Assembly: GCF_027111355.2 (NCBI RefSeq)
Contig: NZ_CP114291.2
Location: 2,356,001 to 2,420,000 of the forward strand
Source: Flavobacterium eburneipallidum
GTDB taxonomy: Bacteria > Bacteroidota > Bacteroidia > Flavobacteriales > Flavobacteriaceae
Direction of reading: 5' to 3'
Length of the DNA stretch: 64,000 bases
Shown here: positions 1 through 64,000 of the stretch, piece by piece
Layout of the letters: every line of letters begins with the position of its first letter
Numbering within the stretch: the first letter of the stretch is position 1
Notes under the pieces: model-generated
What the model was told of the DNA's origin: nothing
Database searches by the model: none
What the model saw: the letters and a program-made list of their open reading frames with translations, nothing else
Program-made: the position numbers and the translations under genes

Positions 1-221
1 TAGGCTGTGAACACTGTTACCATACTGGATATTCAGGTAGAAAAGCCATTTACGAAATTATTCCTATTGACAATGAACTATCATCCTTAATTAAAAACAA
101 TCAATTAGCAATTGACCATTATATAGAAGAAAAAGAAATTTTCACACTGAAAAAAAATGCTTTATCGCTAATAAAAGACGGAACAACATCTATTGAGGAA
201 GTTTTTTCTTTACTCTTGTAA
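1..221 (+). CDS. GspE/PilB-family secretion ATPase, C-terminal end (partial)
   Basis: Only the last 72 codons are present, read from base 3 to the TAA at 219-221. The fragment holds a CEHCYHTGYSGR segment, which matches the second half of the tetracysteine zinc motif and the following TGYxGR signature of GspE/PilB traffic ATPases. These cytoplasmic hexamers power pseudopilus or pilus assembly. The secretin gene starts 34 bases downstream in the same direction, followed by GspL- and GspM-like genes, which supports the assignment. GspE and PilB cannot be told apart from this piece. Confidence 0.8.
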   Translation, partial: GCEHCYHTGYSGRKAIYEIIPIDNELSSLIKNNQLAIDHYIEEKEIFTLKKNALSLIKDGTTSIEEVFSLLL

Positions 222-255
222 AAAGTAAAATTACCCCATTCAATTTATCTCATTT

Positions 256-2514
256 ATGAAAAAAAATATACTATTTCTTTTGCTCTTTATTTCTCAAATT
301 TCTTTTTCTCAAGAAACAGGTATTAGTAAAGATACTTCTTCTGATGAAACTAAAAAGCGTGCTTCATTCAACCAAAATTCAACTAATTCTTTGGAAGAAA
401 ATAGGATGCAACAACTTAAAAACAATATTGATGCTATTAGTGTTGATGCGCCTGGTCTATCAGAAAAAATTAATATTAATATAAAAGAAGCTTCACTTTC
501 CACTTTTTTATTGGCCATTTCTCAAATGCATAAGCTAAATATTAGTGTTGCTCCAAATCTGGCTCAAATAAATATTGTAAATAATTTTTCTGATGTAAAT
601 GTTGGCGATTTGTTACTTTTTTTATGTAAAGAATACAATCTTACTATCGATTTTTCAGGCAGCATTATAGCCATTAAATCCTACCAAAAACCAGCAGAAA
701 AAAAGATTGAAAAAGTATTTGAAGTTAAGTATGAAGTATCCAATAATCTACTTTCCCTTAACTTAAAAGAAGATCTTTTATATGATGTTTTCAAAAGAAT
801 TACCGATGAGAGTGGTAAAAATTTGGTATTTACTCCAGGCATGGAAAATAAACTCTTAACAGCATACATTAAAAGCATGCCATTTGATGCAGCCCTAGAT
901 AAATTAGCTTTAGCTAATAATCTTACGGTGACAAAATCTAAAGACAGTTTTTATGTTTTTGATGTATTAGAAGGCAATTCTTCTAATAATGCAACTACTC
1001 GTTCTGGCAAGTCGCAAAGTAGAAAATCAAATTCCCAATTTACAGTAATTGATACCAATAAAAAAATATTGGATGTTAACTTTGAAAATACACCTATTTC
1101 GAGTATTGTCTATGATATTGGACACGAATTGGATATTGATATGTTCATTTCTAGTCCTTTGGAAGGTGCAGGAAATGCAACAGTAAAAGCCAAAAACATA
1201 TCTTTTGATGCGCTTTTGAGTAAAATATTTGAAACTAAAACAGAAGCAAAAACGGAAAACAGATTGCCATCCAATAATGGGGCACAACGTCAGCTTAATA
1301 ATGATTCACCAGCCGAGTCAGGAGCTAGTGGAGATAGCTACACCTTTATGAAAAGCGGAACCATATACTATTTTGGAACTAAAAATCAATTGGTAGTACG
1401 AAATGTAAAATCAATTCCCTTAATGCATCGTTCCATTGAACTGTTGGGTGATTCCTCAAATGAAGGCAGAAGTTCAGGAAGATTGAATAACACAAATACT
1501 AATGTCAATAATTACGCTAACAACAATAGTATTAACGGGTCAGATAGTAGAAATACATCAAATTTCCAACAACAAAATAATTTCAACAATACGAGTAATA
1601 ATAGTAGTGGAAATAGTAATCCTTCAGAATCCATCCTGACTATTATTCCAGATGAAATAAAAAAAGATTTGGATATTAAAATTGATAAGGAATTGAATAG
1701 CTTTTTGGTCAATGGACCAGCCGCTAATATTGAACGTTTTGAATCTTTTATAAAATACATCGACAAAGCGGTTCCTGTAATCCTGATTGAAGTAATGCTC
1801 CTAGAAGTAAACAAAAGTACTACGGTAGAAACAGGAATAAATGCTGGAATTGGAGATAAACCTGTAACAACTTCAGGAACAGTTTTCCCAACTGTTGATA
1901 TGAATCTGGGAGCGCAAACTATTAACAATATTATTGATGGATTTAGTGGATTTGGATCCTTAAATATTGGAAAGGTAGTACCCAATTTTTATATAAGCCT
2001 TAAAGCAATGGAAACCAACGGGAATTTAAAAATACGTTCTTCCCCTAGATTGTCAACCTTAAATGGTCATAAGGCTTTTTTATCCATAGGAGAAACTACC
2101 TATTATGTGGTTACCAATCAAAATTTTTATGGTTCTCAAATCCCAACAACTTCCGAAATTAAAAACTACCAACCTATTGATGCCGAATTATCGGTTACCA
2201 TTATGCCTTTAGTTTCAGGTGATGGCCAAATAACCTTGGATATTAAAGTAATACAATCAAGTTTTAATGGTCAAAAAGTGGATAAAAACGCACCTCCTGG
2301 TATCAATTCTAGAGAGTTTACCTCAATAATTAGGGTAAAAGATCAAGATTTGATTGTGCTTGGAGGTTTAGAAGAATCTACTAAAAATGATTCAGGTATA
2401 GGAGTTCCATTATTATCGAGAATTCCTATAATCAAATGGCTCTTTAGTTCTAGAAGCCGTCAGGATTCGAAGAAAAAATTAACTGTATTAATCAAACCAA
2501 CTGTTATTTACTAA
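256..2514 (+). CDS. Type II secretion / type IV pilus secretin (GspD/PilQ family)
   Basis: The 752-residue protein starts with a Sec signal peptide (about residues 1-19, ending SFSQ). Several N-terminal periplasmic modules follow (about 70-400), then an Asn/Ser-rich low-complexity linker (about 405-465) and a C-terminal secretin domain (about 500-750) that ends with the typical SRIPIIKWLF segment and a short tail. Secretins form the outer-membrane gate for folded exoproteins or pili. The stop codon overlaps the next start by one base, so translation is probably coupled. The Asn-rich linker is long for the family. GspD and PilQ are both possible; the GspE/L/M-like neighbours favour a T2SS-like machine. 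Confidence 0.9.
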   Translation: MKKNILFLLLFISQISFSQETGISKDTSSDETKKRASFNQNSTNSLEENRMQQLKNNIDAISVDAPGLSEKININIKEASLSTFLLAISQMHKLNISVAPNLAQINIVNNFSDVNVGDLLLFLCKEYNLTIDFSGSIIAIKSYQKPAEKKIEKVFEVKYEVSNNLLSLNLKEDLLYDVFKRITDESGKNLVFTPGMENKLLTAYIKSMPFDAALDKLALANNLTVTKSKDSFYVFDVLEGNSSNNATTRSGKSQSRKSNSQFTVIDTNKKILDVNFENTPISSIVYDIGHELDIDMFISSPLEGAGNATVKAKNISFDALLSKIFETKTEAKTENRLPSNNGAQRQLNNDSPAESGASGDSYTFMKSGTIYYFGTKNQLVVRNVKSIPLMHRSIELLGDSSNEGRSSGRLNNTNTNVNNYANNNSINGSDSRNTSNFQQQNNFNNTSNNSSGNSNPSESILTIIPDEIKKDLDIKIDKELNSFLVNGPAANIERFESFIKYIDKAVPVILIEVMLLEVNKSTTVETGINAGIGDKPVTTSGTVFPTVDMNLGAQTINNIIDGFSGFGSLNIGKVVPNFYISLKAMETNGNLKIRSSPRLSTLNGHKAFLSIGETTYYVVTNQNFYGSQIPTTSEIKNYQPIDAELSVTIMPLVSGDGQITLDIKVIQSSFNGQKVDKNAPPGINSREFTSIIRVKDQDLIVLGGLEESTKNDSGIGVPLLSRIPIIKWLFSSRSRQDSKKKLTVLIKPTVIY

Positions 2515-3710
2515 TGACACTCCCCTCTTTAGCTACTCTTTTGCTAGGCAAACAATACATTGGTATTGAGCACTTTTCTTTAAATAATGAAGAAAAGATG
2601 GCAATATTGTTGGTAGAAAAGAAAAAAGAAGAACTTATAATTATAAAAAAAGATAGACTTACACATTCAGAAACACTTCCGGAAAAATGGGATAAAACTC
2701 TTCCTTTTTTCCTTGTTATAAACACCAATAAGGTTATTCAGAAAGAAGTTCAAGGAATAGATGCTTCAGACGATAAATTACTACACAAAGCATTTCCTAA
2801 TAACAATTGGGAAGAATTTTATTTTGAAACATGGCGGTTTAAAACCAAATCAATTGTAGCCATAAGTAGAAAAAATTATATTGAAGAAATAACATTCAAT
2901 TATAACAAACAAGGAATTACCATTGCAGGAATCAGTTTAGGAATTGGTTCAATTGCCGAAATAATTAATTACACCGATAGAGAGGAATTGTTTACCAATC
3001 ATCAAACGATTTGTAAAAGTGAAGAAAGCCCAATTATTCAAACCAATACCAAAATAGCAGATACTGTTTTAAATATAAATGGTCTGGAAGTGCAAAACAC
3101 CCATTTGTTAGCTTTTGCAGGCATATTGAGATTATTATTAAACGGTACAAAGAATACTGGAAACTTAATAAATTACAGTCATCAACTATATGAGAAATAC
3201 AATCAAAAAAGTTTTTTTTCAAAAGGAATAAAACTGATGATTGGTATATTGCTTACGATTTTACTAGTCAATTTTTTACTGTTTTCTCATTACTTCAAAT
3301 TAGCTGCTGAAACTTCAGAAAATCTTTTGTTGAGTAAATATTCATTTGAAGAAGTGATAAAAACAAAACAACGTATTTTAGCTAAAGAACAAAAAGTCAA
3401 TAATGTGGTCGCCATGACAGCATCACAAAGTTCATTAGTCATTAACGAAATCAGCAAAAGAATTCCATCGTCTATTTTACTAACTGAATTGGTTTATCAT
3501 CCATTAGAAAAAAAGATTAAAATAGAAGAACCAATTTTAACCCAAGTAAAAACTATTACTCTTTCTGGAACAACAATTAACAATACAGCTTTCACGCATT
3601 GGATTGAATCTCTAGAGCGTTTAAAATGGATGAAGCAAGTCATAATTACCCACTTTGGAAAAAATGACCTCAATGAAACGGAATTTTCTATTAAATTAAT
3701 CTTGAAGTAA
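2514..3710 (+). CDS. GspL/PilM-PilN-like inner-membrane assembly protein
   Basis: This 398-residue protein has a cytoplasmic N-terminal half, one transmembrane helix at about residues 238-262, and a periplasmic C-terminus. The C-terminal half, with a segment beginning INEISKRIPSSILLTEL, is laid out like the PilN/GspL ferredoxin-like domain. In the known systems this protein links the cytoplasmic ATPase to the periplasmic platform. The N-terminal half is too divergent for me to confirm an actin-like PilM/GspL fold. The call rests on topology and position: the gene overlaps the secretin by one base and lies 1 bp before a GspM/PilO-like gene. Confidence 0.6.
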   Translation: MTLPSLATLLLGKQYIGIEHFSLNNEEKMAILLVEKKKEELIIIKKDRLTHSETLPEKWDKTLPFFLVINTNKVIQKEVQGIDASDDKLLHKAFPNNNWEEFYFETWRFKTKSIVAISRKNYIEEITFNYNKQGITIAGISLGIGSIAEIINYTDREELFTNHQTICKSEESPIIQTNTKIADTVLNINGLEVQNTHLLAFAGILRLLLNGTKNTGNLINYSHQLYEKYNQKSFFSKGIKLMIGILLTILLVNFLLFSHYFKLAAETSENLLLSKYSFEEVIKTKQRILAKEQKVNNVVAMTASQSSLVINEISKRIPSSILLTELVYHPLEKKIKIEEPILTQVKTITLSGTTINNTAFTHWIESLERLKWMKQVIITHFGKNDLNETEFSIKLILK

Positions 3711-3711
3711 A

Positions 3712-4236
3712 ATGAGGCTAAATAGAAAAAATAAAGGATTATTATTTGGCTTTTTGATAGCACTGTATATTTGTTATTCTTTTGCGATTTCAAATACGAT
3801 TAGCTATTACAAAGAATATCAGTCTAAAAGTGAAATGATTTCTGAAAACAACAGCTCTCCAAAATTAGCAAATCAGCTGCGCCAAAAAGAAAAACAACTG
3901 GATGTAATGTTGTCTCGCTACAATATTAAAACTTCAGAATCTTTTCAAAATGACCTATTGAAGCAACTTACTGCTTATGGTGATTCCTATCATTTAAAAA
4001 TCATTGATTTTAAAGAACCTCATTCTATTACCGATAAAGGTTTTACAACTACAAGCTACATTTTTTCATTAGAAGGTTCTTTCAACGGCTGTTTAGCATT
4101 ATTGAACAAAATAGAAAACAATCCTACTTTAGGGAGTATTAAGCATTTGAATTTTACTAAAAAAAGAAACTACAAAACCAATATAGATCAATTATTTTTA
4201 GAAGTTATTTTGCAGAAGAATAAGGGAATTAAGTAA
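3712..4236 (+). CDS. GspM/PilO-like inner-membrane assembly protein
   Basis: The 174-residue protein has one N-terminal transmembrane helix (about residues 9-27), a short coiled-coil-like stretch (about 50-70) and a periplasmic alpha/beta domain. This is the size and topology of GspM/PilO, which pairs with GspL/PilN in the inner-membrane platform. It starts 2 bp after the preceding stop and is the last gene of the secretion operon. Family assignment is mainly by topology and synteny. Confidence 0.55.
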   Translation: MRLNRKNKGLLFGFLIALYICYSFAISNTISYYKEYQSKSEMISENNSSPKLANQLRQKEKQLDVMLSRYNIKTSESFQNDLLKQLTAYGDSYHLKIIDFKEPHSITDKGFTTTSYIFSLEGSFNGCLALLNKIENNPTLGSIKHLNFTKKRNYKTNIDQLFLEVILQKNKGIK

Positions 4237-4603
4237 TGTTATCCGTTTAAAATCAATATGTTTTACCTGTGTTTATCAAATTAAGTAAATCATTAAACTA
4301 GTAACTTGAATTATATATTTGAATGAGTAATTAAAACTGTTAAATAGTTTTGAGATGAATTGGAATTGATAACTTTTCGCTTGCAAAAATCAAAATGATT
4401 TTACGCCCATGTTTGTCTTAAAAATACTTACCTTCGTCTTTCATTCTATTAAAGAATTATATCGTAATTTTAAACAGATTTAAGCCGGTCTGGAACTTTC
4501 AATATGTATAAAAATGCATAAAAAGTTCGTGGCAAAATCGTGGCGCAGTAGTTAGAAAATATTAGAAATGCAGTATATAAGCGGGATGTGACGATTTTGT
4601 TCG

Positions 4604-4636
4604 AATCCCTCTTTCTCCGCCAGTAGAAATACAAAT
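4604..4636 (+). repeat. Left attachment-site repeat (tRNA-Ser 3' end)
   Basis: This 33-bp sequence is identical to 45660-45692. It contains CCCTCTTTCTCCGCCA, the expected T-stem, acceptor and CCA end of a tRNA-Ser, preceded here by TTCGAAT, a perfect T-loop. The 5' part of a tRNA is missing: the bases just upstream cannot pair with CCCTC to form a T-stem. It is therefore a tRNA fragment, as tRNA-targeting integrases typically leave. 4237-4603 holds no gene I can support. Confidence 0.75.
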
Positions 4637-4642
4637 TGAATT

Positions 4643-4676
4643 AAAACCCTTTAAATCGTATGATTTAAAGGGTTTT
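4643..4676 (+). terminator. Rho-independent terminator after the tRNA fragment
   Basis: A 15-bp perfect stem (4643-4657 with 4662-4676) and a 4-base loop run into a T-tract. Its position directly after the tRNA-Ser 3' end suggests it is the original tRNA terminator carried along with the attachment site. The second attachment copy has a hairpin of different sequence in the same place. Confidence 0.75.
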
Positions 4677-4724
4677 TTCGTTTACAACACCTTCAAATTA
4701 TTCATTAATGCGTGAACCTAAAGG

Positions 4725-4776
4725 GATAAAATCGGTTACCCTAAACTATCCGAAATTAGGGTAACCGATTTTTATC
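4725..4776. repeat. Long inverted repeat between att site and integrase
   Basis: The arms 4725-4744 and 4756-4776 are complementary apart from one extra A, giving a stem of about 20 bp with an 11-base loop. It lies between the attachment repeat and the integrase gene. It could be an intrinsic terminator insulating the element or an arm-type/accessory-factor site. A comparable inverted repeat of unrelated sequence occupies the same place before the second integrase. Confidence 0.6.
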
Positions 4777-4904
4777 TCTAGGCTATTATTTACAAAGCTT
4801 CCGAACCAGTTCATTAACCAGTTCAAGAAGTAGTTCACTATCTGAACATCTTGTGATATAGTCTTTTTAGAATTAAATTTAATAATAACTAAAAGGTTAC
4901 CACG

Positions 4905-6161
4905 ATGAAAACAAAAGTATCTATTCTCTTTTACGCAAAGAGAGCCAAAGCCAGTGTAAACGGTTTAGTCCCTATTTACACCCGAATTACCATTAATGGC
5001 AAAAGAATTGAATTAAGCTCCAACCGATTTGTAGAAATGTCCAAATGGTCGACAGAAGCGGGTAAAATGAAAGGCAATTCAGAAGAAGCTCGTTCAATAA
5101 ATAGCCATCTTGATATGTTGAGAATTCAAATTATTGATATGCAAATGGAATTAGTACACAAGAAAATTCCAGTAACAGCCGAAACACTCAAAAGTAAAAT
5201 ACTAGGAGTTGACGAAAGAGCAAGAATGTTAATCCCAATCTTCCAAGACCACAATAACAAAATCAAAGAACTGGTTGGTAAAGAATATGCACCAGGAACA
5301 TTAGAACGTTACAAAACATCTTTGAGCCATACTATTGAATTCCTGCAATGGAAATACAAAGTTTCGGATATTGAGATAAATAAAATAGATCACGCCTTTG
5401 TTACTGATTATGAGTTTTGGTTAAGAAGCGTTCGGAACTGTGCCAATAACACAGCGGTTAAATACATCAAGAATTTCAATAAAATAATAAAGCTTTGTCT
5501 GGCCAATGACTGGCTTGACAAAAATCCGTTCGCAAATTACAAATCGAAAGTAAAAGAAGTAGAACGGGTTTATTTATCTGAAGAAGAAATTCAGAACATC
5601 ATCAACAAAGATTTCAAAACAGAAAGATTGTCTTTGGTGCGTGATATATTCCTTTTTAGCTGCTTTACTGGTTTGGCATACATAGATGTCAAAAACTTAA
5701 CAAAGTCACATATAAGCATCGGTATTGATGGTGAGAAATGGATATTTACCCACAGACAAAAAACCGAAACCGCTTCTAAAATCCCTATACTCCCAGTTAC
5801 TCAATTGATTATTGATAAATACGCAGACCACCCAAAAAGCAATAATGAAGACAGACTTTTGCCAATTCTTACTAATCAAAAAATGAATGCTTATCTAAAA
5901 GAAATAGCGGGCGTTTGCGAGATTGAAAAAGAATTAACCTTCCACATTGCCCGACATACTTTTGCAACCACTGTAACGCTTACAAATGGCGTTCCGATTG
6001 AAAGTGTAAGCAAAATGCTGGGGCATAAAAATTTGAGAACTACCCAACACTATGCAAAGGTTTTGGATAAAAAAGTAAGCGAGGATATGCAGATTTTGAG
6101 AGATAAATTTTCAATGAAATCAATTAATCAAGAGCAAAAACAATTAACATCAAATTCTTAA
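4905..6161 (+). CDS. Tyrosine recombinase / integrase, Bacteroidetes IntDOT-like
   Basis: The 418-residue protein has an N-terminal arm-binding domain (about 1-95), a SAM-like core-binding domain (about 105-205) and a C-terminal catalytic domain (about 215-405). Visible catalytic residues are HIAR (about 347-350), LGH (about 372-374) and a tyrosine near 383 in QHYAK. The first catalytic arginine is replaced by alanine in FTGLAYIDV. IntDOT of Bacteroides conjugative transposons also lacks that arginine. The gene lies just inside the left att repeat and probably integrates and excises island 1. The 31 bases before the start, ending GGTTACCAC, closely match those before the second integrase. Confidence 0.92.
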   Translation: MKTKVSILFYAKRAKASVNGLVPIYTRITINGKRIELSSNRFVEMSKWSTEAGKMKGNSEEARSINSHLDMLRIQIIDMQMELVHKKIPVTAETLKSKILGVDERARMLIPIFQDHNNKIKELVGKEYAPGTLERYKTSLSHTIEFLQWKYKVSDIEINKIDHAFVTDYEFWLRSVRNCANNTAVKYIKNFNKIIKLCLANDWLDKNPFANYKSKVKEVERVYLSEEEIQNIINKDFKTERLSLVRDIFLFSCFTGLAYIDVKNLTKSHISIGIDGEKWIFTHRQKTETASKIPILPVTQLIIDKYADHPKSNNEDRLLPILTNQKMNAYLKEIAGVCEIEKELTFHIARHTFATTVTLTNGVPIESVSKMLGHKNLRTTQHYAKVLDKKVSEDMQILRDKFSMKSINQEQKQLTSNS

Positions 6162-6203
6162 TGTTAGATTATTTCAATGAAAAAAAATACTAATTTCTAA
6201 AAA

Positions 6204-6560
6204 TTAAGAAGAAATCCCCAAACTCATTCCGTCTGTTATTGCAGGCGGATAACCAAAAACATCTCGTTGTTTTTGATAACGGTAATTAAATCGAATGACC
6301 GTTTGAGATGTTGATCTAAAACTAATTGCATACATTAAGCTCCAGAGATCTTCTCCAATATTTCCTCCAGTTTCATTAAAAGCTCCAACATTCCAATCTA
6401 CAAACTACATTCAATAAAGCATTTTCCTAACCTAAATTGTTTTTTTTCAAAACAGGTTGTACAACATCGATAAATCCATCATACTGCCTGTTTCTTAATT
6501 GTTGAGAATAAGTTGCCGGAACATCAACTTTAATCCAAGTAAATTCTGTTATAATAAATG
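6204..6560 (-). pseudogene. Decayed C-terminal remnant, probably an outer-membrane protein
   Basis: On the minus strand, two pieces of one coding sequence can be read in different frames. The upstream piece includes FTWIKVDVPATYSQQLRNRQ (about 6480-6550). The downstream piece includes WNVGAFNETGGNIGEDLWSL and ends at the TAA complementary to 6204-6206. A stop and frame change lie near 6390-6430. The alternating-residue pattern suits a beta-barrel or other envelope protein. I do not recognise the family and no intact start remains. Confidence 0.4.
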
Positions 6561-6656
6561 TTATCGTTTTTGGAAAGTACGATTTTGTATTGGTATTATT
6601 TTGAATTATCAACAAAATTCAATTTATATTCAAAATTTCAGTTGTTAATTTGCAAT

Positions 6657-7334
6657 ATGAAAATTTTAATAATAGAAGACGAAATTGATATTGCTACGAG
6701 TATTAAAATTTACTTGAGTAGAAATGATTTTATTTGTGAGTCAGCAAATTCTCTAAAAGTAGCAATCGAAAAAATCGACTTATATTCGTATGATTGTATC
6801 CTATTGGATTTAATGTTGACAGATGGGGATGGATTTAAAATTTTAGAATTACTTAAAAAACAAAATAAAACAGAAGGCGTTATCATAATTTCTGCCAAAG
6901 ACACTCTTGAAACTAAAATTGAAGGGCTAACACTTGGTGCCGATGATTATTTAACAAAACCATTTCATCTTTCTGAACTACTTGTTCGAATCCAAGCATT
7001 AATCAGACGCAAACAATTTAATGGAAATAATGTAATTTCTTTTAATGAAATTGAGATTGATACAATAAACAAATCGATTAAAATTAGAGGTAACAAAATT
7101 GAATTCACAAAAAAGGAAATGGATTTATTACTATTTTTGGTAGGTAATAAAAATAAAGTATTGTCCAAAAGTGCAATTGCAGAGCATTTATCAGGAGATA
7201 TGGCTGATATGTTAGACAATTATGATTTTGTATATGCTCATATAAAAAATATGAAAAAAAAACTGAAAGAAATGGGTGCTACAGATTATCTAAAATCAAT
7301 TTATGGAACGGGTTATAAATGGGGAGATGAATAA
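6657..7334 (+). CDS. OmpR/PhoB-family response regulator
   Basis: The 225-residue protein begins MKILIIEDE. Upstream in-frame codons exist, but this ATG gives the normal receiver start. The receiver domain (1-115) has the acidic pair near residues 8-9, the phosphoacceptor Asp51 in LLDLML, and the conserved Lys in DDYLTKPF. The C-terminal winged-helix domain (about 130-223) ends with YGTGYKW, typical of the family. The stop overlaps the sensor kinase start by 8 bp. It probably controls the adjacent TonB receptor and envelope genes. Confidence 0.93.
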   Translation: MKILIIEDEIDIATSIKIYLSRNDFICESANSLKVAIEKIDLYSYDCILLDLMLTDGDGFKILELLKKQNKTEGVIIISAKDTLETKIEGLTLGADDYLTKPFHLSELLVRIQALIRRKQFNGNNVISFNEIEIDTINKSIKIRGNKIEFTKKEMDLLLFLVGNKNKVLSKSAIAEHLSGDMADMLDNYDFVYAHIKNMKKKLKEMGATDYLKSIYGTGYKWGDE

Positions 7335-8592
7335 AAAACTACTTCAAAAAACACTTAATTATTATTTCATCTACGCATTAGTTATACTAATCACAGTTGG
7401 TCCTGTATTTTATTTTGTGTCTAAAATTATATATGAAGACGATGCTAACGAAGATTTATACGCAATAAAAAATCAGTTCGATAAATTTACAAAAGACAAT
7501 TTAACGGTAAAGGATATAGCAATCTGGAACAAGTTCAATCGTGATGTAAACATTGAAAAGCTCAACGGCATAAAGAAAGACAGTTTGTTCGATCATAGTT
7601 ATTATGACGCTCTTAATAAAGAAAATGAACCATTTAGAGTACTAAATTCACCAGTAAAAATTGAAGATAAATGGTTTACTTTTTCTGCTAAAATAAATAT
7701 GGTTGAAAAGGAAAATCTAATCGGAAGTACAGTAATCCTTTTCATTTCCTTATTATTGTTACTGATTGTCGGTTTTTTTATCATTACCAAAATAATTTCA
7801 AAAAAACTATGGCAACCATTTTATACAGCATTAGATAAAATGGAAAAATTTGAAATTGACAAATCGACATCTGTAAAATTAATCAAAACTACTACTGAAG
7901 AATTCAACAGATTGAATAACGCTATTGATAGCTTAATCCATAAAAACAGCAGTATCTATCAAAGTCAAAGAGAGTTTATAGAAAATGCTGCCCACGAATT
8001 ACAAACGCCAATTGCTATTTTTAAAGGAAAATTAGAAAATATTTTACAACGAAAAGACCTAAACGCTGAACAATTTAAATTAATTGATGATTTAAATAGC
8101 ACTACTTCCAGACTAGTTAAACTCAATAAAAACTTGTTAGTATTGTCAAAAATAGATAGCAATTCCTATAATGAAATCGAGAAAATTAGCTTAAACAATA
8201 CAATAAACAGCCAATTAGATTTTTTTAGTGAACAAGCTCTTTCAAAAAAAATAATCATTACAACCACATTAGTAGATGAAGTCACAATCAATTCAAATCA
8301 TATTTTGGCAGAAATACTAATTAGTAACCTGTTTTTAAACTCCATAAATCACAATACATTAAATGGTCTAATTAATATTAAACTGACTAATGAGCGACTA
8401 ACTTTCTCAAATTCAGGTTCACTTTTACCATTACAGACAGAAAAAATGTTCGAGCGTTTTTCTAAATCCAATCCAAGTTCTAAAGGAAATGGATTAGGAT
8501 TATCAATTATCAAAAAAATTGTAGATGCAAATCATTGGACTATTAACTACCATTTTATAAACCGAATACACACTTTTGAAATAGTTTTTTAA
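7327..8592 (+). CDS. Sensor histidine kinase
   Basis: I place the start at ATG 7327, preceded by the purine-rich GGGGAG and overlapping the regulator stop. The 421-residue protein has a transmembrane helix at about 12-35, an extracytoplasmic loop to about 135, a second helix at about 137-158, and a HisKA domain with phosphoacceptor His223 in AAHELQTP. An HATPase domain follows with SNLFLNSINHN (N box) and GNGLGLSII (G box). It phosphorylates the regulator encoded upstream. The sensed signal is unknown; similar TCS/TonB/PepSY groupings occur with envelope or metal stress in this phylum. Confidence 0.92.
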   Translation: MNKKLLQKTLNYYFIYALVILITVGPVFYFVSKIIYEDDANEDLYAIKNQFDKFTKDNLTVKDIAIWNKFNRDVNIEKLNGIKKDSLFDHSYYDALNKENEPFRVLNSPVKIEDKWFTFSAKINMVEKENLIGSTVILFISLLLLLIVGFFIITKIISKKLWQPFYTALDKMEKFEIDKSTSVKLIKTTTEEFNRLNNAIDSLIHKNSSIYQSQREFIENAAHELQTPIAIFKGKLENILQRKDLNAEQFKLIDDLNSTTSRLVKLNKNLLVLSKIDSNSYNEIEKISLNNTINSQLDFFSEQALSKKIIITTTLVDEVTINSNHILAEILISNLFLNSINHNTLNGLINIKLTNERLTFSNSGSLLPLQTEKMFERFSKSNPSSKGNGLGLSIIKKIVDANHWTINYHFINRIHTFEIVF

Positions 8593-8620
8593 AATTCAAC
8601 ATTCCTTCAAATTGCATTTT

Positions 8621-8628
8621 TACTTTTG
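8621..8628 (+). promoter_or_regulatory. Candidate -7 box (TAnnTTTG) for the TonB-receptor gene
   Basis: TACTTTTG matches the Bacteroidota -7 consensus exactly and lies 27 bp before the TonB-receptor start, in the 63-bp gap after the kinase gene. A clear -33 TTG partner at the expected spacing is not obvious. An independent promoter here would let the response regulator control its target separately. Confidence 0.45.
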
Positions 8629-8655
8629 TCTAATAAAATTAAAACAATAAGATAA

Positions 8656-11067
8656 ATGCGAATTAAAATCATTCTTTTAGTCTCATTTCTATTGCTATCA
8701 ATAGCAAATTTAGTAGCCCAAGAAAAAGTGGTAACGGTATCGGGCAGTACAAAAGACAAAATTACCAAAGCAGCTTTACCTTTCGTTAATGTAGTTTTAA
8801 AAACTTCAAAAGATGCTTCTATAGTTGCTGGCACAATAACCAATGAAGAAGGAAGATTTTCAATTGCTAACATAAAATCAGGAAATTACGTTTTAGAATT
8901 TTCATTCATTGGTTACAAAACCAAAACTCAATTGGTTTATGTGGGTTCACTTTCCGAATTTTTAGATCAAGGCACTGCAGAATTAGAGGAAGATACCACA
9001 ACTTTACAAGAAGTAGTAGTAGTTTCCGAGCAAAATACTATTGGAGAGAAAATGGATAAAAAAACATTTTCTATGGCTGATAATATTAGTCAAAGTGGTG
9101 GTTCAGTGCTGCAATCAATGCAAAATTTACCGGGTGTTACAGTGCAAGATGGCAAAGTACAAATTAGAGGTAACGATAAAGTTACCGTATTAATTGATGG
9201 TAAGCAAACGGCTTTGACAGGCTTCGGAAACCAATCAGGGTTAGATAATATTCCAGCTTCAGCAATCGATAAAATCGAAATCATTAATAATCCGTCAGCC
9301 AAATACGATGCAAATGGTAACGCGGGAATTATCAATATCATTTACAAGAAAAACAAAAAAGAAGGCTTTAACGGTAAAGTCGGTTTTACTTCTGGATTAG
9401 GTGCTTTATGGGAACGAAAAGAAAATTTACCTGCAATAAGACCTCAATACTCACTAACTCCAAAAGTTAATCCTACACTATCACTTAACTACCGTAAAAA
9501 TAAAATCAATGCATTCTTTCAAGGCGATTATTTATATACCGAAACGCTAAATAAAAATGAATTTGTGACGCGGACATACAATGACGCAACAATTATTAAC
9601 CAACAATTAAAAAGAAACCGAAATACACATTTCACAACTATCAAATCGGGAATTGATTGGAACATCAATGACCATAATACACTTACTGTTTCGGGTTTGT
9701 TTGGTTCAGAAAAAATTATTGATAACGGCGACCAGCCCTTTTTTAATGCGGACTATTCCGAGCGATTGCGACTTTGGACATTTTTGGAAGATGAATTAAA
9801 GACAACATATATGGGAACAGCATCGTATCAACATAAATTCAAACAAGCTGGACATTTATTGAATATAGGTTTCAATTATACTTTTCATAGAGAAGATGAA
9901 AAATATTTTTTCGATAATATTCTACCTACTTCAACCAGTAAAGATGCTTTCAAATTGTTGTCAGACGAAAGTGTAGTAGATTTTAATATTGATTATGTGA
10001 AGCCTTTAAAATACGGTCGAATTGAAACAGGGTTTAAATTTAGAAACCGAATTATTCCAACCAATATGCAATTCTTTCCTGGAACAAATTCGCCTTTAGA
10101 TGCAAGCGCAGGAGGCGAAGCAACTTATGAAGAAATTATTCCTGCAGTTTATGGAAACTACATTTATGAGACTAATAAAATCGAAGCAGAAATTGGATTA
10201 CGTTTAGAGTATTTAGATTTAGAATACGAAGTAAATCCAAACCATCCAACCTATAAAACTGATGGCTATTTCTATTTAGAACCGTTTCCAAATTTTCGCT
10301 TTGCCTATAAAATCAATGATAACAACAAACTATCGTTGTTTTACAACCGCAGAATTGACAGACCAAATGAAGTTGATATTCGAATATTTCCAAAATATGA
10401 CGATGCCGAAATTATCAAAGTGGGAAATCCTGCACTGCGACCACAATTTACCAATTTAGTAGAATTAGGTTTCAAAAGAAATTTAACAAAAGGATATTTA
10501 TATTCGGCTTTATACCATCGATTTGCTAATGCAACGATTACAAGAATAGCATCTACCGTACCCAATAGTAATCTAATTTATGCCATATTTCAAAACGTGG
10601 ATAAAAGTTCTAATACAGGTATAGAAATGGTTCTTTCCCAAGATTTCACAAAATGGTATTCCTCCAATCTTAACCTAAATGCCTATTACAATCAAATTGG
10701 TGCGTTTACGGTGCAAAATTTATATCCACAACCCAATACCTTTTCAGCAGCAAAACAAGAGGTTTTATCAGGAAACATAAAGTGGAATAATACGCTGCAC
10801 TTGCCCAAAAAAATAGATGCTCAAATAACGGCAATATATTTAGCCCCAGATATTATTCCGCAAGGCAAAATAAAATCGCGATTTTCAATTGATTTAGGGT
10901 TAAAAAAATCAGTCCAAAATGGCAAAGGAGAATTCTTTCTTAATGCAACAGACATTCTAAACACTCTGGTAATTAAAAAAGAAATTCAAGGGCAAAATTT
11001 TAGTTACACTAGTGTCGATTATTATGAAACACAAGTGATTAGATTAGGATATAATTATAAATTTTAA
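8656..11067 (+). CDS. TonB-dependent outer-membrane receptor (carboxypeptidase-regulatory-like N-domain)
   Basis: The 803-residue protein has a signal peptide ending LVAQ (about 1-22), a CarboxypepD_reg-like beta-sandwich (about 27-110), a plug with VQIRGNDKVTVLIDGKQ and NNPSAKYDANGNAGIINI motifs (about 150-235), and a C-terminal outer-membrane barrel to the terminal aromatic KF. These receptors import ligands with energy from TonB. No SusD-like partner follows, so a polysaccharide substrate is not indicated. It lies directly after a two-component system and 17 bp before a DUF347 gene, which suggests regulated uptake linked to envelope or metal response. Confidence 0.9.
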   Translation: MRIKIILLVSFLLLSIANLVAQEKVVTVSGSTKDKITKAALPFVNVVLKTSKDASIVAGTITNEEGRFSIANIKSGNYVLEFSFIGYKTKTQLVYVGSLSEFLDQGTAELEEDTTTLQEVVVVSEQNTIGEKMDKKTFSMADNISQSGGSVLQSMQNLPGVTVQDGKVQIRGNDKVTVLIDGKQTALTGFGNQSGLDNIPASAIDKIEIINNPSAKYDANGNAGIINIIYKKNKKEGFNGKVGFTSGLGALWERKENLPAIRPQYSLTPKVNPTLSLNYRKNKINAFFQGDYLYTETLNKNEFVTRTYNDATIINQQLKRNRNTHFTTIKSGIDWNINDHNTLTVSGLFGSEKIIDNGDQPFFNADYSERLRLWTFLEDELKTTYMGTASYQHKFKQAGHLLNIGFNYTFHREDEKYFFDNILPTSTSKDAFKLLSDESVVDFNIDYVKPLKYGRIETGFKFRNRIIPTNMQFFPGTNSPLDASAGGEATYEEIIPAVYGNYIYETNKIEAEIGLRLEYLDLEYEVNPNHPTYKTDGYFYLEPFPNFRFAYKINDNNKLSLFYNRRIDRPNEVDIRIFPKYDDAEIIKVGNPALRPQFTNLVELGFKRNLTKGYLYSALYHRFANATITRIASTVPNSNLIYAIFQNVDKSSNTGIEMVLSQDFTKWYSSNLNLNAYYNQIGAFTVQNLYPQPNTFSAAKQEVLSGNIKWNNTLHLPKKIDAQITAIYLAPDIIPQGKIKSRFSIDLGLKKSVQNGKGEFFLNATDILNTLVIKKEIQGQNFSYTSVDYYETQVIRLGYNYKF

Positions 11068-11084
11068 TTTTTAAATCAAGTCCA

Positions 11085-11840
11085 ATGAAAAAATTACCAG
11101 AAATCACCATAGCATTTTGGATAATGAAAATTTGCGCAACTACTCTTGGAGAAACAGCAGGAGATTTATTTTCAATGACACTTAATATAGGTTACGCAAT
11201 AAGTTCATTAATTTTAATAGTTTTTTTTATCATTACACTTCAAATGCAATTGTATGCAACTAAATATAAGCCTCTACTGTATTGGTTTGTAATCCTTGCA
11301 ACAAGCACAGCTGGAACTACAATGTCGGATTTTATGGATCGAACATTGGGATTAGGATATGCCGTAGGATCATTAATTCTAGTTATACTATTAGCGATAA
11401 CATTTATACTATGGAAAAGAACAGAAAAATCAGTTTCTGTAGATGATATTCATACATTTAGAGGAGAGACATTTTACTGGATAGCAATATTGATTTCTAA
11501 TACATTAGGTACAGCTTTAGGAGACTTTTTAGCAGATAATTCTGGACTTGGATTTCTTGGTGGTGCTACATTAATAGGCAGTTTGCTACTACTTATAATT
11601 TTAGCACACTATTTTCTTAAAGTTTCATCAATAGTATTGTTCTGGTTTGCATTTGTTTTAACTAGACCATTTGGAGCAACTTTTGGAGATTTACTTACTA
11701 AACCAATCGAAAAAGGAGGTTTAAATTTTGGAACTATTGGTTCATCCTTAATCCTTTTTACAATTCTAATGCTATTGATAATCTTTGCAATTAAGAAAAA
11801 CAATGAGTTAGAAAAAGTAAGCTTGATTGATAAAAATTAA
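11085..11840 (+). CDS. DUF347 (COG4705) multi-pass membrane protein
   Basis: The 251-residue protein contains four similar units, each with a helix carrying a TTLGETAGD/TTMSDFMD/TALGDFLAD/ATFGDLLT-like motif followed by a glycine-rich LGxGYAxGSLI-type helix. This gives about eight transmembrane segments. The layout is that of the DUF347 repeat family, whose molecular role I cannot state. It is in a tight cluster with the TonB receptor and is probably co-transcribed with it. Confidence 0.8.
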   Translation: MKKLPEITIAFWIMKICATTLGETAGDLFSMTLNIGYAISSLILIVFFIITLQMQLYATKYKPLLYWFVILATSTAGTTMSDFMDRTLGLGYAVGSLILVILLAITFILWKRTEKSVSVDDIHTFRGETFYWIAILISNTLGTALGDFLADNSGLGFLGGATLIGSLLLLIILAHYFLKVSSIVLFWFAFVLTRPFGATFGDLLTKPIEKGGLNFGTIGSSLILFTILMLLIIFAIKKNNELEKVSLIDKN

Positions 11841-11942
11841 TCTCAAAAAAATAAGTTAAAAAGCACTACTGATTTCAAAATTCAATATTTCTACAAAATT
11901 GGTTTACAACTTTGGCTATTATTAATTCAAAAATAAATAGCA

Positions 11943-12365
11943 ATGAGAAAATCAGTAATTATTTTAATAGCATTAGTGTTATCTACAATCGCTTTTGCTC
12001 AAAAAGTAAAAGTTACAAAAGTACCAGAGATTGTATCTAAATCTCTATTGTCAAAATATCCCAATGCAAAAAATATCAAATGGGATAAAGAGGAAAACAA
12101 TTATGAAGCCAGTTTTGAAAATAATAAGATCGAAAATTCAGTCTTATTTAGTGCGAATGGTAAAATCATCGAAACAGAAGTTGAAATTACCGTTGCACAA
12201 TTACCGAAATCAATTCTTAATTACATAGGTAAAAACTATAAAGATCAAAAAGTAAAAGAAGCGGCAAAGATAATTTCAGAAAAGGGTATCATTACTTACG
12301 AGGCTGAAATTCAAGGAAAAGATTTGTTTTTTGATGAAAACGGTAAATTATTATCAGTTAGTTAA
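11943..12365 (+). CDS. PepSY-like periplasmic protein
   Basis: The 140-residue protein has a signal peptide (about 1-20, ending AFAQ) and two repeats of a PepSY/BLIP-like fold: KSLLSKYPNAKNIKWDKEE followed by a second copy beginning PKSILNYIGKNY. Such proteins are common next to two-component systems in Bacteroidota and are usually exported. The function is unproven; binding or inhibition of an envelope enzyme is one suggestion for the family. A strong terminator follows. Confidence 0.75.
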   Translation: MRKSVIILIALVLSTIAFAQKVKVTKVPEIVSKSLLSKYPNAKNIKWDKEENNYEASFENNKIENSVLFSANGKIIETEVEITVAQLPKSILNYIGKNYKDQKVKEAAKIISEKGIITYEAEIQGKDLFFDENGKLLSVS

Positions 12366-12378
12366 TTCTTTCATATTA

Positions 12379-12408
12379 AAGCACTCACATCATTTGGCGT
12401 GAGTGCTT
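12379..12408 (+). terminator. Rho-independent terminator after the PepSY-like gene
   Basis: A 10-bp perfect stem (12379-12388 with 12399-12408) is followed by a T-rich stretch. It closes the run from the response regulator to the PepSY-like gene. The 230 bp from here to 12640 contain no gene I can support. Confidence 0.8.
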
Positions 12409-12640
12409 ATTTATTTTTAAATATCCTAATAAAAACTTGGTTGATGTATACTGTTTTCATAATAGTTGCAAATCATTGTGCCCGTAGTACTGGAAATGAT
12501 GAAATTGATGTGGTAATTATCATATTCCTTCATTCACCTTCAATCTTCTGGAATATCTAAATCAAAAAATTAAAAAACAGCGTTCTCAAATAGATGTTTT
12601 TCCAACCTTTTTCAGTCATAAACTATTAAAATAATATTTA

Positions 12641-13693
12641 ATGAAAGTATCCAGCAAAATAAACTTTATTAGAAGGAAGCTTACTCGTTATCTTACTTCA
12701 AACATTGGAAAATCTAGTAATGAAAAAATAGATGCTGGTAAGTTTAACAATAGAAATATTAAGATTCTAATAGTAAGACCAAATCATAGATTAGGAAACT
12801 TACTTTTATTAACACCTGTTGTAAAAGAATTAGAAGATATTTTTACAAATCCCTCTATTGATTTATTCGTAAAAGGAAATTTATCTGAAATCATCTTTAA
12901 AAATTATGATTCTATAAATAAGCACATAAAACTACCTAAAAAACCTTTCAATAATCTCTTTTATTACTTTTTAATTTGGACAAAATTATTATTTAAAAAA
13001 TATGACTTGGTTCTTAATATTGATGAGTTTTCGTCGTCAGGAAGATTAGCGTCAAGCCTCGTAAATTCCAAATATAAAATTATTGGAAATGATAAAAAAT
13101 GGTCTGAAAAATCAGATTCACATTCTGAAATATTTAAGCATATGGCAATAAAACCCATTGTGTTGATAAGAAGTTTCTTGACTAATACATCGTTTCAAGA
13201 TGGAAAATTTTATTCATTAGATTTAAAACTTGATGAAAAAGAAATTGAAAACGGAAATCGAGAGTTAATTAGAATTTTCAAAAATAATAAAAAAACAATT
13301 TCAATTTTTACTTATGCAACTGGTAACAAAATGTTATCTAAAGAATGGTGGGATACTTATTATAATCATTTAAAAAGCAATTTCTCAAATTATAATATTA
13401 TTGAAATACTACCTATTGAAAATGTATCTCAAATTGATTTTAAAACAAAAACATACTATAGTAAAAATATACGTGAAATAGCTTCAATAATAGCTAACAC
13501 AGATATTTTTATTGGAGCTGATAGTGGAATTATGCACTTATCCGCTTCTTCAAATACAACAACTATTGGTTTATTCAGTGGGGATTTTAAATACAAATAT
13601 GAACCATACGGAGAAAAAAATATTGGAATGGATAAAAACAAGTTTTCCCAAAATGATATTATAACAGAAATGAAAAAAAAATTAGAAAGTTAA
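12641..13693 (+). CDS. Glycosyltransferase family 9 (heptosyltransferase-like)
   Basis: The 350-residue protein has the two-domain GT-B look of ADP-heptose transferases. The N-terminal motif ILIVRPNHRLGNLLLLTPV (about 42-60) matches the family start IKxxxxGDxxxxxP. The C-terminal donor-site region ADIFIGADSGIMHLSA is the GADSGxxHLA motif. The enzymes act at the cytoplasmic face on the lipopolysaccharide core. Two envelope-lipid enzymes follow, consistent with LPS modification. Acceptor and donor sugars are unknown. Confidence 0.85.
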   Translation: MKVSSKINFIRRKLTRYLTSNIGKSSNEKIDAGKFNNRNIKILIVRPNHRLGNLLLLTPVVKELEDIFTNPSIDLFVKGNLSEIIFKNYDSINKHIKLPKKPFNNLFYYFLIWTKLLFKKYDLVLNIDEFSSSGRLASSLVNSKYKIIGNDKKWSEKSDSHSEIFKHMAIKPIVLIRSFLTNTSFQDGKFYSLDLKLDEKEIENGNRELIRIFKNNKKTISIFTYATGNKMLSKEWWDTYYNHLKSNFSNYNIIEILPIENVSQIDFKTKTYYSKNIREIASIIANTDIFIGADSGIMHLSASSNTTTIGLFSGDFKYKYEPYGEKNIGMDKNKFSQNDIITEMKKKLES

Positions 13694-13771
13694 TAATCAT
13701 ACTAGTCCATTTATATTAATCCATTTTTTCATAATGATATATCATAAAACTAACCCCCCTAAATTATTAAA

Positions 13772-14521
13772 ATGTTTAAGACCCTTTTATTTTTACTTTT
13801 AAGTATCTCTACATTGAATGCACAGGAAGTCTTTACAGATAGTGTTCAGAAAAAAGACAACACTCACGAATTTAAATTTAAACAATTAATTATTCCAACA
13901 GTTCTAATTGGCTATGGTGTTATAGGTCTTGAAAGTGATGGCTTGAAATTATTCAACACTGAAATAAAGGAAGAGGTAAACGAAAATATCGACGAGAAAA
14001 TAACAATTGATGATTTTTCACAATACCTACCCGCTGTTTCTGTTTATGGTCTTAATGCTATGGGAATAAAAGGCAAACATAACTTTAAAGACAGAACTAT
14101 CATTTTAGGAACTTCCTATTTGCTAATGTCGGCTACAGTTTTAAGTTTAAAATCCATAACAAAAGTAGAACGACCTGACGGTTCTGCAAATAATTCTTTT
14201 CCTTCAGGACATACAGCAACTGCTTTTGCTGGAGCAGAATTTCTTTGGCAAGAGTACAAAGATGTTTCTGTTTGGTATGGCATTTCTGGATATATCGTAG
14301 CTGTTGGTACAGGAGCATTCCGAATTTACAACGACAAACATTGGCTAACTGATGTTGCTGCAGGTGCTGGAATAGGAATTTTAAGTACAAAAGTTGCCTA
14401 TTGGATAAATCCTTGGATGCAAGAAAAAATATTCAAATCTAAAGAGAAAAACACAACATCAATTATGGCTCCTTTTTACAATGGCAAACAATTAGGAGTA
14501 GGATTTGTAAGGTCTTTTTAA
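13772..14521 (+). CDS. PAP2-family phosphatase
   Basis: The 249-residue protein has a signal peptide (about 1-17, LNAQ). The three phosphatase motifs are KSITKVERPDG (KxxxxxxRP), NNSFPSGHTATAF (PSGH) and a third, FRIYNDKHWLTDV, containing the His-to-Asp pair. Family members remove phosphate from lipids such as undecaprenyl pyrophosphate, phosphatidylglycerophosphate or lipid A. A location between GT9 and a phosphoethanolamine-transferase-like gene suggests lipid A or lipid-carrier processing. The substrate is not determinable. Confidence 0.88.
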   Translation: MFKTLLFLLLSISTLNAQEVFTDSVQKKDNTHEFKFKQLIIPTVLIGYGVIGLESDGLKLFNTEIKEEVNENIDEKITIDDFSQYLPAVSVYGLNAMGIKGKHNFKDRTIILGTSYLLMSATVLSLKSITKVERPDGSANNSFPSGHTATAFAGAEFLWQEYKDVSVWYGISGYIVAVGTGAFRIYNDKHWLTDVAAGAGIGILSTKVAYWINPWMQEKIFKSKEKNTTSIMAPFYNGKQLGVGFVRSF

Positions 14522-14642
14522 TTATCACCATTCTATGGAATAATTTAATAAAAGATTGAATCCGTCAAAATAATAAAACTGTTTTTGACTAACAAAATAT
14601 AAAACGATCTTATAGTATTAAGGTCTTAAAACCACATCATAT

Positions 14643-16586
14643 ATGAAGACTTATAAAAAGGCATTCTTTCTGAAACCCATTTTAAACTTTTTAATTCTAG
14701 GTTTATTAATCACTACATTATCAAGATTTTTTTTGTTTTTTTTATTTAGAGAAAGAGTAATCGAAACAGAAGACTTTTGGTATCTTTTTCCAATTGGTAT
14801 GAGAATGGATTTAATTTTATTAAGTTATATTATATTTCTTCCTGCGATATTAATATGTTTGCTTCCAGATTCTTTTTTAAAAAAAATAAGTCCTTTTTTA
14901 AATTTTTATTTTATTTTATTCTTGGTTCTAATTTTGTTTTTGGAACTAGCCACTCCGAATTTTATTGGACAATATGACACGAGACCCAATCAATTATTCA
15001 TAGAATATTTAATTTATCCTAAAGAAGTAATTCAGCTACTGTACAAAGGCTATCTAGTGTCAATTATTGCAACATTTATATTTATTACTGCTTTTGTTTA
15101 TATCCTAATAAAATTTAGAAAAAATCTTTTCGGAATAGAAACTTCTGTTTATAAGACTAAATTGATTTTATTTCCTGTTATTGCCTTTCTTTTGTTCTTT
15201 GGGGCTCGTTCCAGTCTCACTTCAAAACGTCCTATAAATGCGAGTAATGCTGTATTTTCTACAGACCAATTAACAAATTGTTTAGGCTTAAATTCATTTT
15301 ACACTGTAGGTTTTGCAGTTTATTCTATGAAGAATGAAGGAAATTCAGATAAGATGTATGGAAAAATGAATCCTATTGAAGCGATTTCTAGAGTGAAAAA
15401 ATATATGAATGTTGCTGAAAGTGATTTTATCAATAAAGAATTGCCGTTACTTCATCAGGTATATTCGGATAGTTTGGTTGATAAACCATACAATATAGTG
15501 ATTATACTTGAAGAAAGTTTAGGTGCTGAATATGTTGGTAGTCTTGGAGGGTTGCCATTAACACCTGAATTTGATAAACTGACTAAAGAAGGTTTGTTGT
15601 TTACTAATTTGTTTTGCACCGGAACACGAAGTGTACGTGGAATCGAAGCTGTTGTAACGGGATTTTTACCTTCTCCATCAGAAAGCGTAGTAAAATTAAA
15701 CAATTCTCAAACTGATTTTTATACTATTGCCAGCTTACTGAAAACAAAAGGATATGATACCAGTTTTATATATGGAGGAATGGCTAATTTTGATAATATG
15801 GGATCATTTTTTAACGGCAATGGTTTTGATACAATAATTGATGAAGGAAATTTTGTTTCAAAAGAAAGTGCTTATCATTCTACTTGGGGTTGGTCAGACG
15901 AAGATGTGATGAAAAAAGCCAATACCTATTTTACTTCTTTAAAAGAGAAGCCTTTCGTCTCATTGATTTTTTCTTCTTCAAATCACGAACCTTTTGAATA
16001 TCCCGAAGGAAGAATCAAATTATATGACAAGCAAAAGAATACTGTAAATAATGCAATGAAATATGCCGATTATTCCATTGGAAAGTTTTTTGAAATGGCC
16101 AAAAAGGAAGCTTATTATAAAAACACCATTTTTATCGTCATAGCAGATCATAACACCAGAACCTATGGAAAGCATTTAGTTCCAATACATAAGTTTCATA
16201 TTCCTGCATTAATCATTGGTCCAAATTTTCCTAAAGGAGAGAAATACACTAAATTGTGTAGTCAAATTGATATTCAACCTACTGTTTTAAGTAAAATTGG
16301 AATGAATGTAATTACACCTATGCCTGGAAGAAATTTATTTTTGTTGCCAGAAAGTACAAAAGGACGTGCTATAATGCAATTTCACGATGTAAATGCTTTT
16401 AGAGTTGATAATCAGGTAATCATAATGCAACCTTATAAAGAACCCTTGCAATTTAAAATTGAAAATGACACCGTTTTAACTCCAGTTTCTTTAGACAAAG
16501 AATTAGCTAAAGACGCATTGGCTCACGTAATTACTGCCTCCTATCTGTATAAACAACGAAAATATAATTTAAAAATTCCAAATTGA
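14643..16586 (+). CDS. LTA synthase / phosphoglycerol-phosphoethanolamine transferase-like sulfatase
   Basis: The 647-residue protein has five or so N-terminal transmembrane helices (about 10-185) and an extracytoplasmic alkaline-phosphatase/sulfatase domain (about 275-560). Visible family motifs are EESLGAEYVG near residue 285, FCTGTRSVRGIEAV with the likely nucleophile Thr, SNHEPFEYP, and IADHNTRTYG with the metal-binding Asp-His. Relatives transfer phosphoglycerol or phosphoethanolamine from phospholipids to surface glycans or lipid A. In this cluster a role in surface charge modification is plausible but inferred. Confidence 0.88.
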   Translation: MKTYKKAFFLKPILNFLILGLLITTLSRFFLFFLFRERVIETEDFWYLFPIGMRMDLILLSYIIFLPAILICLLPDSFLKKISPFLNFYFILFLVLILFLELATPNFIGQYDTRPNQLFIEYLIYPKEVIQLLYKGYLVSIIATFIFITAFVYILIKFRKNLFGIETSVYKTKLILFPVIAFLLFFGARSSLTSKRPINASNAVFSTDQLTNCLGLNSFYTVGFAVYSMKNEGNSDKMYGKMNPIEAISRVKKYMNVAESDFINKELPLLHQVYSDSLVDKPYNIVIILEESLGAEYVGSLGGLPLTPEFDKLTKEGLLFTNLFCTGTRSVRGIEAVVTGFLPSPSESVVKLNNSQTDFYTIASLLKTKGYDTSFIYGGMANFDNMGSFFNGNGFDTIIDEGNFVSKESAYHSTWGWSDEDVMKKANTYFTSLKEKPFVSLIFSSSNHEPFEYPEGRIKLYDKQKNTVNNAMKYADYSIGKFFEMAKKEAYYKNTIFIVIADHNTRTYGKHLVPIHKFHIPALIIGPNFPKGEKYTKLCSQIDIQPTVLSKIGMNVITPMPGRNLFLLPESTKGRAIMQFHDVNAFRVDNQVIIMQPYKEPLQFKIENDTVLTPVSLDKELAKDALAHVITASYLYKQRKYNLKIPN

Positions 16587-16714
16587 AATTAAGCAAATTA
16601 TAATAAATTTTATTTAGTAATTATTTACTGAATGCCTTCTGTACTGGAAAATAACAATTTCGAAGTGTTTTAAAGCATACTATTTTTACATTTGTTAAAT
16701 AAATAAATTATTGA

Positions 16715-16876
16715 ATGCCAAAACCACAAAGAATAAAAAAGAAAAAGATTGCAAAGAAAAAACCAATTACAGCATACGCTGTGATTCGTATTATATTGAT
16801 AACATTAGTTTGTTCAATCTTGATTCTAGGAATAGTGGCAAGAATTATGCACTATTTTAATTTTCATCTCAAATAA
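16715..16876 (+). CDS. Small single-pass membrane protein (53 aa)
   Basis: ATG 16715 to TAA 16874-16876 encodes 53 residues. A very basic N-terminus (KPQRIKKKKIAKKKP) is followed by one hydrophobic helix (about residues 21-44) and a short polar tail. The charge pattern predicts a cytoplasmic N-terminus. It fills most of the gap between the sulfatase and the Cys/His-rich gene. I do not recognise a family. Confidence 0.5.
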   Translation: MPKPQRIKKKKIAKKKPITAYAVIRIILITLVCSILILGIVARIMHYFNFHLK

Positions 16877-16914
16877 TTATTAACAATAAAATAAAAATTA
16901 CTACTTTTACACCA

Positions 16915-17241
16915 GTGAAATTTGTAAACATCATATTATCAATCATTTTCCTAATACTTTCAAGTATGCCTTGTGCAGATATGAAAGTGGATCGTTCTGT
17001 ATATGGTAAAACCGAATTCGCTTCAAGCCACGATAATCATTCTCACGATAATCAAAAAGATTTATGTTCCCCATTTTGCATTTGCAATTGTTGCGGTTCA
17101 CAAATTACAAGTTTTTCAGAATTTGTAATTATTGACTTTCCAATACCATCCAATGGTATTAAAACACAATTACCTACATACAAATACGTTTTTGCTTCCA
17201 ATTTCTTCGGAAGTATTTGGCAACCACCTCAAATAGCATAA
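16915..17241 (+). CDS. Cys/His-rich exported protein upstream of the efflux pump (DUF6660-like)
   Basis: The 108-residue protein starts at GTG 16915 and has a hydrophobic signal (about 1-20). It contains a His-rich stretch (SSHDNHSHDNQKD) and a Cys cluster (CSPFCICNCCGS), a likely metal-binding pattern. The C-terminus is aromatic (IWQPPQIA). Similar proteins commonly precede CusA/CzcA-type pumps in Bacteroidota. A second, related protein is encoded at 35868-36239. A metal-sensing or periplasmic metallochaperone role is inferred. Confidence 0.7.
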   Translation: MKFVNIILSIIFLILSSMPCADMKVDRSVYGKTEFASSHDNHSHDNQKDLCSPFCICNCCGSQITSFSEFVIIDFPIPSNGIKTQLPTYKYVFASNFFGSIWQPPQIA

Positions 17242-17337
17242 TGATGCCCGAGTAATTTCGGGTTAGAAAATTGTGACTTTTTCACAAATAATGGCAAATA
17301 TTCTATTTGCTCATTTCTAATTCATTATATATTTTCA

Positions 17338-20300
17338 ATGTTAGACAAAATCATACAATTTAGTATAAAGAACAAGTTCATTATACTCTTATTTACCCTT
17401 GTACTTATAGCTTGGGGAAGCTATTCTATTAAAAATTTACCGCTAGATGCCTTGCCAGATGTTACTAATAATCAAGTGCAAATTATTACTACTGCACCAA
17501 CATTGGCAAGTCAGGAAGTAGAACAATTAATTACCTATCCACTCGAACAGGCTGTAAAAACTATTCCAAAAGTAATCGAATTGAGAAGTATCTCTCGTTT
17601 CGGATTGTCTGTGGTAACTGTTGTCTTTAAAGACGATGTAGATATTTTTTGGGCAAGAGAGCAAATTTTTCAGCGCTTAAAGCAAGCCGAAGAAAACATT
17701 CCTAAATATGCAGGCTCTCCAGAATTAGGACCTATTTCTACAGGTCTAGGAGAAATATACCAATACGATGTATATGCTAAAAAAGGCTATGAAGATAAAT
17801 ACGATGCCGTAAAATTACGAACTATTCAAGATTGGATTATCACTCCACAATTACAGGGTGTTGAAGGTGTTGCCGAAGTCAGTACTTGGGGAGGAAAATT
17901 AAAACAATACGAAGTGGCTATTAATCCGAATAAACTAAATAGTTTAGGAATAACCATTACCGATATTTTTGAGGCACTCGAAAAAAACAATCAAAATACA
18001 GGTGGTGCTTATATTGAAAAAGACCAATACTCTTATTTCATTCGTGGTGTCGGTATGGCTACAGGCATCAAAGATTTAGAAAACATAGTGGTTGCAAATA
18101 AAAACGGAGCACCTATTTTAGTTCGAAATGTAGCCGAAGTTCGAGAAGGTGTAGCACTGCGTTATGGGGCATCTACTAAAGACGGAAAAGGAGAAATTGT
18201 ATGTGGAATGGCTCTTATGCTAAAAGGAGAAAATTCAAGTGCAGTTGTCAATAGAGTAAAAGAAAAAATGGATCAGATTAACAAAACTCTTCCAGAGGGA
18301 GTGGTTGCTGAAGCTTTTATTGATAGAGGAAAATTAGTAGATAGTGCCATAGGAACTGTTACTAAAAACCTATTGGAAGGTGCATTAATAGTAATATTTG
18401 TATTGATCTTATTTCTTGGAAATCTTCGTGCAGGACTAATTGTAGCATCTGTAATTCCATTATCAATGCTTTTCGCTGTGATTTTGATGAATACCTTTGG
18501 AGTAAGCGGAAATCTAATGAGTTTAGGAGCAATCGATTTTGGAATTATTGTCGATGGTGCGGTTATAATTGTCGAAGCAACAATGCATCATTTGCAAAAA
18601 CTCAAAAGAAAAAAAGATTTAACCCAATCTGAAATGGATGAAGAGGTATATCAATCGGCTTCCAAAATTAGAAACAGTGCCGCTTTTGGCGAAATAATTA
18701 TCCTAATAGTGTATTTACCAATCCTGGCATTAGTTGGCACAGAAGGTAAAATGTTCCGACCAATGGCAATGACAGTAGGATTTGCAGTAATAGGTGCATT
18801 TGTTATGTCTTTAACCTATGTACCAATGATGAGCGCAATGTTCTTATCCAAAAATACAGAACACAAAACCAATTTTAGTGATAGAATGATGGCTTGGTTC
18901 GAGGGAATATATACCCCGTTTTTAGAAAAAGCATTGCGTTTCAAAAAAGCAGTTTTGGCTATTTCATTAGGTCTATTTGTATTGGCACTAGTAATTTTTC
19001 AAAATATGGGTGGAGAATTCATTCCAACAATTGAAGAAGGAGATTTAGCCTTAAATGCTACAATTATGACAGGAAGTTCGCTTTCGCAAATGGTAAAAAC
19101 AACCACAGAATATGAAAAAATTCTAAAAGCTAAATTTCCCGAAATTAAAACAATAGTAACCAAAATTGGTAGTGGTGAAATTCCAACGGATCCAATGCCT
19201 ATAGAAAGTGGGGATATGATTATTGTACTTAAAGACAAAAGTGAATGGACAGGTGATTACGACAATTGGGAAGATTTAGCCAATGCAATGAAAGAAGAAA
19301 TGGAAGCCATTCCGGGTGCTAATATTGAAGTTTCACAACCAATTCAAATGCGATTCAACGAGTTAATGACCGGAAGCCGAAGTGATATAGCCATTAAAAT
19401 TTTTGGTGATGATTTAGAAATTTTAGATACTAAAGCCAAAGAATTGATTGCTAAAGTCAATAATATTGAAGGTATTGGCGATTTAAAAGCAGATAAAGTA
19501 ACAGGCTTACCGCAAATTACTGTAAAATACGATTACAATAAAATTGCATTATATGGTTTGAATATTACCGATATCAACCAAATCATCCGTTCCTCATTTG
19601 CAGGAGAAAGCGCAGGTAAAATCTATGAAGAAAGCAAACGATTTGATGTAGTGGTAAGAATGGATGCAGCTAGCCGAACAGATATTACTGATGTGAGCAA
19701 TCTATTTATTCCTTTACCAAACGGACAACAAGTACCACTATCACAAGTAGCAACGGTTTCTTATGAGCAAGGCCCTGTTCAGGTTTCTCGTGAGAATGGT
19801 AAACGTAGAATTACTGTTGGATTAAACGTTCGTGGTCGAGATATAAAAAGCGTTGTCGAAGAAATTCAGGCTAAACTTGATAAAGATTTCAAACTTCCCC
19901 CAGGTTATTATGTTACTTATGGAGGACAATTCGAAAACTTGATTGAAGCTACTAAAAGACTTTCGGTTGCCTTACCTATTGCATTAGCATTAATAATGGT
20001 GCTGCTATATTTTACTTTCAATAGTATGAAACAATCTTTGCTAATATTTACAGCTATTCCATTATCAGCCATTGGAGGTGTTTTCGCACTATGGATGAGG
20101 GGAATGCCTTTCAGTATTTCGGCAGGAATTGGATTTATAGCCCTTTTCGGAATCGCAGTGTTAAACGGAATTGTATTGATTTCTTATTTCAATCAATTGA
20201 AATCTGAAGGAATAACCGATCCATTACAAAGAGTTTTAATGGGTACAAAAACGCGTTTACGCCCTGTTTTAATGACAGCTGCTGTAGCGTCTTTAGGATT

Positions 20301-21657
20301 TATGCCAATGGCATTATCCACCAGTGGTGGAGCTGAAGTACAAAAACCATTGGCAACAGTTGTTATTGGAGGATTATTATCGGCTACATTATTGACGTTG
20401 ATTGTTTTACCAATACTTTATTTATTGTTTGAAAAAGGAATTAAAGCAAGAAGAAAAATAAAAACACCAATCGTTACCCTAATAGTTTTATTGATAAGTA
20501 GTTTTTCTTTTGCTCAAAATAGCCAGCCTATTTCATTACAAAAAGCTATCGAAATTGCAAAAACCAATAATATTGATTTAAAGATTGCTGATAAGGAAAT
20601 TGAGAAACAAACGGTTCTGAAAAAGACAGCATTTCAAGCAGATCCTTTGCAAGTGCAATATCAGGGTGGGCAATTCAATAGTAAATATTATGATAGCAAT
20701 GTTTCGATACAGCAGTATTTTCCAATTGGAAGAATTACAAAAGCCAATCGTCAATTACAGGAAGAATTGGTGAAACTAGCTGAAAAACGAAAAGCATTAT
20801 CCGAATATGAAATCGAAAAAGCAGTAACAATCGCCTACTATCAATATTTATATGGTGTTTCTGTACAAAAACTAAATGCAGATTTATTGGAAATTTATTC
20901 CAAATTCTTAAAGAATGCAGAACTACGTTTTGAAACAGGCGAAAGCGGAAAAATTGAAGTAATCAGTGCCAAAGCAAAGTCAAAAGAAATAGAAACACAG
21001 CAAGCGCAACTCGAATTTGATTTGGCAATTTACCAAAAACAATTACAATTTTTTATTCAAACGGAAGAGAATATTGTACCGGATAGTACAACGCCAATGC
21101 AATATTCATTTCAACCAAATGAAAACCAATCCAAAGTAGAAACGTTGGTAACCGATTATTATACACAGCAAATTTCGGTGTATCAAAAAGAAGCCAATAC
21201 TTTTAAAGCATTGCGAACACCAAAATTAGGATTAGGTTATTTTGGACAAACCATTGATACCAAATCTTATTTTCAAGGGTTTACTGCGGGTTTACAAATT
21301 CCTTTATTTGGTGGGGTAAATTCAGCTAAAGCTAAAGCATCTGCTATCAGTATTTCGCAATCCCAATTAGAATTAGACAAAAATAAATTGACTTTGAAAT
21401 TACAAATGCAGGAATTGAAAAATGATTTCGAAAAGCAACAAAAAGCATTAGATTATTATCAAAAGGAAGGTTTGCTATATGCAGAACAAATAATTGCAAC
21501 GGCTCAAAAAAGTTATGCCAATGGTGATATGAGTTATTGGTATTACATCAGTTTTTTGAATCAGGCTATCGACATCAAAAAGCAAAATGCCGAAGCTACC
21601 AATGCTTATAATCAAAGTGCTATTCAATTGCAATTTCCATCTATTTCTAACAAATAA
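17338..21657 (+). CDS. Heavy-metal RND efflux pump (CusA/CzcA family) fused to a TolC-like outer-membrane factor
   Basis: This 1439-residue protein joins two normally separate parts. Residues 1 to about 1040 form a complete HME-RND transporter: N-terminal helix, PLDALPDVTNNQVQI, the TM4 motif DFGIIVDGAVIIVE, and twelve predicted membrane helices. Residues about 1061-1439 form a TolC/CusC-like alpha-barrel factor, with amphipathic coiled coils and the repeat start QPISLQKAIEIAKTNNIDL. Between them, residues about 1044-1060 look like a signal peptide ending SFAQ. The pump exports Cu, Ag, Zn, Cd or Co from the cell; the metal is not determined. The adaptor gene follows 11 bp later. Confidence 0.92.
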   Translation: MLDKIIQFSIKNKFIILLFTLVLIAWGSYSIKNLPLDALPDVTNNQVQIITTAPTLASQEVEQLITYPLEQAVKTIPKVIELRSISRFGLSVVTVVFKDDVDIFWAREQIFQRLKQAEENIPKYAGSPELGPISTGLGEIYQYDVYAKKGYEDKYDAVKLRTIQDWIITPQLQGVEGVAEVSTWGGKLKQYEVAINPNKLNSLGITITDIFEALEKNNQNTGGAYIEKDQYSYFIRGVGMATGIKDLENIVVANKNGAPILVRNVAEVREGVALRYGASTKDGKGEIVCGMALMLKGENSSAVVNRVKEKMDQINKTLPEGVVAEAFIDRGKLVDSAIGTVTKNLLEGALIVIFVLILFLGNLRAGLIVASVIPLSMLFAVILMNTFGVSGNLMSLGAIDFGIIVDGAVIIVEATMHHLQKLKRKKDLTQSEMDEEVYQSASKIRNSAAFGEIIILIVYLPILALVGTEGKMFRPMAMTVGFAVIGAFVMSLTYVPMMSAMFLSKNTEHKTNFSDRMMAWFEGIYTPFLEKALRFKKAVLAISLGLFVLALVIFQNMGGEFIPTIEEGDLALNATIMTGSSLSQMVKTTTEYEKILKAKFPEIKTIVTKIGSGEIPTDPMPIESGDMIIVLKDKSEWTGDYDNWEDLANAMKEEMEAIPGANIEVSQPIQMRFNELMTGSRSDIAIKIFGDDLEILDTKAKELIAKVNNIEGIGDLKADKVTGLPQITVKYDYNKIALYGLNITDINQIIRSSFAGESAGKIYEESKRFDVVVRMDAASRTDITDVSNLFIPLPNGQQVPLSQVATVSYEQGPVQVSRENGKRRITVGLNVRGRDIKSVVEEIQAKLDKDFKLPPGYYVTYGGQFENLIEATKRLSVALPIALALIMVLLYFTFNSMKQSLLIFTAIPLSAIGGVFALWMRGMPFSISAGIGFIALFGIAVLNGIVLISYFNQLKSEGITDPLQRVLMGTKTRLRPVLMTAAVASLGFMPMALSTSGGAEVQKPLATVVIGGLLSATLLTLIVLPILYLLFEKGIKARRKIKTPIVTLIVLLISSFSFAQNSQPISLQKAIEIAKTNNIDLKIADKEIEKQTVLKKTAFQADPLQVQYQGGQFNSKYYDSNVSIQQYFPIGRITKANRQLQEELVKLAEKRKALSEYEIEKAVTIAYYQYLYGVSVQKLNADLLEIYSKFLKNAELRFETGESGKIEVISAKAKSKEIETQQAQLEFDLAIYQKQLQFFIQTEENIVPDSTTPMQYSFQPNENQSKVETLVTDYYTQQISVYQKEANTFKALRTPKLGLGYFGQTIDTKSYFQGFTAGLQIPLFGGVNSAKAKASAISISQSQLELDKNKLTLKLQMQELKNDFEKQQKALDYYQKEGLLYAEQIIATAQKSYANGDMSYWYYISFLNQAIDIKKQNAEATNAYNQSAIQLQFPSISNK

Positions 21658-21668
21658 AATTTCTCAAA

Positions 21669-22919
21669 ATGAAAAATATAAATTCAAAATTCAAAATTTT
21701 CTTAATACTTAATACTTTATTCTTACTACTTCTCACCTCTTGTGGAGAAAAGAAAACAGAAGAAGCAGGACACGAAGAAGAAAAATCAGAAAACGAAGTA
21801 GCATTAACAGCCTTACAATTCAAAACAGTTGGTATTCAAACAGGTTCTGTAGAAAACAGGAATCTTAATTTAGTGATTAAAGCCAATGGATATACGACAG
21901 TTCCACCACAAAACAGGGCTAACATTTCAACCTTAATTGGAGGAACGGTTAAGGATATTTTTGTTTTAGAAGGCACGTATGTAAACAAAGGAAAAGTACT
22001 GGCAACTATTCAAAATTTAGAAGTAGTTGGAATGCAGGAAGATTATAATTCGGCTGTTGCCAATATTGAATACCTGCAATTAGAATACAATCGCCAGAAA
22101 ACATTAACTGATGAAAATGTAAACCCTAGAAAAGTACTTCAGGAAGTAAAATCAAAACTAGCTGTTGAAAGAGCCAGAGCAAAAGCTGCAAAAAACAAAT
22201 TGCAAGCCCTGAATATGAGCACAAGCGGATCAAGTTTGGTACCGATAGTTTCACCAATATCCGGTTATGTTGGAAAAATCAGCATTGCCAAAGGAGCATT
22301 TGCCGAAACAGGAATAACCCTTTTTGAAGTCGTAGATAATAGCCAGATGCACTTGGACTTAAACGTTTATGAAAAAGATTTGGAATCAATTTCTGTGGGG
22401 CAAACGATAGACTTTATTTTGACTAATCAAGGAAACAAATCCATTAAAGGAAAAATATTTGGTATCAATAAATCCTTTTCAAATGAAAGCAAAACCGTTG
22501 CTGTTCACGCCAAAATTAATCCAGCTGATTCCAAAGATTTAATTTCTGGAATGTATGTTTCTGCCAATATCAATATTAAAAATGCAACCGTCCCTGCCCT
22601 ACCCAAAGATGCTGTTGTAAAAAATGGAGATAAATACTTTGTCTATATCCAAGAAGAACACGAAGAAAAAGCCACAGGTAAAAAAGCAGAAGCTCACGAA
22701 CACAAAGAAGGCGAAGCACATTCTGAAGAAGCTGTTGGCGAGGAAGAAGGACACAACGAAGTACATTTCAAAGCAATAGAAGTTGTACCAGGAACAACAG
22801 ATTTAGGGTATACCGAAGTGAAATTTGTTGAAGCAATTCCTGCCGATGCAAAAATTGTAATTAAAGGAGCTTTTTATTTACTGTCTGCTATGAAAGGTGG
22901 CGGTGAGCATACACATTAA
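21669..22919 (+). CDS. RND efflux periplasmic adaptor (CusB/CzcB family) lipoprotein
   Basis: The 416-residue protein has a lipoprotein signal with lipobox LLTSCGEKK, placing the lipidated Cys near residue 25. A His/Glu-rich start precedes a barrel-sandwich domain with coiled-coil hairpin (about 75-195) and beta-barrel and membrane-proximal domains. Near the C-terminus a His/Glu-rich insert (about 328-370, e.g. AHEHKEGEAHSEEA) is likely to bind metal. The adaptor bridges the pump to its outer-membrane channel and is co-transcribed with the fused pump. Confidence 0.92.
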   Translation: MKNINSKFKIFLILNTLFLLLLTSCGEKKTEEAGHEEEKSENEVALTALQFKTVGIQTGSVENRNLNLVIKANGYTTVPPQNRANISTLIGGTVKDIFVLEGTYVNKGKVLATIQNLEVVGMQEDYNSAVANIEYLQLEYNRQKTLTDENVNPRKVLQEVKSKLAVERARAKAAKNKLQALNMSTSGSSLVPIVSPISGYVGKISIAKGAFAETGITLFEVVDNSQMHLDLNVYEKDLESISVGQTIDFILTNQGNKSIKGKIFGINKSFSNESKTVAVHAKINPADSKDLISGMYVSANINIKNATVPALPKDAVVKNGDKYFVYIQEEHEEKATGKKAEAHEHKEGEAHSEEAVGEEEGHNEVHFKAIEVVPGTTDLGYTEVKFVEAIPADAKIVIKGAFYLLSAMKGGGEHTH

Positions 22920-22931
22920 TAAGTAGTTTAA

Positions 22932-23153
22932 GAAGCATTAGTAAATTTTATTCACAACAATAGCTCGAATCGAACGGAGTGTGATAAAAATATCCTAAAA
23001 CGTTATGGGCAATTAGAAAATTTAAGACTATCTAAAACCGCTAGTATTATTTGTATTGGCGGTTGTGATAGTAAATTAATTGATGAAGACTATGCCCCCA
23101 AAATAATATTAGAAAAATCATTAATTGCTGAATATGAAAACAACAAAATATAG
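22932..23153 (+). pseudogene. Open fragment without start codon, unrecognised
   Basis: A 73-codon frame stays open after the TAA at 22929-22931 and ends at TAG 23151-23153, overlapping the DUF1345 start. It includes the readable stretch SKTASIICIGGCDSKLIDED. No ATG is present near its beginning, so it looks like the tail of a truncated gene left between the efflux operon and the next gene. No family is recognised. Confidence 0.3.
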
Positions 23154-23808
23154 TTTTCTGCGAAATACTAGCGGAATAAAAAAGATAATAATTTGTCTTA
23201 CCTTATCATTATTGTTGTATTTCATTTTACTGTTTTTTAAAATTGATATTAAAAACAGGATAATTTTATCCTGGGATCTCTTTTGTCTTTCTCTAATTAT
23301 ATTTAGCTGGGCATTGTTTTTTACTACCACAAATAAAGATCTATGTGAGGTGGTAGAGCGTCAGGATGATGGACTTAAAGTGATTTTTACGATAGTGCTC
23401 ATTGCTGTTTGTGTTAGTTTGTTTGGTACTTTACTCCTTTTAAAAGGTACAGAAGAATCGTCCTTTAACAGAATATTTGATGCAATCGTTTCATTATCGC
23501 CCATTTTAGTGTCGTGGACATTGCTTCATACAATTTTTACAATTCGGTATGCACACTTATATCACGACCATAATCAATTAAAAACGGGTAGTAATGTTGG
23601 AGGTATCAAATTTCCGTGTAAGGAGGAGCCTGATTATATTGATTTCGCCTATTTCTCATTCGTAATTGGTATGACATTTCAAGTTTCAGATGTCCAAGTA
23701 AGCTCAAAGGTTATCAGAAGATTTGTTTTGTTGCACAGTCTAATTTCATTTGCGTTCAATACAATTATTGTGGCACTGACTATTAATAGTATTGCCAGTT
23801 TTAAATAA
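23134..23808 (+). CDS. DUF1345 membrane protein
   Basis: The 224-residue protein is read from ATG 23134 (a TTG lies 9 bp upstream). It has about five transmembrane helices. Conserved DUF1345 features are visible: the FSWALFFTTT helix, the TLLHTIFTIRYAHLYH segment with its histidines, and DYIDFAYFSFVIGMTFQVSD. The function of this family is not known to me. It is encoded between metal-efflux genes. Confidence 0.8.
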   Translation: MKTTKYSFLRNTSGIKKIIICLTLSLLLYFILLFFKIDIKNRIILSWDLFCLSLIIFSWALFFTTTNKDLCEVVERQDDGLKVIFTIVLIAVCVSLFGTLLLLKGTEESSFNRIFDAIVSLSPILVSWTLLHTIFTIRYAHLYHDHNQLKTGSNVGGIKFPCKEEPDYIDFAYFSFVIGMTFQVSDVQVSSKVIRRFVLLHSLISFAFNTIIVALTINSIASFK

Positions 23809-23908
23809 CTATTTAATATAAAAATCAAAATCATAGCTCCCATTTACTGTATAAATGGCATAAAAATTGCACCTATGTATTATAGTATTAACATAAAAAA
23901 TTTAGAAA

Positions 23909-23986
23909 ATGAACAACAGACTCAATTGTTGGAAGTGTGTATTAATGCTTTCAGGTTTGCTTGGAATGGCTACCGTTTTTTCATAA
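23909..23986 (+). CDS. Possible 25-residue membrane microprotein
   Basis: ATG 23909 to TAA 23984-23986 encodes a peptide with two Cys (NCWKC) followed by a hydrophobic helix (VLMLSGLLGMATVF). A good terminator begins 25 bp after the stop, which suggests that the gap is a real short transcription unit. An alternative longer frame (23875-24081) runs through the terminator and looks less likely. The peptide may also be the start of a truncated membrane protein. Confidence 0.3.
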   Translation: MNNRLNCWKCVLMLSGLLGMATVFS

Positions 23987-24011
23987 TAACATTAACCAAG
24001 TATCAAATTAG

Positions 24012-24047
24012 GGTTGTAAATAGTTATACTATTTGCAACCTTTTTTT
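24012..24047 (+). terminator. Rho-independent terminator
   Basis: A 12-bp stem with one G-T pair (24012-24023 with 24029-24040) is followed by seven T residues. It lies 31 bp before the metal-binding lipoprotein gene. Confidence 0.75.
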
Positions 24048-24077
24048 ATATAATTTAAAAAACATTTTAAATCTAGT

Positions 24078-24338
24078 TTGATGAAAAAATTAATAGTACT
24101 AGGAATTATAAATATTGCAATAATGACGATTGTTTTTTCCTGTAAAGAAGAGAAAAAAGTACAAAAGGTTCATATTCACAAAAAGGCAGAAGCCCATAAG
24201 ATAGTCTACGAATGCCCTATGAAATGTGAAAAAGGGAAATTTTATGACATTTCTGGAAAATGTCCTGTTTGCAAAATGTCATTAATAAAAATTGAACACG
24301 AAGAAAATAAAAACCATTTAGAACATAATCATAAATAA
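24078..24338 (+). CDS. Heavy-metal-binding (HMBD) lipoprotein
   Basis: The 86-residue protein has a lipoprotein-like signal ending VFSCKEEK and a His/Lys stretch. One zinc-ribbon-like metal-binding module follows: YECPMKCEKGKFYDISGKCP then VCKMSLIKIE. This is the same module type that occurs four times at 37266-37883. It is presumably periplasmic and buffers or delivers metal. The remnant of a P-type ATPase gene begins directly after its stop. Confidence 0.8.
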   Translation: MMKKLIVLGIINIAIMTIVFSCKEEKKVQKVHIHKKAEAHKIVYECPMKCEKGKFYDISGKCPVCKMSLIKIEHEENKNHLEHNHK

Positions 24339-24527
24339 CTAAAAAATAAACACCAACACAAATACGATGCAAACAGCAAACAGCTTTGGTGCAGACAGGA
24401 AGAAAAAATAAATCACCAAACAAACAAACAAACAAACAAACAAACAAACAAACAAACAAACAAACAAACAGGTTGTTCTACTCACAATGATTCAGAAAAT
24501 CATTCTGATGATGTTCATAAACGCTAA
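24339..24527 (+). pseudogene. Remnant of the N-terminus of a metal P-type ATPase gene
   Basis: The frame after the TAA at 24336-24338 reads LKNKHQHKYDANSKQLWCRQ, then EEKIN, a TNKQ repeat, GCSTHNDSENHSDDVHK and a stop at 24525-24527. It parallels the intact ATPase start at 26878: MKN, KHKHTYDAQGKMTCCSQEEKIN, CCSNEHDD, HNHDEHSDD. The ATG is lost and everything after about 60 codons is missing. A tetranucleotide tract replaces part of the middle. From here to 24668 nothing intact is seen; a weak hairpin lies at 24607-24634. Confidence 0.55.
24417..24470. repeat. (CAAA)13 tetranucleotide tract
   Basis: Thirteen consecutive CAAA units plus CA run without interruption. In the frame of the surrounding ATPase remnant they encode repeated Thr-Asn-Lys-Gln and keep both sides in register. 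Tetranucleotide tracts change length by slippage, and in some bacteria serve as phase-variation switches; here the host gene appears already broken. Confidence 0.95.
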
Positions 24528-24668
24528 AGCGAAAGAAATGTCTGCCGAAGATAAATAACACGGCTGTTCGCACGATCTAAAGCACAAGCATTAAAAAGTA
24601 GAACATAAATGAGTATTGTTTTCTGTACTCATTTGCATTATAAAAATTTTGATTAAAAAGACAGAAGA

Positions 24669-25301
24669 ATGAAAAACAAAATAAATTTGTTACAAATAAC
24701 CAATTTAGTGGTGTTGTTTTTTTGCATAAACTTTGCAAATGCCCAGAATTTAGACATTGATGTTTTAAGAAACATAAATCATAATAGGAACAAATCACTG
24801 GATCCAGCATTAAAAGGAATTACAAATAGTCTAGCTCCTGTAAGTATTGGAACTCCAATTATTATGTACTCTGTCGGATTGATAATGAAAGATAGTACAG
24901 TCAAAAAGAAAGCTATTTTTATTGGAGAAGCCTTTTTGGCTTCAGGATTTATAACATTTACTTTAAAAAAAACAGTAAATAGAGAACGACCATTTGTAAC
25001 TTATCCAGATATTGAGCAAGTTACAACAGCAACCGAACCTTCTTTCCCATCAGGGCACGCTTCTTTAGCTTTTGCAACTGCCACTTCTTTGAGTATGGCG
25101 TATCCAAAATGGTATATTATTGCTCCTTCATTTGCGTGGGCAAGTGCAGTAAGCTATTCTCGTATAGTATTGGGTGTTCATTATCCAAGTGACGTGTTAG
25201 CTGGCGCAATCATAGGAAGCGGATCGGCTTATCTTTGCTATAAATTGAATAAATGGGTTAATAAAAAACAGAGGAAAAAAATCCCACAGCTTTGGGAATA
25301 A
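24669..25301 (+). CDS. PAP2-family phosphatase, second copy
   Basis: The 210-residue protein has a signal peptide (about 1-26, ANAQ) and three motifs: KKTVNRERPF, PSFPSGHASLAF and SYSRIVLGVHYPSDV (SRxxxGxHxxxD), with predicted helices between them. All catalytic residues are present. It differs clearly from the PAP2 protein at 13772-14521. The substrate is unknown; a lipid phosphate at the envelope is likely. Confidence 0.88.
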   Translation: MKNKINLLQITNLVVLFFCINFANAQNLDIDVLRNINHNRNKSLDPALKGITNSLAPVSIGTPIIMYSVGLIMKDSTVKKKAIFIGEAFLASGFITFTLKKTVNRERPFVTYPDIEQVTTATEPSFPSGHASLAFATATSLSMAYPKWYIIAPSFAWASAVSYSRIVLGVHYPSDVLAGAIIGSGSAYLCYKLNKWVNKKQRKKIPQLWE

Positions 25302-25493
25302 ATAGTTCTTTTTATTTAAAATCAAATACTTATGTTTTATATAGTAAAAATAAAAAGGTTACAAACATTCTAAAACGAAAGAAAACTGCGAGTGAACGAT
25401 TCAAAAATGGTAAGATGAAACAAAGTAATTAATTATAAATGATTATGTTTTTGTTCTAGATGGATTTTGTCTAAATAATTAAAAAATTAATTT

Positions 25494-26363
25494 ATGCTAT
25501 TAAATAAAAGAATATCAATATTCACATTTTTGAAACAAATAAAATTTGACATAACTGCCATTCTAATCTATGCTATAGTAGTAGGAATTGCTGACCAGTA
25601 CGGTTTTCTGTCAAAAATAGAAATACCAATTGCTATGAGTGCCATAATCGGAACTGCATTATCATTATTACTGGCTTTTAGAACAGCCCAAGCTTATGAA
25701 AGATGGTGGGAAGCAAGAATAATTTGGGGTGCAATAGTAAACGATTCAAGAACTTTAATACGTCAAGTAAAGCAATTTTTACCAGAAAAAGACACTAAAA
25801 TTGTGCAGGATTTTGCGTACCGTCAAATAATTTGGTGTTATGTTTTAGGAGAATCGTTGCGAAAATTATCGTATTCAAAAAAAGTATACGATTATGTTAA
25901 AGAACATAAATTATCAAAAAACAACATCCCAAATGCAATAATTAATCAACATAGTGAAGCACTATCTAAACTAGAAATTAGCGATTTCAAGCAAATACAG
26001 ATTGACAGTACTTTAAGTCGCTTGTGCGACTCTATGGGAAAATGCGAACGTATTAAAAATACCGTTTTTCCAAAATCATACAGCTTATTGGTACACTTTT
26101 TTATTTATGTTTTTGCCACGCTTTTACCATTTGGGTTAGATGATAAATACGTTTTAGTAGAAATATTTTTAACAGCTTTGATACCTATAATATTTATAGC
26201 CATAGAACGAACGGCAATTATATTACAAGATCCGTTCGAAAATGTAACAACCGACATTCCAATGACAAGTCTTGCAATAACAATAGAAATAAATATTAAA
26301 GAATTGATAGGCGATACAGATTTACCAATTGTAGAAAAGCCAAAATCGTTTTATATAATGTAA
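25494..26363 (+). CDS. Bestrophin-family (UPF0187) anion channel
   Basis: The 289-residue protein carries the family signature FRTAQAYERWWEARIIWGAI and four predicted membrane helices in two pairs (about 20-65 and 195-240). Relatives such as KpBest form pentameric ion channels. It is encoded 10 bp before MgtC and upstream of a metal ATPase, so it may balance charge or pH during metal efflux; that is inference. The 192-bp upstream gap shows no clear gene. Confidence 0.85.
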   Translation: MLLNKRISIFTFLKQIKFDITAILIYAIVVGIADQYGFLSKIEIPIAMSAIIGTALSLLLAFRTAQAYERWWEARIIWGAIVNDSRTLIRQVKQFLPEKDTKIVQDFAYRQIIWCYVLGESLRKLSYSKKVYDYVKEHKLSKNNIPNAIINQHSEALSKLEISDFKQIQIDSTLSRLCDSMGKCERIKNTVFPKSYSLLVHFFIYVFATLLPFGLDDKYVLVEIFLTALIPIIFIAIERTAIILQDPFENVTTDIPMTSLAITIEINIKELIGDTDLPIVEKPKSFYIM

Positions 26364-26373
26364 TATATAAATT

Positions 26374-26841
26374 ATGGATATAAATGCAGAATTAATTATT
26401 GTTTCCAAACTGATTGTCTCCTTTTTATTAGGAGGATTTATTGGTTTAGATAGAGAAAAACACGGTCAAGATGCAGGAATAAGAACGTATGCAGCCGTAT
26501 GTATTGGCGCAACTTTGTTTACAGCTATTACAGCCCATTTGGTAAATAACCCAGCGGATACTTCAAGAGTAATTGCAAATATTGTAACAGGCGTTGGTTT
26601 TCTAGGTGCTGGAATTATTTATCGCAATTCTACTGCAGGAACATCACACGGATTAACAACAGCAGCAACCGTATGGTGTACATCAGCAGTTGGTGTTGCG
26701 GTAGGATTAGATATGTTTATTATAGCTATAATAGGTGCTTGCGCATTGTATTTTCTACTTTCATTACACCATCAAAAATGGTATATAAAATGGAAGCAAA
26801 ATATGATAATAAAACACGGTAAGGAAAACGAAAATGATTAA
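26374..26841 (+). CDS. MgtC/SapB-family membrane protein
   Basis: The 155-residue protein has four to five helices with the MgtC signatures GGFIGLDREKHGQDAGIRTY and GVGFLGAGIIYR near the middle. It lacks the longer C-terminal ACT-like domain of virulence MgtC and matches the short SapB type. The family is associated with low-magnesium or acid survival. It is 10 bp after the bestrophin gene and 36 bp before the ATPase, in a likely operon. Confidence 0.88.
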   Translation: MDINAELIIVSKLIVSFLLGGFIGLDREKHGQDAGIRTYAAVCIGATLFTAITAHLVNNPADTSRVIANIVTGVGFLGAGIIYRNSTAGTSHGLTTAATVWCTSAVGVAVGLDMFIIAIIGACALYFLLSLHHQKWYIKWKQNMIIKHGKENEND

Positions 26842-26877
26842 ATAAAATATTCTTAATTAATTTAAAATGATTAAAAA

Positions 26878-28974
26878 ATGAAAAATACAGATCCAAAACA
26901 CAAGCACACTTATGATGCTCAAGGCAAAATGACTTGCTGTTCACAAGAAGAAAAAATAAATAAAATAGCAGATAAGCAGGTAAAAAAGAAAACTAAAAAA
27001 GAAAGCTGTTGTAGCAACGAACACGATGATACAAAGGCTAAAAAAGTAGTAAAGGATCAGCACAATCACGATGAGCATTCGGATGATGACGGACACGACC
27101 ATTCAGGCGGTAATCAAACGACGTTTCAAATGTTCTTGCCAGCAGTTATAAGTTTTGTGCTATTACTCATTGCTATTGGTTTTGATAATTATTTTCCACA
27201 AACTTGGTTCACTGGCTGGGTGCGTATTTCTTGGTATGTAGTAGCTTATGCTCCTGTAGGTTTTCCGGTAATAAAAGAAGCTTTTGAAAGCATACGTAAA
27301 GGCGAAATCTTTTCAGAATTCCTATTAATGAGTATTGCTACAATCGGAGCATTCGCTATTGGTGAATATCCCGAAGGTGTTGCCGTAATGCTATTTTATG
27401 CCGTTGGCGAAGTATTTCAAACACTGGCAGTTCAAAGAGCAAAAAACAACATCAAATTATTGTTGGATCAAAGACCAGATACCGCTACAGTTATCAAAGA
27501 GGGCAATACTATTGATAAAAAAGCAGCTGAAATTGTCATTGGAGAAATAATCCAATTACGCCCAGGAGAAAAATTAGCACTCGACGGAAAATTACTTTCA
27601 GATAATGCTTCCTTAAACACAGCAGCATTAACAGGAGAAAGCAAACCAGATACAAAACAAAAAGGAGAAACCGTTCTTGCAGGAATGATTAACCTGAATA
27701 CAGTTGTTCAAGTCGAAGTGACAACGGCTTACACTGATAGTAAGTTGTCAAAAATCCTTGAGATGGTGCAAGATGCCACGGCTAAAAAAGCACCTACCGA
27801 ACTATTTATTCGAAAATTTGCTAAAATATACACCCCAATAGTTGTGTTTTTGGCAATCTGTATTTGTTTAGTTCCAATGATATTCATAGAAAATTATATC
27901 TTCAACGATTGGTTATACCGAGCTTTAGTTTTCTTGGTTATTTCCTGTCCTTGTGCGCTGGTAATTTCTATTCCTTTGGGATATTTTGGAGGTATTGGTG
28001 CAGCAAGTAAAAATGGAATTTTAGTAAAAGGCTCGAATTTTCTAGATATAATGGCATCTATTCAAACAGTAGTTATGGACAAAACTGGAACGCTGACCAA
28101 AGGCGTTTTTAAAGTTCAAAAAGTGGTAGCCGTTGATATTCCGGAAGCTGATTTAATAAAATTCACAGCAGCATTAGAAACCAAATCCACACATCCGGTA
28201 GGAACTGCTATTATTGAATATGCCAAAGGTTCAGAAAAAGAGGTAACCGTTACCGATGTCGAAGAAATTGCAGGACACGGATTGAAAGGTAATGTAGAAG
28301 GAAAAGAAATATTGGCAGGAAATGTAAAATTAATGAAGAAATTCAATATCACTTACGATGCTGAAATCGACAACACACCTTTTACAATAATAGTTATTGC
28401 CATCAATCAAAAATATGCAGGATACTTTCTAATTGCTGACGAAATAAAAGAAGATGCAAAAACAGCTATTGAAAGTTTGCATAAAATAAACATCAAAACC
28501 GTAATGCTTTCGGGAGATAAACAAGCAGTCGTTGATGCTGTTGCAAAAGAATTAAATATCGATCAAGCCTATGGCGATTTGTTACCTGAAAACAAAGTAG
28601 AAAAAGTAGAGGAACTTAAATCACAAAACCTAAAAATTGCTTTTGTGGGCGATGGCGTAAACGATGCGCCAGTGGTTGCCCTTGCCGATGCCGGAATTGC
28701 AATGGGTGGTTTAGGAAGCGATGCCACTATTGAAACGGCTGATATTGTAATTCAGAACGACCAGCCTACAAAAATTTTTACAGCTATAAATATTGGTAAA
28801 AAAACAAAACAAATAGTGTATCAGAACATTGGTTTAGCATTCGCTGTAAAAGCAGTTGTTTTGGTTCTTGGTGCAGGAGGTTTAGCCACAATGTGGGAAG
28901 CTGTTTTTGCAGATGTAGGGGTTGCAATGTTAGCTATTTTGAATGCAATTAGAATACAAAGGATGAAGTTTTAG
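26878..28974 (+). CDS. zntA: Zn/Cd/Pb-type heavy-metal P1B ATPase
   Basis: The 698-residue protein starts with a metal-binding tail of Cys pairs (TCCSQEE, SCCSNEHDD) and a His/Asp-rich stretch (HNHDEHSDDDGHDHS), with no classical HMA domain. Membrane helices follow, then the actuator TGES loop, the ion-site CPC (Cys357-Pro-Cys359), the phosphorylation site Asp401 in DKTGTLT, the SxHP motif THPVGTA and the hinge GDGVNDAP. It exports divalent soft metals using ATP. A long terminator follows. Confidence 0.93.
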   Translation: MKNTDPKHKHTYDAQGKMTCCSQEEKINKIADKQVKKKTKKESCCSNEHDDTKAKKVVKDQHNHDEHSDDDGHDHSGGNQTTFQMFLPAVISFVLLLIAIGFDNYFPQTWFTGWVRISWYVVAYAPVGFPVIKEAFESIRKGEIFSEFLLMSIATIGAFAIGEYPEGVAVMLFYAVGEVFQTLAVQRAKNNIKLLLDQRPDTATVIKEGNTIDKKAAEIVIGEIIQLRPGEKLALDGKLLSDNASLNTAALTGESKPDTKQKGETVLAGMINLNTVVQVEVTTAYTDSKLSKILEMVQDATAKKAPTELFIRKFAKIYTPIVVFLAICICLVPMIFIENYIFNDWLYRALVFLVISCPCALVISIPLGYFGGIGAASKNGILVKGSNFLDIMASIQTVVMDKTGTLTKGVFKVQKVVAVDIPEADLIKFTAALETKSTHPVGTAIIEYAKGSEKEVTVTDVEEIAGHGLKGNVEGKEILAGNVKLMKKFNITYDAEIDNTPFTIIVIAINQKYAGYFLIADEIKEDAKTAIESLHKINIKTVMLSGDKQAVVDAVAKELNIDQAYGDLLPENKVEKVEELKSQNLKIAFVGDGVNDAPVVALADAGIAMGGLGSDATIETADIVIQNDQPTKIFTAINIGKKTKQIVYQNIGLAFAVKAVVLVLGAGGLATMWEAVFADVGVAMLAILNAIRIQRMKF

Positions 28975-29009
28975 CACTAAATTTTAATTTAATTGCCCTA
29001 TTGTATTAC

Positions 29010-29056
29010 AATCACAATTTATTATATCAAATTTATAATAAATTGTGATTTTTTTA
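29010..29056 (+). terminator. Strong Rho-independent terminator after the metal ATPase
   Basis: A 17-bp perfect stem (29010-29026 with 29034-29050), a 7-base loop and a run of T close the bestrophin-MgtC-ATPase unit. The remaining 184 bp to the rteC start show no gene. Confidence 0.85.
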
Positions 29057-29240
29057 TAAGATTTAATTTGTTATTTTTTTACAATTCATCAAAATATTAA
29101 GTATTTTAGTTCGTTAACAATTATACCATTCAAACCAGTATAGCCCTTGAAAAAAACATAGAAATTACTATTAAAGCAGTTAAAAATTTAATCGTGATTT
29201 TTCTCAACTGAAACCTAATTTTCTATATTTCTAACCCTAT

Positions 29241-30722
29241 ATGAAGCCAAAATACATTTTAGAAAACTACGATAGAATCCTAAAAGAAATCAAAAATCCA
29301 AAGATTATTTTCAGTAACGATTTAGTACCTTTTCTAGAAAATTTTACTTCTGAAAGCTTCCTTATCTACCAAGTAGATTTTATAAAACAAGACAGCACCA
29401 CAAAGTACGTTGTCAAAAAACCAATTCACAATCTGCATCCAAAAGCTACAAAAATAAATTTCAAGGAAGTTGATGTTGCGGAAGAATTTAAAACATTAAT
29501 TCCAAAAATACTGGATGAATTAAACATTCTGGAGCATCAAATTAATTTGCGTTGGTGTAGCAAAAACGGCAATACTTTATACATTTTAAAAGCGTGTGAA
29601 ATAGAAGATTTATCCCAAGAAAAACGTTTCTTTCTGTATTGTTATCATTCACTCAAAGATGAAAACTTAAAAATAAAGAAAATAAATAAAGAACTGGTTT
29701 TTAAACTAAAATCAAAAAAAAGAATTGAACAATACATTCATCGAAAGCAGTATGCCCTTGAAAATTTAGCCCATAAATTAATCAAAGAAATCAACCCAAT
29801 AAATTCATCAGAACTTTATCAATTTTCTAATAATTATGATAAAATTGATTGTCTAAAAATTGCCTATATCTATCTTGAAAAATTACTGCGTTTCATAGAA
29901 AAAGAATATCGTAACTACTTAAATGTGGATATTAAAATACCATATCGTTCCACTTTTGTCAAAGAATTTGAAATCACAAAAAAAGGCAAAGAAGTCAAAT
30001 CACAACTATTAAAAAGTAATAGCAACGAAAAGCTATTAAAATTAGCTTTCGAACCCTTACTAAAAATTGAAACAATAAACATTAAGGAAAAATTGACCTA
30101 TTATGAGTTCAATTACTGTTCCGAATTTATCTTGACACTACACAAACAAATCAACTCCGAAAATAATTCCGAAGAAACAATCAAAGAATGCCTTTTCTAT
30201 TTAAACTTCAATTCATTACAGTTTTTTAAATACTTAACTGTTGAGGTTCTACAAGAATTAGAAACACAAGAAAACAATATCAAAAAAATAGATATTCTAT
30301 ACCGATACCTCAAAAATTACAATCAAAAACAAAGTAGAAACTTCATAAAATATAAGCCAAACTTACCTTCGTTAAAAGAACAAATTATTGGTTGGTTAGA
30401 AGAAGAAGTAGAATATTTAACCAAGAAAGTGAAACTAGAAGCCAATCAAAATATTGCTAACGACGAAGAAAAAATCAAATTCTTAACAGGATTGTCAGTG
30501 GCTCAATTAAGTTATTTCTTTGGTCTATTGATGGAAACAGGAATTATAAAACACAAAAACCAAACCGATGTTTTTAGATTCATTTCGGAAAATTTCAAAA
30601 CAAACAACACCGAAAAAATTTCTGTGGATAGTATAAAAGTGAAATATTATAATGTCGAAAGCACTACTAAAAATGTACTTCGAGAAAAAATAATAGAATT
30701 AGTTGGTCTCACGAAGTTCTAA
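29241..30722 (+). CDS. rteC: RteC-family mobile-element regulator
   Basis: The 493-residue protein is rich in Lys, Glu and Tyr. The C-terminal region, with LSVAQLSYFFGLLMETGIIK followed by a helix-turn-helix-like ISVDSIKVKYYNVEST segment, matches the RteC C-terminal domain. In Bacteroides CTnDOT, RteC activates excision genes. Here the gene probably controls excision or transfer functions of the island. A decayed homologue is at 58661-61741. Its 3' end overlaps a small minus-strand gene. Confidence 0.8.
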   Translation: MKPKYILENYDRILKEIKNPKIIFSNDLVPFLENFTSESFLIYQVDFIKQDSTTKYVVKKPIHNLHPKATKINFKEVDVAEEFKTLIPKILDELNILEHQINLRWCSKNGNTLYILKACEIEDLSQEKRFFLYCYHSLKDENLKIKKINKELVFKLKSKKRIEQYIHRKQYALENLAHKLIKEINPINSSELYQFSNNYDKIDCLKIAYIYLEKLLRFIEKEYRNYLNVDIKIPYRSTFVKEFEITKKGKEVKSQLLKSNSNEKLLKLAFEPLLKIETINIKEKLTYYEFNYCSEFILTLHKQINSENNSEETIKECLFYLNFNSLQFFKYLTVEVLQELETQENNIKKIDILYRYLKNYNQKQSRNFIKYKPNLPSLKEQIIGWLEEEVEYLTKKVKLEANQNIANDEEKIKFLTGLSVAQLSYFFGLLMETGIIKHKNQTDVFRFISENFKTNNTEKISVDSIKVKYYNVESTTKNVLREKIIELVGLTKF

Positions 30723-30866
30723 AACTTCTCGCATCATTCTCCAACCAAAACCAACCATTCCAAGCAACACCTCATCCTCAATTTGAAGTAACGAATTAAG
30801 ATCTAAAATTTTATGCAATTCCATAAATCGTTGTAACTCGGGACTAATTACAGTTTCATTTTTCAT
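30699..30866 (-). CDS. Small conserved protein antisense to the rteC end (55 aa)
   Basis: Read from ATG at 30866 down to the stop at 30699, it encodes a 55-residue helical protein starting MKNETVISPELQRFMELHK and ending in a MMREVLELRE segment. It overlaps the last 24 bases of rteC. The same pairing, though decayed, follows the second rteC copy (61718-61810), so the arrangement is old and the frame has been conserved at protein level. No function is known. Confidence 0.65.
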   Translation of the reverse strand: MKNETVISPELQRFMELHKILDLNSLLQIEDEVLLGMVGFGWRMMREVLELRETN

Positions 30867-30944
30867 AATAATATCTTTTTTAATATATACGAAAAAAATC
30901 CATTTTGGTATTGGTACAAACAACAGCGTGGGACATCGATCACC

Positions 30945-31059
30945 AGCCAAAGAGGTACGACCAAGCACCTACAGCTCCGATAAACCGAGCCCACGCATAG
31001 CGTAGGCGAACAGTTTATTTGTAGAGCTGATTTTGAAATTTTGGTCGTTTTCTTTGGCT
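30945..31059. repeat. Structured GC-richer region with nested inverted repeats (candidate origin or RNA)
   Basis: Left-arm blocks AGCCAAAG, CGACCAA, CAGCTC and ATAAAC (30945-30984) are answered in reverse order by GTTTAT, GAGCTG, TTGGTCG and CTTTGGCT (31011-31059), giving a long interrupted hairpin. Its apical part has GC-rich CCCACGC. It is the clearest feature of the 425-bp gap 30867-31291, which also contains a 7-bp GGGGGTT/AACCCCC hairpin at 31211-31228. It lies before the HTH/replication-like genes. An origin or a regulatory RNA are both possible. Confidence 0.45.
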
Positions 31060-31291
31060 CGAAATAACTTTCGCAATATATTTTATAGTGGTTTACCACT
31101 ATTCTGTATTCATTAGGCAAATTTAGTTATAATTGCTTTAAAATAGCTATCCAAAACACATAAATAAAAAACTTTTTTAATGTTATTAGCTGATTTTGTT
31201 GGGGTTTGTTGGGGGTTCCGTAACCCCCTGTAACTGTTTTGGTATTACTTTATTATTTCTCTTTGTCCAAAATATTTAAAACCACGACACT

Positions 31292-31597
31292 ATGGCAATC
31301 GAAGTTATCACTCGCGAAGATTTAAATGAATTTCGCACACTCCTGCTTTCTGATTTAAACACAATCTTTAATTCAAAACCGCAACAGCAAAAACAATGGC
31401 TCAAATCTTCCGAAGTCAGAAAGTTGCTAAACATTTCCCCAGGTACTCTACAGAATCTTCGCATCAATGGAGTGCTATCTTATACCAAAGTTGGCGGAAT
31501 AATTTTCTATGCGTATGCTGATTTGCAAAAAGTTTTAGAAACTAACAAAGTCGAAGCAACTCCCAATTTGTTCAATCCTAAATGGCTGGTAAGATGA
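31292..31597 (+). CDS. Helix-turn-helix (MerR/excisionase-type) DNA-binding protein
   Basis: The 101-residue protein has a helical N-terminus and a central HTH_17-type winged helix: WLKSSEVRKLLNISPGTLQN then LRINGVLSYTKVGGIIFYAY. Such proteins serve as excisionase or regulator in Bacteroidota mobile elements. Its stop codon overlaps the next start as ATGA, so the two genes are translationally coupled. Confidence 0.82.
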   Translation: MAIEVITREDLNEFRTLLLSDLNTIFNSKPQQQKQWLKSSEVRKLLNISPGTLQNLRINGVLSYTKVGGIIFYAYADLQKVLETNKVEATPNLFNPKWLVR

Positions 31598-32442
31598 ATT
31601 ATATCAAACACCTCACAGGGTTTTTCAATCGCATTGCGCTTGAAAACTCACTTAATCCAACACACATCAGTTTATATTTAACACTTTTTCAATGTTGGAA
31701 TGTCAATCGGTTCAAAAATCCAATCACAATCTCCAGAGACGAAATGATGAAAGGAAGCAAAATTGCATCAAAAGCAACCTATCATAAGTGCATTAAGGAA
31801 TTACAAAGATTAGGATTTTTAGACTACCAACCTTCTTTCAATCCGTATTCTGGAACATTGGTTTTTGTGCATAATTTATCCGAAGGCTACATCGAAAAAC
31901 CAATTATTGAAGAAAAAACCAGTTCAAATAATGACCCAACCACACCATTTTTTGAACCAAGCAAACCAAAAAATGAACCTGTTAATGGTAATGTTCCTGA
32001 ACAGGTTAATGAACTGCCTTATATATATAATAATAAACAAACATCTAAAAACAATAAAAACATAGATATAGACACCAATTTTCAAAATTTTGATAATGAT
32101 TTGTTTTTAAAAAACGAAACTGCCGAAAAAAAAGAAAAAAGTTCCGGCAAAAAAGAAAAAGTAAAATCGCCAACATTGGAATCAGTCAAAGAATATTTCA
32201 AGTTTCAAAATTTCACCGAATTTGAAGCGGAACGATTTTTTAATTATTACTCCAGCATCGGTTGGCTCATTGGTGGTAAAACCAAAATGAAAGATTGGCA
32301 AGCTGCTGCACGAAACTGGATGTTGAATACACCTAAATTTTCAGTCAATTTGCCAAATCCACAAGCCCAAAAAGCAAATCCGCAACCAAGAGCCTACAAC
32401 CTCAACGCAACCATTGACAAAAATTATGCAGAACCATTGTAA
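31594..32442 (+). CDS. Replication-initiator/DnaD-like mobile-element protein
   Basis: I choose ATG 31594, which overlaps the previous stop as ATGA; another ATG lies 12 bp upstream. The 282-residue protein has an N-terminal winged-helix-like domain (to about residue 105, ISRDEMMKGSKIASKATYHK), a low-complexity Pro/Asn/Lys linker (about 110-190), and a C-terminal helical piece with FEAERFFNYYSSIGW and MKDWQAAARNWM, as found in phage and plasmid replication proteins that precede a DnaC-type loader. The DnaC-like gene follows. Confidence 0.65.
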   Translation: MNYIKHLTGFFNRIALENSLNPTHISLYLTLFQCWNVNRFKNPITISRDEMMKGSKIASKATYHKCIKELQRLGFLDYQPSFNPYSGTLVFVHNLSEGYIEKPIIEEKTSSNNDPTTPFFEPSKPKNEPVNGNVPEQVNELPYIYNNKQTSKNNKNIDIDTNFQNFDNDLFLKNETAEKKEKSSGKKEKVKSPTLESVKEYFKFQNFTEFEAERFFNYYSSIGWLIGGKTKMKDWQAAARNWMLNTPKFSVNLPNPQAQKANPQPRAYNLNATIDKNYAEPL

Positions 32443-32511
32443 TCCGATTTGTCATTGCGAGGAACGAAGCAATCTACGTTTTGACAAATAAAAAATAAAA
32501 TTTTCAAAACG

Positions 32512-33123
32512 ATGAATTCACAATACAATTATACCGAAATAATGACTTGGTTAGAACAAAAAGGCAAATTGCAGTTTGGCGAAAAGTTCCATTTCAGAGA
32601 AGCGGATGTAATCAATATTCAAAAACTGATTTGCTATTTTCTAAAAGATGAGGTAATGGCAGCCCATTTTAATTTAGATCTATCCAAAGGAATTTTACTT
32701 TCTGGACCTGTTGGTTGCGGTAAAACAACATTGATGACTTTAATGCGACACGTTGCACAACCAAACTATAAATTCATAGTAAAAACCTGCCGAGACATTA
32801 GTTTTGAATTCATCAAAGAAGGCTATCAAACCATTCAAAAATACAGTAACGGAAACAATTCACATAGCGAATACAGAAACTATTGCTTCGATGATTTAGG
32901 TGTAGAAACCAACATAAAATACTATGGAAATGAATGTAACGTAATGGCAGAAATCATACTCTCCAGATACGATATTTTCATTTCAAAACAAGTCATAACA
33001 CACATAACCAGCAACCTTTCCGCTTCTGAAATAGAAGCTGCTTACGGCAACCGTGTTCGCTCCCGTTTGCGAAATATGCTCAACCTAATTGCCTTTGACA
33101 AAGACACGAAAGACAAACGATAA
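32512..33123 (+). CDS. DnaC-like AAA+ ATPase
   Basis: The 203-residue protein has a Walker A motif GPVGCGKTT (about residues 66-74), a Walker B-like CFDDLG near 125, and a downstream sensor region with HITSNLSASEIEAAYG and an arginine pair RVRSRLRNM. This matches the DnaC/IstB-type helicase loader group. With the preceding initiator-like protein it suggests a replication module inside the island. Confidence 0.8.
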   Translation: MNSQYNYTEIMTWLEQKGKLQFGEKFHFREADVINIQKLICYFLKDEVMAAHFNLDLSKGILLSGPVGCGKTTLMTLMRHVAQPNYKFIVKTCRDISFEFIKEGYQTIQKYSNGNNSHSEYRNYCFDDLGVETNIKYYGNECNVMAEIILSRYDIFISKQVITHITSNLSASEIEAAYGNRVRSRLRNMLNLIAFDKDTKDKR

Positions 33124-33164
33124 AGTCATTGTGAAGCAACAAACAAAACTTAAAAATTATACAA

Positions 33165-33812
33165 ATGAGAAAAATAAACACATTCTGGAACTGGTTCCAA
33201 GACAACAATACAACCATCCAAAACATAGTAAATGAAACACCTAAAAATCAAAAGCACATTAGTTTTTGGATAGATAAACACTTGAAATTCTATTGCAAGG
33301 AATTAGATTTTATACTCGTTTTTTCAAAAATAAAAACAACCAAATCCGAAATGATAATTACGGCAAATGGCAATCCGGATTACTTCCACCAAGTGATACA
33401 TTTAGTTGACAATGCACCTCAACTCAAGAACTGGAAATTTACAGCGTTTATTCAACCAACATCTGAAATAGACAAAATTAGTATTGGACTTGATGAACCT
33501 TACTTTTTTCAAGATATTACACTAAAAGCAAGTGAACTCAAATTTGCTGCACTAGATTATGATGAAGAAAAATCAAGATTAGATCTAATTATTTACCTCA
33601 AAAACTACGCATTACATTGTGATAATAAAACATTGCAACAAGCCATTTTTATAGTAATTCAGGATTTATTAGGAGAGAAATCCCTTTTCCAAAATATTAA
33701 TTTAGTCCAATTGGCACAAATGCCCGACAACGATAATGGCTTAATTCACTTGTACGAATTGCAGTTTTATATTGATGAAATTAATGCTTTCAAAAAAAAG
33801 ATAATTCCGTAA
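33165..33812 (+). CDS. Uncharacterised protein with FWxWF start
   Basis: The 215-residue soluble protein starts with INTFWNWFQDN. It contains an alternating strand-rich centre (MIITANGNPDYF, WKFTAFIQP) and an acidic C-terminal half. I have a faint sense that this FWxWF/NWKFxAF pattern belongs to a widespread uncharacterised family, but cannot name it. No signal peptide or membrane helix is seen. It lies 42 bp after the DnaC-like gene and before the promoter of the phosphoribosyltransferase gene. Confidence 0.6.
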   Translation: MRKINTFWNWFQDNNTTIQNIVNETPKNQKHISFWIDKHLKFYCKELDFILVFSKIKTTKSEMIITANGNPDYFHQVIHLVDNAPQLKNWKFTAFIQPTSEIDKISIGLDEPYFFQDITLKASELKFAALDYDEEKSRLDLIIYLKNYALHCDNKTLQQAIFIVIQDLLGEKSLFQNINLVQLAQMPDNDNGLIHLYELQFYIDEINAFKKKIIP

Positions 33813-33846
33813 AAATATAAGTTTTTTTTCTATCCAAAATACCAAC

Positions 33847-33878
33847 TTGTTTTTTGATAAACATTATGCCTACTTTTG
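33847..33878 (+). promoter_or_regulatory. Promoter for the phosphoribosyltransferase-NADAR pair
   Basis: A TTG at 33847-33849 and an exact TAnnTTTG box (TACTTTTG, 33871-33878) are separated by 21 bp, close to the Bacteroidota -33/-7 spacing. Transcription would start about 5 bp further on and reach the ATG at 33905 after a short leader. It makes the pair independent of the replication module. Confidence 0.6.
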
Positions 33879-33904
33879 CAGTCTTGATTGATACTTTTTA
33901 AAAT

Positions 33905-34978
33905 ATGGAAGAAACAGCCGAAAGAATACTTGAAATTTTACAAGATTATCATTGTGATTTTCCAGCGACCAAATACGAAATGTCGGTCGAGCATATTACA
34001 AAATGGGCAAATCAATTTGGAGATGATGCGGCATTTGTGCTTTCAGAATTATTGCATTTTCTGCCACAAGTTTACATTTCCAAAAGCAAAGCAATCGAGT
34101 TACTGAAACAAAGATTAATAGACTTCCAAAATCTTTACAAGTACCAAACAATGAATGAATTCATTGCAAATACGCATTTTATTGATGTTCAAAAAGAAGA
34201 AAAAAGCCAAAAAGAGATTCTAAAATTAGTCAAAGAAATCATTAATAATAACTTCGGAATTAATTACGATCTAACAATAAACGAACCTAAAAAGCATCAT
34301 ATTTATTTTGATGATGTGTTAGCAACCGGAGGTACTATTTATCGAGATATTTCCATTTGGTTAACTGAAAATTTTCAAGATGTTGTTGAAAATAAAAAAA
34401 CGTTTGCATTGAGTTTGTTCTGTTTTCATCAATTGGGTTATGGGAATATGAAATGGGGATTAATGCAAGATGAAGGATTGAAAAAGCTATTTGATACCTT
34501 TGAAGTAAGTAATAATATCATTGAAAAAGTGGTACAAACTAGAGCCAATTATATTATAGAAAATCAAGCAAAATGGAGTAATCAAAAACTAAATTGTGCA
34601 TATCCATTGCAAGAACAATCAAAAGATGTGTTGGTTTATTTAACTAATTTTAGCGAAAGTAGTAGCAAAGTACAAGCATTTAGAACACCCAATACACCGT
34701 TAATCGAAACCTTTTTTACAAACAGTCAAAACAGAAACAAACTCGAAAAAATATTTACCGAAAAGGGATTGGAGCTATTAAAAAAAGTCAATTCGGATGA
34801 AGTTGATTTTGCTAAAAGACCTTTAGGATATACTGTAAGAAGTCATAAAACTTTAGGAACAGGGACTTTGTTTTTTACTTGGCGTAATATATCCAATACT
34901 TGTCCTTTAGTATTTTGGTGGGATGTACCTAGTCACAACTGGACACCATTATTTTGTCTCAAAAACAGAGGTATTTAA
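33905..34978 (+). CDS. Phosphoribosyltransferase-like protein (PRTase-CE type)
   Basis: The 357-residue protein has a helical or winged-helix N-terminal region (about 1-85) and a core with IYFDDVLATGGTIYRD (about 132-147), the acidic-pair and TGxT loop that binds phosphoribosyl diphosphate in type I PRTases. The C-terminal part (about 240-355) is unfamiliar and ends in a segment WWDVPSHNWTPLF with conserved-looking Trp/Pro/His residues. This is the architecture called PRTase-CE in conflict-system surveys; I use that name with caution. The NADAR gene follows 23 bp later, implying joint NAD or ADP-ribose chemistry. Confidence 0.7.
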   Translation: MEETAERILEILQDYHCDFPATKYEMSVEHITKWANQFGDDAAFVLSELLHFLPQVYISKSKAIELLKQRLIDFQNLYKYQTMNEFIANTHFIDVQKEEKSQKEILKLVKEIINNNFGINYDLTINEPKKHHIYFDDVLATGGTIYRDISIWLTENFQDVVENKKTFALSLFCFHQLGYGNMKWGLMQDEGLKKLFDTFEVSNNIIEKVVQTRANYIIENQAKWSNQKLNCAYPLQEQSKDVLVYLTNFSESSSKVQAFRTPNTPLIETFFTNSQNRNKLEKIFTEKGLELLKKVNSDEVDFAKRPLGYTVRSHKTLGTGTLFFTWRNISNTCPLVFWWDVPSHNWTPLFCLKNRGI

Positions 34979-35001
34979 TATTTTTTCATTAATTTGGCAC
35001 T

Positions 35002-35622
35002 ATGAAAATTTCAGAAAGAACATATAACAGTTCAGAAGTTATTGCTTTTAAAAGCACTAAAGAAGAATTTGGAGGTTTATCAAATATGGCTCCGGGTTAT
35101 TCTATTCGTGTAAATGACGTAATTATCCCTTCCGCTGAAGCTTTATACCAAGCGTGTAGATTTCCTTTGTTTCCTCATATTCAAGAAGAAATAATCAATC
35201 AAAACAGTCCAATGACAGCTAAAATGGTTAGTCGAAAATACACCACACACACCAGACAAGATTGGGAAGAAATCAAATATGCAGTAATGTATTGGGTTCT
35301 TAAAGTAAAACTATCTCAAAATTTTGATAAATTCTCTAAAATTTTAAGTAAAACAGGTAATACTCCAATTGTGGAATTATCTCATAAAGACAAAGACTGG
35401 GCAGTTATCGCTGAAACAAAAGACACCCTAAAAGGTAAAAATGCGTTGGGTAGATTACTAATGCAGCTTCGTTCAGAGTTTATTATAAATAATAATGATA
35501 TAGAATGTGTTTGTCCTCCAAACATTAATGGTTTTATGCTGTATGGTTCAGAAATTGAAACTGTTTGTAATCCCGAAACTGAATTAGAAAACAAACTACT
35601 TTTTGATTTAGATTTCGCATAA
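35002..35622 (+). CDS. NADAR-family (YbiA-like) protein
   Basis: The 206-residue protein matches the NADAR fold: EFGGLSNMAP near the start, SAEALYQACRFP, MTAKMVSRKY, a YAVMYWVLKVKLSQN helix, and KGKNALGRLLMQLR near the C-terminus, corresponding to the family motif GxNxLGxxLMxxR. YbiA-type NADAR proteins are N-glycosidases in riboflavin-related metabolism, and others remove ADP-ribose from guanine in DNA. A C-terminal extension of about 45 residues is unusual. It is in one transcription unit with the phosphoribosyltransferase-like gene. Its role here is inferred. Confidence 0.85.
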   Translation: MKISERTYNSSEVIAFKSTKEEFGGLSNMAPGYSIRVNDVIIPSAEALYQACRFPLFPHIQEEIINQNSPMTAKMVSRKYTTHTRQDWEEIKYAVMYWVLKVKLSQNFDKFSKILSKTGNTPIVELSHKDKDWAVIAETKDTLKGKNALGRLLMQLRSEFIINNNDIECVCPPNINGFMLYGSEIETVCNPETELENKLLFDLDFA

Positions 35623-35867
35623 GAAACCTTTATCTTTCTTAACCCATTATCTCATTCAGCTGCACAAAACTTTCATTTAGTCCAAGTATTCCTAAACTCA
35701 AGTCTTTGTTTGCTTCATTTCGCTAATTACGTTTCAAATATCTAGAACATTTTTTTTCGTTCGTTGGTAAAAGTCAAAATGATTTTAAAACACATTAATC
35801 TTTTTTAACAATTGATTAGTAATCAATTAATATAATTTGATTAATTTTGATTCAAATTAAAGCACAA

Positions 35868-36239
35868 ATGAATAAATTTCACATTATAGTAATTGTATTA
35901 TTTGGTTTCTTATTGATGCCAAGTAGTTCTTTTGCGTGTGAAAATAATTCATCAAAACATTCTTCTACAAAAGAAACTTCCTCAAAAATGGACAAAGAGG
36001 ATTGTTGCAAAAACGACAATCATTCCAAAACAAAAAACCACGAAGGTTGTGGAGGAAAATGCAACCATTCTAAATGTGGTTGTGCTACTTCTTGTAACAG
36101 TTGTACTGTTGCTATTAATGAATTAAAATTCAATAGCAATCTTTTTAATTTCTCTTCTGAAAAACAAAATTTTTACAATTATGAAACCAACATTTCTTCC
36201 GGTTTCTATTCACTATGGCTTATACCAAAAATAAGCTAA
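35868..36239 (+). CDS. Cys/His-rich exported protein (DUF6660-like), copper block
   Basis: The start at ATG 35868 gives a 123-residue protein with a clean signal peptide (about 1-23, SSFACEN). Its middle is dense in Cys and His: DCCKNDNHSK, HEGCGGKCNHSKCGCATSCN. The C-terminal aromatic SLWLIPKIS parallels the WQPPQIA end of the protein at 16915-17241. It probably binds soft metals in the periplasm. The 245 bp upstream hold a palindrome (ATTGATTAGTAATCAAT) that could be a regulator site. Confidence 0.65.
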   Translation: MNKFHIIVIVLFGFLLMPSSSFACENNSSKHSSTKETSSKMDKEDCCKNDNHSKTKNHEGCGGKCNHSKCGCATSCNSCTVAINELKFNSNLFNFSSEKQNFYNYETNISSGFYSLWLIPKIS

Positions 36240-36397
36240 ATTTCAATTCTGATAGCCATAATTGTATCTAATTGATAACAAATATTGGTATTCAAATCAT
36301 TTATTTATCGGTTAATTTCAGTTTCAAAATAATGACTTTATCATAGTTTCATTTTTTGTTATTGATTAACTAATTCAATTTCAAAATTATTCACAAA

Positions 36398-37246
36398 ATG
36401 AACTCATTAAAAAAAATAATGATGGCAATACCGTTATTGTTATCAATCGTGGTATCCAATGCACAAATAAAAAATGCTAAAACAGAATCCGTTAAAATTT
36501 ACGGAAACTGTGGTATGTGCAAAGCCACAATAGAAAAAGCAGGAAGTCTTAAAAATATCGCAAGCGTTGATTGGAACGCAGATACAAAAATGGCTGTCCT
36601 TACTTATGACCCAAAAATAACCAATCAAGACGAAATACTCAAACGTATTGCATTGGCAGGTTATGACAGTGATAAATTTCTTGCTCCAGATGCTGTTTAC
36701 TCAAAATTGGCAGAATGTTGTCAATACAATCGTGAGGCAAAAGTTTCCGTAAAAGTAGATGCAATATCAGGAGCAGATAAATCAGAACATTCAGAAATGG
36801 ATATGTCTAATCATTCTAAAACAAATGATAACCAGTTAAAATCAGTTTTCGATAATTATTTTCTATTGAAAGATGCTTTGGTAAAAACGGATGGAAACAC
36901 TGCTTCATTGAAAGCAAAAGATTTACTTTCAGCAATTATTGCAGTAAAAATGGAAACTTTAAAAATGGACGAACATTTGGTTTGGATGAAAGTATTAAAA
37001 GATTTAACTGCTGATGCCAAAAGTATTTCCGAAACACAAGATATTAAGAAGCAAAGGGAAGCTTTTAAATCATTATCCAAGAACACGTATCTATTGATAA
37101 AAGCTTCAAAACCAACCGAAGCCATTTATTATCAATATTGTCCTATGCAAGATGCCAATTGGTTAAGTAAAGAAAACGCAGTCAAAAACCCTTACTATGG
37201 CTCACAAATGTTGAGTTGTGGTAAAACAGTAGAAACAATTAAATAA
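36398..37246 (+). CDS. Periplasmic HMA-DUF3347 protein
   Basis: The 282-residue protein has a signal peptide (about 1-22, SNAQ), a heavy-metal-associated domain with GNCGMCKATIEKAG (CxxC, about 36-39), a His/Met/Ser linker (SEHSEMDMSNHSK) and a DUF3347 domain (about 150-282) with the terminal YYQYCPMQDANWLS and NPYYGSQMLSCG motifs. Cys, Met and His in those motifs suit copper binding. It is the first of five linked genes ending in a multicopper oxidase. Confidence 0.85.
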   Translation: MNSLKKIMMAIPLLLSIVVSNAQIKNAKTESVKIYGNCGMCKATIEKAGSLKNIASVDWNADTKMAVLTYDPKITNQDEILKRIALAGYDSDKFLAPDAVYSKLAECCQYNREAKVSVKVDAISGADKSEHSEMDMSNHSKTNDNQLKSVFDNYFLLKDALVKTDGNTASLKAKDLLSAIIAVKMETLKMDEHLVWMKVLKDLTADAKSISETQDIKKQREAFKSLSKNTYLLIKASKPTEAIYYQYCPMQDANWLSKENAVKNPYYGSQMLSCGKTVETIK

Positions 37247-37265
37247 CAATTAAAATACTAAAAAG

Positions 37266-37883
37266 ATGAAAACAATAATTATCGTATTAAGTGCATTTTT
37301 TGCATTTAGTTCAACCGTGATAGCACAAAAAGCTACAAAAAATGAAGACCAAAAAGTAATTTATACTTGTCCTTCTCATCCTGACGAAATGAATTCAACT
37401 TCTGGAAAATGTCCAAAATGTGGTATGGAATTGAAAAAAGTTACCGAAAAAGTACCTACCTACGCTACAAAAGGAAGTCAACCAATGACTAAAACGGTAA
37501 CCAAATATGTTTGCCCAATGGACGGATCAACTTCTGATAAACCTGGAGAATGTTCTAAATGTGCAATGAAGATGGTAAAAACTACCGAAAAAGTAGATAC
37601 ACACCCTCTAAAAGGTAGTCAGCCCACAAGCAAAATGGTAACAAAATATGTTTGTCCTGCCGATGGTTCAACTTCAACAACCGAAGGAAAATGTTCTAAA
37701 TGTGGGACTGGAATGGTAAAAATCACCGAAACAATAGACAACCACCCTCAAAAAGGAAGTCAGCCTAAAACCAAAACTGTGACTAAATACGTTTGTCCTA
37801 TGGATGGAACAACAGCCGACACCAAAGGAGAATGCCCTAAATGTGGAATGCAAATGGTTGAAAAAGAAAATCACAAACACTAA
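37266..37883 (+). CDS. Periplasmic protein with four heavy-metal-binding (HMBD) modules
   Basis: The 205-residue protein has a signal peptide (about 1-20, VIAQ) and four tandem modules of about 45 residues. Each carries a YxCP and a KCxxGM-type Cys pair (YTCPSHPD, KYVCPMDG, KYVCPADG, KYVCPMDG). The spacers repeat HPQKGSQPKTKTVTK with small changes, pointing to internal duplication. Modules 2 and 3 vary in the second site (KCAMKM, KCGTGM). Metal buffering in the copper block is likely. Confidence 0.85.
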   Translation: MKTIIIVLSAFFAFSSTVIAQKATKNEDQKVIYTCPSHPDEMNSTSGKCPKCGMELKKVTEKVPTYATKGSQPMTKTVTKYVCPMDGSTSDKPGECSKCAMKMVKTTEKVDTHPLKGSQPTSKMVTKYVCPADGSTSTTEGKCSKCGTGMVKITETIDNHPQKGSQPKTKTVTKYVCPMDGTTADTKGECPKCGMQMVEKENHKH

Positions 37884-37900
37884 TCTCTATATTCTAAATA

Positions 37901-37938
37901 AACAACCCATCACAATAATTATTTGTGATGGGCTTGTT
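37901..37938 (+). terminator. Hairpin terminator in the copper block
   Basis: A 10-bp perfect stem (37906-37915 with 37923-37932), extended by AACAA/TTGTT beyond a mismatch, lies 18 bp after the four-module protein. The following T-run is short, so it may act as a partial terminator or mRNA stabiliser. Confidence 0.5.
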
Positions 37939-38005
37939 ATAAAATCAAATATTCATCAAAAAACATTGTCAATAGCGACAATAAACAATTAAAAAAATAA
38001 TACAA

Positions 38006-38518
38006 ATGAAAAATGTAATTCTTTCAATTCTAGCAATAGCATTAGTAATGTTTTCTGCAAATGCTCAAACCAAAAAAGTACAAACCAAATTTTCAATCGA
38101 TAAAATTGTAACCGATTATTTAGCTTTAAAAAATGCTTTAATCAAAGATGATAGCAAAGCATCAGCCAAAGCAGGAAAAACTTTGTATGCAACATTCAAT
38201 GCTGTAAAAACAAATACAATTGATCCTAAACTAAAAAAATCCTATCTTGATATTGCCGAAAGTGCCAAAGAAAATGCAGAACATATTGGCGATAACGCAG
38301 GAAAATTAGACCACCAAAGAGAACATTTCGTTTTATTAAGTAAAGACATCAACGATTTGATAAAAACTTTTGGAACAAAGCAAAAACTCTATCAAGATTA
38401 TTGCCCAATGGCAGATGATGGAAAAGGGGCTATTTGGATTAGCGAAGTAAAAGAAATTAAAAACCCTTATTTTGGTTCTAAAATGCTTACCTGTGGTTCA
38501 ATAAAAAAGATATTATAA
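38006..38518 (+). CDS. DUF3347 periplasmic protein
   Basis: The 170-residue protein has a signal peptide (about 1-20, ANAQ) and one DUF3347 domain. It shares the C-terminal metal-type motifs with the gene at 36398: YQDYCPMADDGKGAIWIS and NPYFGSKMLTCGS. It lacks the HMA domain. It precedes the heme-binding gene by 1 bp. Confidence 0.85.
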   Translation: MKNVILSILAIALVMFSANAQTKKVQTKFSIDKIVTDYLALKNALIKDDSKASAKAGKTLYATFNAVKTNTIDPKLKKSYLDIAESAKENAEHIGDNAGKLDHQREHFVLLSKDINDLIKTFGTKQKLYQDYCPMADDGKGAIWISEVKEIKNPYFGSKMLTCGSIKKIL

Positions 38519-38519
38519 A

Positions 38520-38978
38520 ATGAAAATTATCATCCAAAGAATAGCGATCATTAGTTTGATTTTTTTTTTGTTAATGCAGTTATATCAGCCTGATCGAAAC
38601 ATTGCTTTTGAGCAGGATATAACTGTTAATTTTACAAAAATCTATACTGTTCCTAAAAATATAGAAAACATATTGCGTACTTCTTGTTATGACTGTCATA
38701 GTAATAACACCAAGTATCCTTGGTATTCTAATATTCAACCCGCACGTTTTTTTATGGAAAGACATATCAAGGAAGGCAAAAAAAACTTAAACTTTAACGA
38801 GTTTGGCAATTATTCTAAACGAAAACAAGAAAACAAATTAGACAGAATTGCAAAACAAATAAAATCTAGCGAAATGCCTTTAAGTTCTTATACATTAATT
38901 CATAAAAATGCAATACTCACACCTACTCAAAAAGTAGAAATAATCAATTGGATAAATACACTAAAAAATGAAGAATAA
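38520..38978 (+). CDS. Heme-binding-domain (Haem_bd) membrane-anchored protein
   Basis: The 152-residue protein has an N-terminal hydrophobic helix (about 6-22) and the motif SCYDCHSNNTKYPWYSNIQP, with a c-type heme-binding CxxCH. A helical C-terminus follows. Such proteins sit in the periplasm and carry one heme, possibly for electron transfer. The stop overlaps the multicopper oxidase start by 11 bp, suggesting that the two act together. Confidence 0.85.
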   Translation: MKIIIQRIAIISLIFFLLMQLYQPDRNIAFEQDITVNFTKIYTVPKNIENILRTSCYDCHSNNTKYPWYSNIQPARFFMERHIKEGKKNLNFNEFGNYSKRKQENKLDRIAKQIKSSEMPLSSYTLIHKNAILTPTQKVEIINWINTLKNEE

Positions 38979-41217
38979 TTTTGGAATAACAATCATAATT
39001 CTTTTTATTGGATTATCTGCAACTGCCCAAAAAATCGTTCGCTACGATTTATATGTACGAGATACAATTGTCACTTTTGGAAACAAACCAAAACACGCCA
39101 TTGCAGTAAACGGACAAATCCCTATGCCTACTTTAACATTTACCGAAGGAGACATTGCCGAAATCTATGTACATAATGAGTTAAAAGAAAGTACCTCTTT
39201 GCATTGGCACGGTCTATTTTTGCCCAATAAAGAAGATGGTGTTCCTAATTTAACACAAATGCCAATTGAACCCAACACTACTCACAAATACACTTTTCCA
39301 ATTATACAAAACGGTACACATTGGTACCATAGTCATTCGGGATTACAAGAACAAATAGGTATGTACGGAAATTTTGTAATGCTCAAAAAACCAACCGATC
39401 CAACTTTTAGAAAAGGAATTGACGATTTGCCAACTGTTCCAATCGTTTTAAGTGAATGGACAGATATAAAACCTGAAAATATTCATAGAATGTTGCATAA
39501 CGCAAACGATTATCCAGCAATAAAAAAAGGAACAACCCAAAGTTACACAGAAGCTATAAAGCAAGGGTATTTTGGTGTAAAAGTAAAAAACGAGTGGAAG
39601 CGGATGAATGCAATGGATGTAAGCGATGTATTTTACGATAAAATCCTTATGAATGGTAAACCAAGTACAGATGTTAAAAGTATTGATGGCAAACCTTTAA
39701 AAGCAGAAGATAAAGTTCGTTTGAGAATTTCCAACGGTGGAGCTTCTTCCTATTTTTGGCTTACTTATGCAGGTGGTAAAATTACTGTTGTTGCCAACGA
39801 TGGTAACGATGTCGAACCAGTAGAAGTCGATAGATTAATTATTGGAGTTTCTGAAACTTACGATGTTGTTGTTACTATTCCTGCCGATAAAACGGCTTAT
39901 GAATTTTTGGCTACCACCGAAGATAGATTATATTCAGCCTCCTATTTTATTGGCGATGGTATCAAGCAACTTATTGAACCTCTTCCTAAACTTAAATATT
40001 TTGAAGGGATGAAAATGATGAACGGAATGATGAAAATGAACGGCGACCTTGACGATATGGGAATGCAAATGAGTCTCAATCAAATGGATATGAACGTTGT
40101 AATGTACCCGGAAATAACAGGCGAACAAAAAAAGAAAGCGGATATGAAAATGAAGGATATGAAAATGACCGAAGCCGATTATAACAGTAATGCACTTTCG
40201 GATATTACAACCTTAAATTATGCAATGCTAAAATCGCCAACAAAAACTACACTCCCAAAAGATGCACCAGTAAAAGAGTTAAAATTTGAACTCACAGGAA
40301 ATATGAACCGCTATGTTTGGAGTTTAGATAACAAAGTAGTTTCCGAAACCGATAAAATTTTAATCAAAAAAGGCGAAAATGTCCGCATTACAATTTATAA
40401 TAATTCGATGATGCGACACCCTATGCATTTACACGGGCACGATTTTAGATTATTAAATGGTCAAGAAGATTATGCACCACTAAAAAACATTGTGGACATT
40501 ATGCCAATGGAAACCGACACCTTGGAATTTAATGCTAACGTTGAAGGTGATTGGTTTTTTCATTGTCATATTTTGTATCATATGATGAGCGGAATGGGTA
40601 GAGTTTTCAGCTATGAAAACCAAGAACCAAATCCCGAGATCCCAAACCCAAAATTAGCACAGCGTAAATTGTTTGCCGATGATAGAGCATTTCATTTTAT
40701 GGCAGAAAATGATTTTGCAACCAACGGAAACGATGGAGAAGCAATGTACCAAAGTACTCGTTGGAGCATTGGAACAGAATGGAGATTAGGTTACAATGAT
40801 ATGCACGGTTACGAAACCGAAACACACATTGGGAGATACATTGGTAAAATGCAATGGCTAATGCCTTTTATTGGTTTTGATTGGCGTTACAGAAAAATGG
40901 GTAAAGATGAGCAAGAACATAATATTTTCAATCAAACCAATACCAAGGACAATCGTTCCGTTTTTAGTGCTGGTATCAATTATACCTTACCAATGCTTAT
41001 TATGGCACAAGCAGAAATTTTTACTGACGGAAATATTCGTTTACAATTCGAACGAAAAGATATTCCTGTATCTAAACGATTACGAATGAGTATAATGTGG
41101 AATACAGACAAAGAATATATGGCAGGATTACGTTACATCGTAAAAAGAAACTTTGGCATAACAACTCATTATGACAGTGATATGGGAATTGGTTTTGGAA
41201 TGAATTTGAATTACTAA
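38968..41217 (+). CDS. Multicopper oxidase (CopA-like) with C-terminal CopB-like barrel domain
   Basis: The 749-residue protein has a signal peptide (about 1-20) and copper-site motifs SLHWHGLFLP, THWYHSHSG, HPMHLHGHDF and HCHILYHMM. A Met-rich loop (about 345-400, with repeated KMKDMKM-type units) matches CopA-type cuprous oxidases. After about residue 560 a second domain begins, with GTEWRLGYNDMHGYETETH and a series of amphipathic strands to FGMNLNY. This looks like the CopB outer-membrane protein. It oxidises Cu(I) in the periplasm and may be anchored at the outer membrane. Confidence 0.88.
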   Translation: MKNNFGITIIILFIGLSATAQKIVRYDLYVRDTIVTFGNKPKHAIAVNGQIPMPTLTFTEGDIAEIYVHNELKESTSLHWHGLFLPNKEDGVPNLTQMPIEPNTTHKYTFPIIQNGTHWYHSHSGLQEQIGMYGNFVMLKKPTDPTFRKGIDDLPTVPIVLSEWTDIKPENIHRMLHNANDYPAIKKGTTQSYTEAIKQGYFGVKVKNEWKRMNAMDVSDVFYDKILMNGKPSTDVKSIDGKPLKAEDKVRLRISNGGASSYFWLTYAGGKITVVANDGNDVEPVEVDRLIIGVSETYDVVVTIPADKTAYEFLATTEDRLYSASYFIGDGIKQLIEPLPKLKYFEGMKMMNGMMKMNGDLDDMGMQMSLNQMDMNVVMYPEITGEQKKKADMKMKDMKMTEADYNSNALSDITTLNYAMLKSPTKTTLPKDAPVKELKFELTGNMNRYVWSLDNKVVSETDKILIKKGENVRITIYNNSMMRHPMHLHGHDFRLLNGQEDYAPLKNIVDIMPMETDTLEFNANVEGDWFFHCHILYHMMSGMGRVFSYENQEPNPEIPNPKLAQRKLFADDRAFHFMAENDFATNGNDGEAMYQSTRWSIGTEWRLGYNDMHGYETETHIGRYIGKMQWLMPFIGFDWRYRKMGKDEQEHNIFNQTNTKDNRSVFSAGINYTLPMLIMAQAEIFTDGNIRLQFERKDIPVSKRLRMSIMWNTDKEYMAGLRYIVKRNFGITTHYDSDMGIGFGMNLNY

Positions 41218-41243
41218 TATTTTTGGTTAAGGCTAATATTGAG

Positions 41244-41276
41244 AGTGCTTGTTGTAAAAGACAAGCACTTTTTTTA
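41244..41276 (+). terminator. Terminator after the copper block
   Basis: A 9-bp perfect stem (41244-41252 with 41261-41269) is followed by eight T residues, 26 bp after the oxidase stop. It opens a 1.4-kb region (41218-42634) in which I see no convincing gene but several long hairpins, listed separately. Confidence 0.8.
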
Positions 41277-41566
41277 TGCTAAATATCAACTCGATTTCAA
41301 ACAGTCGATATTTCCGTTCTGTGGTAAAAAAGACGTTTTACATTTCAATTGCCACTCCTTTGCCAACGCTCCAAAAGTTTTTGTACGCCCTAGAACGTTT
41401 ACGATTCTAAAGGAAATTTAGTAGTAGGGCAACAAAAACTTTCCCCAAGCTGTGTTACATAATTGAGTATTATAATTCATTACAAAGCGTTGTTATTGTT
41501 TTTTGGTTTTTGCAATGAAGTTATAATATCATTTATGTAAAACAGCCGCCACACCCAACGCGCTAG

Positions 41567-41643
41567 GCGGTGGCTCTAGGATGGTTTTTTGAGCAGCTTC
41601 CTCGCACCAGCCGGCTCCTCAAAAAACCACCCTTCACCACCGC
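41567..41643. repeat. GC-rich imperfect hairpin
   Basis: Arms 41567-41593 and 41618-41643 pair over about 26 bases with a few mismatches (GCGGTGG/CCACCGC at the base, GGTTTTTTGAG/CTCAAAAAACC near the loop). It sits in a short island (41543-41650) far richer in G and C than its surroundings. It is followed by CAACAACGTTAGC. A recombination site, an origin-like element or a structured RNA are possible. Confidence 0.6.
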
Positions 41644-41766
41644 CCTCAACAACGTTAGCTATTTCATAGGAACATTTTTCGAACTTAATTACTTTCAAGA
41701 ACTTTCACGGTCACTGTCTTTAGCAACTTTATGTTTAAATCGGTAGTGTTTGCATTGCTTTTGTAA

Positions 41767-42253
41767 GTGCCAAAAATAGCAGGAACTTTTTCTATAATCT
41801 ACAAATTTTGATTGTGCTATTTTTGGCACCCACAAAACCAAAAAAGCCAGCAAGAGTGTGATTTTTTATTTGCCAGAAAATAAGAAGTAATTGTTTTCAC
41901 GATGGCTTGATGCCATAGCAATTTCATAGCACATTTTTTGACAATTGAAAATCTGATAATTTCAAGAACGTTTCTGGCATCAAGCCATCATAAAAACAAT
42001 CAGAAACACCCCAGTAGGCAAATAAAAAACCACACACTTGCCTGCGCTTCTGCCTCATCACACTAGGAATTATCTTTTCATTGTTTTTGTAAGTATTGAA
42101 AATCACTTGGAACTTTTGTCTAAAATTAAAAACATCAGTAAAGTGATTTTCAATACCTACAAAATCAAGTCCAGGAAAGAGTATGAAATTTTAAAGCAGA
42201 AAAATAATAGGAATGGTTTTGATGTTTCTTTTTTCTGCTTTAAAATTTCATAC
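41767..42253. repeat. Array of four long perfect inverted repeats with different stems
   Basis: Perfect stems of 15, 15, 16 and 24 bp: 41767-41781/41815-41829, 41901-41915/41975-41989, 42093-42108/42141-42156 and 42181-42204/42230-42253. Stem sequences are unrelated. The first and third share TTTTGTAAG before the stem, ACAAAA after it and a loop beginning GGAACTTTT. The second has pairing ATTGTTTT/AAAACAAT at its base. The shared frame with variable stems suggests selection on structure. Function unknown. Confidence 0.7.
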
Positions 42254-42634
42254 CCTTTCTGAAGAACTCCCTTCTTCCGAATCAACTTTTTTCGATCCCA
42301 TTTCATAAGACGTTTATCGGTCACGAGGAAAATAAAAAAATAAATAAAAAGAAAGTAAAGGTAAGCTCCAGTTTCAAGAAAAGAAAGTTCAAGCCTACGG
42401 TTTTCAATAAAATCTCCACCCTCGTTTTCGTTTCGCTTCAACACTTTTTGTGAAATCTAAACTCCAATTCCGAACAACTTTATCGTAAAAATCCGGGTAG
42501 TATTTTTTTGAAAAAACTTGCTTTTCTTGAAACCTCCACTTGAGAGATGACTTTCTTTTTTTTTCTTTTTTTTCTTTTAAAAAATTTAATGTGTGGCGAG
42601 TTCAGCGAGGCACATCATCCTAAAAACCGAAAGT

Positions 42635-43057
42635 ATGACAAATTTTATCATTAAAACCCACCAAAAAAATACCAGTTATACAAAACCCCATTTATTCATA
42701 TTGAACAAAGGAATGAACAGCGGTAAGCCACAAAAAGAGCCTTTTACAAACAGTTTTGTGGTCATTTTTCAAAATGAAGAAGATTGCGAAAGTATCTATT
42801 TTGTGGCTTACAGCTTATGGAAAACCAAGTTTTGGCATCCACATTTAGTAGGCTCGGTTATTCCATTTTTACGTCTTCCTAATTTTTTAAAAGAATTCAA
42901 TCTAAAAGCCAGTTTGATGATGCAGGAGCACGAAGAACATCAAAAAAATATCGCAACTCTCAAGCTTTTGGAGAAAAAAGAAAAACAATTTCACGAAAAC
43001 ATCAATCTAATCAACGATTTAAGAAGAGTAATTCTATATCGCTATTCTAAAAGATAA
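42635..43057 (+). CDS. Uncharacterised mobile-element protein (DUF6943-like)
   Basis: From ATG 42635 the protein has 140 residues and starts MTNFIIKTHQKNTSYTKPHL. It has an aromatic-rich centre (YFVAYSLWKTKFWHPHLVGS) and a Lys/Glu coiled C-terminus. I associate it with DUF6943, a family seen in Bacteroidota integrative elements, but with limited certainty. No membrane helix or signal peptide. It lies 29 bp before another small gene in the same direction. Confidence 0.55.
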   Translation: MTNFIIKTHQKNTSYTKPHLFILNKGMNSGKPQKEPFTNSFVVIFQNEEDCESIYFVAYSLWKTKFWHPHLVGSVIPFLRLPNFLKEFNLKASLMMQEHEEHQKNIATLKLLEKKEKQFHENINLINDLRRVILYRYSKR

Positions 43058-43086
43058 AATCAATTTCTAACTTTAAATTTTGACAA

Positions 43087-43266
43087 ATGAAGCTATTTAT
43101 TTTGTACCAAACCGACAATTGGAAATCCAAAGCATCAAGAGTGTGTTTTGGAGTTTTCGACACCAGAGCCAAAGCCATAGACAGCGCAAAATGGCAAGAA
43201 TTATACAACCACAATTCAGAAGTAGTCGTTTTAGAAGTTACCCTTAATCTATTTGAAGAAGTTTAG
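43087..43266 (+). CDS. Small uncharacterised protein (59 aa)
   Basis: ATG 43087 to TAG 43264-43266 encodes a soluble 59-residue protein starting MKLFILYQTDNWKSKASRV and ending LEVTLNLFEEV. The strand-helix-strand pattern and the spacing from the previous gene support a real gene. It is followed after about 15 bp by a bidirectional hairpin terminator. Family unknown. Confidence 0.6.
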   Translation: MKLFILYQTDNWKSKASRVCFGVFDTRAKAIDSAKWQELYNHNSEVVVLEVTLNLFEEV

Positions 43267-43281
43267 TTTTTAACCACAAAA

Positions 43282-43307
43282 AAGCCCAATCCTTAAGGTT
43301 TGGGCTT
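43282..43307. terminator. Bidirectional terminator between convergent genes
   Basis: AAGCCCAA pairs with TTGGGCTT (43282-43289 with 43300-43307). The A-run before the stem (43278-43284) acts as a T-run for the minus strand. It separates the plus-strand small genes from the convergent minus-strand operon. Confidence 0.7.
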
Positions 43308-43348
43308 CAATATCGTCTAATCCAAAGGTCACCACAACTAGAATTAGA

Positions 43349-43525
43349 CTATTTTTTGTGCTTCTTAATGAAAATTTTGAGTATCAAAGATATTAAAAAA
43401 CTGACTATTGCCCCAAGCGTGGCAAGAATTATAGTTTTAAGCACATCTTCCGAATGTAGATTCGGCAAAACACTCAAAAACGTACCGCTAGCGGTACCCA
43501 TTACAGTTGAATTACTGTGATCCAT
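43349..43525 (-). CDS. Small single-pass membrane protein (58 aa), last gene of minus operon
   Basis: From ATG at 43525 to the stop at 43349 it encodes 58 residues: a Ser/Thr-rich start, one hydrophobic helix (about 30-52, IILATLGAIVSFLISLILKI) and a basic tail IKKHKK. It overlaps the end of the preceding gene by 14 bp, so coupled translation is likely. A holin- or spanin-like accessory role is conceivable given the neighbours, without direct proof. Confidence 0.6.
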   Translation of the reverse strand: MDHSNSTVMGTASGTFLSVLPNLHSEDVLKTIILATLGAIVSFLISLILKIFIKKHKK

Positions 43526-43730
43526 CAGCTTTTTCGGTTGTCAATTGGCTAACCGCTGAAATAACACCTCCAGCAACCGTCAAATAACCCGCTACCGAAG
43601 TAACAACAACTGGTAAAGCAATGGGTGCAGCCAAAACAGTTCCGCCAACGGCGGCCAATGTCAAACCAATATTTCGAAGCACTTTGAAAAATTTTGGAGT
43701 TGGAGCTTTCGCTCTTTTTATTGCATTCAT
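43512..43730 (-). CDS. Small hydrophobic protein (72 aa), holin-like topology
   Basis: It has a basic N-terminus (NAIKRAKAPTPKFFK), two Ala/Val/Gly-rich hydrophobic helices (about 20-37 and 40-62) and a short polar tail. It lies 4 bp after the DUF5675 gene. Two helices, small size and position after a hydrolase-like gene resemble a phage holin. No family match is claimed. Confidence 0.6.
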   Translation of the reverse strand: MNAIKRAKAPTPKFFKVLRNIGLTLAAVGGTVLAAPIALPVVVTSVAGYLTVAGGVISAVSQLTTEKADGSQ

Positions 43731-43734
43731 AAAT

Positions 43735-44157
43735 TTATTTTTTTGTCATTCCCGTTTGGGAATCTGATTTAACAATCAATTCAACACTTTCGCCCTTATC
43801 TAAAGCTTTATAAACCAATTCTTTTAATTTGACAAAAGCTTTTCGAGACATCAGACCTAAACCAGGACCTGAAAGTTTCGTTACAGGAGCAATACAGCCA
43901 TTCAATTCTTGCAAAGCATTATTGGCTGGATGAAACAAAATCAAACTTCTCTTTTTTACACCCAAAACCTCCAAATGCCATTGAAATTTGTTGCTATATC
44001 GTTTTTTTATAAAATATTTCCCTTCCGGAATGCAGGAAACTTTCGTTTCGTTATTCTTCCAAGACAATTCAATGGTATTACAAATGAATTTACCCTCACA
44101 TTCGAGTTTACTGTTTGTTCCATCAGGGAAATAAGTTCTAGTTATAGTAAGAACCAT
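43735..44157 (-). CDS. DUF5675-family protein
   Basis: The 140-residue protein starts MVLTITRTYFPDGTNSKLEC. It contains the family pattern CNTIELSW, CIPEGKY, LILFHPANNALQELNGCIAP and ends with a helix. The HPANNxxxLxGCIxP segment, with His, Asn and Cys, resembles the active-site region of small L,D-transpeptidase-like or lytic hydrolases; that is inference. DUF5675 is common in prophages and islands of this phylum. Its start overlaps the upstream stop by one base. Confidence 0.75.
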   Translation of the reverse strand: MVLTITRTYFPDGTNSKLECEGKFICNTIELSWKNNETKVSCIPEGKYFIKKRYSNKFQWHLEVLGVKKRSLILFHPANNALQELNGCIAPVTKLSGPGLGLMSRKAFVKLKELVYKALDKGESVELIVKSDSQTGMTKK

Positions 44158-44915
44158 TATACACCACTATCAACTTTCACAATAGATAATGGGTTATAAG
44201 CACCGTTTTTCAACGAATACATTTGACCATTGACCTCTTGATAAAACTCCAGTCCTAAAGCCAGAAACAATGGTTTTGTACTTGCAGGAGTTACAGGGTT
44301 TGAATGACTAATAGCGACGGTCGGAGCAACAGTCCACGGCAAAATAGCTGTTTCTGCATTCGAAACAACGAATGTTTCAGCTTCAAAATCAATTTCTGCA
44401 CCTGCAGAAATGATTTTAAAATGCGTTGAACCACTTGGAGCGGCAATCATATTCAACGGAATAAATGGTGCTAAATCAACTGTGATAGCGCCAGTCACAC
44501 GATCAATAGTAGCCACAAAAGGAGCAAACAAACTGGTACCCAGTTTTCCTTGAATATTGAATTCAAAGCCTGCTAAAAGTTCAGCTTCCCCATCAATTAC
44601 GTTACGCAATCCTCTGTCACTAGTAGTATCAGCTTGGATAACCTTAACCATTGTTTGAGTAAGACGACTTACCATTCTGCTATCCGCAGAATTGATTAAA
44701 ACAGCTCTCAAAGCCGTTCTCAAAATCTTCCCAGCTTTTCCAGCTCGACCAAACTCCGAACCATTTTCACGTGTTCTCTGGAATGCTGGATCGCTCGCAA
44801 TTCTGCTCGCATCTATTCCGCCTTTTTCACGTGCCAAATGCCCGTCTTTGGTTTTGTAAAAAGTAATATCTCCGATAGTACCTTTCAACTTAATTATGCC
44901 TTTCTGTCTTGCCAT
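44157..44915 (-). CDS. Uncharacterised Bacteroidota mobile-element protein with basic N-terminus
   Basis: The 252-residue protein opens MARQKGIIKLKGTIGDITFY, then a KTKDGHLAREKGGIDA stretch with many basic residues and an amphipathic helix (GRAGKAGKILRTALRAVL). The second half is strand-rich (about 120-252, with two GLEFYQEVNG-like sheets). I have the impression of a common flavobacterial family found in islands, possibly structural (capsid- or tail-like), but cannot name it. It is the first gene of the minus-strand operon. Confidence 0.65.
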   Translation of the reverse strand: MARQKGIIKLKGTIGDITFYKTKDGHLAREKGGIDASRIASDPAFQRTRENGSEFGRAGKAGKILRTALRAVLINSADSRMVSRLTQTMVKVIQADTTSDRGLRNVIDGEAELLAGFEFNIQGKLGTSLFAPFVATIDRVTGAITVDLAPFIPLNMIAAPSGSTHFKIISAGAEIDFEAETFVVSNAETAILPWTVAPTVAISHSNPVTPASTKPLFLALGLEFYQEVNGQMYSLKNGAYNPLSIVKVDSGV

Positions 44916-45214
44916 AATTTCTAAAATTTAGATTAATAATTACTCTAAATCATCTTTCTGTTGCAACATCTTCCGATTGATTTCGAAACAAATTTTAGCC
45001 AATTAAACCAAATAAAAAAGCAGTGCCTATTCCGTATGTCACTTTGTGACATAAATGGCAGAAATCATCATAAATGCCGATTTATGAACTTAATAAATTA
45101 AAGAAAACCAACGCTTCTGAACAAAAAAGATTATTCCTTAATTTTATCACATCAAATATTTGGACCATAGGGCTTTCAAGTATATCAAAGCCTAGTCAAA
45201 GCTATAGATAGTGT
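44916..45214. other. Intergenic region with short palindromes
   Basis: This 299-bp gap separates divergent genes. It contains a GTCAC/GTGAC palindrome near 45037-45050 and a CATAAAT/ATTTATG inverted repeat at about 45071-45088. Either could be an operator for the divergent minus-strand operon and the HTH-like gene. No gene is seen. Confidence 0.4.
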
Positions 45215-45418
45215 ATGAAAACTGAAAATAAGCGGTTGTGTATCTACCCAAAGGACATACAACGCATTACAGGAAAGAGTTATCGCCAAAGCATTAGATT
45301 GTTGCAAAAAATCAGAACCAAGCTTAATAAGCTTGAAAATGAATTTGTATCAATTGATGAGTTCTGCCAATACACCAGTTTAAAGATTGAACAGGTTTTG
45401 ATTTTGATTGTTGATTGA
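45215..45418 (+). CDS. Small HTH-like protein near the island end (67 aa)
   Basis: The 67-residue basic protein (CIYPKDIQRITGKSYRQSIR, then a second helical pair KFVSIDEF-like) has the size and two-helix pattern of excisionases and of the small HTH proteins next to flavobacterial integrases. It lies 242 bp before the right att repeat. A role in excision of island 1 is suggested by position only. Confidence 0.5.
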   Translation: MKTENKRLCIYPKDIQRITGKSYRQSIRLLQKIRTKLNKLENEFVSIDEFCQYTSLKIEQVLILIVD

Positions 45419-45659
45419 AATATGCTAGTGTCCTATTCAAATAATGAACTGAACATAACTAAAAAATGAATTTAAAACCAGTTCATTTATTGGTATTGTT
45501 TACCCCTTAAAAGTTTTGTTTTAACTGGTTAATTATGTACTTTTACAATTCACAAATTAATCGAATTCAAAAACGATAAAAAAGGGGGGTGAATTCGGTT
45601 ACCCAATTTTAAATTCAATTACAAATAGCTGGTTTTTAAATCGTTGGAATAGGTTGTCA

Positions 45660-45692
45660 AATCCCTCTTTCTCCGCCAGTAGAAATACAAAT
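45660..45692 (+). repeat. Right attachment repeat of island 1 / left repeat of island 2
   Basis: A perfect copy of the 33-bp repeat at 4604-4636, including the tRNA-Ser 3' end TTTCTCCGCCA. The T-loop upstream is altered (TCAAAT instead of TCGAAT), and no T-stem partner is present. It is both the end of island 1 and the start of the second integrase-bearing island. Confidence 0.75.
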
Positions 45693-45698
45693 GGTTAC

Positions 45699-45732
45699 AA
45701 AACCCACTAAATTCAACGATTTAGTGGGTTTT
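45699..45732 (+). terminator. Terminator after the second att repeat
   Basis: A 14-bp perfect stem (45699-45712 with 45719-45732) is followed by T residues. It has the same position and shape as the terminator at 4643-4676 but different stem bases. Confidence 0.75.
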
Positions 45733-45787
45733 TTCGTTTCTAGGAATGTCAAATTATTCATTTAATCTCAAAGTTTTGGTGTCTTTC

Positions 45788-45825
45788 GAGGTGTCACTAA
45801 ATTATAAAAATTTAAGTGACACCTC
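45788..45825. repeat. Inverted repeat between att site and second integrase
   Basis: GAGGTGTCACT(AA)ATT pairs with AATTTAAGTGACACCTC (45788-45803 with 45809-45825), a stem of about 15-16 bp. It occupies the position equivalent to the inverted repeat at 4725-4776, with no sequence similarity. Confidence 0.6.
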
Positions 45826-45938
45826 CCGCAGAAAACCACCAGTACAGCAAGGTGTTCAATAACATATTCAGAATATGTACATCTTGTTTGTAATTATTAG
45901 AAATTTTAAATTTAATAATAACTAAAAGGTTACCACTT

Positions 45939-47181
45939 ATGAACACTACTGTATCCATTCTCTTTTACATAAAGAGATCAAAAGCCAACAATGAGGGCGT
46001 CTGCCCTATTTATGCAAGAGTAACAATACAAGCCAAACTATTTGAGTTTAGTGCTAACAAGTATGTAAATCCAGAGAAATGGTCGTCAGAAGGCACAAAA
46101 GTTAAAGGTACAAATGAAGAAGCTAGAACAATAAATAGCCATCTGAATTATTTGAAAAATCAAGTTTTGGAAGCCGAAAAAAGATTATTTAAAAAAGACA
46201 TCAAAATTACATCTGAAACTTTGAAGAATGAATTGTTTGGAACTACCGAAACTAAACGAATGTTAATTCCCATCTTCCAAGACCACAACAACAAAATCAA
46301 AGAATTGGTGGGCAAAGAATATGCACCAGGAACATTAGAACGGTATAAAACATCTTTGAGCCATACAATCGAGTTCTTGCAATGGAAATATAAAGTTTCG
46401 GATATTGAGATAACCAAAATAGATCACGCTTTTATTACTGATTATGAATTCTGGTTAAGAAGCGTTAGGAACTGTGCCAATAACACAGCTGTAAAATACA
46501 TCAAGAACTTTAGTAAAATAATCAAGCTTTGTCTGGCCAATGATTGGCTAGACAAAAATCCATTTGCAAATTACAACATCGAAAGTTAAAGAAGTCGAAC
46601 GAGTTTATTTATCTGAAGAAGAAATTCAAAATATCATTGAAAAAGATTTCAAAACGGAAAGATTGTCATTAGTGCGTGATATATTCCTTTTTAGCTGTTT
46701 TACTGGCTTGGCATACATAGATGTCAAAAACTTAACAAAGTCGCATATAAGCATCGGAATTGATGGAGAGAAATGGATATTTACTCACAGAAAAAAAACA
46801 GAAACTGCTTCTAAAATCCCAATCCTTCCTGTAACACAAATGATTATTGATAAATATGAGCACCACCCGAAAAGTAATAACGAGGATAGACTACTTCCAA
46901 TTTTGACAAACCAAAAAATGAATGCCTATCTCAAAGAGATAGCAGGCGTTTGTGAGATAGAAAAAGAACTAACCTTTCATATTGCTCGACACACTTTTGC
47001 AACGACTGTAACCCTTACAAATGGCGTTCCGATAGAAAGCGTTAGTAAAATGCTCGGTCATAAAAATTTGAGAACAACACAACACTACGCAAAAGTTTTG
47101 GATAAAAAAGTAAGTGAGGATATGCAGATTTTGAGGAACAAGTTTACAGCAACGGTTAATAAATTTAATAAAGCCAATTGA
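45939..47181 (+). pseudogene. Second IntDOT-like integrase, frameshifted
   Basis: Compared with the integrase at 4905, one extra C near 46577 (TACAACATCG versus TACAAATCG) shifts the frame. The first part ends at 46587-46589, while the rest stays open to 47181. The last two thirds are almost identical at protein level to the first integrase, including HIAR, LGH and QHYAK and the Ala in FTGLAYIDV. The first about 105 residues are clearly divergent. The gene probably makes no full-length recombinase unless rescued by frameshifting. Confidence 0.88.
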
Positions 47182-47233
47182 TTAAAAACTCAAAAAAAAT
47201 CCACAATAAATTATTAAAGAGTAAAAGATGTTT

Positions 47234-47584
47234 TTATTCTTTAATAATTTCTTTTCTATATGCTGTTCCCCAAACAGCTAGTTGTTTAATTGAGTCCTTT
47301 AATTTTATTCCGTGTTCGGTAAGTTCATATTCTACGGTTATTGGCTGCGTTTCTAAAACAGTTCTTTTTAAAAGCTGATTCAATTCCATATCCTTTAGTT
47401 CTTTGCTCAACATTTTTCCTGATATTCCTTTAATTTCTTTTAAAAGATCGGAATATCTTTTTTTACTGAAACAAAGTACTGCAATAATTGGAATCTTCCA
47501 TTTACCATTCAGTACATCCATTGCATCGTGTGCGGCTCTAATGATTAAAGTACACTCTGATTCTTCATTTTGATTTGCTTCCAT
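47234..47584 (-). CDS. HxlR-family transcriptional regulator
   Basis: The 116-residue winged-helix protein shows the HxlR pattern: NGKWKIPIIAVLCFSKKRYS, LLKEIKGISGKMLSKELKDM and VEYELTEHG. These regulators often respond to electrophiles or redox stress and repress divergent genes. It is divergent from the DsbA-like pseudogene and the MBL operon, with an inverted repeat between the overlapping promoters. Confidence 0.9.
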   Translation of the reverse strand: MEANQNEESECTLIIRAAHDAMDVLNGKWKIPIIAVLCFSKKRYSDLLKEIKGISGKMLSKELKDMELNQLLKRTVLETQPITVEYELTEHGIKLKDSIKQLAVWGTAYRKEIIKE

Positions 47585-47633
47585 AAGTTACTTTGTTACC
47601 TTATTGTTACCATTACTTTTTGTTACTATATTA

Positions 47634-47662
47634 CAAAAGTAAACTAATTTGATTTAGTTTTG
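47634..47662. promoter_or_regulatory. Divergent promoters with HxlR-type inverted repeat
   Basis: On the minus strand TACTTTTG (complement of 47634-47641) and on the plus strand TAGTTTTG (47655-47662) both match TAnnTTTG. Between and across them lies the inverted repeat AAACTAA-N6-TTAGTTT (47641-47660). A repressor bound here would block both promoters, consistent with autoregulation by the HxlR protein. Confidence 0.6.
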
Positions 47663-47755
47663 TAAGTCATTAAATTATAAATTTATACAAATATAGTAAT
47701 CAATATTCCTATGCTTTCTTGAATAACTAGGCATAATAAATTATAGAACAACACG

Positions 47756-48364
47756 ATGAATAAACTAATTTATGTAATGGATCCGCTTTGTGGTTGGTGC
47801 TATGGAAACAGTACCAACACCCAACAGTTATACGATAAATACAAAGACAAACTAACTTTTGAGATTTTACCTGCTGGAATGTGGATTGGAGAAAACACCA
47901 GAAAACAATCCAAACCAATGGCGCAATTTATCAAAAAGCACGACCTTCAAGTACAGCAAACTACGGGAACTGAATTTGGAAAAGATTATTTTGAATTTAT
48001 AGAAAATGAAAGTATCATTTTAGACAGCGAAATTCCATCAAGAGCGATCGTTACTGTAAAGAAACTATATATTATACAAAGTGTTCCTTTTGCTATTGAA
48101 GTTTAAAAAGCAAGATATCTATACGGAAAAGACTTGAATGAAGATGCTACCTATTTAAGTATTTGTGAAAATTTAAAATTGGATAAAAAACAATTTCTAG
48201 AAGTATTTCATTCCCAATCAATAAAAAAAGAATCACAAGAAACTTTTACTTTGGCACAACAATACGCCAGTTCTTATCCAACACTTTTGGCAGAAAAAAC
48301 AGGTAATTTGTATATTCTAGAACAAGGATATGTGCCATTTGGAGCCATTCAAAAAACAAATTGA
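47756..48364 (+). pseudogene. DsbA/FrnE-like thioredoxin-fold protein with internal stop
   Basis: Both parts are in one frame: 47756-48106 and the continuation to 48364. Only a TAA at 48104-48106 interrupts them, where the sequence reads GTT-TAA-AAA-GCA and a C-to-T change from CAA would explain it. The N-terminal motif DPLCGWCYG has the CxxC active site. C-terminal TLLAEKTGNLYILEQGYVPF matches DsbA-like proteins related to 2-hydroxychromene isomerase. The protein would be lost after about 116 residues. Confidence 0.75.
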
Positions 48365-48398
48365 CACATTCTTTTTTAACTAATTTAATGATTGAAAA

Positions 48399-49289
48399 AT
48401 GAAACAAATTATCTCAACAGTATTTTTAGCAACCTTAATTTTATTTAATATGGAATCACAAGCACAAAGTTTCAAAACAATTGAAACCAAAGATTTGAAA
48501 CTTCAAGTTTACAACGCATCCGAAAATAGTTTTGGTGTAGCCTCGGTAATTGTATCAGGAAAAACGGATGCGATTTTAATTGATGCACAATTTACTTTCG
48601 TGGATGCTGAAAAAGTAGCCGCAGAAATCAAAGCAAGTGGAAAAAAATTAACCACTATTTATGTTTCTCACGCAGATCCTGATTACTATTTTGGATTGGA
48701 AATATTCAAAAAATATTTCCCTGATGTAGTGGCTTATGCTTCACCAGCTTCGGTAGAAGCTATCAAGGCTACAGCTCAAAAAAAATTAGACGTTTGGGGC
48801 GAACGATTAGGTAAAGCTATTACGTCAAATGTTGTTTTGCCTCAGGTTTTAAAAGGAAACAGCATTGAATTAGAAGGTCAGCAATTAGAAATCATTGGTT
48901 TGGAAGAATTCCCAAATAAAACTTTTGTGTGGATTCCTTCTATCAAAGCTGTTGTAGGCGGAATCAATGTTTTTGGAACCACTTTTCATCTTTGGATGGC
49001 AGATGCACAAACTACAGAGGCCCGTAAAAATTGGATTTCAGTTTTAGATAAAATCACGGCTTTGAAACCTGAAATTGTTATTCCTGCTCACGCCAATTCA
49101 AATTCGCCATTTGATATCACTTCCGTAAATCATACCAAAAGTTATATTCAATTCTACGAAGAAGCATTGAAAACAAATAAAACTTCAGAGGCTTTAATTT
49201 CAGCTTTGAAAGCAAAATATCCAATACTTACTTTTGAAACTGCACTGCAAATTGGTGCCAAAGTAAATACAGGAGAAATGAAATGGTAA
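48399..49289 (+). CDS. Exported MBL-fold metallo-hydrolase
   Basis: The 296-residue protein has a signal peptide (about 1-23, SQAQ). The MBL core shows ILIDAQF, TTIYVSHADPDYYFG (a variant of HxHxDH in which the first His and Asp are kept), and VIPAHANSN. Metal ligands at the usual third site appear altered, so activity may differ from beta-lactamase. It is first in a two-gene unit overlapping the next gene by 7 bp. Confidence 0.8.
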   Translation: MKQIISTVFLATLILFNMESQAQSFKTIETKDLKLQVYNASENSFGVASVIVSGKTDAILIDAQFTFVDAEKVAAEIKASGKKLTTIYVSHADPDYYFGLEIFKKYFPDVVAYASPASVEAIKATAQKKLDVWGERLGKAITSNVVLPQVLKGNSIELEGQQLEIIGLEEFPNKTFVWIPSIKAVVGGINVFGTTFHLWMADAQTTEARKNWISVLDKITALKPEIVIPAHANSNSPFDITSVNHTKSYIQFYEEALKTNKTSEALISALKAKYPILTFETALQIGAKVNTGEMKW

Positions 49290-49744
49290 AATCAATTATT
49301 TACACCCTGATAATACTTTTAGCATTGTCAGGCTGTTCTTTAAATAAAAAAGCAATGACAAATCTTGATATCATAAAAAGCACTTACGAAGGAAAAACTT
49401 CGGAAGAAAACGGTAAAAATCTAGCTCAATATTCGGCTGAAAATATTTCCTGGACTGAAGCAAAAGGTTTTCCATACGCAGGAACTTATATAGGATTAGA
49501 AGAAATAACCAAAAATGTTTTTAGCCGATTGGGAAGTGAATGGATTGATTATAAATTCACTCCTGAAGATTACGTGGCTAGTGATGATAAAGTGGTTGCT
49601 TTTGGAACCTATTCTGGAACTTATAAAATTACAGGCAAATTATTCACAGCCAGAGTAGCTCACGTTTGGAAATTAAAAGACAGCAAAATAATCAATTTTG
49701 AACAGTTTGTAGATAGTCAGCCAGTTAATGATGCTATGAAATAA
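49283..49744 (+). CDS. SnoaL/NTF2-like lipoprotein
   Basis: The 153-residue protein has a lipobox ALSGCSLNK near residue 18 and a SnoaL-like alpha/beta barrel with NISWTEAKGFPYAGTYIGL and VVAFGTYSGTYK. Such folds bind small hydrophobic molecules or act in isomerisation. It is co-translated with the MBL gene. No catalytic residue can be assigned. Confidence 0.75.
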   Translation: MVKSIIYTLIILLALSGCSLNKKAMTNLDIIKSTYEGKTSEENGKNLAQYSAENISWTEAKGFPYAGTYIGLEEITKNVFSRLGSEWIDYKFTPEDYVASDDKVVAFGTYSGTYKITGKLFTARVAHVWKLKDSKIINFEQFVDSQPVNDAMK

Positions 49745-49842
49745 AAATCATTTTTTTGTATATTGCATTGTCTTTAATACGACTAACAAACAGTTAAATT
49801 TGTTCTTTTTTAGCTTGCTATTTTTAATTTAATCAAAAATCA

Positions 49843-50424
49843 ATGCACCAAAATCTTATATCCTACATAAATCGATATACTACTTTACCACTTACTAGCG
49901 ATGAAGAAGCTTTGATTGTAGCTACTTTTAAACCCAAAAAGTTCAGAAAAAAACAATATTTTTTGCAGGAAGGCGATGTTTGCAAATACGCTGGTTTTAT
50001 TGTAAAAGGAGCTATGCGCCAATACAGCGTAGATGATAAAGGAGTAGAACATATTGTACAATTGTACATAGAAAACTATTGGGCAAATGACCGAGAAAGC
50101 TCTACAATGCTTACTCCTTCTATTTATAACATTGATGCTTGGGAAGATACCGATATACTACTTATAACCAGAGCCGATATGCTGGATTTAATGGCAAAAA
50201 TTCCTTCAATGACAGAAATGATACGGTTAATGGATGAACGAAATGCCATTGCCAACCAACGAAGATTGAATTCTACTATTAGTAATACAGCAGAAAAACG
50301 CTATGAAGAATTTTCAAAAAATCACTCCCAGTTTATACAGCGATTTCCACAACATCTTATTGCCTCTTTTTTGGGTATAACAAAAGAAACCTTGAGCAGA
50401 ATTAGAAAACAAGCCATAAAATAA
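49843..50424 (+). CDS. Crp/Fnr-family transcriptional regulator
   Basis: The 193-residue protein has a cyclic-nucleotide-binding-like fold (about 20-130), starting ITxYTTLPLTSDEEALIVA-like residues at the N-terminus, and a C-terminal winged helix with HLIASFLGITKETLSRIRKQ. The Cys-based iron-sulfur site of Fnr is absent. Many Bacteroidota members bind no known ligand. Its gene is followed by the terminator/promoter module that recurs in front of other genes of the cluster. Confidence 0.88.
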   Translation: MHQNLISYINRYTTLPLTSDEEALIVATFKPKKFRKKQYFLQEGDVCKYAGFIVKGAMRQYSVDDKGVEHIVQLYIENYWANDRESSTMLTPSIYNIDAWEDTDILLITRADMLDLMAKIPSMTEMIRLMDERNAIANQRRLNSTISNTAEKRYEEFSKNHSQFIQRFPQHLIASFLGITKETLSRIRKQAIK

Positions 50425-50446
50425 AGACTCGATTTAAAATTTTACA

Positions 50447-50529
50447 AAAACCGTTGACATTTGTCAACGGTTTTTTTTATCATATCTCATTGTCGCAAGG
50501 CTTACCATTGATGCAACTTTGCCTTATCA
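50447..50529 (+). terminator. Terminator plus promoter module, copy A
   Basis: An 11-bp perfect stem (50449-50459 with 50462-50472) and an eight-T tract end the Crp-like gene. The next 60 bases include ATCATATCTCATTGTCGCAAGG and ACTTTG, with CAACTTTG at the -7 position (50515-50521 region) and TTG 21 bp upstream. This matches a Bacteroidota promoter for the gene at 50560. Copies B and C are at 53606-53690 and 54265-54345. Confidence 0.7.
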
Positions 50530-50559
50530 AAAATTATTAAAATTTAAAAAAATAAAACA

Positions 50560-51567
50560 ATGAGTGATTTATCAAAAATGTCAAAAACGGTGGTTTTCCA
50601 CGAAGCTGGAACGGCAGAAGTATTAAAAGTAGAACAAGTTGAAGTTGCTTTCCCAGCAGCACAAGAAGTAAGAATTCAAGTTAAATCAATTGGAATTAAC
50701 AGAGCTGATGCTATGTACCGACAAGGAATGTATATCGAAAATCCTATTTTTCCAGCTCAATTAGGTTATGAAGCCGCTGGAATTATCGAAGCAGTTGGTG
50801 CTGAAGTTTCGCATTTGGCAGTGGGCGATGTCGTAAATGTTGTTCCGGGGTTTTCTTTACACAACTATGCTTCTTATGGCGAATATATTAATATGCCAGC
50901 CTATGCAATACACAAATATCCATCTAATTTGTCTTTTGATGAAGCAGCATCTGTTTGGACAAGTTACTTAACAATGTATGGTATGGTGGTGCATTCAGGT
51001 CAATTAAAAGCGGGACAATTCGTGGTAATTAATGCCGCTTCAAGCAGTGCAGGATTGGCTGCTATTCAAATGACAAACTACGTTGGAGGAATTGCAATTG
51101 CTTTAACTACTTCGTCAAAGAAAAAAGAAGCATTATTAAAAGCGGGTGCGGCTCACGTTATTGTAACATCCGAAGAAGATATAGCTGCTTCAGTTTTAAA
51201 AATCACCAATAATGTTGGAGCTCATATCATTTTAGATCCTGTTGTGGGTGCTAAATTCAGTAATCTTTTAAGCTCGGTTGCCGAAAACGGAAAAGTATTT
51301 GTTTACGGTGCATTAAGTCATGAACCTGCCAGTTTCCCAGCATTTGATGTTTTGATGAAAACACCAACTATTAGAGGTTATTCAGCGATTGAAGTAATGG
51401 GAAATATGGAAGTTTTAATACAAGCTGTCACTTTTATTGATAAAGGATTAGCAGAAGAAAAATTGAAACCAGTTATTGATAAAGTTTTTAGTATTGATGA
51501 CATCGTTGCTTCTCATAATTATTTAGAATCCAACCAGCAATTTGGAAAAATTGTAGTGAATATATAA
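50560..51567 (+). CDS. Zinc-independent MDR-family quinone oxidoreductase / alcohol dehydrogenase-like
   Basis: The 335-residue protein belongs to the medium-chain dehydrogenase/reductase superfamily: GIIEAVGAEVSHLAVGD, the Rossmann glycine motif INAASSSAGLAAIQ, and substrate-binding sequences at the C-terminus. I see no structural zinc Cys cluster, so a zinc-independent quinone oxidoreductase is most likely. It would reduce quinones or enones with NADPH. It has its own copy of the promoter module. Confidence 0.88.
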   Translation: MSDLSKMSKTVVFHEAGTAEVLKVEQVEVAFPAAQEVRIQVKSIGINRADAMYRQGMYIENPIFPAQLGYEAAGIIEAVGAEVSHLAVGDVVNVVPGFSLHNYASYGEYINMPAYAIHKYPSNLSFDEAASVWTSYLTMYGMVVHSGQLKAGQFVVINAASSSAGLAAIQMTNYVGGIAIALTTSSKKKEALLKAGAAHVIVTSEEDIAASVLKITNNVGAHIILDPVVGAKFSNLLSSVAENGKVFVYGALSHEPASFPAFDVLMKTPTIRGYSAIEVMGNMEVLIQAVTFIDKGLAEEKLKPVIDKVFSIDDIVASHNYLESNQQFGKIVVNI

Positions 51568-51677
51568 GTCACGACACTTTAAAAAAAATCAAAACAGTTG
51601 ACATTTATAACTACTGTATTTGTTGGAAGGGTTTAACAAAACTGACTTACAAACAGTCATCAAAAAAAGAATATAAA

Positions 51678-52298
51678 ATGAAAGTAATTGTATTTGGAGC
51701 TACAGGATTAGTTGGGAAACAGATTGTAAAAGAGAGTTTAAAACTTGGAAATGAAGTAACAGTTTATATCCGACAAACTGGATTTTCAATTGACGGAGTA
51801 AAAGTTATTTCCGGAGAATTGGATGATGAAGCTAAAATTGCAGCAATCATTAAAGATTATGATGCAATAGCTTGTGCAGTAGCCAATAGAGATCTTGAAG
51901 ATCCTACACAAGTTCTAACACCATTTGTAAAATTAGTTACTAAACACATTTCGCAAGAACAAAGATTGATTGTAGTAGCAGGTTCTGGTTTAACACTTTT
52001 AAATTTCAATACTTTAAGAAGAGATTTGCCAGGACAACCAGCATTTTTGAAAAATCCACGAGCTGATCATTGGGATGCTTATACTTATCTTGCAGCTATA
52101 GATGTCAATTATTTAGTTGTGTGTCCAACAATGATTGTTAAGGGGGACTCTGATGGTAATTATATTTTTGAAGAAAAATATTTTCCACAAAGCGAAAGCA
52201 AAGAAATATTCGCAGGTAATGTAGGGCATTATATTGCGAAAGAGCTTAATGAGCAAAATTTTAAACAAACAAGAATTGGTCTTGTAAACAAAGGATAA
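51678..52298 (+). CDS. NmrA/SDR-like NAD(P)-binding protein
   Basis: The 206-residue protein starts MKVIVFGATGLVGKQIVKES with the Rossmann GxxGxxG signature. An atypical SDR fold follows, without a clear YxxxK. Close relatives are annotated as NAD(P)H-binding proteins or as epimerase-like enzymes. It is followed by a terminator of the same family as the module in copy A. Confidence 0.82.
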   Translation: MKVIVFGATGLVGKQIVKESLKLGNEVTVYIRQTGFSIDGVKVISGELDDEAKIAAIIKDYDAIACAVANRDLEDPTQVLTPFVKLVTKHISQEQRLIVVAGSGLTLLNFNTLRRDLPGQPAFLKNPRADHWDAYTYLAAIDVNYLVVCPTMIVKGDSDGNYIFEEKYFPQSESKEIFAGNVGHYIAKELNEQNFKQTRIGLVNKG

Positions 52299-52327
52299 CT
52301 TATAGTATCCCCTTTAAAATAATTCAA

Positions 52328-52358
52328 AACCGTTGACAAGATGTCAGCGGTTTTTTTA
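52328..52358. terminator. Terminator between convergent genes (module copy D)
   Basis: AACCGTTGACA (52328-52338) pairs with TGTCAGCGGTT (52342-52352) apart from one G-T-type position, and is followed by seven T residues. The stem core matches copies A, B and C but the promoter part is missing, as expected between convergent genes. Confidence 0.75.
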
Positions 52359-52397
52359 TGAATCGATGTTAAAAAATAATGTGACAATAATTTTAAA

Positions 52398-52760
52398 CTA
52401 ACATTCTTTTGATAATTGATTATGAATTTCACCCCACTCTGCCATAGCCTCTAGGACAGGTAGTAATGTTTTACCTTTTTCAGACAAATAATATTCTACG
52501 TGTGGGGGAACAATTTCTTTTGCATCTCTCACAACCAAACCATCAAGTTCTAACTGTTTCAGTTGTTGCGCCAGCATTTTCTCTGTAGTGAATATCAATA
52601 TTTTTTTCAACTGTCCAAATCGCAATGGCTCATTTCGAAGTTGATATAGAATGATCGTTTTCCATCGCCCACCAATCATTTCAATGGTAAAGGACATAGG
52701 ACATTTAGTAAGGACGTTATTGTTTAAGCTATTGGTTGAATTCTCTTTTCTCTTTGCCAT
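52398..52760 (-). CDS. HxlR-family transcriptional regulator, second
   Basis: The 120-residue protein has the HxlR winged helix: CPMSFTIEMIGGRWKTIILY, FGQLKKILIFTTEKMLAQQL and PHVEYYLSEKG. A Cys near the N-terminus (NVLTKCPMS) is in the position that senses electrophiles in other family members. It is divergent from the NmrA-like gene at 52851. Confidence 0.9.
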   Translation of the reverse strand: MAKRKENSTNSLNNNVLTKCPMSFTIEMIGGRWKTIILYQLRNEPLRFGQLKKILIFTTEKMLAQQLKQLELDGLVVRDAKEIVPPHVEYYLSEKGKTLLPVLEAMAEWGEIHNQLSKEC

Positions 52761-52803
52761 TTATACGCTTACTTTTTAGGTAGTACTTGTTTTTACAATA
52801 GTG

Positions 52804-52817
52804 CAAATATACCTTTG
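52804..52817. promoter_or_regulatory. Overlapping divergent -7 boxes
   Basis: Plus-strand TACCTTTG (52810-52817) and minus-strand TATATTTG (complement of 52804-52811) both fit TAnnTTTG and overlap by two bases, so polymerases for the two directions would compete. The regulator gene can thus be shut off together with its target. Confidence 0.55.
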
Positions 52818-52850
52818 TATTATTAAAAATCAAATAAAAATAAAAATCTT

Positions 52851-53501
52851 ATGAAAGTATTATTAATTGGAGGAACGGGCAACATTGGGCAGAGAATTTT
52901 AAAAGAAGCTTTGGATAAAGGGTATGAAGTAACGGCAGTGCAACGTAAACCAGAAGCATTAGAATTGAAACACCCAAATTTAACAGTAATCAAAGGCGAC
53001 TTACTAAACCAAACAGAATTACCGTCTTTAATAGCTGGTAAGGATGTTGTAGTATCTGCAATATCACTTTATGCAGGACTTTCTCCAGAACAGTTTAAAA
53101 AAGCGCATCAAAATCTTATTGATGCTTTAAAAAAACAATCACAAACAAGAATTATTGCAGTTGGTGGAGGTACCAATAATGAGGTTGCACCAGGCGTAAG
53201 AATGTTGGATGTCGCTGACATTATGAGTAATATTCCTGAAGAATATAAGCCTTCGATTTTCGTACACGGTGAAGTTCAAAAATTATATGAAGCTTCAGGA
53301 CTGGAAAATTGGACTTATTTTAACCCAGCAGCAATGATACAAGCAGGCGAAAGCACTGGTAAATTTAGATTAGGAACTACTAATCTAGTTGCAGACGAAA
53401 ACGGAAGAAGCACTATTTCATTCGAAGATTATGCGGTGGCATTAGTTGATGAAATCAAAAATCAACATTACGTTGGTAAGCCATTTACTATTGGTTATTA
53501 A
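52851..53501 (+). CDS. NAD(P)-dependent epimerase/NmrA-like oxidoreductase
   Basis: The 216-residue protein starts MKVLLIGGTGNIGQRILKEA with a Rossmann signature and shows GKDVVVSAIS and RIIAVGGGTN. It resembles NmrA-like and saccharopine-type NADPH-sensing reductases. It is divergently oriented to an HxlR regulator, the usual partner in flavobacterial redox modules. Confidence 0.85.
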   Translation: MKVLLIGGTGNIGQRILKEALDKGYEVTAVQRKPEALELKHPNLTVIKGDLLNQTELPSLIAGKDVVVSAISLYAGLSPEQFKKAHQNLIDALKKQSQTRIIAVGGGTNNEVAPGVRMLDVADIMSNIPEEYKPSIFVHGEVQKLYEASGLENWTYFNPAAMIQAGESTGKFRLGTTNLVADENGRSTISFEDYAVALVDEIKNQHYVGKPFTIGY

Positions 53502-53605
53502 TTGAAAAATTGCTTTTAAAATAATCGTCTATCACAAATAGAATTGCAATTTTTAGTCAATCTTAACGGTATTAAACCTGTTTTCAATTCTAAATAATTT
53601 TGACT

Positions 53606-53690
53606 AAACCGTTGACATTTGTCAACGGTTTTTTTTATCATATCTCATTGTCGCAAGGCTTGCCTTTGATGCAACTTTGCCCTATCAAAA
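53606..53690 (+). terminator. Terminator plus promoter module, copy B
   Basis: Stem 53607-53617/53620-53630 and an eight-T run, followed by the same ATCATATCTCATTGTCGCAAGG stretch and GATGCAACTTTGC as in copy A with only about four differences. It drives the SnoaL-like gene at 53725. The intervening 100 bp after 53501 show no gene. Confidence 0.7.
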
Positions 53691-53724
53691 ACGATAAAAA
53701 AACAACATTAAAATTGAATCAAAA

Positions 53725-54231
53725 ATGAAAAATTTAAAAACAATCACATTAGCCCTATTAGTAGCATTCGGAACAACCGTATCAGCACAAACAAAAAAAG
53801 CAAAAAACACAAAAAAAGTTCCAGCTACAGAATTGCTTCGAAACAGCTTAAACACCTTTCTTTCTAAAGATATGAAAGCTTGGTCAGAACTTTGTGATAA
53901 AGACGTAGTATGTGAATTTCCTTTTGCTCCTGAAGGTATGCAAGCAAAATTTGAAGGGCGTGTTGCCATTTATGAATACCTAAAAAATTACCCAACTTAC
54001 ATTGATGTAAAATCGCTTCCAACCTTGAAAATCTATCCTACTGATGACGAAAATGTTGCCATAGCAGAATGGAGTGCGTCTGGTGTGGTAATTGGTAATG
54101 GCAATCCGTATGAAATGAAGTATGCCACTTTTGTAACTTTCCGTAACGGACTCATTATAAACTACCGTGAATATTGGAATCCACAAGCTTTCCAAAAAGC
54201 AATGACTGGTGGTAGTTTTGATAAGAAATAA
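53725..54231 (+). CDS. Exported SnoaL-like protein
   Basis: The 168-residue protein has a signal peptide (about 1-20, VSAQ) and a SnoaL/NTF2 fold with DKDVVCEFPFAPEGM, FEGRVAIYEYLK and NYREYWNPQAFQKA near the C-terminus, a typical SnoaL_4 pattern. Ligand is unknown. It follows the module copy B and precedes copy C. Confidence 0.8.
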   Translation: MKNLKTITLALLVAFGTTVSAQTKKAKNTKKVPATELLRNSLNTFLSKDMKAWSELCDKDVVCEFPFAPEGMQAKFEGRVAIYEYLKNYPTYIDVKSLPTLKIYPTDDENVAIAEWSASGVVIGNGNPYEMKYATFVTFRNGLIINYREYWNPQAFQKAMTGGSFDKK

Positions 54232-54264
54232 TTATATACACCTTTTTTTACAATACACCAATAG

Positions 54265-54345
54265 AAACCGTTGACAAATGTCAACGGTTTTTTTTATCAT
54301 ATCTCATCGTTTTAAGACTTGATTAGAATGCAATTTTACAGTATA
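54265..54345 (+). terminator. Terminator plus promoter module, copy C
   Basis: Stem 54266-54276/54279-54289 is followed by eight T and the shared ATCATATCTCAT. The downstream promoter half is more diverged (CGTTTTAAGACTTGATTAG). It precedes the DoxX gene. Confidence 0.65.
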
Positions 54346-54382
54346 AAACAAACAAAAAAACAACCCTTAAAAATTAGAAAAA

Positions 54383-54739
54383 ATGAACAAGAACAAAATT
54401 ATTTACTGGGCAACAACTGGAATTATTAGTGCTATGATGATATTTAGTGCTTACGGATATTTTTCAAATCCAGATATGAAAGCAGCATTCGTGCATTTAG
54501 GATTCCCTGATTATTTCAGAATTGAACTTGGAGTTCTCAAAATTTTAGGAGCTTTAGCATTAATACTTCCAATAGTTCCAGATAAAATTAAATCGTTCGC
54601 TTATTTTGGATTTGCATTGACATTTGTTTCTGCATTTATTGCACATATAGCAAGTGGAGACCCAATGTCTGTAGCTACTGCACCGATTATCTTTTTAGTG
54701 ATTTTGGGAGTATCTAATTACTACCAAGATGAAATTTAA
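54383..54739 (+). CDS. DoxX-family membrane protein
   Basis: The 118-residue protein has four helices and DoxX features: GIISAMMIFSAYGYFSNPD, FPDYFRIELGVLKILGALAL. DoxX proteins are often linked to thiol redox homeostasis. It begins after module copy C. Confidence 0.85.
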   Translation: MNKNKIIYWATTGIISAMMIFSAYGYFSNPDMKAAFVHLGFPDYFRIELGVLKILGALALILPIVPDKIKSFAYFGFALTFVSAFIAHIASGDPMSVATAPIIFLVILGVSNYYQDEI

Positions 54740-54815
54740 TAAATAAAATATCCACTAAAAAAACGGTTGCGAAGCATAATGAAATAAGATCGCTCAAAAA
54801 ACAAATCCTATACCT

Positions 54816-55682
54816 ATGAAAAAGGAAACCAGTTTCTCTACAAAAGGTAACAAAACCGATCTCGGTCCTTTGATTATCAATAGAATTTTACCCAATCGCT
54901 ATGCAAAAAAAGTAGGTCCTTTTGTGTTTCTTGATTATGTAGCACCAGCTATCAAAGAAATCATCAATACAAAAGGAATGGGTGCTCATCCACATCGGGG
55001 CATTGCTACATTAACGTATATTCTTCAAGGCGAAGTAGAACATTTTGACAGTGCAGGACATACCGGAAAAATTTATTCTGGCGGTATGCAATGGATGAAA
55101 GCCGGAAACGGAATCATACACGACGAAAATTTTAACTACGACTCTCAAACGGATAGTAAAATGATTCAAGGCTTTCAGTTTTGGATTAATCTTCCTGCCA
55201 AAAACAAAGCAGAAAGTCCAGAACATATAGCAATCCAAGCGGAAGAAGTACCTAGAAAAGCATTGCCTAACCAAGCAGGTTGGATAAAAGTAATTGTAGG
55301 CAACTATGAAGAATTGAGTTCTAAAATCCCTAATTATTCTGAACAGTTTTTATATCACATTCATTTAGAGGTTGGAAAGAAATTTTCTATCAATTTGGCT
55401 GATAAAATAGAAGTTGCCGCTTTTTTAACCACACAAAATGCAATACTCAATGATGCCGAATTTCAAGCAGGAGAGTTTGTAGAATTTGGTAGAAAAGCAG
55501 GAGAAATTGAAATAATAAACACCTCACAAACCGCTATCGATGTGTTATTGTTTGGTGGCGAAGAATATACAGAACCTATTGTGTCAGAAGGTCCGTTTGT
55601 GATGAACTCACTAGCCGAAATATGTGAAGCATACCGTGATTTTTATGATGGAAAATACGGAAAAATTAATCTAAATAAATAA
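54816..55682 (+). CDS. Pirin-family protein (quercetinase-like)
   Basis: The 288-residue bicupin shows the N-terminal metal motif GAHPHRGIATLTYILQGEVEH followed by GGMQWMKAGNGIIHDE, giving three His and one Glu ligand. Pirins bind iron and some are quercetin dioxygenases. It is 7 bp before the alkene reductase and probably one operon with it. Confidence 0.9.
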   Translation: MKKETSFSTKGNKTDLGPLIINRILPNRYAKKVGPFVFLDYVAPAIKEIINTKGMGAHPHRGIATLTYILQGEVEHFDSAGHTGKIYSGGMQWMKAGNGIIHDENFNYDSQTDSKMIQGFQFWINLPAKNKAESPEHIAIQAEEVPRKALPNQAGWIKVIVGNYEELSSKIPNYSEQFLYHIHLEVGKKFSINLADKIEVAAFLTTQNAILNDAEFQAGEFVEFGRKAGEIEIINTSQTAIDVLLFGGEEYTEPIVSEGPFVMNSLAEICEAYRDFYDGKYGKINLNK

Positions 55683-55688
55683 GAAAAA

Positions 55689-56768
55689 ATGAAATTATTA
55701 CAATCAAATAAAATTGGAAACTTAAGTCTAACAAACAGTATAGCAATGGCACCTATGACACGTGCTCGTGGCGAAGGAAACGGAGTAGCAAATGATTTGA
55801 CCGTTCTTTATTATACCCAAAGAGCAACTGCAGGGTTGATAATTACGGAAGGCATCAATATCTCGGAACAAGCATTAGGAAGCCCTTTTACACTCGGAAT
55901 TTATACCGAGGAACAAATTGCAGGCTGGAAAAAAGTAACAGATGCAGTACACGAAAAAGGAGGCAAAATTTTCGCCCAGCTTTGGCATACAGGTCGTGTA
56001 GCCCATTCGGCAGATAAAAAAGGTGTATTACCAGTTGCACCATCTGCAATTGCTATTGCAGGTCAACAACATTTTTCGTCGCAAGGACTTGTAGATTATG
56101 AAACGCCAAGAGCATTGAGCACAATCGAAGTAAAACTAGTGGTGCAAGATTACAAACAAGCTGCCATAAATGCTATAGAAGCAGGCTTTGATGGGGTAGA
56201 ACTTCACGCTGCTACAGGTTATTTACCGAATCAATTTTTAGCCGAAAGTGCTAATATCCGCAATGATGAATATGGTGGAAGTATCGAAAATCGAAGTCGT
56301 TTTATTCTGGAAGTAATGCAGGCAATATCAGCTACTATTGGCGAAACAAAAACAGGAATCAAATTATCGCCAAGTATTCCATATAACAGCATTATCGAAA
56401 GTGATCCAATTGCAACCTATTCTTATTTAATAAAAGAACTGAACAATTTGCCTTTGGCTTACATTCATTTAATGAATCCATTGTTTCTTCCAGAACAAGG
56501 CTTTGAGCAATATGCAAAAGATGTAATGGGAACTTTTGGAACATTAACAAAACATACCGTAATTGCCAATGCAGGTTATACTCGTGAAACTGCCGAAGAA
56601 GAATTACAAAAAGGAATAGCCAAAATTATTTCTTTTGGAGTTCCGTTTATTGCCAATCCCGATTTGGTAAAACGTTTTGAACTGAACTCCGAACTTAATG
56701 AAGCCGACCGCACTACATTTTATGGAGGCAATGAAAAAGGTTATACCGATTATCCAAGTTTGCAATAA
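55689..56768 (+). CDS. Old-yellow-enzyme family alkene reductase
   Basis: The 359-residue FMN barrel shows MAPMTRARGEGNGVAND, QLWHTGRVAHS and GFDGVELHAATGYLPNQFL, typical of NemA/OYE reductases. These reduce activated C=C bonds of enones and maleimides with NADPH, using FMN. The linked pirin, SDR, quinone reductase and HxlR genes indicate electrophile detoxification. Confidence 0.92.
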   Translation: MKLLQSNKIGNLSLTNSIAMAPMTRARGEGNGVANDLTVLYYTQRATAGLIITEGINISEQALGSPFTLGIYTEEQIAGWKKVTDAVHEKGGKIFAQLWHTGRVAHSADKKGVLPVAPSAIAIAGQQHFSSQGLVDYETPRALSTIEVKLVVQDYKQAAINAIEAGFDGVELHAATGYLPNQFLAESANIRNDEYGGSIENRSRFILEVMQAISATIGETKTGIKLSPSIPYNSIIESDPIATYSYLIKELNNLPLAYIHLMNPLFLPEQGFEQYAKDVMGTFGTLTKHTVIANAGYTRETAEEELQKGIAKIISFGVPFIANPDLVKRFELNSELNEADRTTFYGGNEKGYTDYPSLQ

Positions 56769-56791
56769 ATCGATTATTCAACCAACAAATT

Positions 56792-57538
56792 ATGATAACA
56801 TCAATCAAAAAAGTAGCTTTGATAACAGAAGCTGCAACAGGTATCGGTCGTGCTATTGCCATTCGGTTGGCGAAAGACGGAATTGCTATAGCGGTGAATT
56901 ACATTGGAGATTCTAAACCAGCCGATGCCGTTGTAAATGAAATTACTGAAGCTGGTGGAATTGCAGTAGCATTTCACGCCAATGTGGGTGTAGTATCAGA
57001 AATAAGTAGCCTTTTTGACGCTGTGATTCAAGAATTTGGCGGAATCGATATTGTTGTAGCCAATGCAGGAATAGCTATTATGGGGATTCCTATTGCAGAT
57101 GTTACGGAAGCCGACTTTGACCGAATCAATGCGGTAAATTACAAAGGAACTTATTTTGTCTTGCAACAAGCAGCCAAACACGTTAAAAATGGCGGACGCA
57201 TTATTCAAATTTCTTCATCGAGTTCACTTTATCCAGCAGCGGGTCTAGGTATTTATTCTCCCAGTAAAGCAGCTGGAAAAGTAGTTGCCGAAATCTTATC
57301 ACAAGAACTGGGTCATCGCCAAATATCCGTAAACAGCGTTTTTCCAGGACCAACCAGAACTCCTTTGATGGAAAAAGAAATTTCAAAAGAAGAAATGGAA
57401 AGAATTTCTCAAGCTATGAATTTAGGAAGAATGGGAGAACCAGAAGACATTGCTGGTGTAGTGGCATTTCTAGCAAGTCCTGAAGGAGCTTGGATAAACG
57501 GACAACAAATCATTGCAAATGGCGGTGGTAGAATATAA
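56792..57538 (+). CDS. SDR-family oxidoreductase with altered glycine motif
   Basis: The 248-residue classical SDR has NAG (ANAGIAIMG), catalytic SSSSS and YSPSK (Tyr-x-x-x-Lys), and PGPTRTPL. The N-terminal cofactor motif reads TEAATGIGRA, where the usual TGAATGIG has Gly replaced by Glu. The coenzyme pocket may be affected. Otherwise it matches 3-oxoacyl-ACP-reductase-like enzymes. Confidence 0.9.
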   Translation: MITSIKKVALITEAATGIGRAIAIRLAKDGIAIAVNYIGDSKPADAVVNEITEAGGIAVAFHANVGVVSEISSLFDAVIQEFGGIDIVVANAGIAIMGIPIADVTEADFDRINAVNYKGTYFVLQQAAKHVKNGGRIIQISSSSSLYPAAGLGIYSPSKAAGKVVAEILSQELGHRQISVNSVFPGPTRTPLMEKEISKEEMERISQAMNLGRMGEPEDIAGVVAFLASPEGAWINGQQIIANGGGRI

Positions 57539-57556
57539 TTTTTAATTAAAAGTAGT

Positions 57557-58570
57557 ATGGAAATAGGAATAGACAGTTTTGCATCCGGCACAATTCAAAA
57601 AGCCGTTGATGGCGCAGATATTCTCGAAGATTTATTAACCCGAATAGAACAGGCGGATCAGGCAGGTTTGTCAGTATTTGGTATTGGCGAGCATCATCGT
57701 CGTGAGTTTTTCGATTCAGCACCAGCCGTAATTTTGGCAGCCGCTGCCGCTAGAACAAAACAGATTAGACTAACCAGTGCAGTAACTGTTTTGAGTGCTG
57801 CCGATCCAGTGCGGGTTTTTCAGGAGTTTGCCACGCTTGACCTTATTTCGAGAGGGAGAACAGAATTAGTAGTAGGACGTGGCTCATTTACAGAATCATT
57901 TCCTTTATTCGGATTCAATCTTCAGGATTATGATGCACTTTTCTTGGAAAAATTGGAATTACTAATCCAAATTCAAAATAATGAAAAGGTCACTTGGTCA
58001 GGAAAGTTCAGAGCTCCTTTACACAATCAATCTATATATCCAAGACCGTTCCAAGATACATTGCCTTTATGGATTGGTGTTGGCGGTACTCCAGCATCCT
58101 TTGTAAGAGCGGGTACGTTAGGAATACCACTTATGATTGCAATAATTGGGGGCGAAACAAGACGATTTAGAGGATTGGTAGATATGTATCGAGAAGCAGG
58201 AAGACAAGCAGGACATTCGCCAGAAAAATTAAAAGTTGGTGTACATTCTTTAGGTTATGTAGCCACTAGCAAAAGCAAGGCATTGTCTGATTATTATCCT
58301 GGTTATGCCGAAACCTTTACCCGAATGGGAAAAGAAAGAGGCTGGCCACCAATTACTCCAGCCCATTTTGATGCTCAAGTAGGCAAGAATGGTGCATTAT
58401 TAGTTGGCGAACCCGATGAAATAGCCGATAAAATAATGCGATTCAGTGAAGATTTAGGAGGTGCTTCCAGATTTACTTTCCAAATGGACAATGCGGGTTT
58501 AACACATTCACAATTAATGGAATCCATTGAATTAATTGGAAGTAAAGTTATTCCCATAATTAATACTTAA
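57557..58570 (+). CDS. Luciferase-like (LLM class) flavin-dependent oxidoreductase
   Basis: The 337-residue protein begins EIGIDSFASGTI. It has the LLM barrel motifs GIGEHHRREFFDSAP, LTSAVTVLSAADPVRVFQ and ELVVGRGSFTESFPLFG. The family uses FMNH2, supplied by a partner reductase, to oxidise small substrates. It is 18 bp after the SDR and ends the detoxification run. Substrate is unknown. Confidence 0.9.
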   Translation: MEIGIDSFASGTIQKAVDGADILEDLLTRIEQADQAGLSVFGIGEHHRREFFDSAPAVILAAAAARTKQIRLTSAVTVLSAADPVRVFQEFATLDLISRGRTELVVGRGSFTESFPLFGFNLQDYDALFLEKLELLIQIQNNEKVTWSGKFRAPLHNQSIYPRPFQDTLPLWIGVGGTPASFVRAGTLGIPLMIAIIGGETRRFRGLVDMYREAGRQAGHSPEKLKVGVHSLGYVATSKSKALSDYYPGYAETFTRMGKERGWPPITPAHFDAQVGKNGALLVGEPDEIADKIMRFSEDLGGASRFTFQMDNAGLTHSQLMESIELIGSKVIPIINT

Positions 58571-58588
58571 ATCTAATTATATATAAAG

Positions 58589-58626
58589 TGTCTGATAGCG
58601 AACTTCTGTTTGTATCAGACATTTTT
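58589..58626 (+). terminator. Terminator after the LLM gene
   Basis: A 9-bp perfect stem (58589-58597 with 58613-58621) is followed by five T residues. It closes the detoxification run before the second rteC. Confidence 0.7.
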
Positions 58627-59370
58627 ATATTCTTTAATTCAAATATTTAATTCAAATTGTATGAAACAAAAATACATTCTGGAAAACTATGACAGAATAC
58701 TAAAAAAAATCAAAAACCCAAGGATTATTTTCAGTAACGACCTAATACCATTTCTAGAAAATTTTACTTCAGAAAGTTTCCTTATTTACCAAGTAGATTT
58801 CATCAAGCAAAGTGGGAATACAAAATATACTATAAAGAAACCAATCCACAATCTGTATCCAAAAGTTACAAAACTAAATTTCAAAGAAAGTGATGTGCCT
58901 GAAGGATTTGAACGATTTATTCCAAAAATACTTGATGAACTAAACATTACAGAGATCCAAATCAGTTTACGTTGCTGTTCCAAAAACGATAATGTTATAT
59001 ACATTTTACAAGAGTGTGAAATCGAAGATTTATCACAAGAAAAACGTTTCTTTCTATATTGTTACCATTCACTGAAAAATGAAAATGCTAAAATAAAGAA
59101 AACAAATAAAGAACGGGTTTTTAAATTAAAATCAAAAGAGCAAATCGAGCAGTACATCCATCGAAAACAGTATGCACTTGAAAATTTAGCTCATAAATTT
59201 ATAAAAGAAATCAATCCCGCAAACTCATTAGACTTATATCAATTTTCCAATAATTATGATAAAATAGATTGTTTAAAAATTACTTATATTTACGCACCTA
59301 TCCATATTAAGACAAACGGTGTTAAAAGTATAAAATAAATTCAGATATTTGATTAATTAAAACAAATCAA

Positions 59371-59985
59371 ATGGAAGAAAAATTAAAAGAACAAGAATCA
59401 GAAACGATTTTTGAAAAAGGAATTGGATTGGAAAAAGAATTTTGCGAGTATTTAAAATCTGATTTAGGTTGGGAAAAAGCAAGAATACGTTCTCAAATGG
59501 CATCGAAGTTTAATATGCGAGGTACTAATGTTGACGTGATTGCTGAACGTTTAGATAATAGAGGCGAAAGATTAAAAAAACTAGGTAATTTCTATATGAT
59601 TATTTGCATACTTACTTGTTTGATAGGTCTATTTTTAGTGATAAACAATAATTCAGATGGAATGTATATAATATTTTTTGGCACATTTGTTTTAATAATT
59701 GGAATTATTTCTTTTAAATTAAGTGAAAACTTAAATAAAGAAAATGCTTGGGTTGAATGTAAAAACCTTAAAACAAAAGTTAATATTAGTCAAGTTCAAA
59801 AAACGATTGATGAAATTAACCATTATAAAGCAAGTGAAAATAAAGAATATAAGTTTGTTGAAGTGTATTTTATTTCATCAAATGGATTTGTAGAAAACGC
59901 TTTGAAATTAGCAATAGACAATAAAATAATTTGCTACATAAAAGAGAATGAAAAATTTAAAAAAATTGATTATTGGAATCACTAA
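59371..59985 (+). CDS. Membrane-anchored PD-(D/E)xK nuclease-like passenger protein
   Basis: The 204-residue protein starts with a Glu/Lys-rich helix, then GLEKEFCEYLKSDLGW and NMRGTNVDVIAE (catalytic-type Asp near residue 55), then two hydrophobic helices (about 74-91 and 94-114), then NAWVECKNLKTKVNISQVQK (ExK near 128-130). D and ExK are spaced as in Mrr-like restriction nuclease domains, but the two membrane helices are inserted between them. It lies inside the IS element and travels with it. DNA target and activity are unknown. Confidence 0.6.
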   Translation: MEEKLKEQESETIFEKGIGLEKEFCEYLKSDLGWEKARIRSQMASKFNMRGTNVDVIAERLDNRGERLKKLGNFYMIICILTCLIGLFLVINNNSDGMYIIFFGTFVLIIGIISFKLSENLNKENAWVECKNLKTKVNISQVQKTIDEINHYKASENKEYKFVEVYFISSNGFVENALKLAIDNKIICYIKENEKFKKIDYWNH

Positions 59986-59997
59986 AAATTAGGAAAA

Positions 59998-60111
59998 ATG
60001 ATAACAAAAGAAAAATTAAAAACAGCGTGGGATAAGCATCCAATAGCTTTAACAATTGGAGTTTTAGCAGTTTTAGTTGGTTGCTATGACATTTATAAAA
60101 GGAGTAAATAA
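59998..60111 (+). CDS. Short membrane protein of the IS element (37 aa)
   Basis: ATG 59998 to TAA 60109-60111 encodes 37 residues: a polar start, KTAWDKHPIALTIGVLAVLV with one helix, and the tail YDIYKRSK. It lies 12 bp after the nuclease-like gene and 1 bp before the transposase ATG, so the three are likely one transcript. Confidence 0.5.
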   Translation: MITKEKLKTAWDKHPIALTIGVLAVLVGCYDIYKRSK

Positions 60112-60112
60112 A

Positions 60113-61057
60113 ATGAACTTAAAGCAATTACATAAGGACTTTGGAACACAAAAAAAGTGTGTTGCCTATCTTGAAAAAATAAGATGGGGCAAGAATCCTG
60201 TTTGTGCTAATTGTGAATCGTCAAACGTTACTAAACGTAAAGATGGTATGCGTTGGCATTGTAACAGTTGCAGGAAAGACTACAGCGTGATTATGGGAAC
60301 GATATTCGAGGGAACACGTTTACCTTTACCACAGTTCTTTCAAGCAATGTTTATAATGAATAACGCTAAAATGGGAATATCTGCATCTGAAATTTCAAGA
60401 GCAGTAGGAATCAAATATAATACGGCTTGGTATGTTTGCCATAGAGTAAGATGCGCAATGATTAACAACGAATTAAGATTAGAGGGAGTTGTCGAATTTG
60501 ACGAAGCATATATGGGTGGAAAAGCAAGAAACAGAAAGAAACCCATAAACGAAGCAAATTTAGCAAGGATAACATCCACAAGAGGTCGAGGCACGTCTAA
60601 AATACCAGTAGTCGGGGCAGTCGAAAAGAAAGGTAAAGTATATGTGAAAATTATTGAGAAACTAACTTCAAGAAATTTGTTGGCAATGCTTAAAAAAGTA
60701 GTTAAGACAAATGAAACGATAGTTATTACAGATGATTTTAGAAGCTACAAAGCATTTGATGACGAAGTAGAACATATTACTATAAAACATAGTGAGGGTT
60801 ACGGTAAAGGAATGAGAACGATAAATACAATTGAGGGGTTTTGGAGCATAATCAAAAACGGAATCAAAGGTAGTTTCAGGAGTGTAAGCAAAAAGTACCT
60901 ACCATTTTATCTTGCCGAGTTCTCATACAAGTACAATAACCGTCATTTACAGAAAGATGCTTTCCTGCAACTGCTTAAAAATGCGGTAGTTGAAGAAAAA
61001 CATTTCAATAATTATAAACCTATCGGAAATCCGAGGGATATAGTTTATAATCAATAA
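60113..61057 (+). CDS. IS1595-family transposase
   Basis: From ATG 60113 the protein has 314 residues. A zinc ribbon lies near the N-terminus (CANCESS ... WHCNSCRKD, CxxC twice). The DDE domain shows VEFDEAYMGGK (first Asp), VITDDFRSY (second Asp) and NTIEGFWSIIKNGIKG near the C-terminus. All catalytic positions appear intact, so the element may be active. A longer reading frame begins 36 bp upstream but this ATG gives the family's usual start. Confidence 0.93.
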   Translation: MNLKQLHKDFGTQKKCVAYLEKIRWGKNPVCANCESSNVTKRKDGMRWHCNSCRKDYSVIMGTIFEGTRLPLPQFFQAMFIMNNAKMGISASEISRAVGIKYNTAWYVCHRVRCAMINNELRLEGVVEFDEAYMGGKARNRKKPINEANLARITSTRGRGTSKIPVVGAVEKKGKVYVKIIEKLTSRNLLAMLKKVVKTNETIVITDDFRSYKAFDDEVEHITIKHSEGYGKGMRTINTIEGFWSIIKNGIKGSFRSVSKKYLPFYLAEFSYKYNNRHLQKDAFLQLLKNAVVEEKHFNNYKPIGNPRDIVYNQ

Positions 61058-61717
61058 CTTAACAAAGTGCATTTGTCTTAATATGGATAGGTGCGTATAT
61101 TTATCTTGAAAAATTACTTCGTTTTATAGAAAAAGAATATCGGAATGACACTTTACAAACAAATAAATTTTACAACTATTTCCGAAGAAACAATCAAGGA
61201 ATCCCTTTTCTATTTAAACTTCAATTCTCTTAAGTTTTTTAAATACTTAACTGCTGATATTATTCAGGAATTAGAAGCTCAAGAAAACAATTTCCAAAAG
61301 ATAGATCTACTATACAAGCTTTTAAAAAATTACAACCAAAAGCAAATTAGAAATTTCATAAAATACAAACCAAATTTGCCATCATTGAAAGAGCAAATAA
61401 TCAGTTGGATTGAAGAAGAAATTGATTATTTATCCAAAAAAATTAAACTCGAATCCAACCAATTGGCAACTATTTCAAACAATGAAACAAAAACTAAATT
61501 TTTAACCAATTTATCAGTAGCACAATTAAGTTATTTTTTTGGCTTATTGATAGAAACAGGGATTATCAAACACAAAAACCAATCAGATATTTTTAGGTTC
61601 ATTGCAGAAAACTTCAAAACAAATAATACCGAAAAAATATCTGTGGATAGTATTAAAGTAAAATATTACAACGTTGAAAACTCTACTAAAAAAGCATTTC
61701 GAGAAAAATTAATAGAA

Positions 61718-61810
61718 TTACTGGGGCTCACGAAGCTCTAAAACCTCTCGCATCATTCGCCAACCAAAGCCATCCATTTCAAGCAGTATTTCATCTTCTA
61801 TCCAAAGGTT
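61718..61810 (-). pseudogene. Truncated homologue of the 55-aa gene antisense to rteC
   Basis: On the minus strand, WIEDEILLEMDGFGWRMMRE and VLELRE run to a stop at 61718-61720, matching the last about 30 residues of the gene at 30699-30866. The N-terminal part is replaced by unrelated sequence. It overlaps the end of rteC copy 2 as in the intact arrangement. Confidence 0.6.
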
Positions 61811-61908
61811 AATAAAGAAAAAAAGTCTATTCCTTTATATCATTTTCTGTTTTCTAAATTCATTTAGAAAAACACACCACAATCACAAAGTTTAAATTAA
61901 CAAAAAAC

Positions 61909-61987
61909 AACGGCGATAATCGCCGTTAAAATTATTTTACATAAACTAAATAATTTACATTATCTTTGTATAACGGCGATTAACACC
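61909..61987 (+). promoter_or_regulatory. AbiE promoter with flanking operator repeats
   Basis: A -7 box TATCTTTG (61961-61968) is flanked by a near-perfect palindrome AACGGCGATAATCGCCGTT (61909-61927) upstream and a related half-repeat AACGGCGATTAACACCG (61972-61988) downstream. AbiEi antitoxins of type IV systems bind inverted repeats in their promoters and repress them. The layout fits negative autoregulation. The gap from 61811 to 61908 shows no gene. Confidence 0.6.
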
Positions 61988-62010
61988 GCAATAAGCTAAA
62001 CTTTTAAATT

Positions 62011-62793
62011 ATGGCTGTAAATGTAATACGAAGAAAAGAGTTATACGAAATAATGCCCGAGGGTTTAGTAACTACTCATAAGTGGCTTATGGAAAATAAT
62101 TTAAGCCGTCACGCAATAGATAATTTGGTAAAAAGCAATCAACTAGAATCTATCAGCAAAGGGGTTTATGTTAGAAATATCAGCAAAATAACTTGGCAAT
62201 CCGTAGTTTTCTCCTTGCAATCAGTATTGAAATTAGATTTGGTTGTAGGTGGTTTAACAGCACTTGAAATACAGGGATTATCGCATTACTTATCACTTTC
62301 AGAAAATAAAATAGTGCATTTATTTGGAAATGATCTATTGCCAGAATGGGTTACTAATTTAGATTTGAATATAAAATTTGTTAGACATACTACCAATAGT
62401 TTATTTGTCGAAAATAAAGAAAACAAACAATTACATCCTTTTACATCAGAAAGAAATTGGGATAATGACAATAGAAAATTAATACTATCTATCCCAGAAA
62501 GAGCCTATCTCGAAGTATTATTAGACGTACCGCAAAAAACAACTTTTGAACACGCAGACCAATTAATGCAAGGGCTAACAACATTGTCCCCTAGAAATCT
62601 CCAAAAAGTGCTGGAATGCTGTCAAAATGTAAAGGTAAAACGACTTTTCTTTTGGTTTGCAGACCGCCAAAATTATGTTTGGTTGGGTAAAATAAATCGA
62701 GAAAGTATAACATTGGGTTCTGGAAACAGAATGCTCATAAAAGGCGGAAAATTAGATACTAAATATAAAATAACAGTTCCTGAATGGCTTTAG
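62011..62793 (+). CDS. abiEi: AbiEi-type antitoxin / transcriptional regulator
   Basis: The 260-residue protein has an N-terminal winged helix (about 10-55, GLVTTHKWLMENNLSRHAID) and a C-terminal antitoxin-like region with AYLEVLLDVPQKTTFEHADQ. It corresponds to the AbiEi family, which represses its own promoter and neutralises AbiEii. Its stop overlaps the AbiEii start by 10 bp. The pair acts in abortive infection. Confidence 0.88.
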   Translation: MAVNVIRRKELYEIMPEGLVTTHKWLMENNLSRHAIDNLVKSNQLESISKGVYVRNISKITWQSVVFSLQSVLKLDLVVGGLTALEIQGLSHYLSLSENKIVHLFGNDLLPEWVTNLDLNIKFVRHTTNSLFVENKENKQLHPFTSERNWDNDNRKLILSIPERAYLEVLLDVPQKTTFEHADQLMQGLTTLSPRNLQKVLECCQNVKVKRLFFWFADRQNYVWLGKINRESITLGSGNRMLIKGGKLDTKYKITVPEWL

Positions 62794-63755
62794 ACGCAAA
62801 CAATATATACCGCAAACAGGTACAACTTTTAGTCCGTGTTTTACCGTTAGTGGATACTGAAAAATGTTTTGCATTAAAAGGTGGAACAGCAATTAATTTG
62901 TTTTACAGAGCTTTGCCTCGACTTTCTATTGACATTGATTTACTATACATTCCGATGGATGATCGAGATACAGCATTACTAAATATTAGAGAAGCTTTAT
63001 CAAGAATAAGCAAATTGATACAACAAAAAATACCTGGAACCAAAGTACAAAACACACACGACCAAAGCGATGCACTACGCTTAATTGTAAGTCAAGATGA
63101 AATTCGCATCAAAGTAGAATTATCGCCAGTAATCAGAGGAACTGTTTTTTCAGAAGTTAGAATGGAAGTTGTTGAAGAAGTGGAAAGAGAATTTGGATAT
63201 GTAGAAATGCAAGTAGCATCGCTTCCAGATTTATATGCGGGTAAATTATGTGCGGCTTTAGACAGACAACATCCAAGAGATTTATTTGATGTAAAATTTC
63301 TTCTCGAAAACGAAGGTTTAACAGATAATTTACGAAAAACATTCTTAATATTTCTAATAAGTCATCAACGACCAATGTCAGAACTGTTGGCACCAAATCG
63401 AAAAGATATTAGCGAAATCTACGAAACCGAGTTCAAACAAATGGCTGAAGTTGATGTACCTTTAGAACAATTGGAAGAAGCTAGAGAAAATCTAATTTAT
63501 CAAATCAATTCACAAATGACAGAGAATGAAAAGAAATTTCTTTTGTCTTTCAAAAACAAAACTCCTGATTGGAATTTACTAGAAATGGAAAATATTACAG
63601 TAATTGCTAATCTTCCTTCGGTACTTTGGAAAATGATAAATCTTGAAAAAATGCCAACTCATAAGCACAAAGAAGCGTATGATAAATTGCAAAATATACT
63701 ATATACTATATCCAATACAACAAAAATACCCTTTAAAGCATATCCCAAATTCTAA
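62784..63755 (+). CDS. abiEii: AbiEii nucleotidyltransferase toxin
   Basis: The 323-residue protein has the nucleotidyltransferase signature FALKGGTAINLFYRALPRLS followed by IDIDLLY (GG/GS and DxD), and ELSPVIRGT, LYAGKLCAALDRQHPRDLFD (Lys and Asp of the family motif). AbiEii uses nucleotides to inactivate the cell's translation or growth machinery. All catalytic residues seem present. It overlaps abiEi and ends with a strong terminator. Confidence 0.9.
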   Translation: MALDANNIYRKQVQLLVRVLPLVDTEKCFALKGGTAINLFYRALPRLSIDIDLLYIPMDDRDTALLNIREALSRISKLIQQKIPGTKVQNTHDQSDALRLIVSQDEIRIKVELSPVIRGTVFSEVRMEVVEEVEREFGYVEMQVASLPDLYAGKLCAALDRQHPRDLFDVKFLLENEGLTDNLRKTFLIFLISHQRPMSELLAPNRKDISEIYETEFKQMAEVDVPLEQLEEARENLIYQINSQMTENEKKFLLSFKNKTPDWNLLEMENITVIANLPSVLWKMINLEKMPTHKHKEAYDKLQNILYTISNTTKIPFKAYPKF

Positions 63756-63782
63756 ATGATAAAAAAAACGCTACCTTTTGAC

Positions 63783-63817
63783 GCAAGATAAACCCCATAA
63801 TTTGAGGTTTATCTTGC
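63783..63817. terminator. Terminator between abiEii and the TPR gene
   Basis: A 12-bp perfect stem (63783-63794 with 63806-63817) lies between convergent genes, with poor T runs on either side. It may act in both directions. Confidence 0.65.
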
Positions 63818-63841
63818 AACGATTGGTAATATAATTAAGAA

Positions 63842-64000
63842 TTAATTTTGGGACATCATTACTTCGTTTCTGTTTAATTTTCTTAAAATAGAAGCTTTTA
63901 ATTGACGACCTTTATGATTGTGCCAATTCCTAACCAAACAGGATTCTATGCGTTCCAATGCTTCTGACCATTCTCCTTTTATGCTATCAATTTGGGCTAG
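63842..64000 (-). CDS. TPR-type protein, C-terminal part (partial, DUF5107-like)
   Basis: The last 52 codons of a minus-strand gene are visible, from the window edge to the stop at 63842-63844. They read as a TPR helix pair (GEWSEALERIESCLVRN then NHKGRQLKASILRKLNR). This matches the tail of DUF5107/TPR proteins, but the rest of the gene lies outside, so the family is tentative. Confidence 0.45.
   Translation of the reverse strand, partial: LAQIDSIKGEWSEALERIESCLVRNWHNHKGRQLKASILRKLNRNEVMMSQN

Follow-up and report, generated by a model that had tools for sequence, protein, structure and literature searches.

What a nuclease-like membrane protein might do inside a small insertion sequence is the question raised by a locus in Flavobacterium eburneipallidum. 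The window, as we call the whole stretch of DNA analysed here, comprises 64,000 nucleotides (contig NZ_CP114291.2, positions 2,356,001 to 2,420,000) and contains an element that carries two passenger genes, P1 and P2, together with its transposase. A sequence-only reading of the window had described an IS1595 element whose larger passenger, P1, combines a D...ExK arrangement with two transmembrane helices placed between the catalytic-type residues. We examined the element, the relatives of P1 and the other transposons in which P1 occurs, and weighed the functions that this arrangement could serve.

A complete IS1595-family element with two passengers

The element is as that reading had described it: the terminal repeats match over their full 24 bp, an 8-bp target duplication flanks them, the transposase is intact, and two passengers are present (Table 1). 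The transposase frame is open, with Pfam matches to DDE_Tnp_IS1595 (1.9e-31) and Zn_ribbon_IS1595 (7.3e-10), and scores 185 bits against the NCBIfam IS1595 model (cut-off 75), so that domain, zinc ribbon, terminal repeats and 8-bp duplication all agree with membership of the IS1595 family. Since similar ends, 8-bp duplications and the motif are all found again in related elements, chance is unlikely to explain the element. The genome (3.85 Mb, a single contig) contains one full copy, as well as two further IS1595 transposases with 50-51% identity to that of the window, one of which has an internal stop. A reading frame at 58610-59338 extends into the left end of the element. AbiE genes are located near the element in the window, a nearness that may be due to chance.

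Table 1. Features of the element in the window (positions in the window) and of two further transposons carrying P1 (positions in their own contigs)
Feature	Position	Strand	Size and sequence	Basis or remark
Whole IS1595-family element	59293-61095		1803 bp	complete, with two passengers
Target duplication, left copy	59285..59292	.	8 bp, TATATTTA	read from sequence
Inverted repeat, left	59293..59316	+	24 bp, CGCACCTATCCATATTAAGACAAA	24/24 match with right end
P1 gene, Mrr-type PD-(D/E)XK-like, membrane hairpin between D55 and E129xK131	59371..59985	+	204 aa	Mrr_cat profile and invariant residues
D55 codon, catalytic-type aspartate	59533..59535	+		invariant in 44/44
Two hydrophobic helices of P1, residues ~74-92 and 98-116	59590..59718	+		hydropathy
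ExK motif codons, E129-C130-K131	59755..59763	+		E129 and K131 invariant in 44/44
P2 gene, one predicted transmembrane helix	59998..60111	+	37 aa	hydropathy 2.19
Transposase gene, IS1595 family	60113..61057	+	314 aa	Pfam and NCBIfam above cut-offs
Inverted repeat, right	61072..61095	-	24 bp	24/24 match with left end
Target duplication, right copy	61096..61103	.	8 bp, TATATTTA	read from sequence
L006 (F. aquatile) transposon	5087-8867		3.78 kb	repeats start GGTAAGTATATAG, duplication AAGTATTT
L009 transposon	3215-6999		3.79 kb	repeats start GGTAGTGTCCTAATTTG, duplication TAGCAGTT

P1 resembles an Mrr-type nuclease with a hairpin between its catalytic-type residues

Searched against 5.8 billion proteins, the P1 of the window retrieved 29 sequences, one of them its own entry, and an alignment of these retrieved 42. 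The 44-row alignment used below combines 39 of the search entries with the P1s of L008, L009, L010, L011 and L018, while P0013, with its diverging C-terminus, and the fragments P0026 and P0042 were left out of alignments A2 and A3. D55, W127, E129, K131, A177 and C188 are invariant in all 44 relatives. The sequence-only reading was right about two hydrophobic stretches lying between the D and the ExK, and the homologues retain all three residues, so that the refuting case of homologues lacking them did not arise, but it had numbered the motif as E128 and K130, one position off from the correct E129 and K131. With the two most distant members as query, 18 proteins were retrieved, including sequences from Leptospira and Polyangium; in this set together with the P1 of the window, E129 and K131 are again invariant (19/19), and D55 is found in all 18 rows that cover the site.

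The Pfam profile Mrr_cat (PF04471) matches 33 of the 44 relatives at E<=1, with a best value of 7.2e-6, and the whole P1 of the window reaches 17.4 bits, below the curated cut-off of 21. If the hairpin is an insertion in an Mrr_cat domain, the score should climb when this stretch is deleted. After in-silico removal it was higher in all five proteins tested: it rose from 17.4 to 23.7 bits in the P1 of the window, which thereby crosses the cut-off, from 26.5 to 32.0 in P0030, where the span on the 115-position profile widened from 39-107 to 4-107, and from 20.7 to 25.1 in the P1 of L018, while P0033 (13.8 to 19.6) and the P1 of L011 (13.2 to 19.2) remained under the cut-off, leaving three of the five above it. 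The C-terminal half by itself scores lower (18.1 in the window, 18.4 in P0030), which indicates that the N-terminal half contributes to the match. Weak secondary matches of the hairpin-less sequences include other restriction-endonuclease-type families (HSDR_N_2, PDDEXK_15 and NA-iREase1). Against this assignment, an hhalign comparison of the hairpin-less family with one Mrr protein from the same genome gave no signal over 60 shuffles, and PDB sequence searches returned nothing below E 0.1. P1 looks like an Mrr-type PD-(D/E)XK protein, and the profile scores argue that its two halves form one Mrr_cat domain in which D55 would meet E129 and K131 in space. Scores and invariant residues together support the PD-(D/E)XK-type core, broken by a membrane hairpin, that had been proposed for this protein.

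A hairpin with the behaviour of a replaceable cassette

The two hydrophobic stretches that separate D55 from the ExK motif in the P1 of the window have Kyte-Doolittle peaks (17-residue averages) of 2.89 and 2.51. The stretch from D55 to W127 contains two TM-like peaks in 39 of the 44 relatives and one in the other 5; in P0032, an additional TM-like peak lies outside this stretch. Because there are two helices, both nuclease halves would lie on the same side of the membrane, and basic residues ahead of the first helix suggest that this side is the cytoplasm.

The hairpin is far less conserved than its surroundings, with a mean pairwise identity (946 pairs) of 18% compared with 48% for the N-terminal and 50% for the C-terminal half; P0013 and P0026 were left out of the pair comparisons and of the trees of 27 proteins described below. 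Among pairs whose nuclease halves are 85-93% identical, hairpin identity ranges from 16% (P0006/P0008) to 88% (P0002/P0003), and P0003 and P0007, with halves that are 98% and 88% identical, share only 28% of their hairpin. P0011 is 89% like P0001 in its nuclease halves and 19% in its hairpin, whereas its hairpin is 62% like that of P0016, to which its halves are just 67% and 56% alike. The trees conflict correspondingly: a clade of P0011 and P0016 is present in the hairpin tree (support 97/98) and rejected by the nuclease halves (p-AU 0.0004), a clade of P0001-P0011 is rejected by the hairpin (p-AU 0.0003) and allowed by the halves (p 0.41), and the clade of P0007, P0008 and P0010 in the hairpin tree is neither shown nor rejected by the halves (p 0.36), all these AU-test values being optimistic because the groups were picked after the alignment had been viewed. 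With near-identical halves bearing unlike hairpins and with trees in conflict, the hairpin appears to behave like a replaceable cassette. Judged from these alignments, its exchange is well supported in at least one case, further exchanges are likely, and plain drift does not account for the pattern. P0026, from a 688-base contig, resembles a chimera of the P0003 and P0006 types; it may be an assembly artefact and was excluded as evidence.

Carriers and distribution of P1

We found P1 as a passenger of three different backbones, two of them IS1595 lineages and one an IS1-family element. Six P1 loci (L006-L011) were found in the GTDB contig collection, and they include the other P1-bearing IS1595 elements that the sequence-only reading had proposed to look for. 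Two of these, L007 (Flavobacterium agri) and L010 (from a Bacteroidota MAG), have the same build as the window element: their inverted repeats differ from those of the window by 2-3 mismatches, each has its own 8-bp duplication (TTTTAATT and TTTTTTTA, respectively), their transposases are 80% and 71% identical to that of the window, and a small TM-like ORF follows P1 as it does there. L006 belongs to a distant IS1595 lineage, with a transposase just 30% identical to that of the window and convergent to P1. The transposase of L009 matches IS1 (3.5e-7, above the cut-off, partial), and P1 and a small TM ORF are divergent from it, so P1 lies outside the transposase transcription unit in both L006 and L009. 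No element ends were seen at L008, which lies near a serine recombinase, or at L011, a 3.7-kb contig on which P1 precedes the gene of a patatin-like phospholipase. L017 comes from a further genome of the genus and lies at the end of a contig, where P1 residues 1-116 and one element end are preserved. A membrane ORF at L015 (766-1455) was considered as a further IS1595 passenger and rejected; the element there spans 1439-3058, so that all but the last bases of the ORF lie outside it, and the ORF matches no family above cut-off.

The P1 of the window is 46% identical to the P1s of both like elements (L007 and L010) and 52% identical to that of the unlike L006, and a single clade for the P1s of the three like elements is rejected (p-AU 1e-45). 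The P1 tree thus does not follow its carriers: either P1 switches between them or its alleles are swapped, and this happens at a faster pace than the divergence of the transposases.

Of 398 genomes examined in the genus, 3 yielded P1; among 397 genomes drawn from the family and 395 from the phylum, the only one found was that of the window itself. Two scans of viral contigs gave 31 and 41 pattern matches, none of them a relative, phage records contained no match, and the P1s of the window, L008, L009 and L018 had no match to PADLOC 2.0.0 models at E<=0.01. The distant branch reaches three Leptospira weilii plasmids, which carry an identical P1 relative (26.5% identity to P1) ahead of a reverse transcriptase and downstream of an IS481 transposase. 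The reverse transcriptase, tested on one of the three plasmids, is called RT_UG13a by PADLOC (E 1.4e-210), a neighbour that gives no more than a hint of defence company for P1. A fixed link between P1 and UG13-type reverse transcriptases was considered and rejected, as in two of the four records with a 29% identical reverse transcriptase, H13 and H16, the 3 kb around it contain no relative of P1.

Possible functions of P1

Conservation of the catalytic set points to cutting as the activity under selection, the hairpin would place this activity at the membrane, and hairpin exchange suggests that the partners of the membrane part differ or change. The sequences show the element, the conserved motif, a profile match that is better without the hairpin, at least one exchange of the hairpin and several carriers, whereas nuclease activity, topology, sensing, defence and the role of P2 are inferred. 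We tentatively favour, at somewhat less than an even chance, the reading that P1 is a cytoplasmic nuclease with an Mrr/PD-(D/E)XK core, tethered to the membrane and carried as cargo, that cuts foreign DNA on entry. It would in this respect resemble SNIPE, an inner-membrane nuclease that cleaves phage DNA as it is injected and whose anchor keeps it from damaging host DNA (PMC13190303). We propose the following hypothetical scheme in which (i) the two halves of P1 would both lie in the cytoplasm, joined through the transmembrane hairpin between the segment with D55 and the segment with E129xK131; (ii) the tether to the inner membrane would keep the nuclease away from the chromosome and at the site where foreign DNA enters; (iii) the hairpin would bind or sense the entry machinery or a disturbance of the membrane and so set the active site; (iv) P2 would most likely act as a membrane partner or regulator of P1; and (v) transposons would bear P1, with or without P2, because the module guards the host, or the element within the host, from phage or plasmid DNA. 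We lean towards the exclusion of incoming DNA because P1 occurs in unlike backbones and, in two of them, outside the transposase transcription unit. We count in favour of this reading the invariant residues beside a poorly conserved hairpin, the rise of the Mrr_cat score, the conflicting histories of hairpin and halves, the patchy presence, the several carriers, the RT_UG13a neighbour and the precedent of SNIPE, and against it the lack of PADLOC matches, the lack of phage or viral relatives, and the fact that the reverse transcriptase neighbour represents one system on three plasmids.

A more specific and, in our judgement, rather unlikely version holds that P1 is a membrane-gated nuclease in a single chain. 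The D and ExK segments would enter the two arms of the hairpin, so that binding or disturbance at the membrane would assemble or break the active site; the hairpin would be an exchangeable specificity cassette, swapped between nucleases that are otherwise nearly identical, and IS1595 and IS1 transposons would spread the module as cargo against incoming DNA.

P1 could instead serve the transposon, as a PD-(D/E)XK accessory to the DDE transposase, as an anchor of the transposition complex, or by excluding competing elements at the membrane. In favour of this, wherever ends could be resolved around P1, the element is a DDE transposon, of the IS1595 or IS1 kind, flanked by 8-bp duplications, and the three genes of the window element are arranged head to tail, with 12 bases between P1 and P2 and 1 base between P2 and the transposase. 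However, the transposases of its carriers are unlike one another (30% identity in L006, IS1 type in L009), with P1 convergent or divergent there; around L008, L011 and the Leptospira plasmids, either no end of such a transposon is seen or at most an IS481 transposase is close by; and two other IS1595 elements of the genus, L014 and L022, manage without P1. Because the carriers differ and P1 is not part of the transposase unit in either L006 or L009, a role in transposition is the less likely one, and we assign it a small probability.

The second passenger raises the prospect of a toxin-antitoxin or addiction pair that stabilises the element, with P1 as a nuclease toxin checked by P2, or with P2 as a small membrane toxin. 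Small hydrophobic proteins are common in toxin-antitoxin pairs. A P2-type ORF is located at most 25 bases after P1 in four of the six loci read (the window, L007 from an internal ATG, L009 and L010), and 1.1% of random window sites precede such an ORF, a background counted within limits that the ORF of L007 does not reach (hydropathy 1.72 against 1.8, and shorter from its ATG). In contrast, no such ORF was seen after P1 in L006, in L008 or in the Leptospira loci, so the partners are not always together, and the P2 sequences bear hardly any resemblance to one another. We therefore regard an addiction pair as improbable.

Equally doubtful is the view that P1 is an anchored nuclease for housekeeping or for DNA processing, as in uptake, repair or recombination, and that its hairpin is a mere anchor under weak constraint: it would fit a hairpin that retains hydrophobicity rather than sequence (at least one TM-like peak in 44/44), but not one that is closer between distant cores (P0011/P0016) than between near-identical ones (P0011/P0001), nor the conflicting trees and the presence in so few genomes of the genus.

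If the favoured reading of P1 as a membrane-tethered nuclease against incoming DNA is true, a single protein of about 200 residues would both sense at the membrane and cut DNA, its exchangeable sensor lying inside the catalytic core, and defence where DNA enters the cell, a principle recently shown for SNIPE, would extend to another nuclease superfamily. The natural set of hairpins would then be useful for finding what is sensed, and even an insertion sequence of 1.8 kb could bear such cargo.

Comparison with known systems

The nuclease superfamily and the type of element are known, and what is new is their arrangement, which we could not find described: the literature searched, to which this statement is limited and which includes passages of PMC1913061, PMC7159879, PMC11090510 and PMC5704250, contained no description of a P1-type passenger or of a membrane hairpin that divides a PD-(D/E)XK core. 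New here are the occurrence of P1 in three backbones, with P2 in four of six loci, the cassette-like hairpin, and the distant branch that reaches Leptospira plasmids.

P1 shares with Mrr_cat (PF04471) and type IV Mrr proteins the D...ExK motif and a profile match that improves without the hairpin. It differs from them in the transmembrane hairpin of about 55 residues between the catalytic residues, in the lack of a visible DNA-binding domain, and in that the whole window protein stays below the cut-off. In Tn7, TnsA complements TnsB; it is a restriction-endonuclease-like protein beside a DDE transposase and a fixed, soluble partner. P1 is likewise restriction-endonuclease-like and encoded beside a DDE transposase, but it changes carriers and has a membrane hairpin, and no TnsA profile is among its Pfam matches at E<=1. 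IS1595-family elements with passengers, such as tISCpe8 with lincomycin resistance (cited in PMC5704250), resemble the window element in their IS1595 transposase, inverted repeats, 8-bp duplication and passenger gene, whereas the window element carries a nuclease-like membrane protein instead of a resistance gene.

A parallel in design is SNIPE, which is likewise a membrane-tethered nuclease with a cytoplasmic catalytic part and a poorly conserved membrane part (PMC13190303), features that P1 would share if its predicted topology and action hold. SNIPE, however, combines a single N-terminal helix with DUF4041 and a GIY-YIG domain (PMC13190303), whereas in P1 the helices sit within an Mrr-type core. 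Neither DUF4041 nor GIY-YIG is among the Pfam matches of P1 at E<=1, and P1 is therefore not a member of SNIPE. Membrane location is described as a principle of specificity common to Zorya, Kiwa and SNIPE (PMC12904381). Like Zorya and Kiwa, which act where phage DNA crosses the membrane, P1 may operate at the point of entry; in contrast to these systems, in which several proteins provide sensor and effector separately (PMC12904381), P1 would combine both in one chain.

Neighbours of P1, related transposons and a possible further carrier

L014, another IS1595 element in the window's own genome, which lacks P1, and the P1-bearing IS1-type transposon at locus L009 each hold an ORF with a hydrophobic tail, as judged by eye, and the N-terminal stretches of the two ORFs share 24% identity over 75 residues (single-comparison E-value 6e-4). 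These ORFs may form a family of membrane-anchored DNA-binding passengers.

Transposons of L014 and L009 and their ORFs
Locus	Element	Element span	ORF	Strand
L014	IS1595 element	861-2480	929-1438	+
L009	IS1-type transposon	3215-6999	3236-3823	-

At a further P1 locus (L008 2478-6588), a large serine recombinase is encoded near P1 (Resolvase, 1e-24) and no element ends were resolved around P1; the carrier is perhaps a fourth type of mobile element. In the window, the final part of a reading frame (58610-59338, continuing from 61104) is disrupted by the IS1595 element; the left part of this frame (58610-59338) has no Pfam match at E ≤ 1. The element is followed, about 1 kb downstream, by an AbiEi/AbiEii type IV toxin-antitoxin pair (62011-63755; Pfam 8.2e-42, 3e-41). 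The distant P1 relative and reverse transcriptase of Leptospira weilii occur on three plasmids (L018-L020), all with the same IS481 transposase upstream, beyond which the genes differ among the plasmids.
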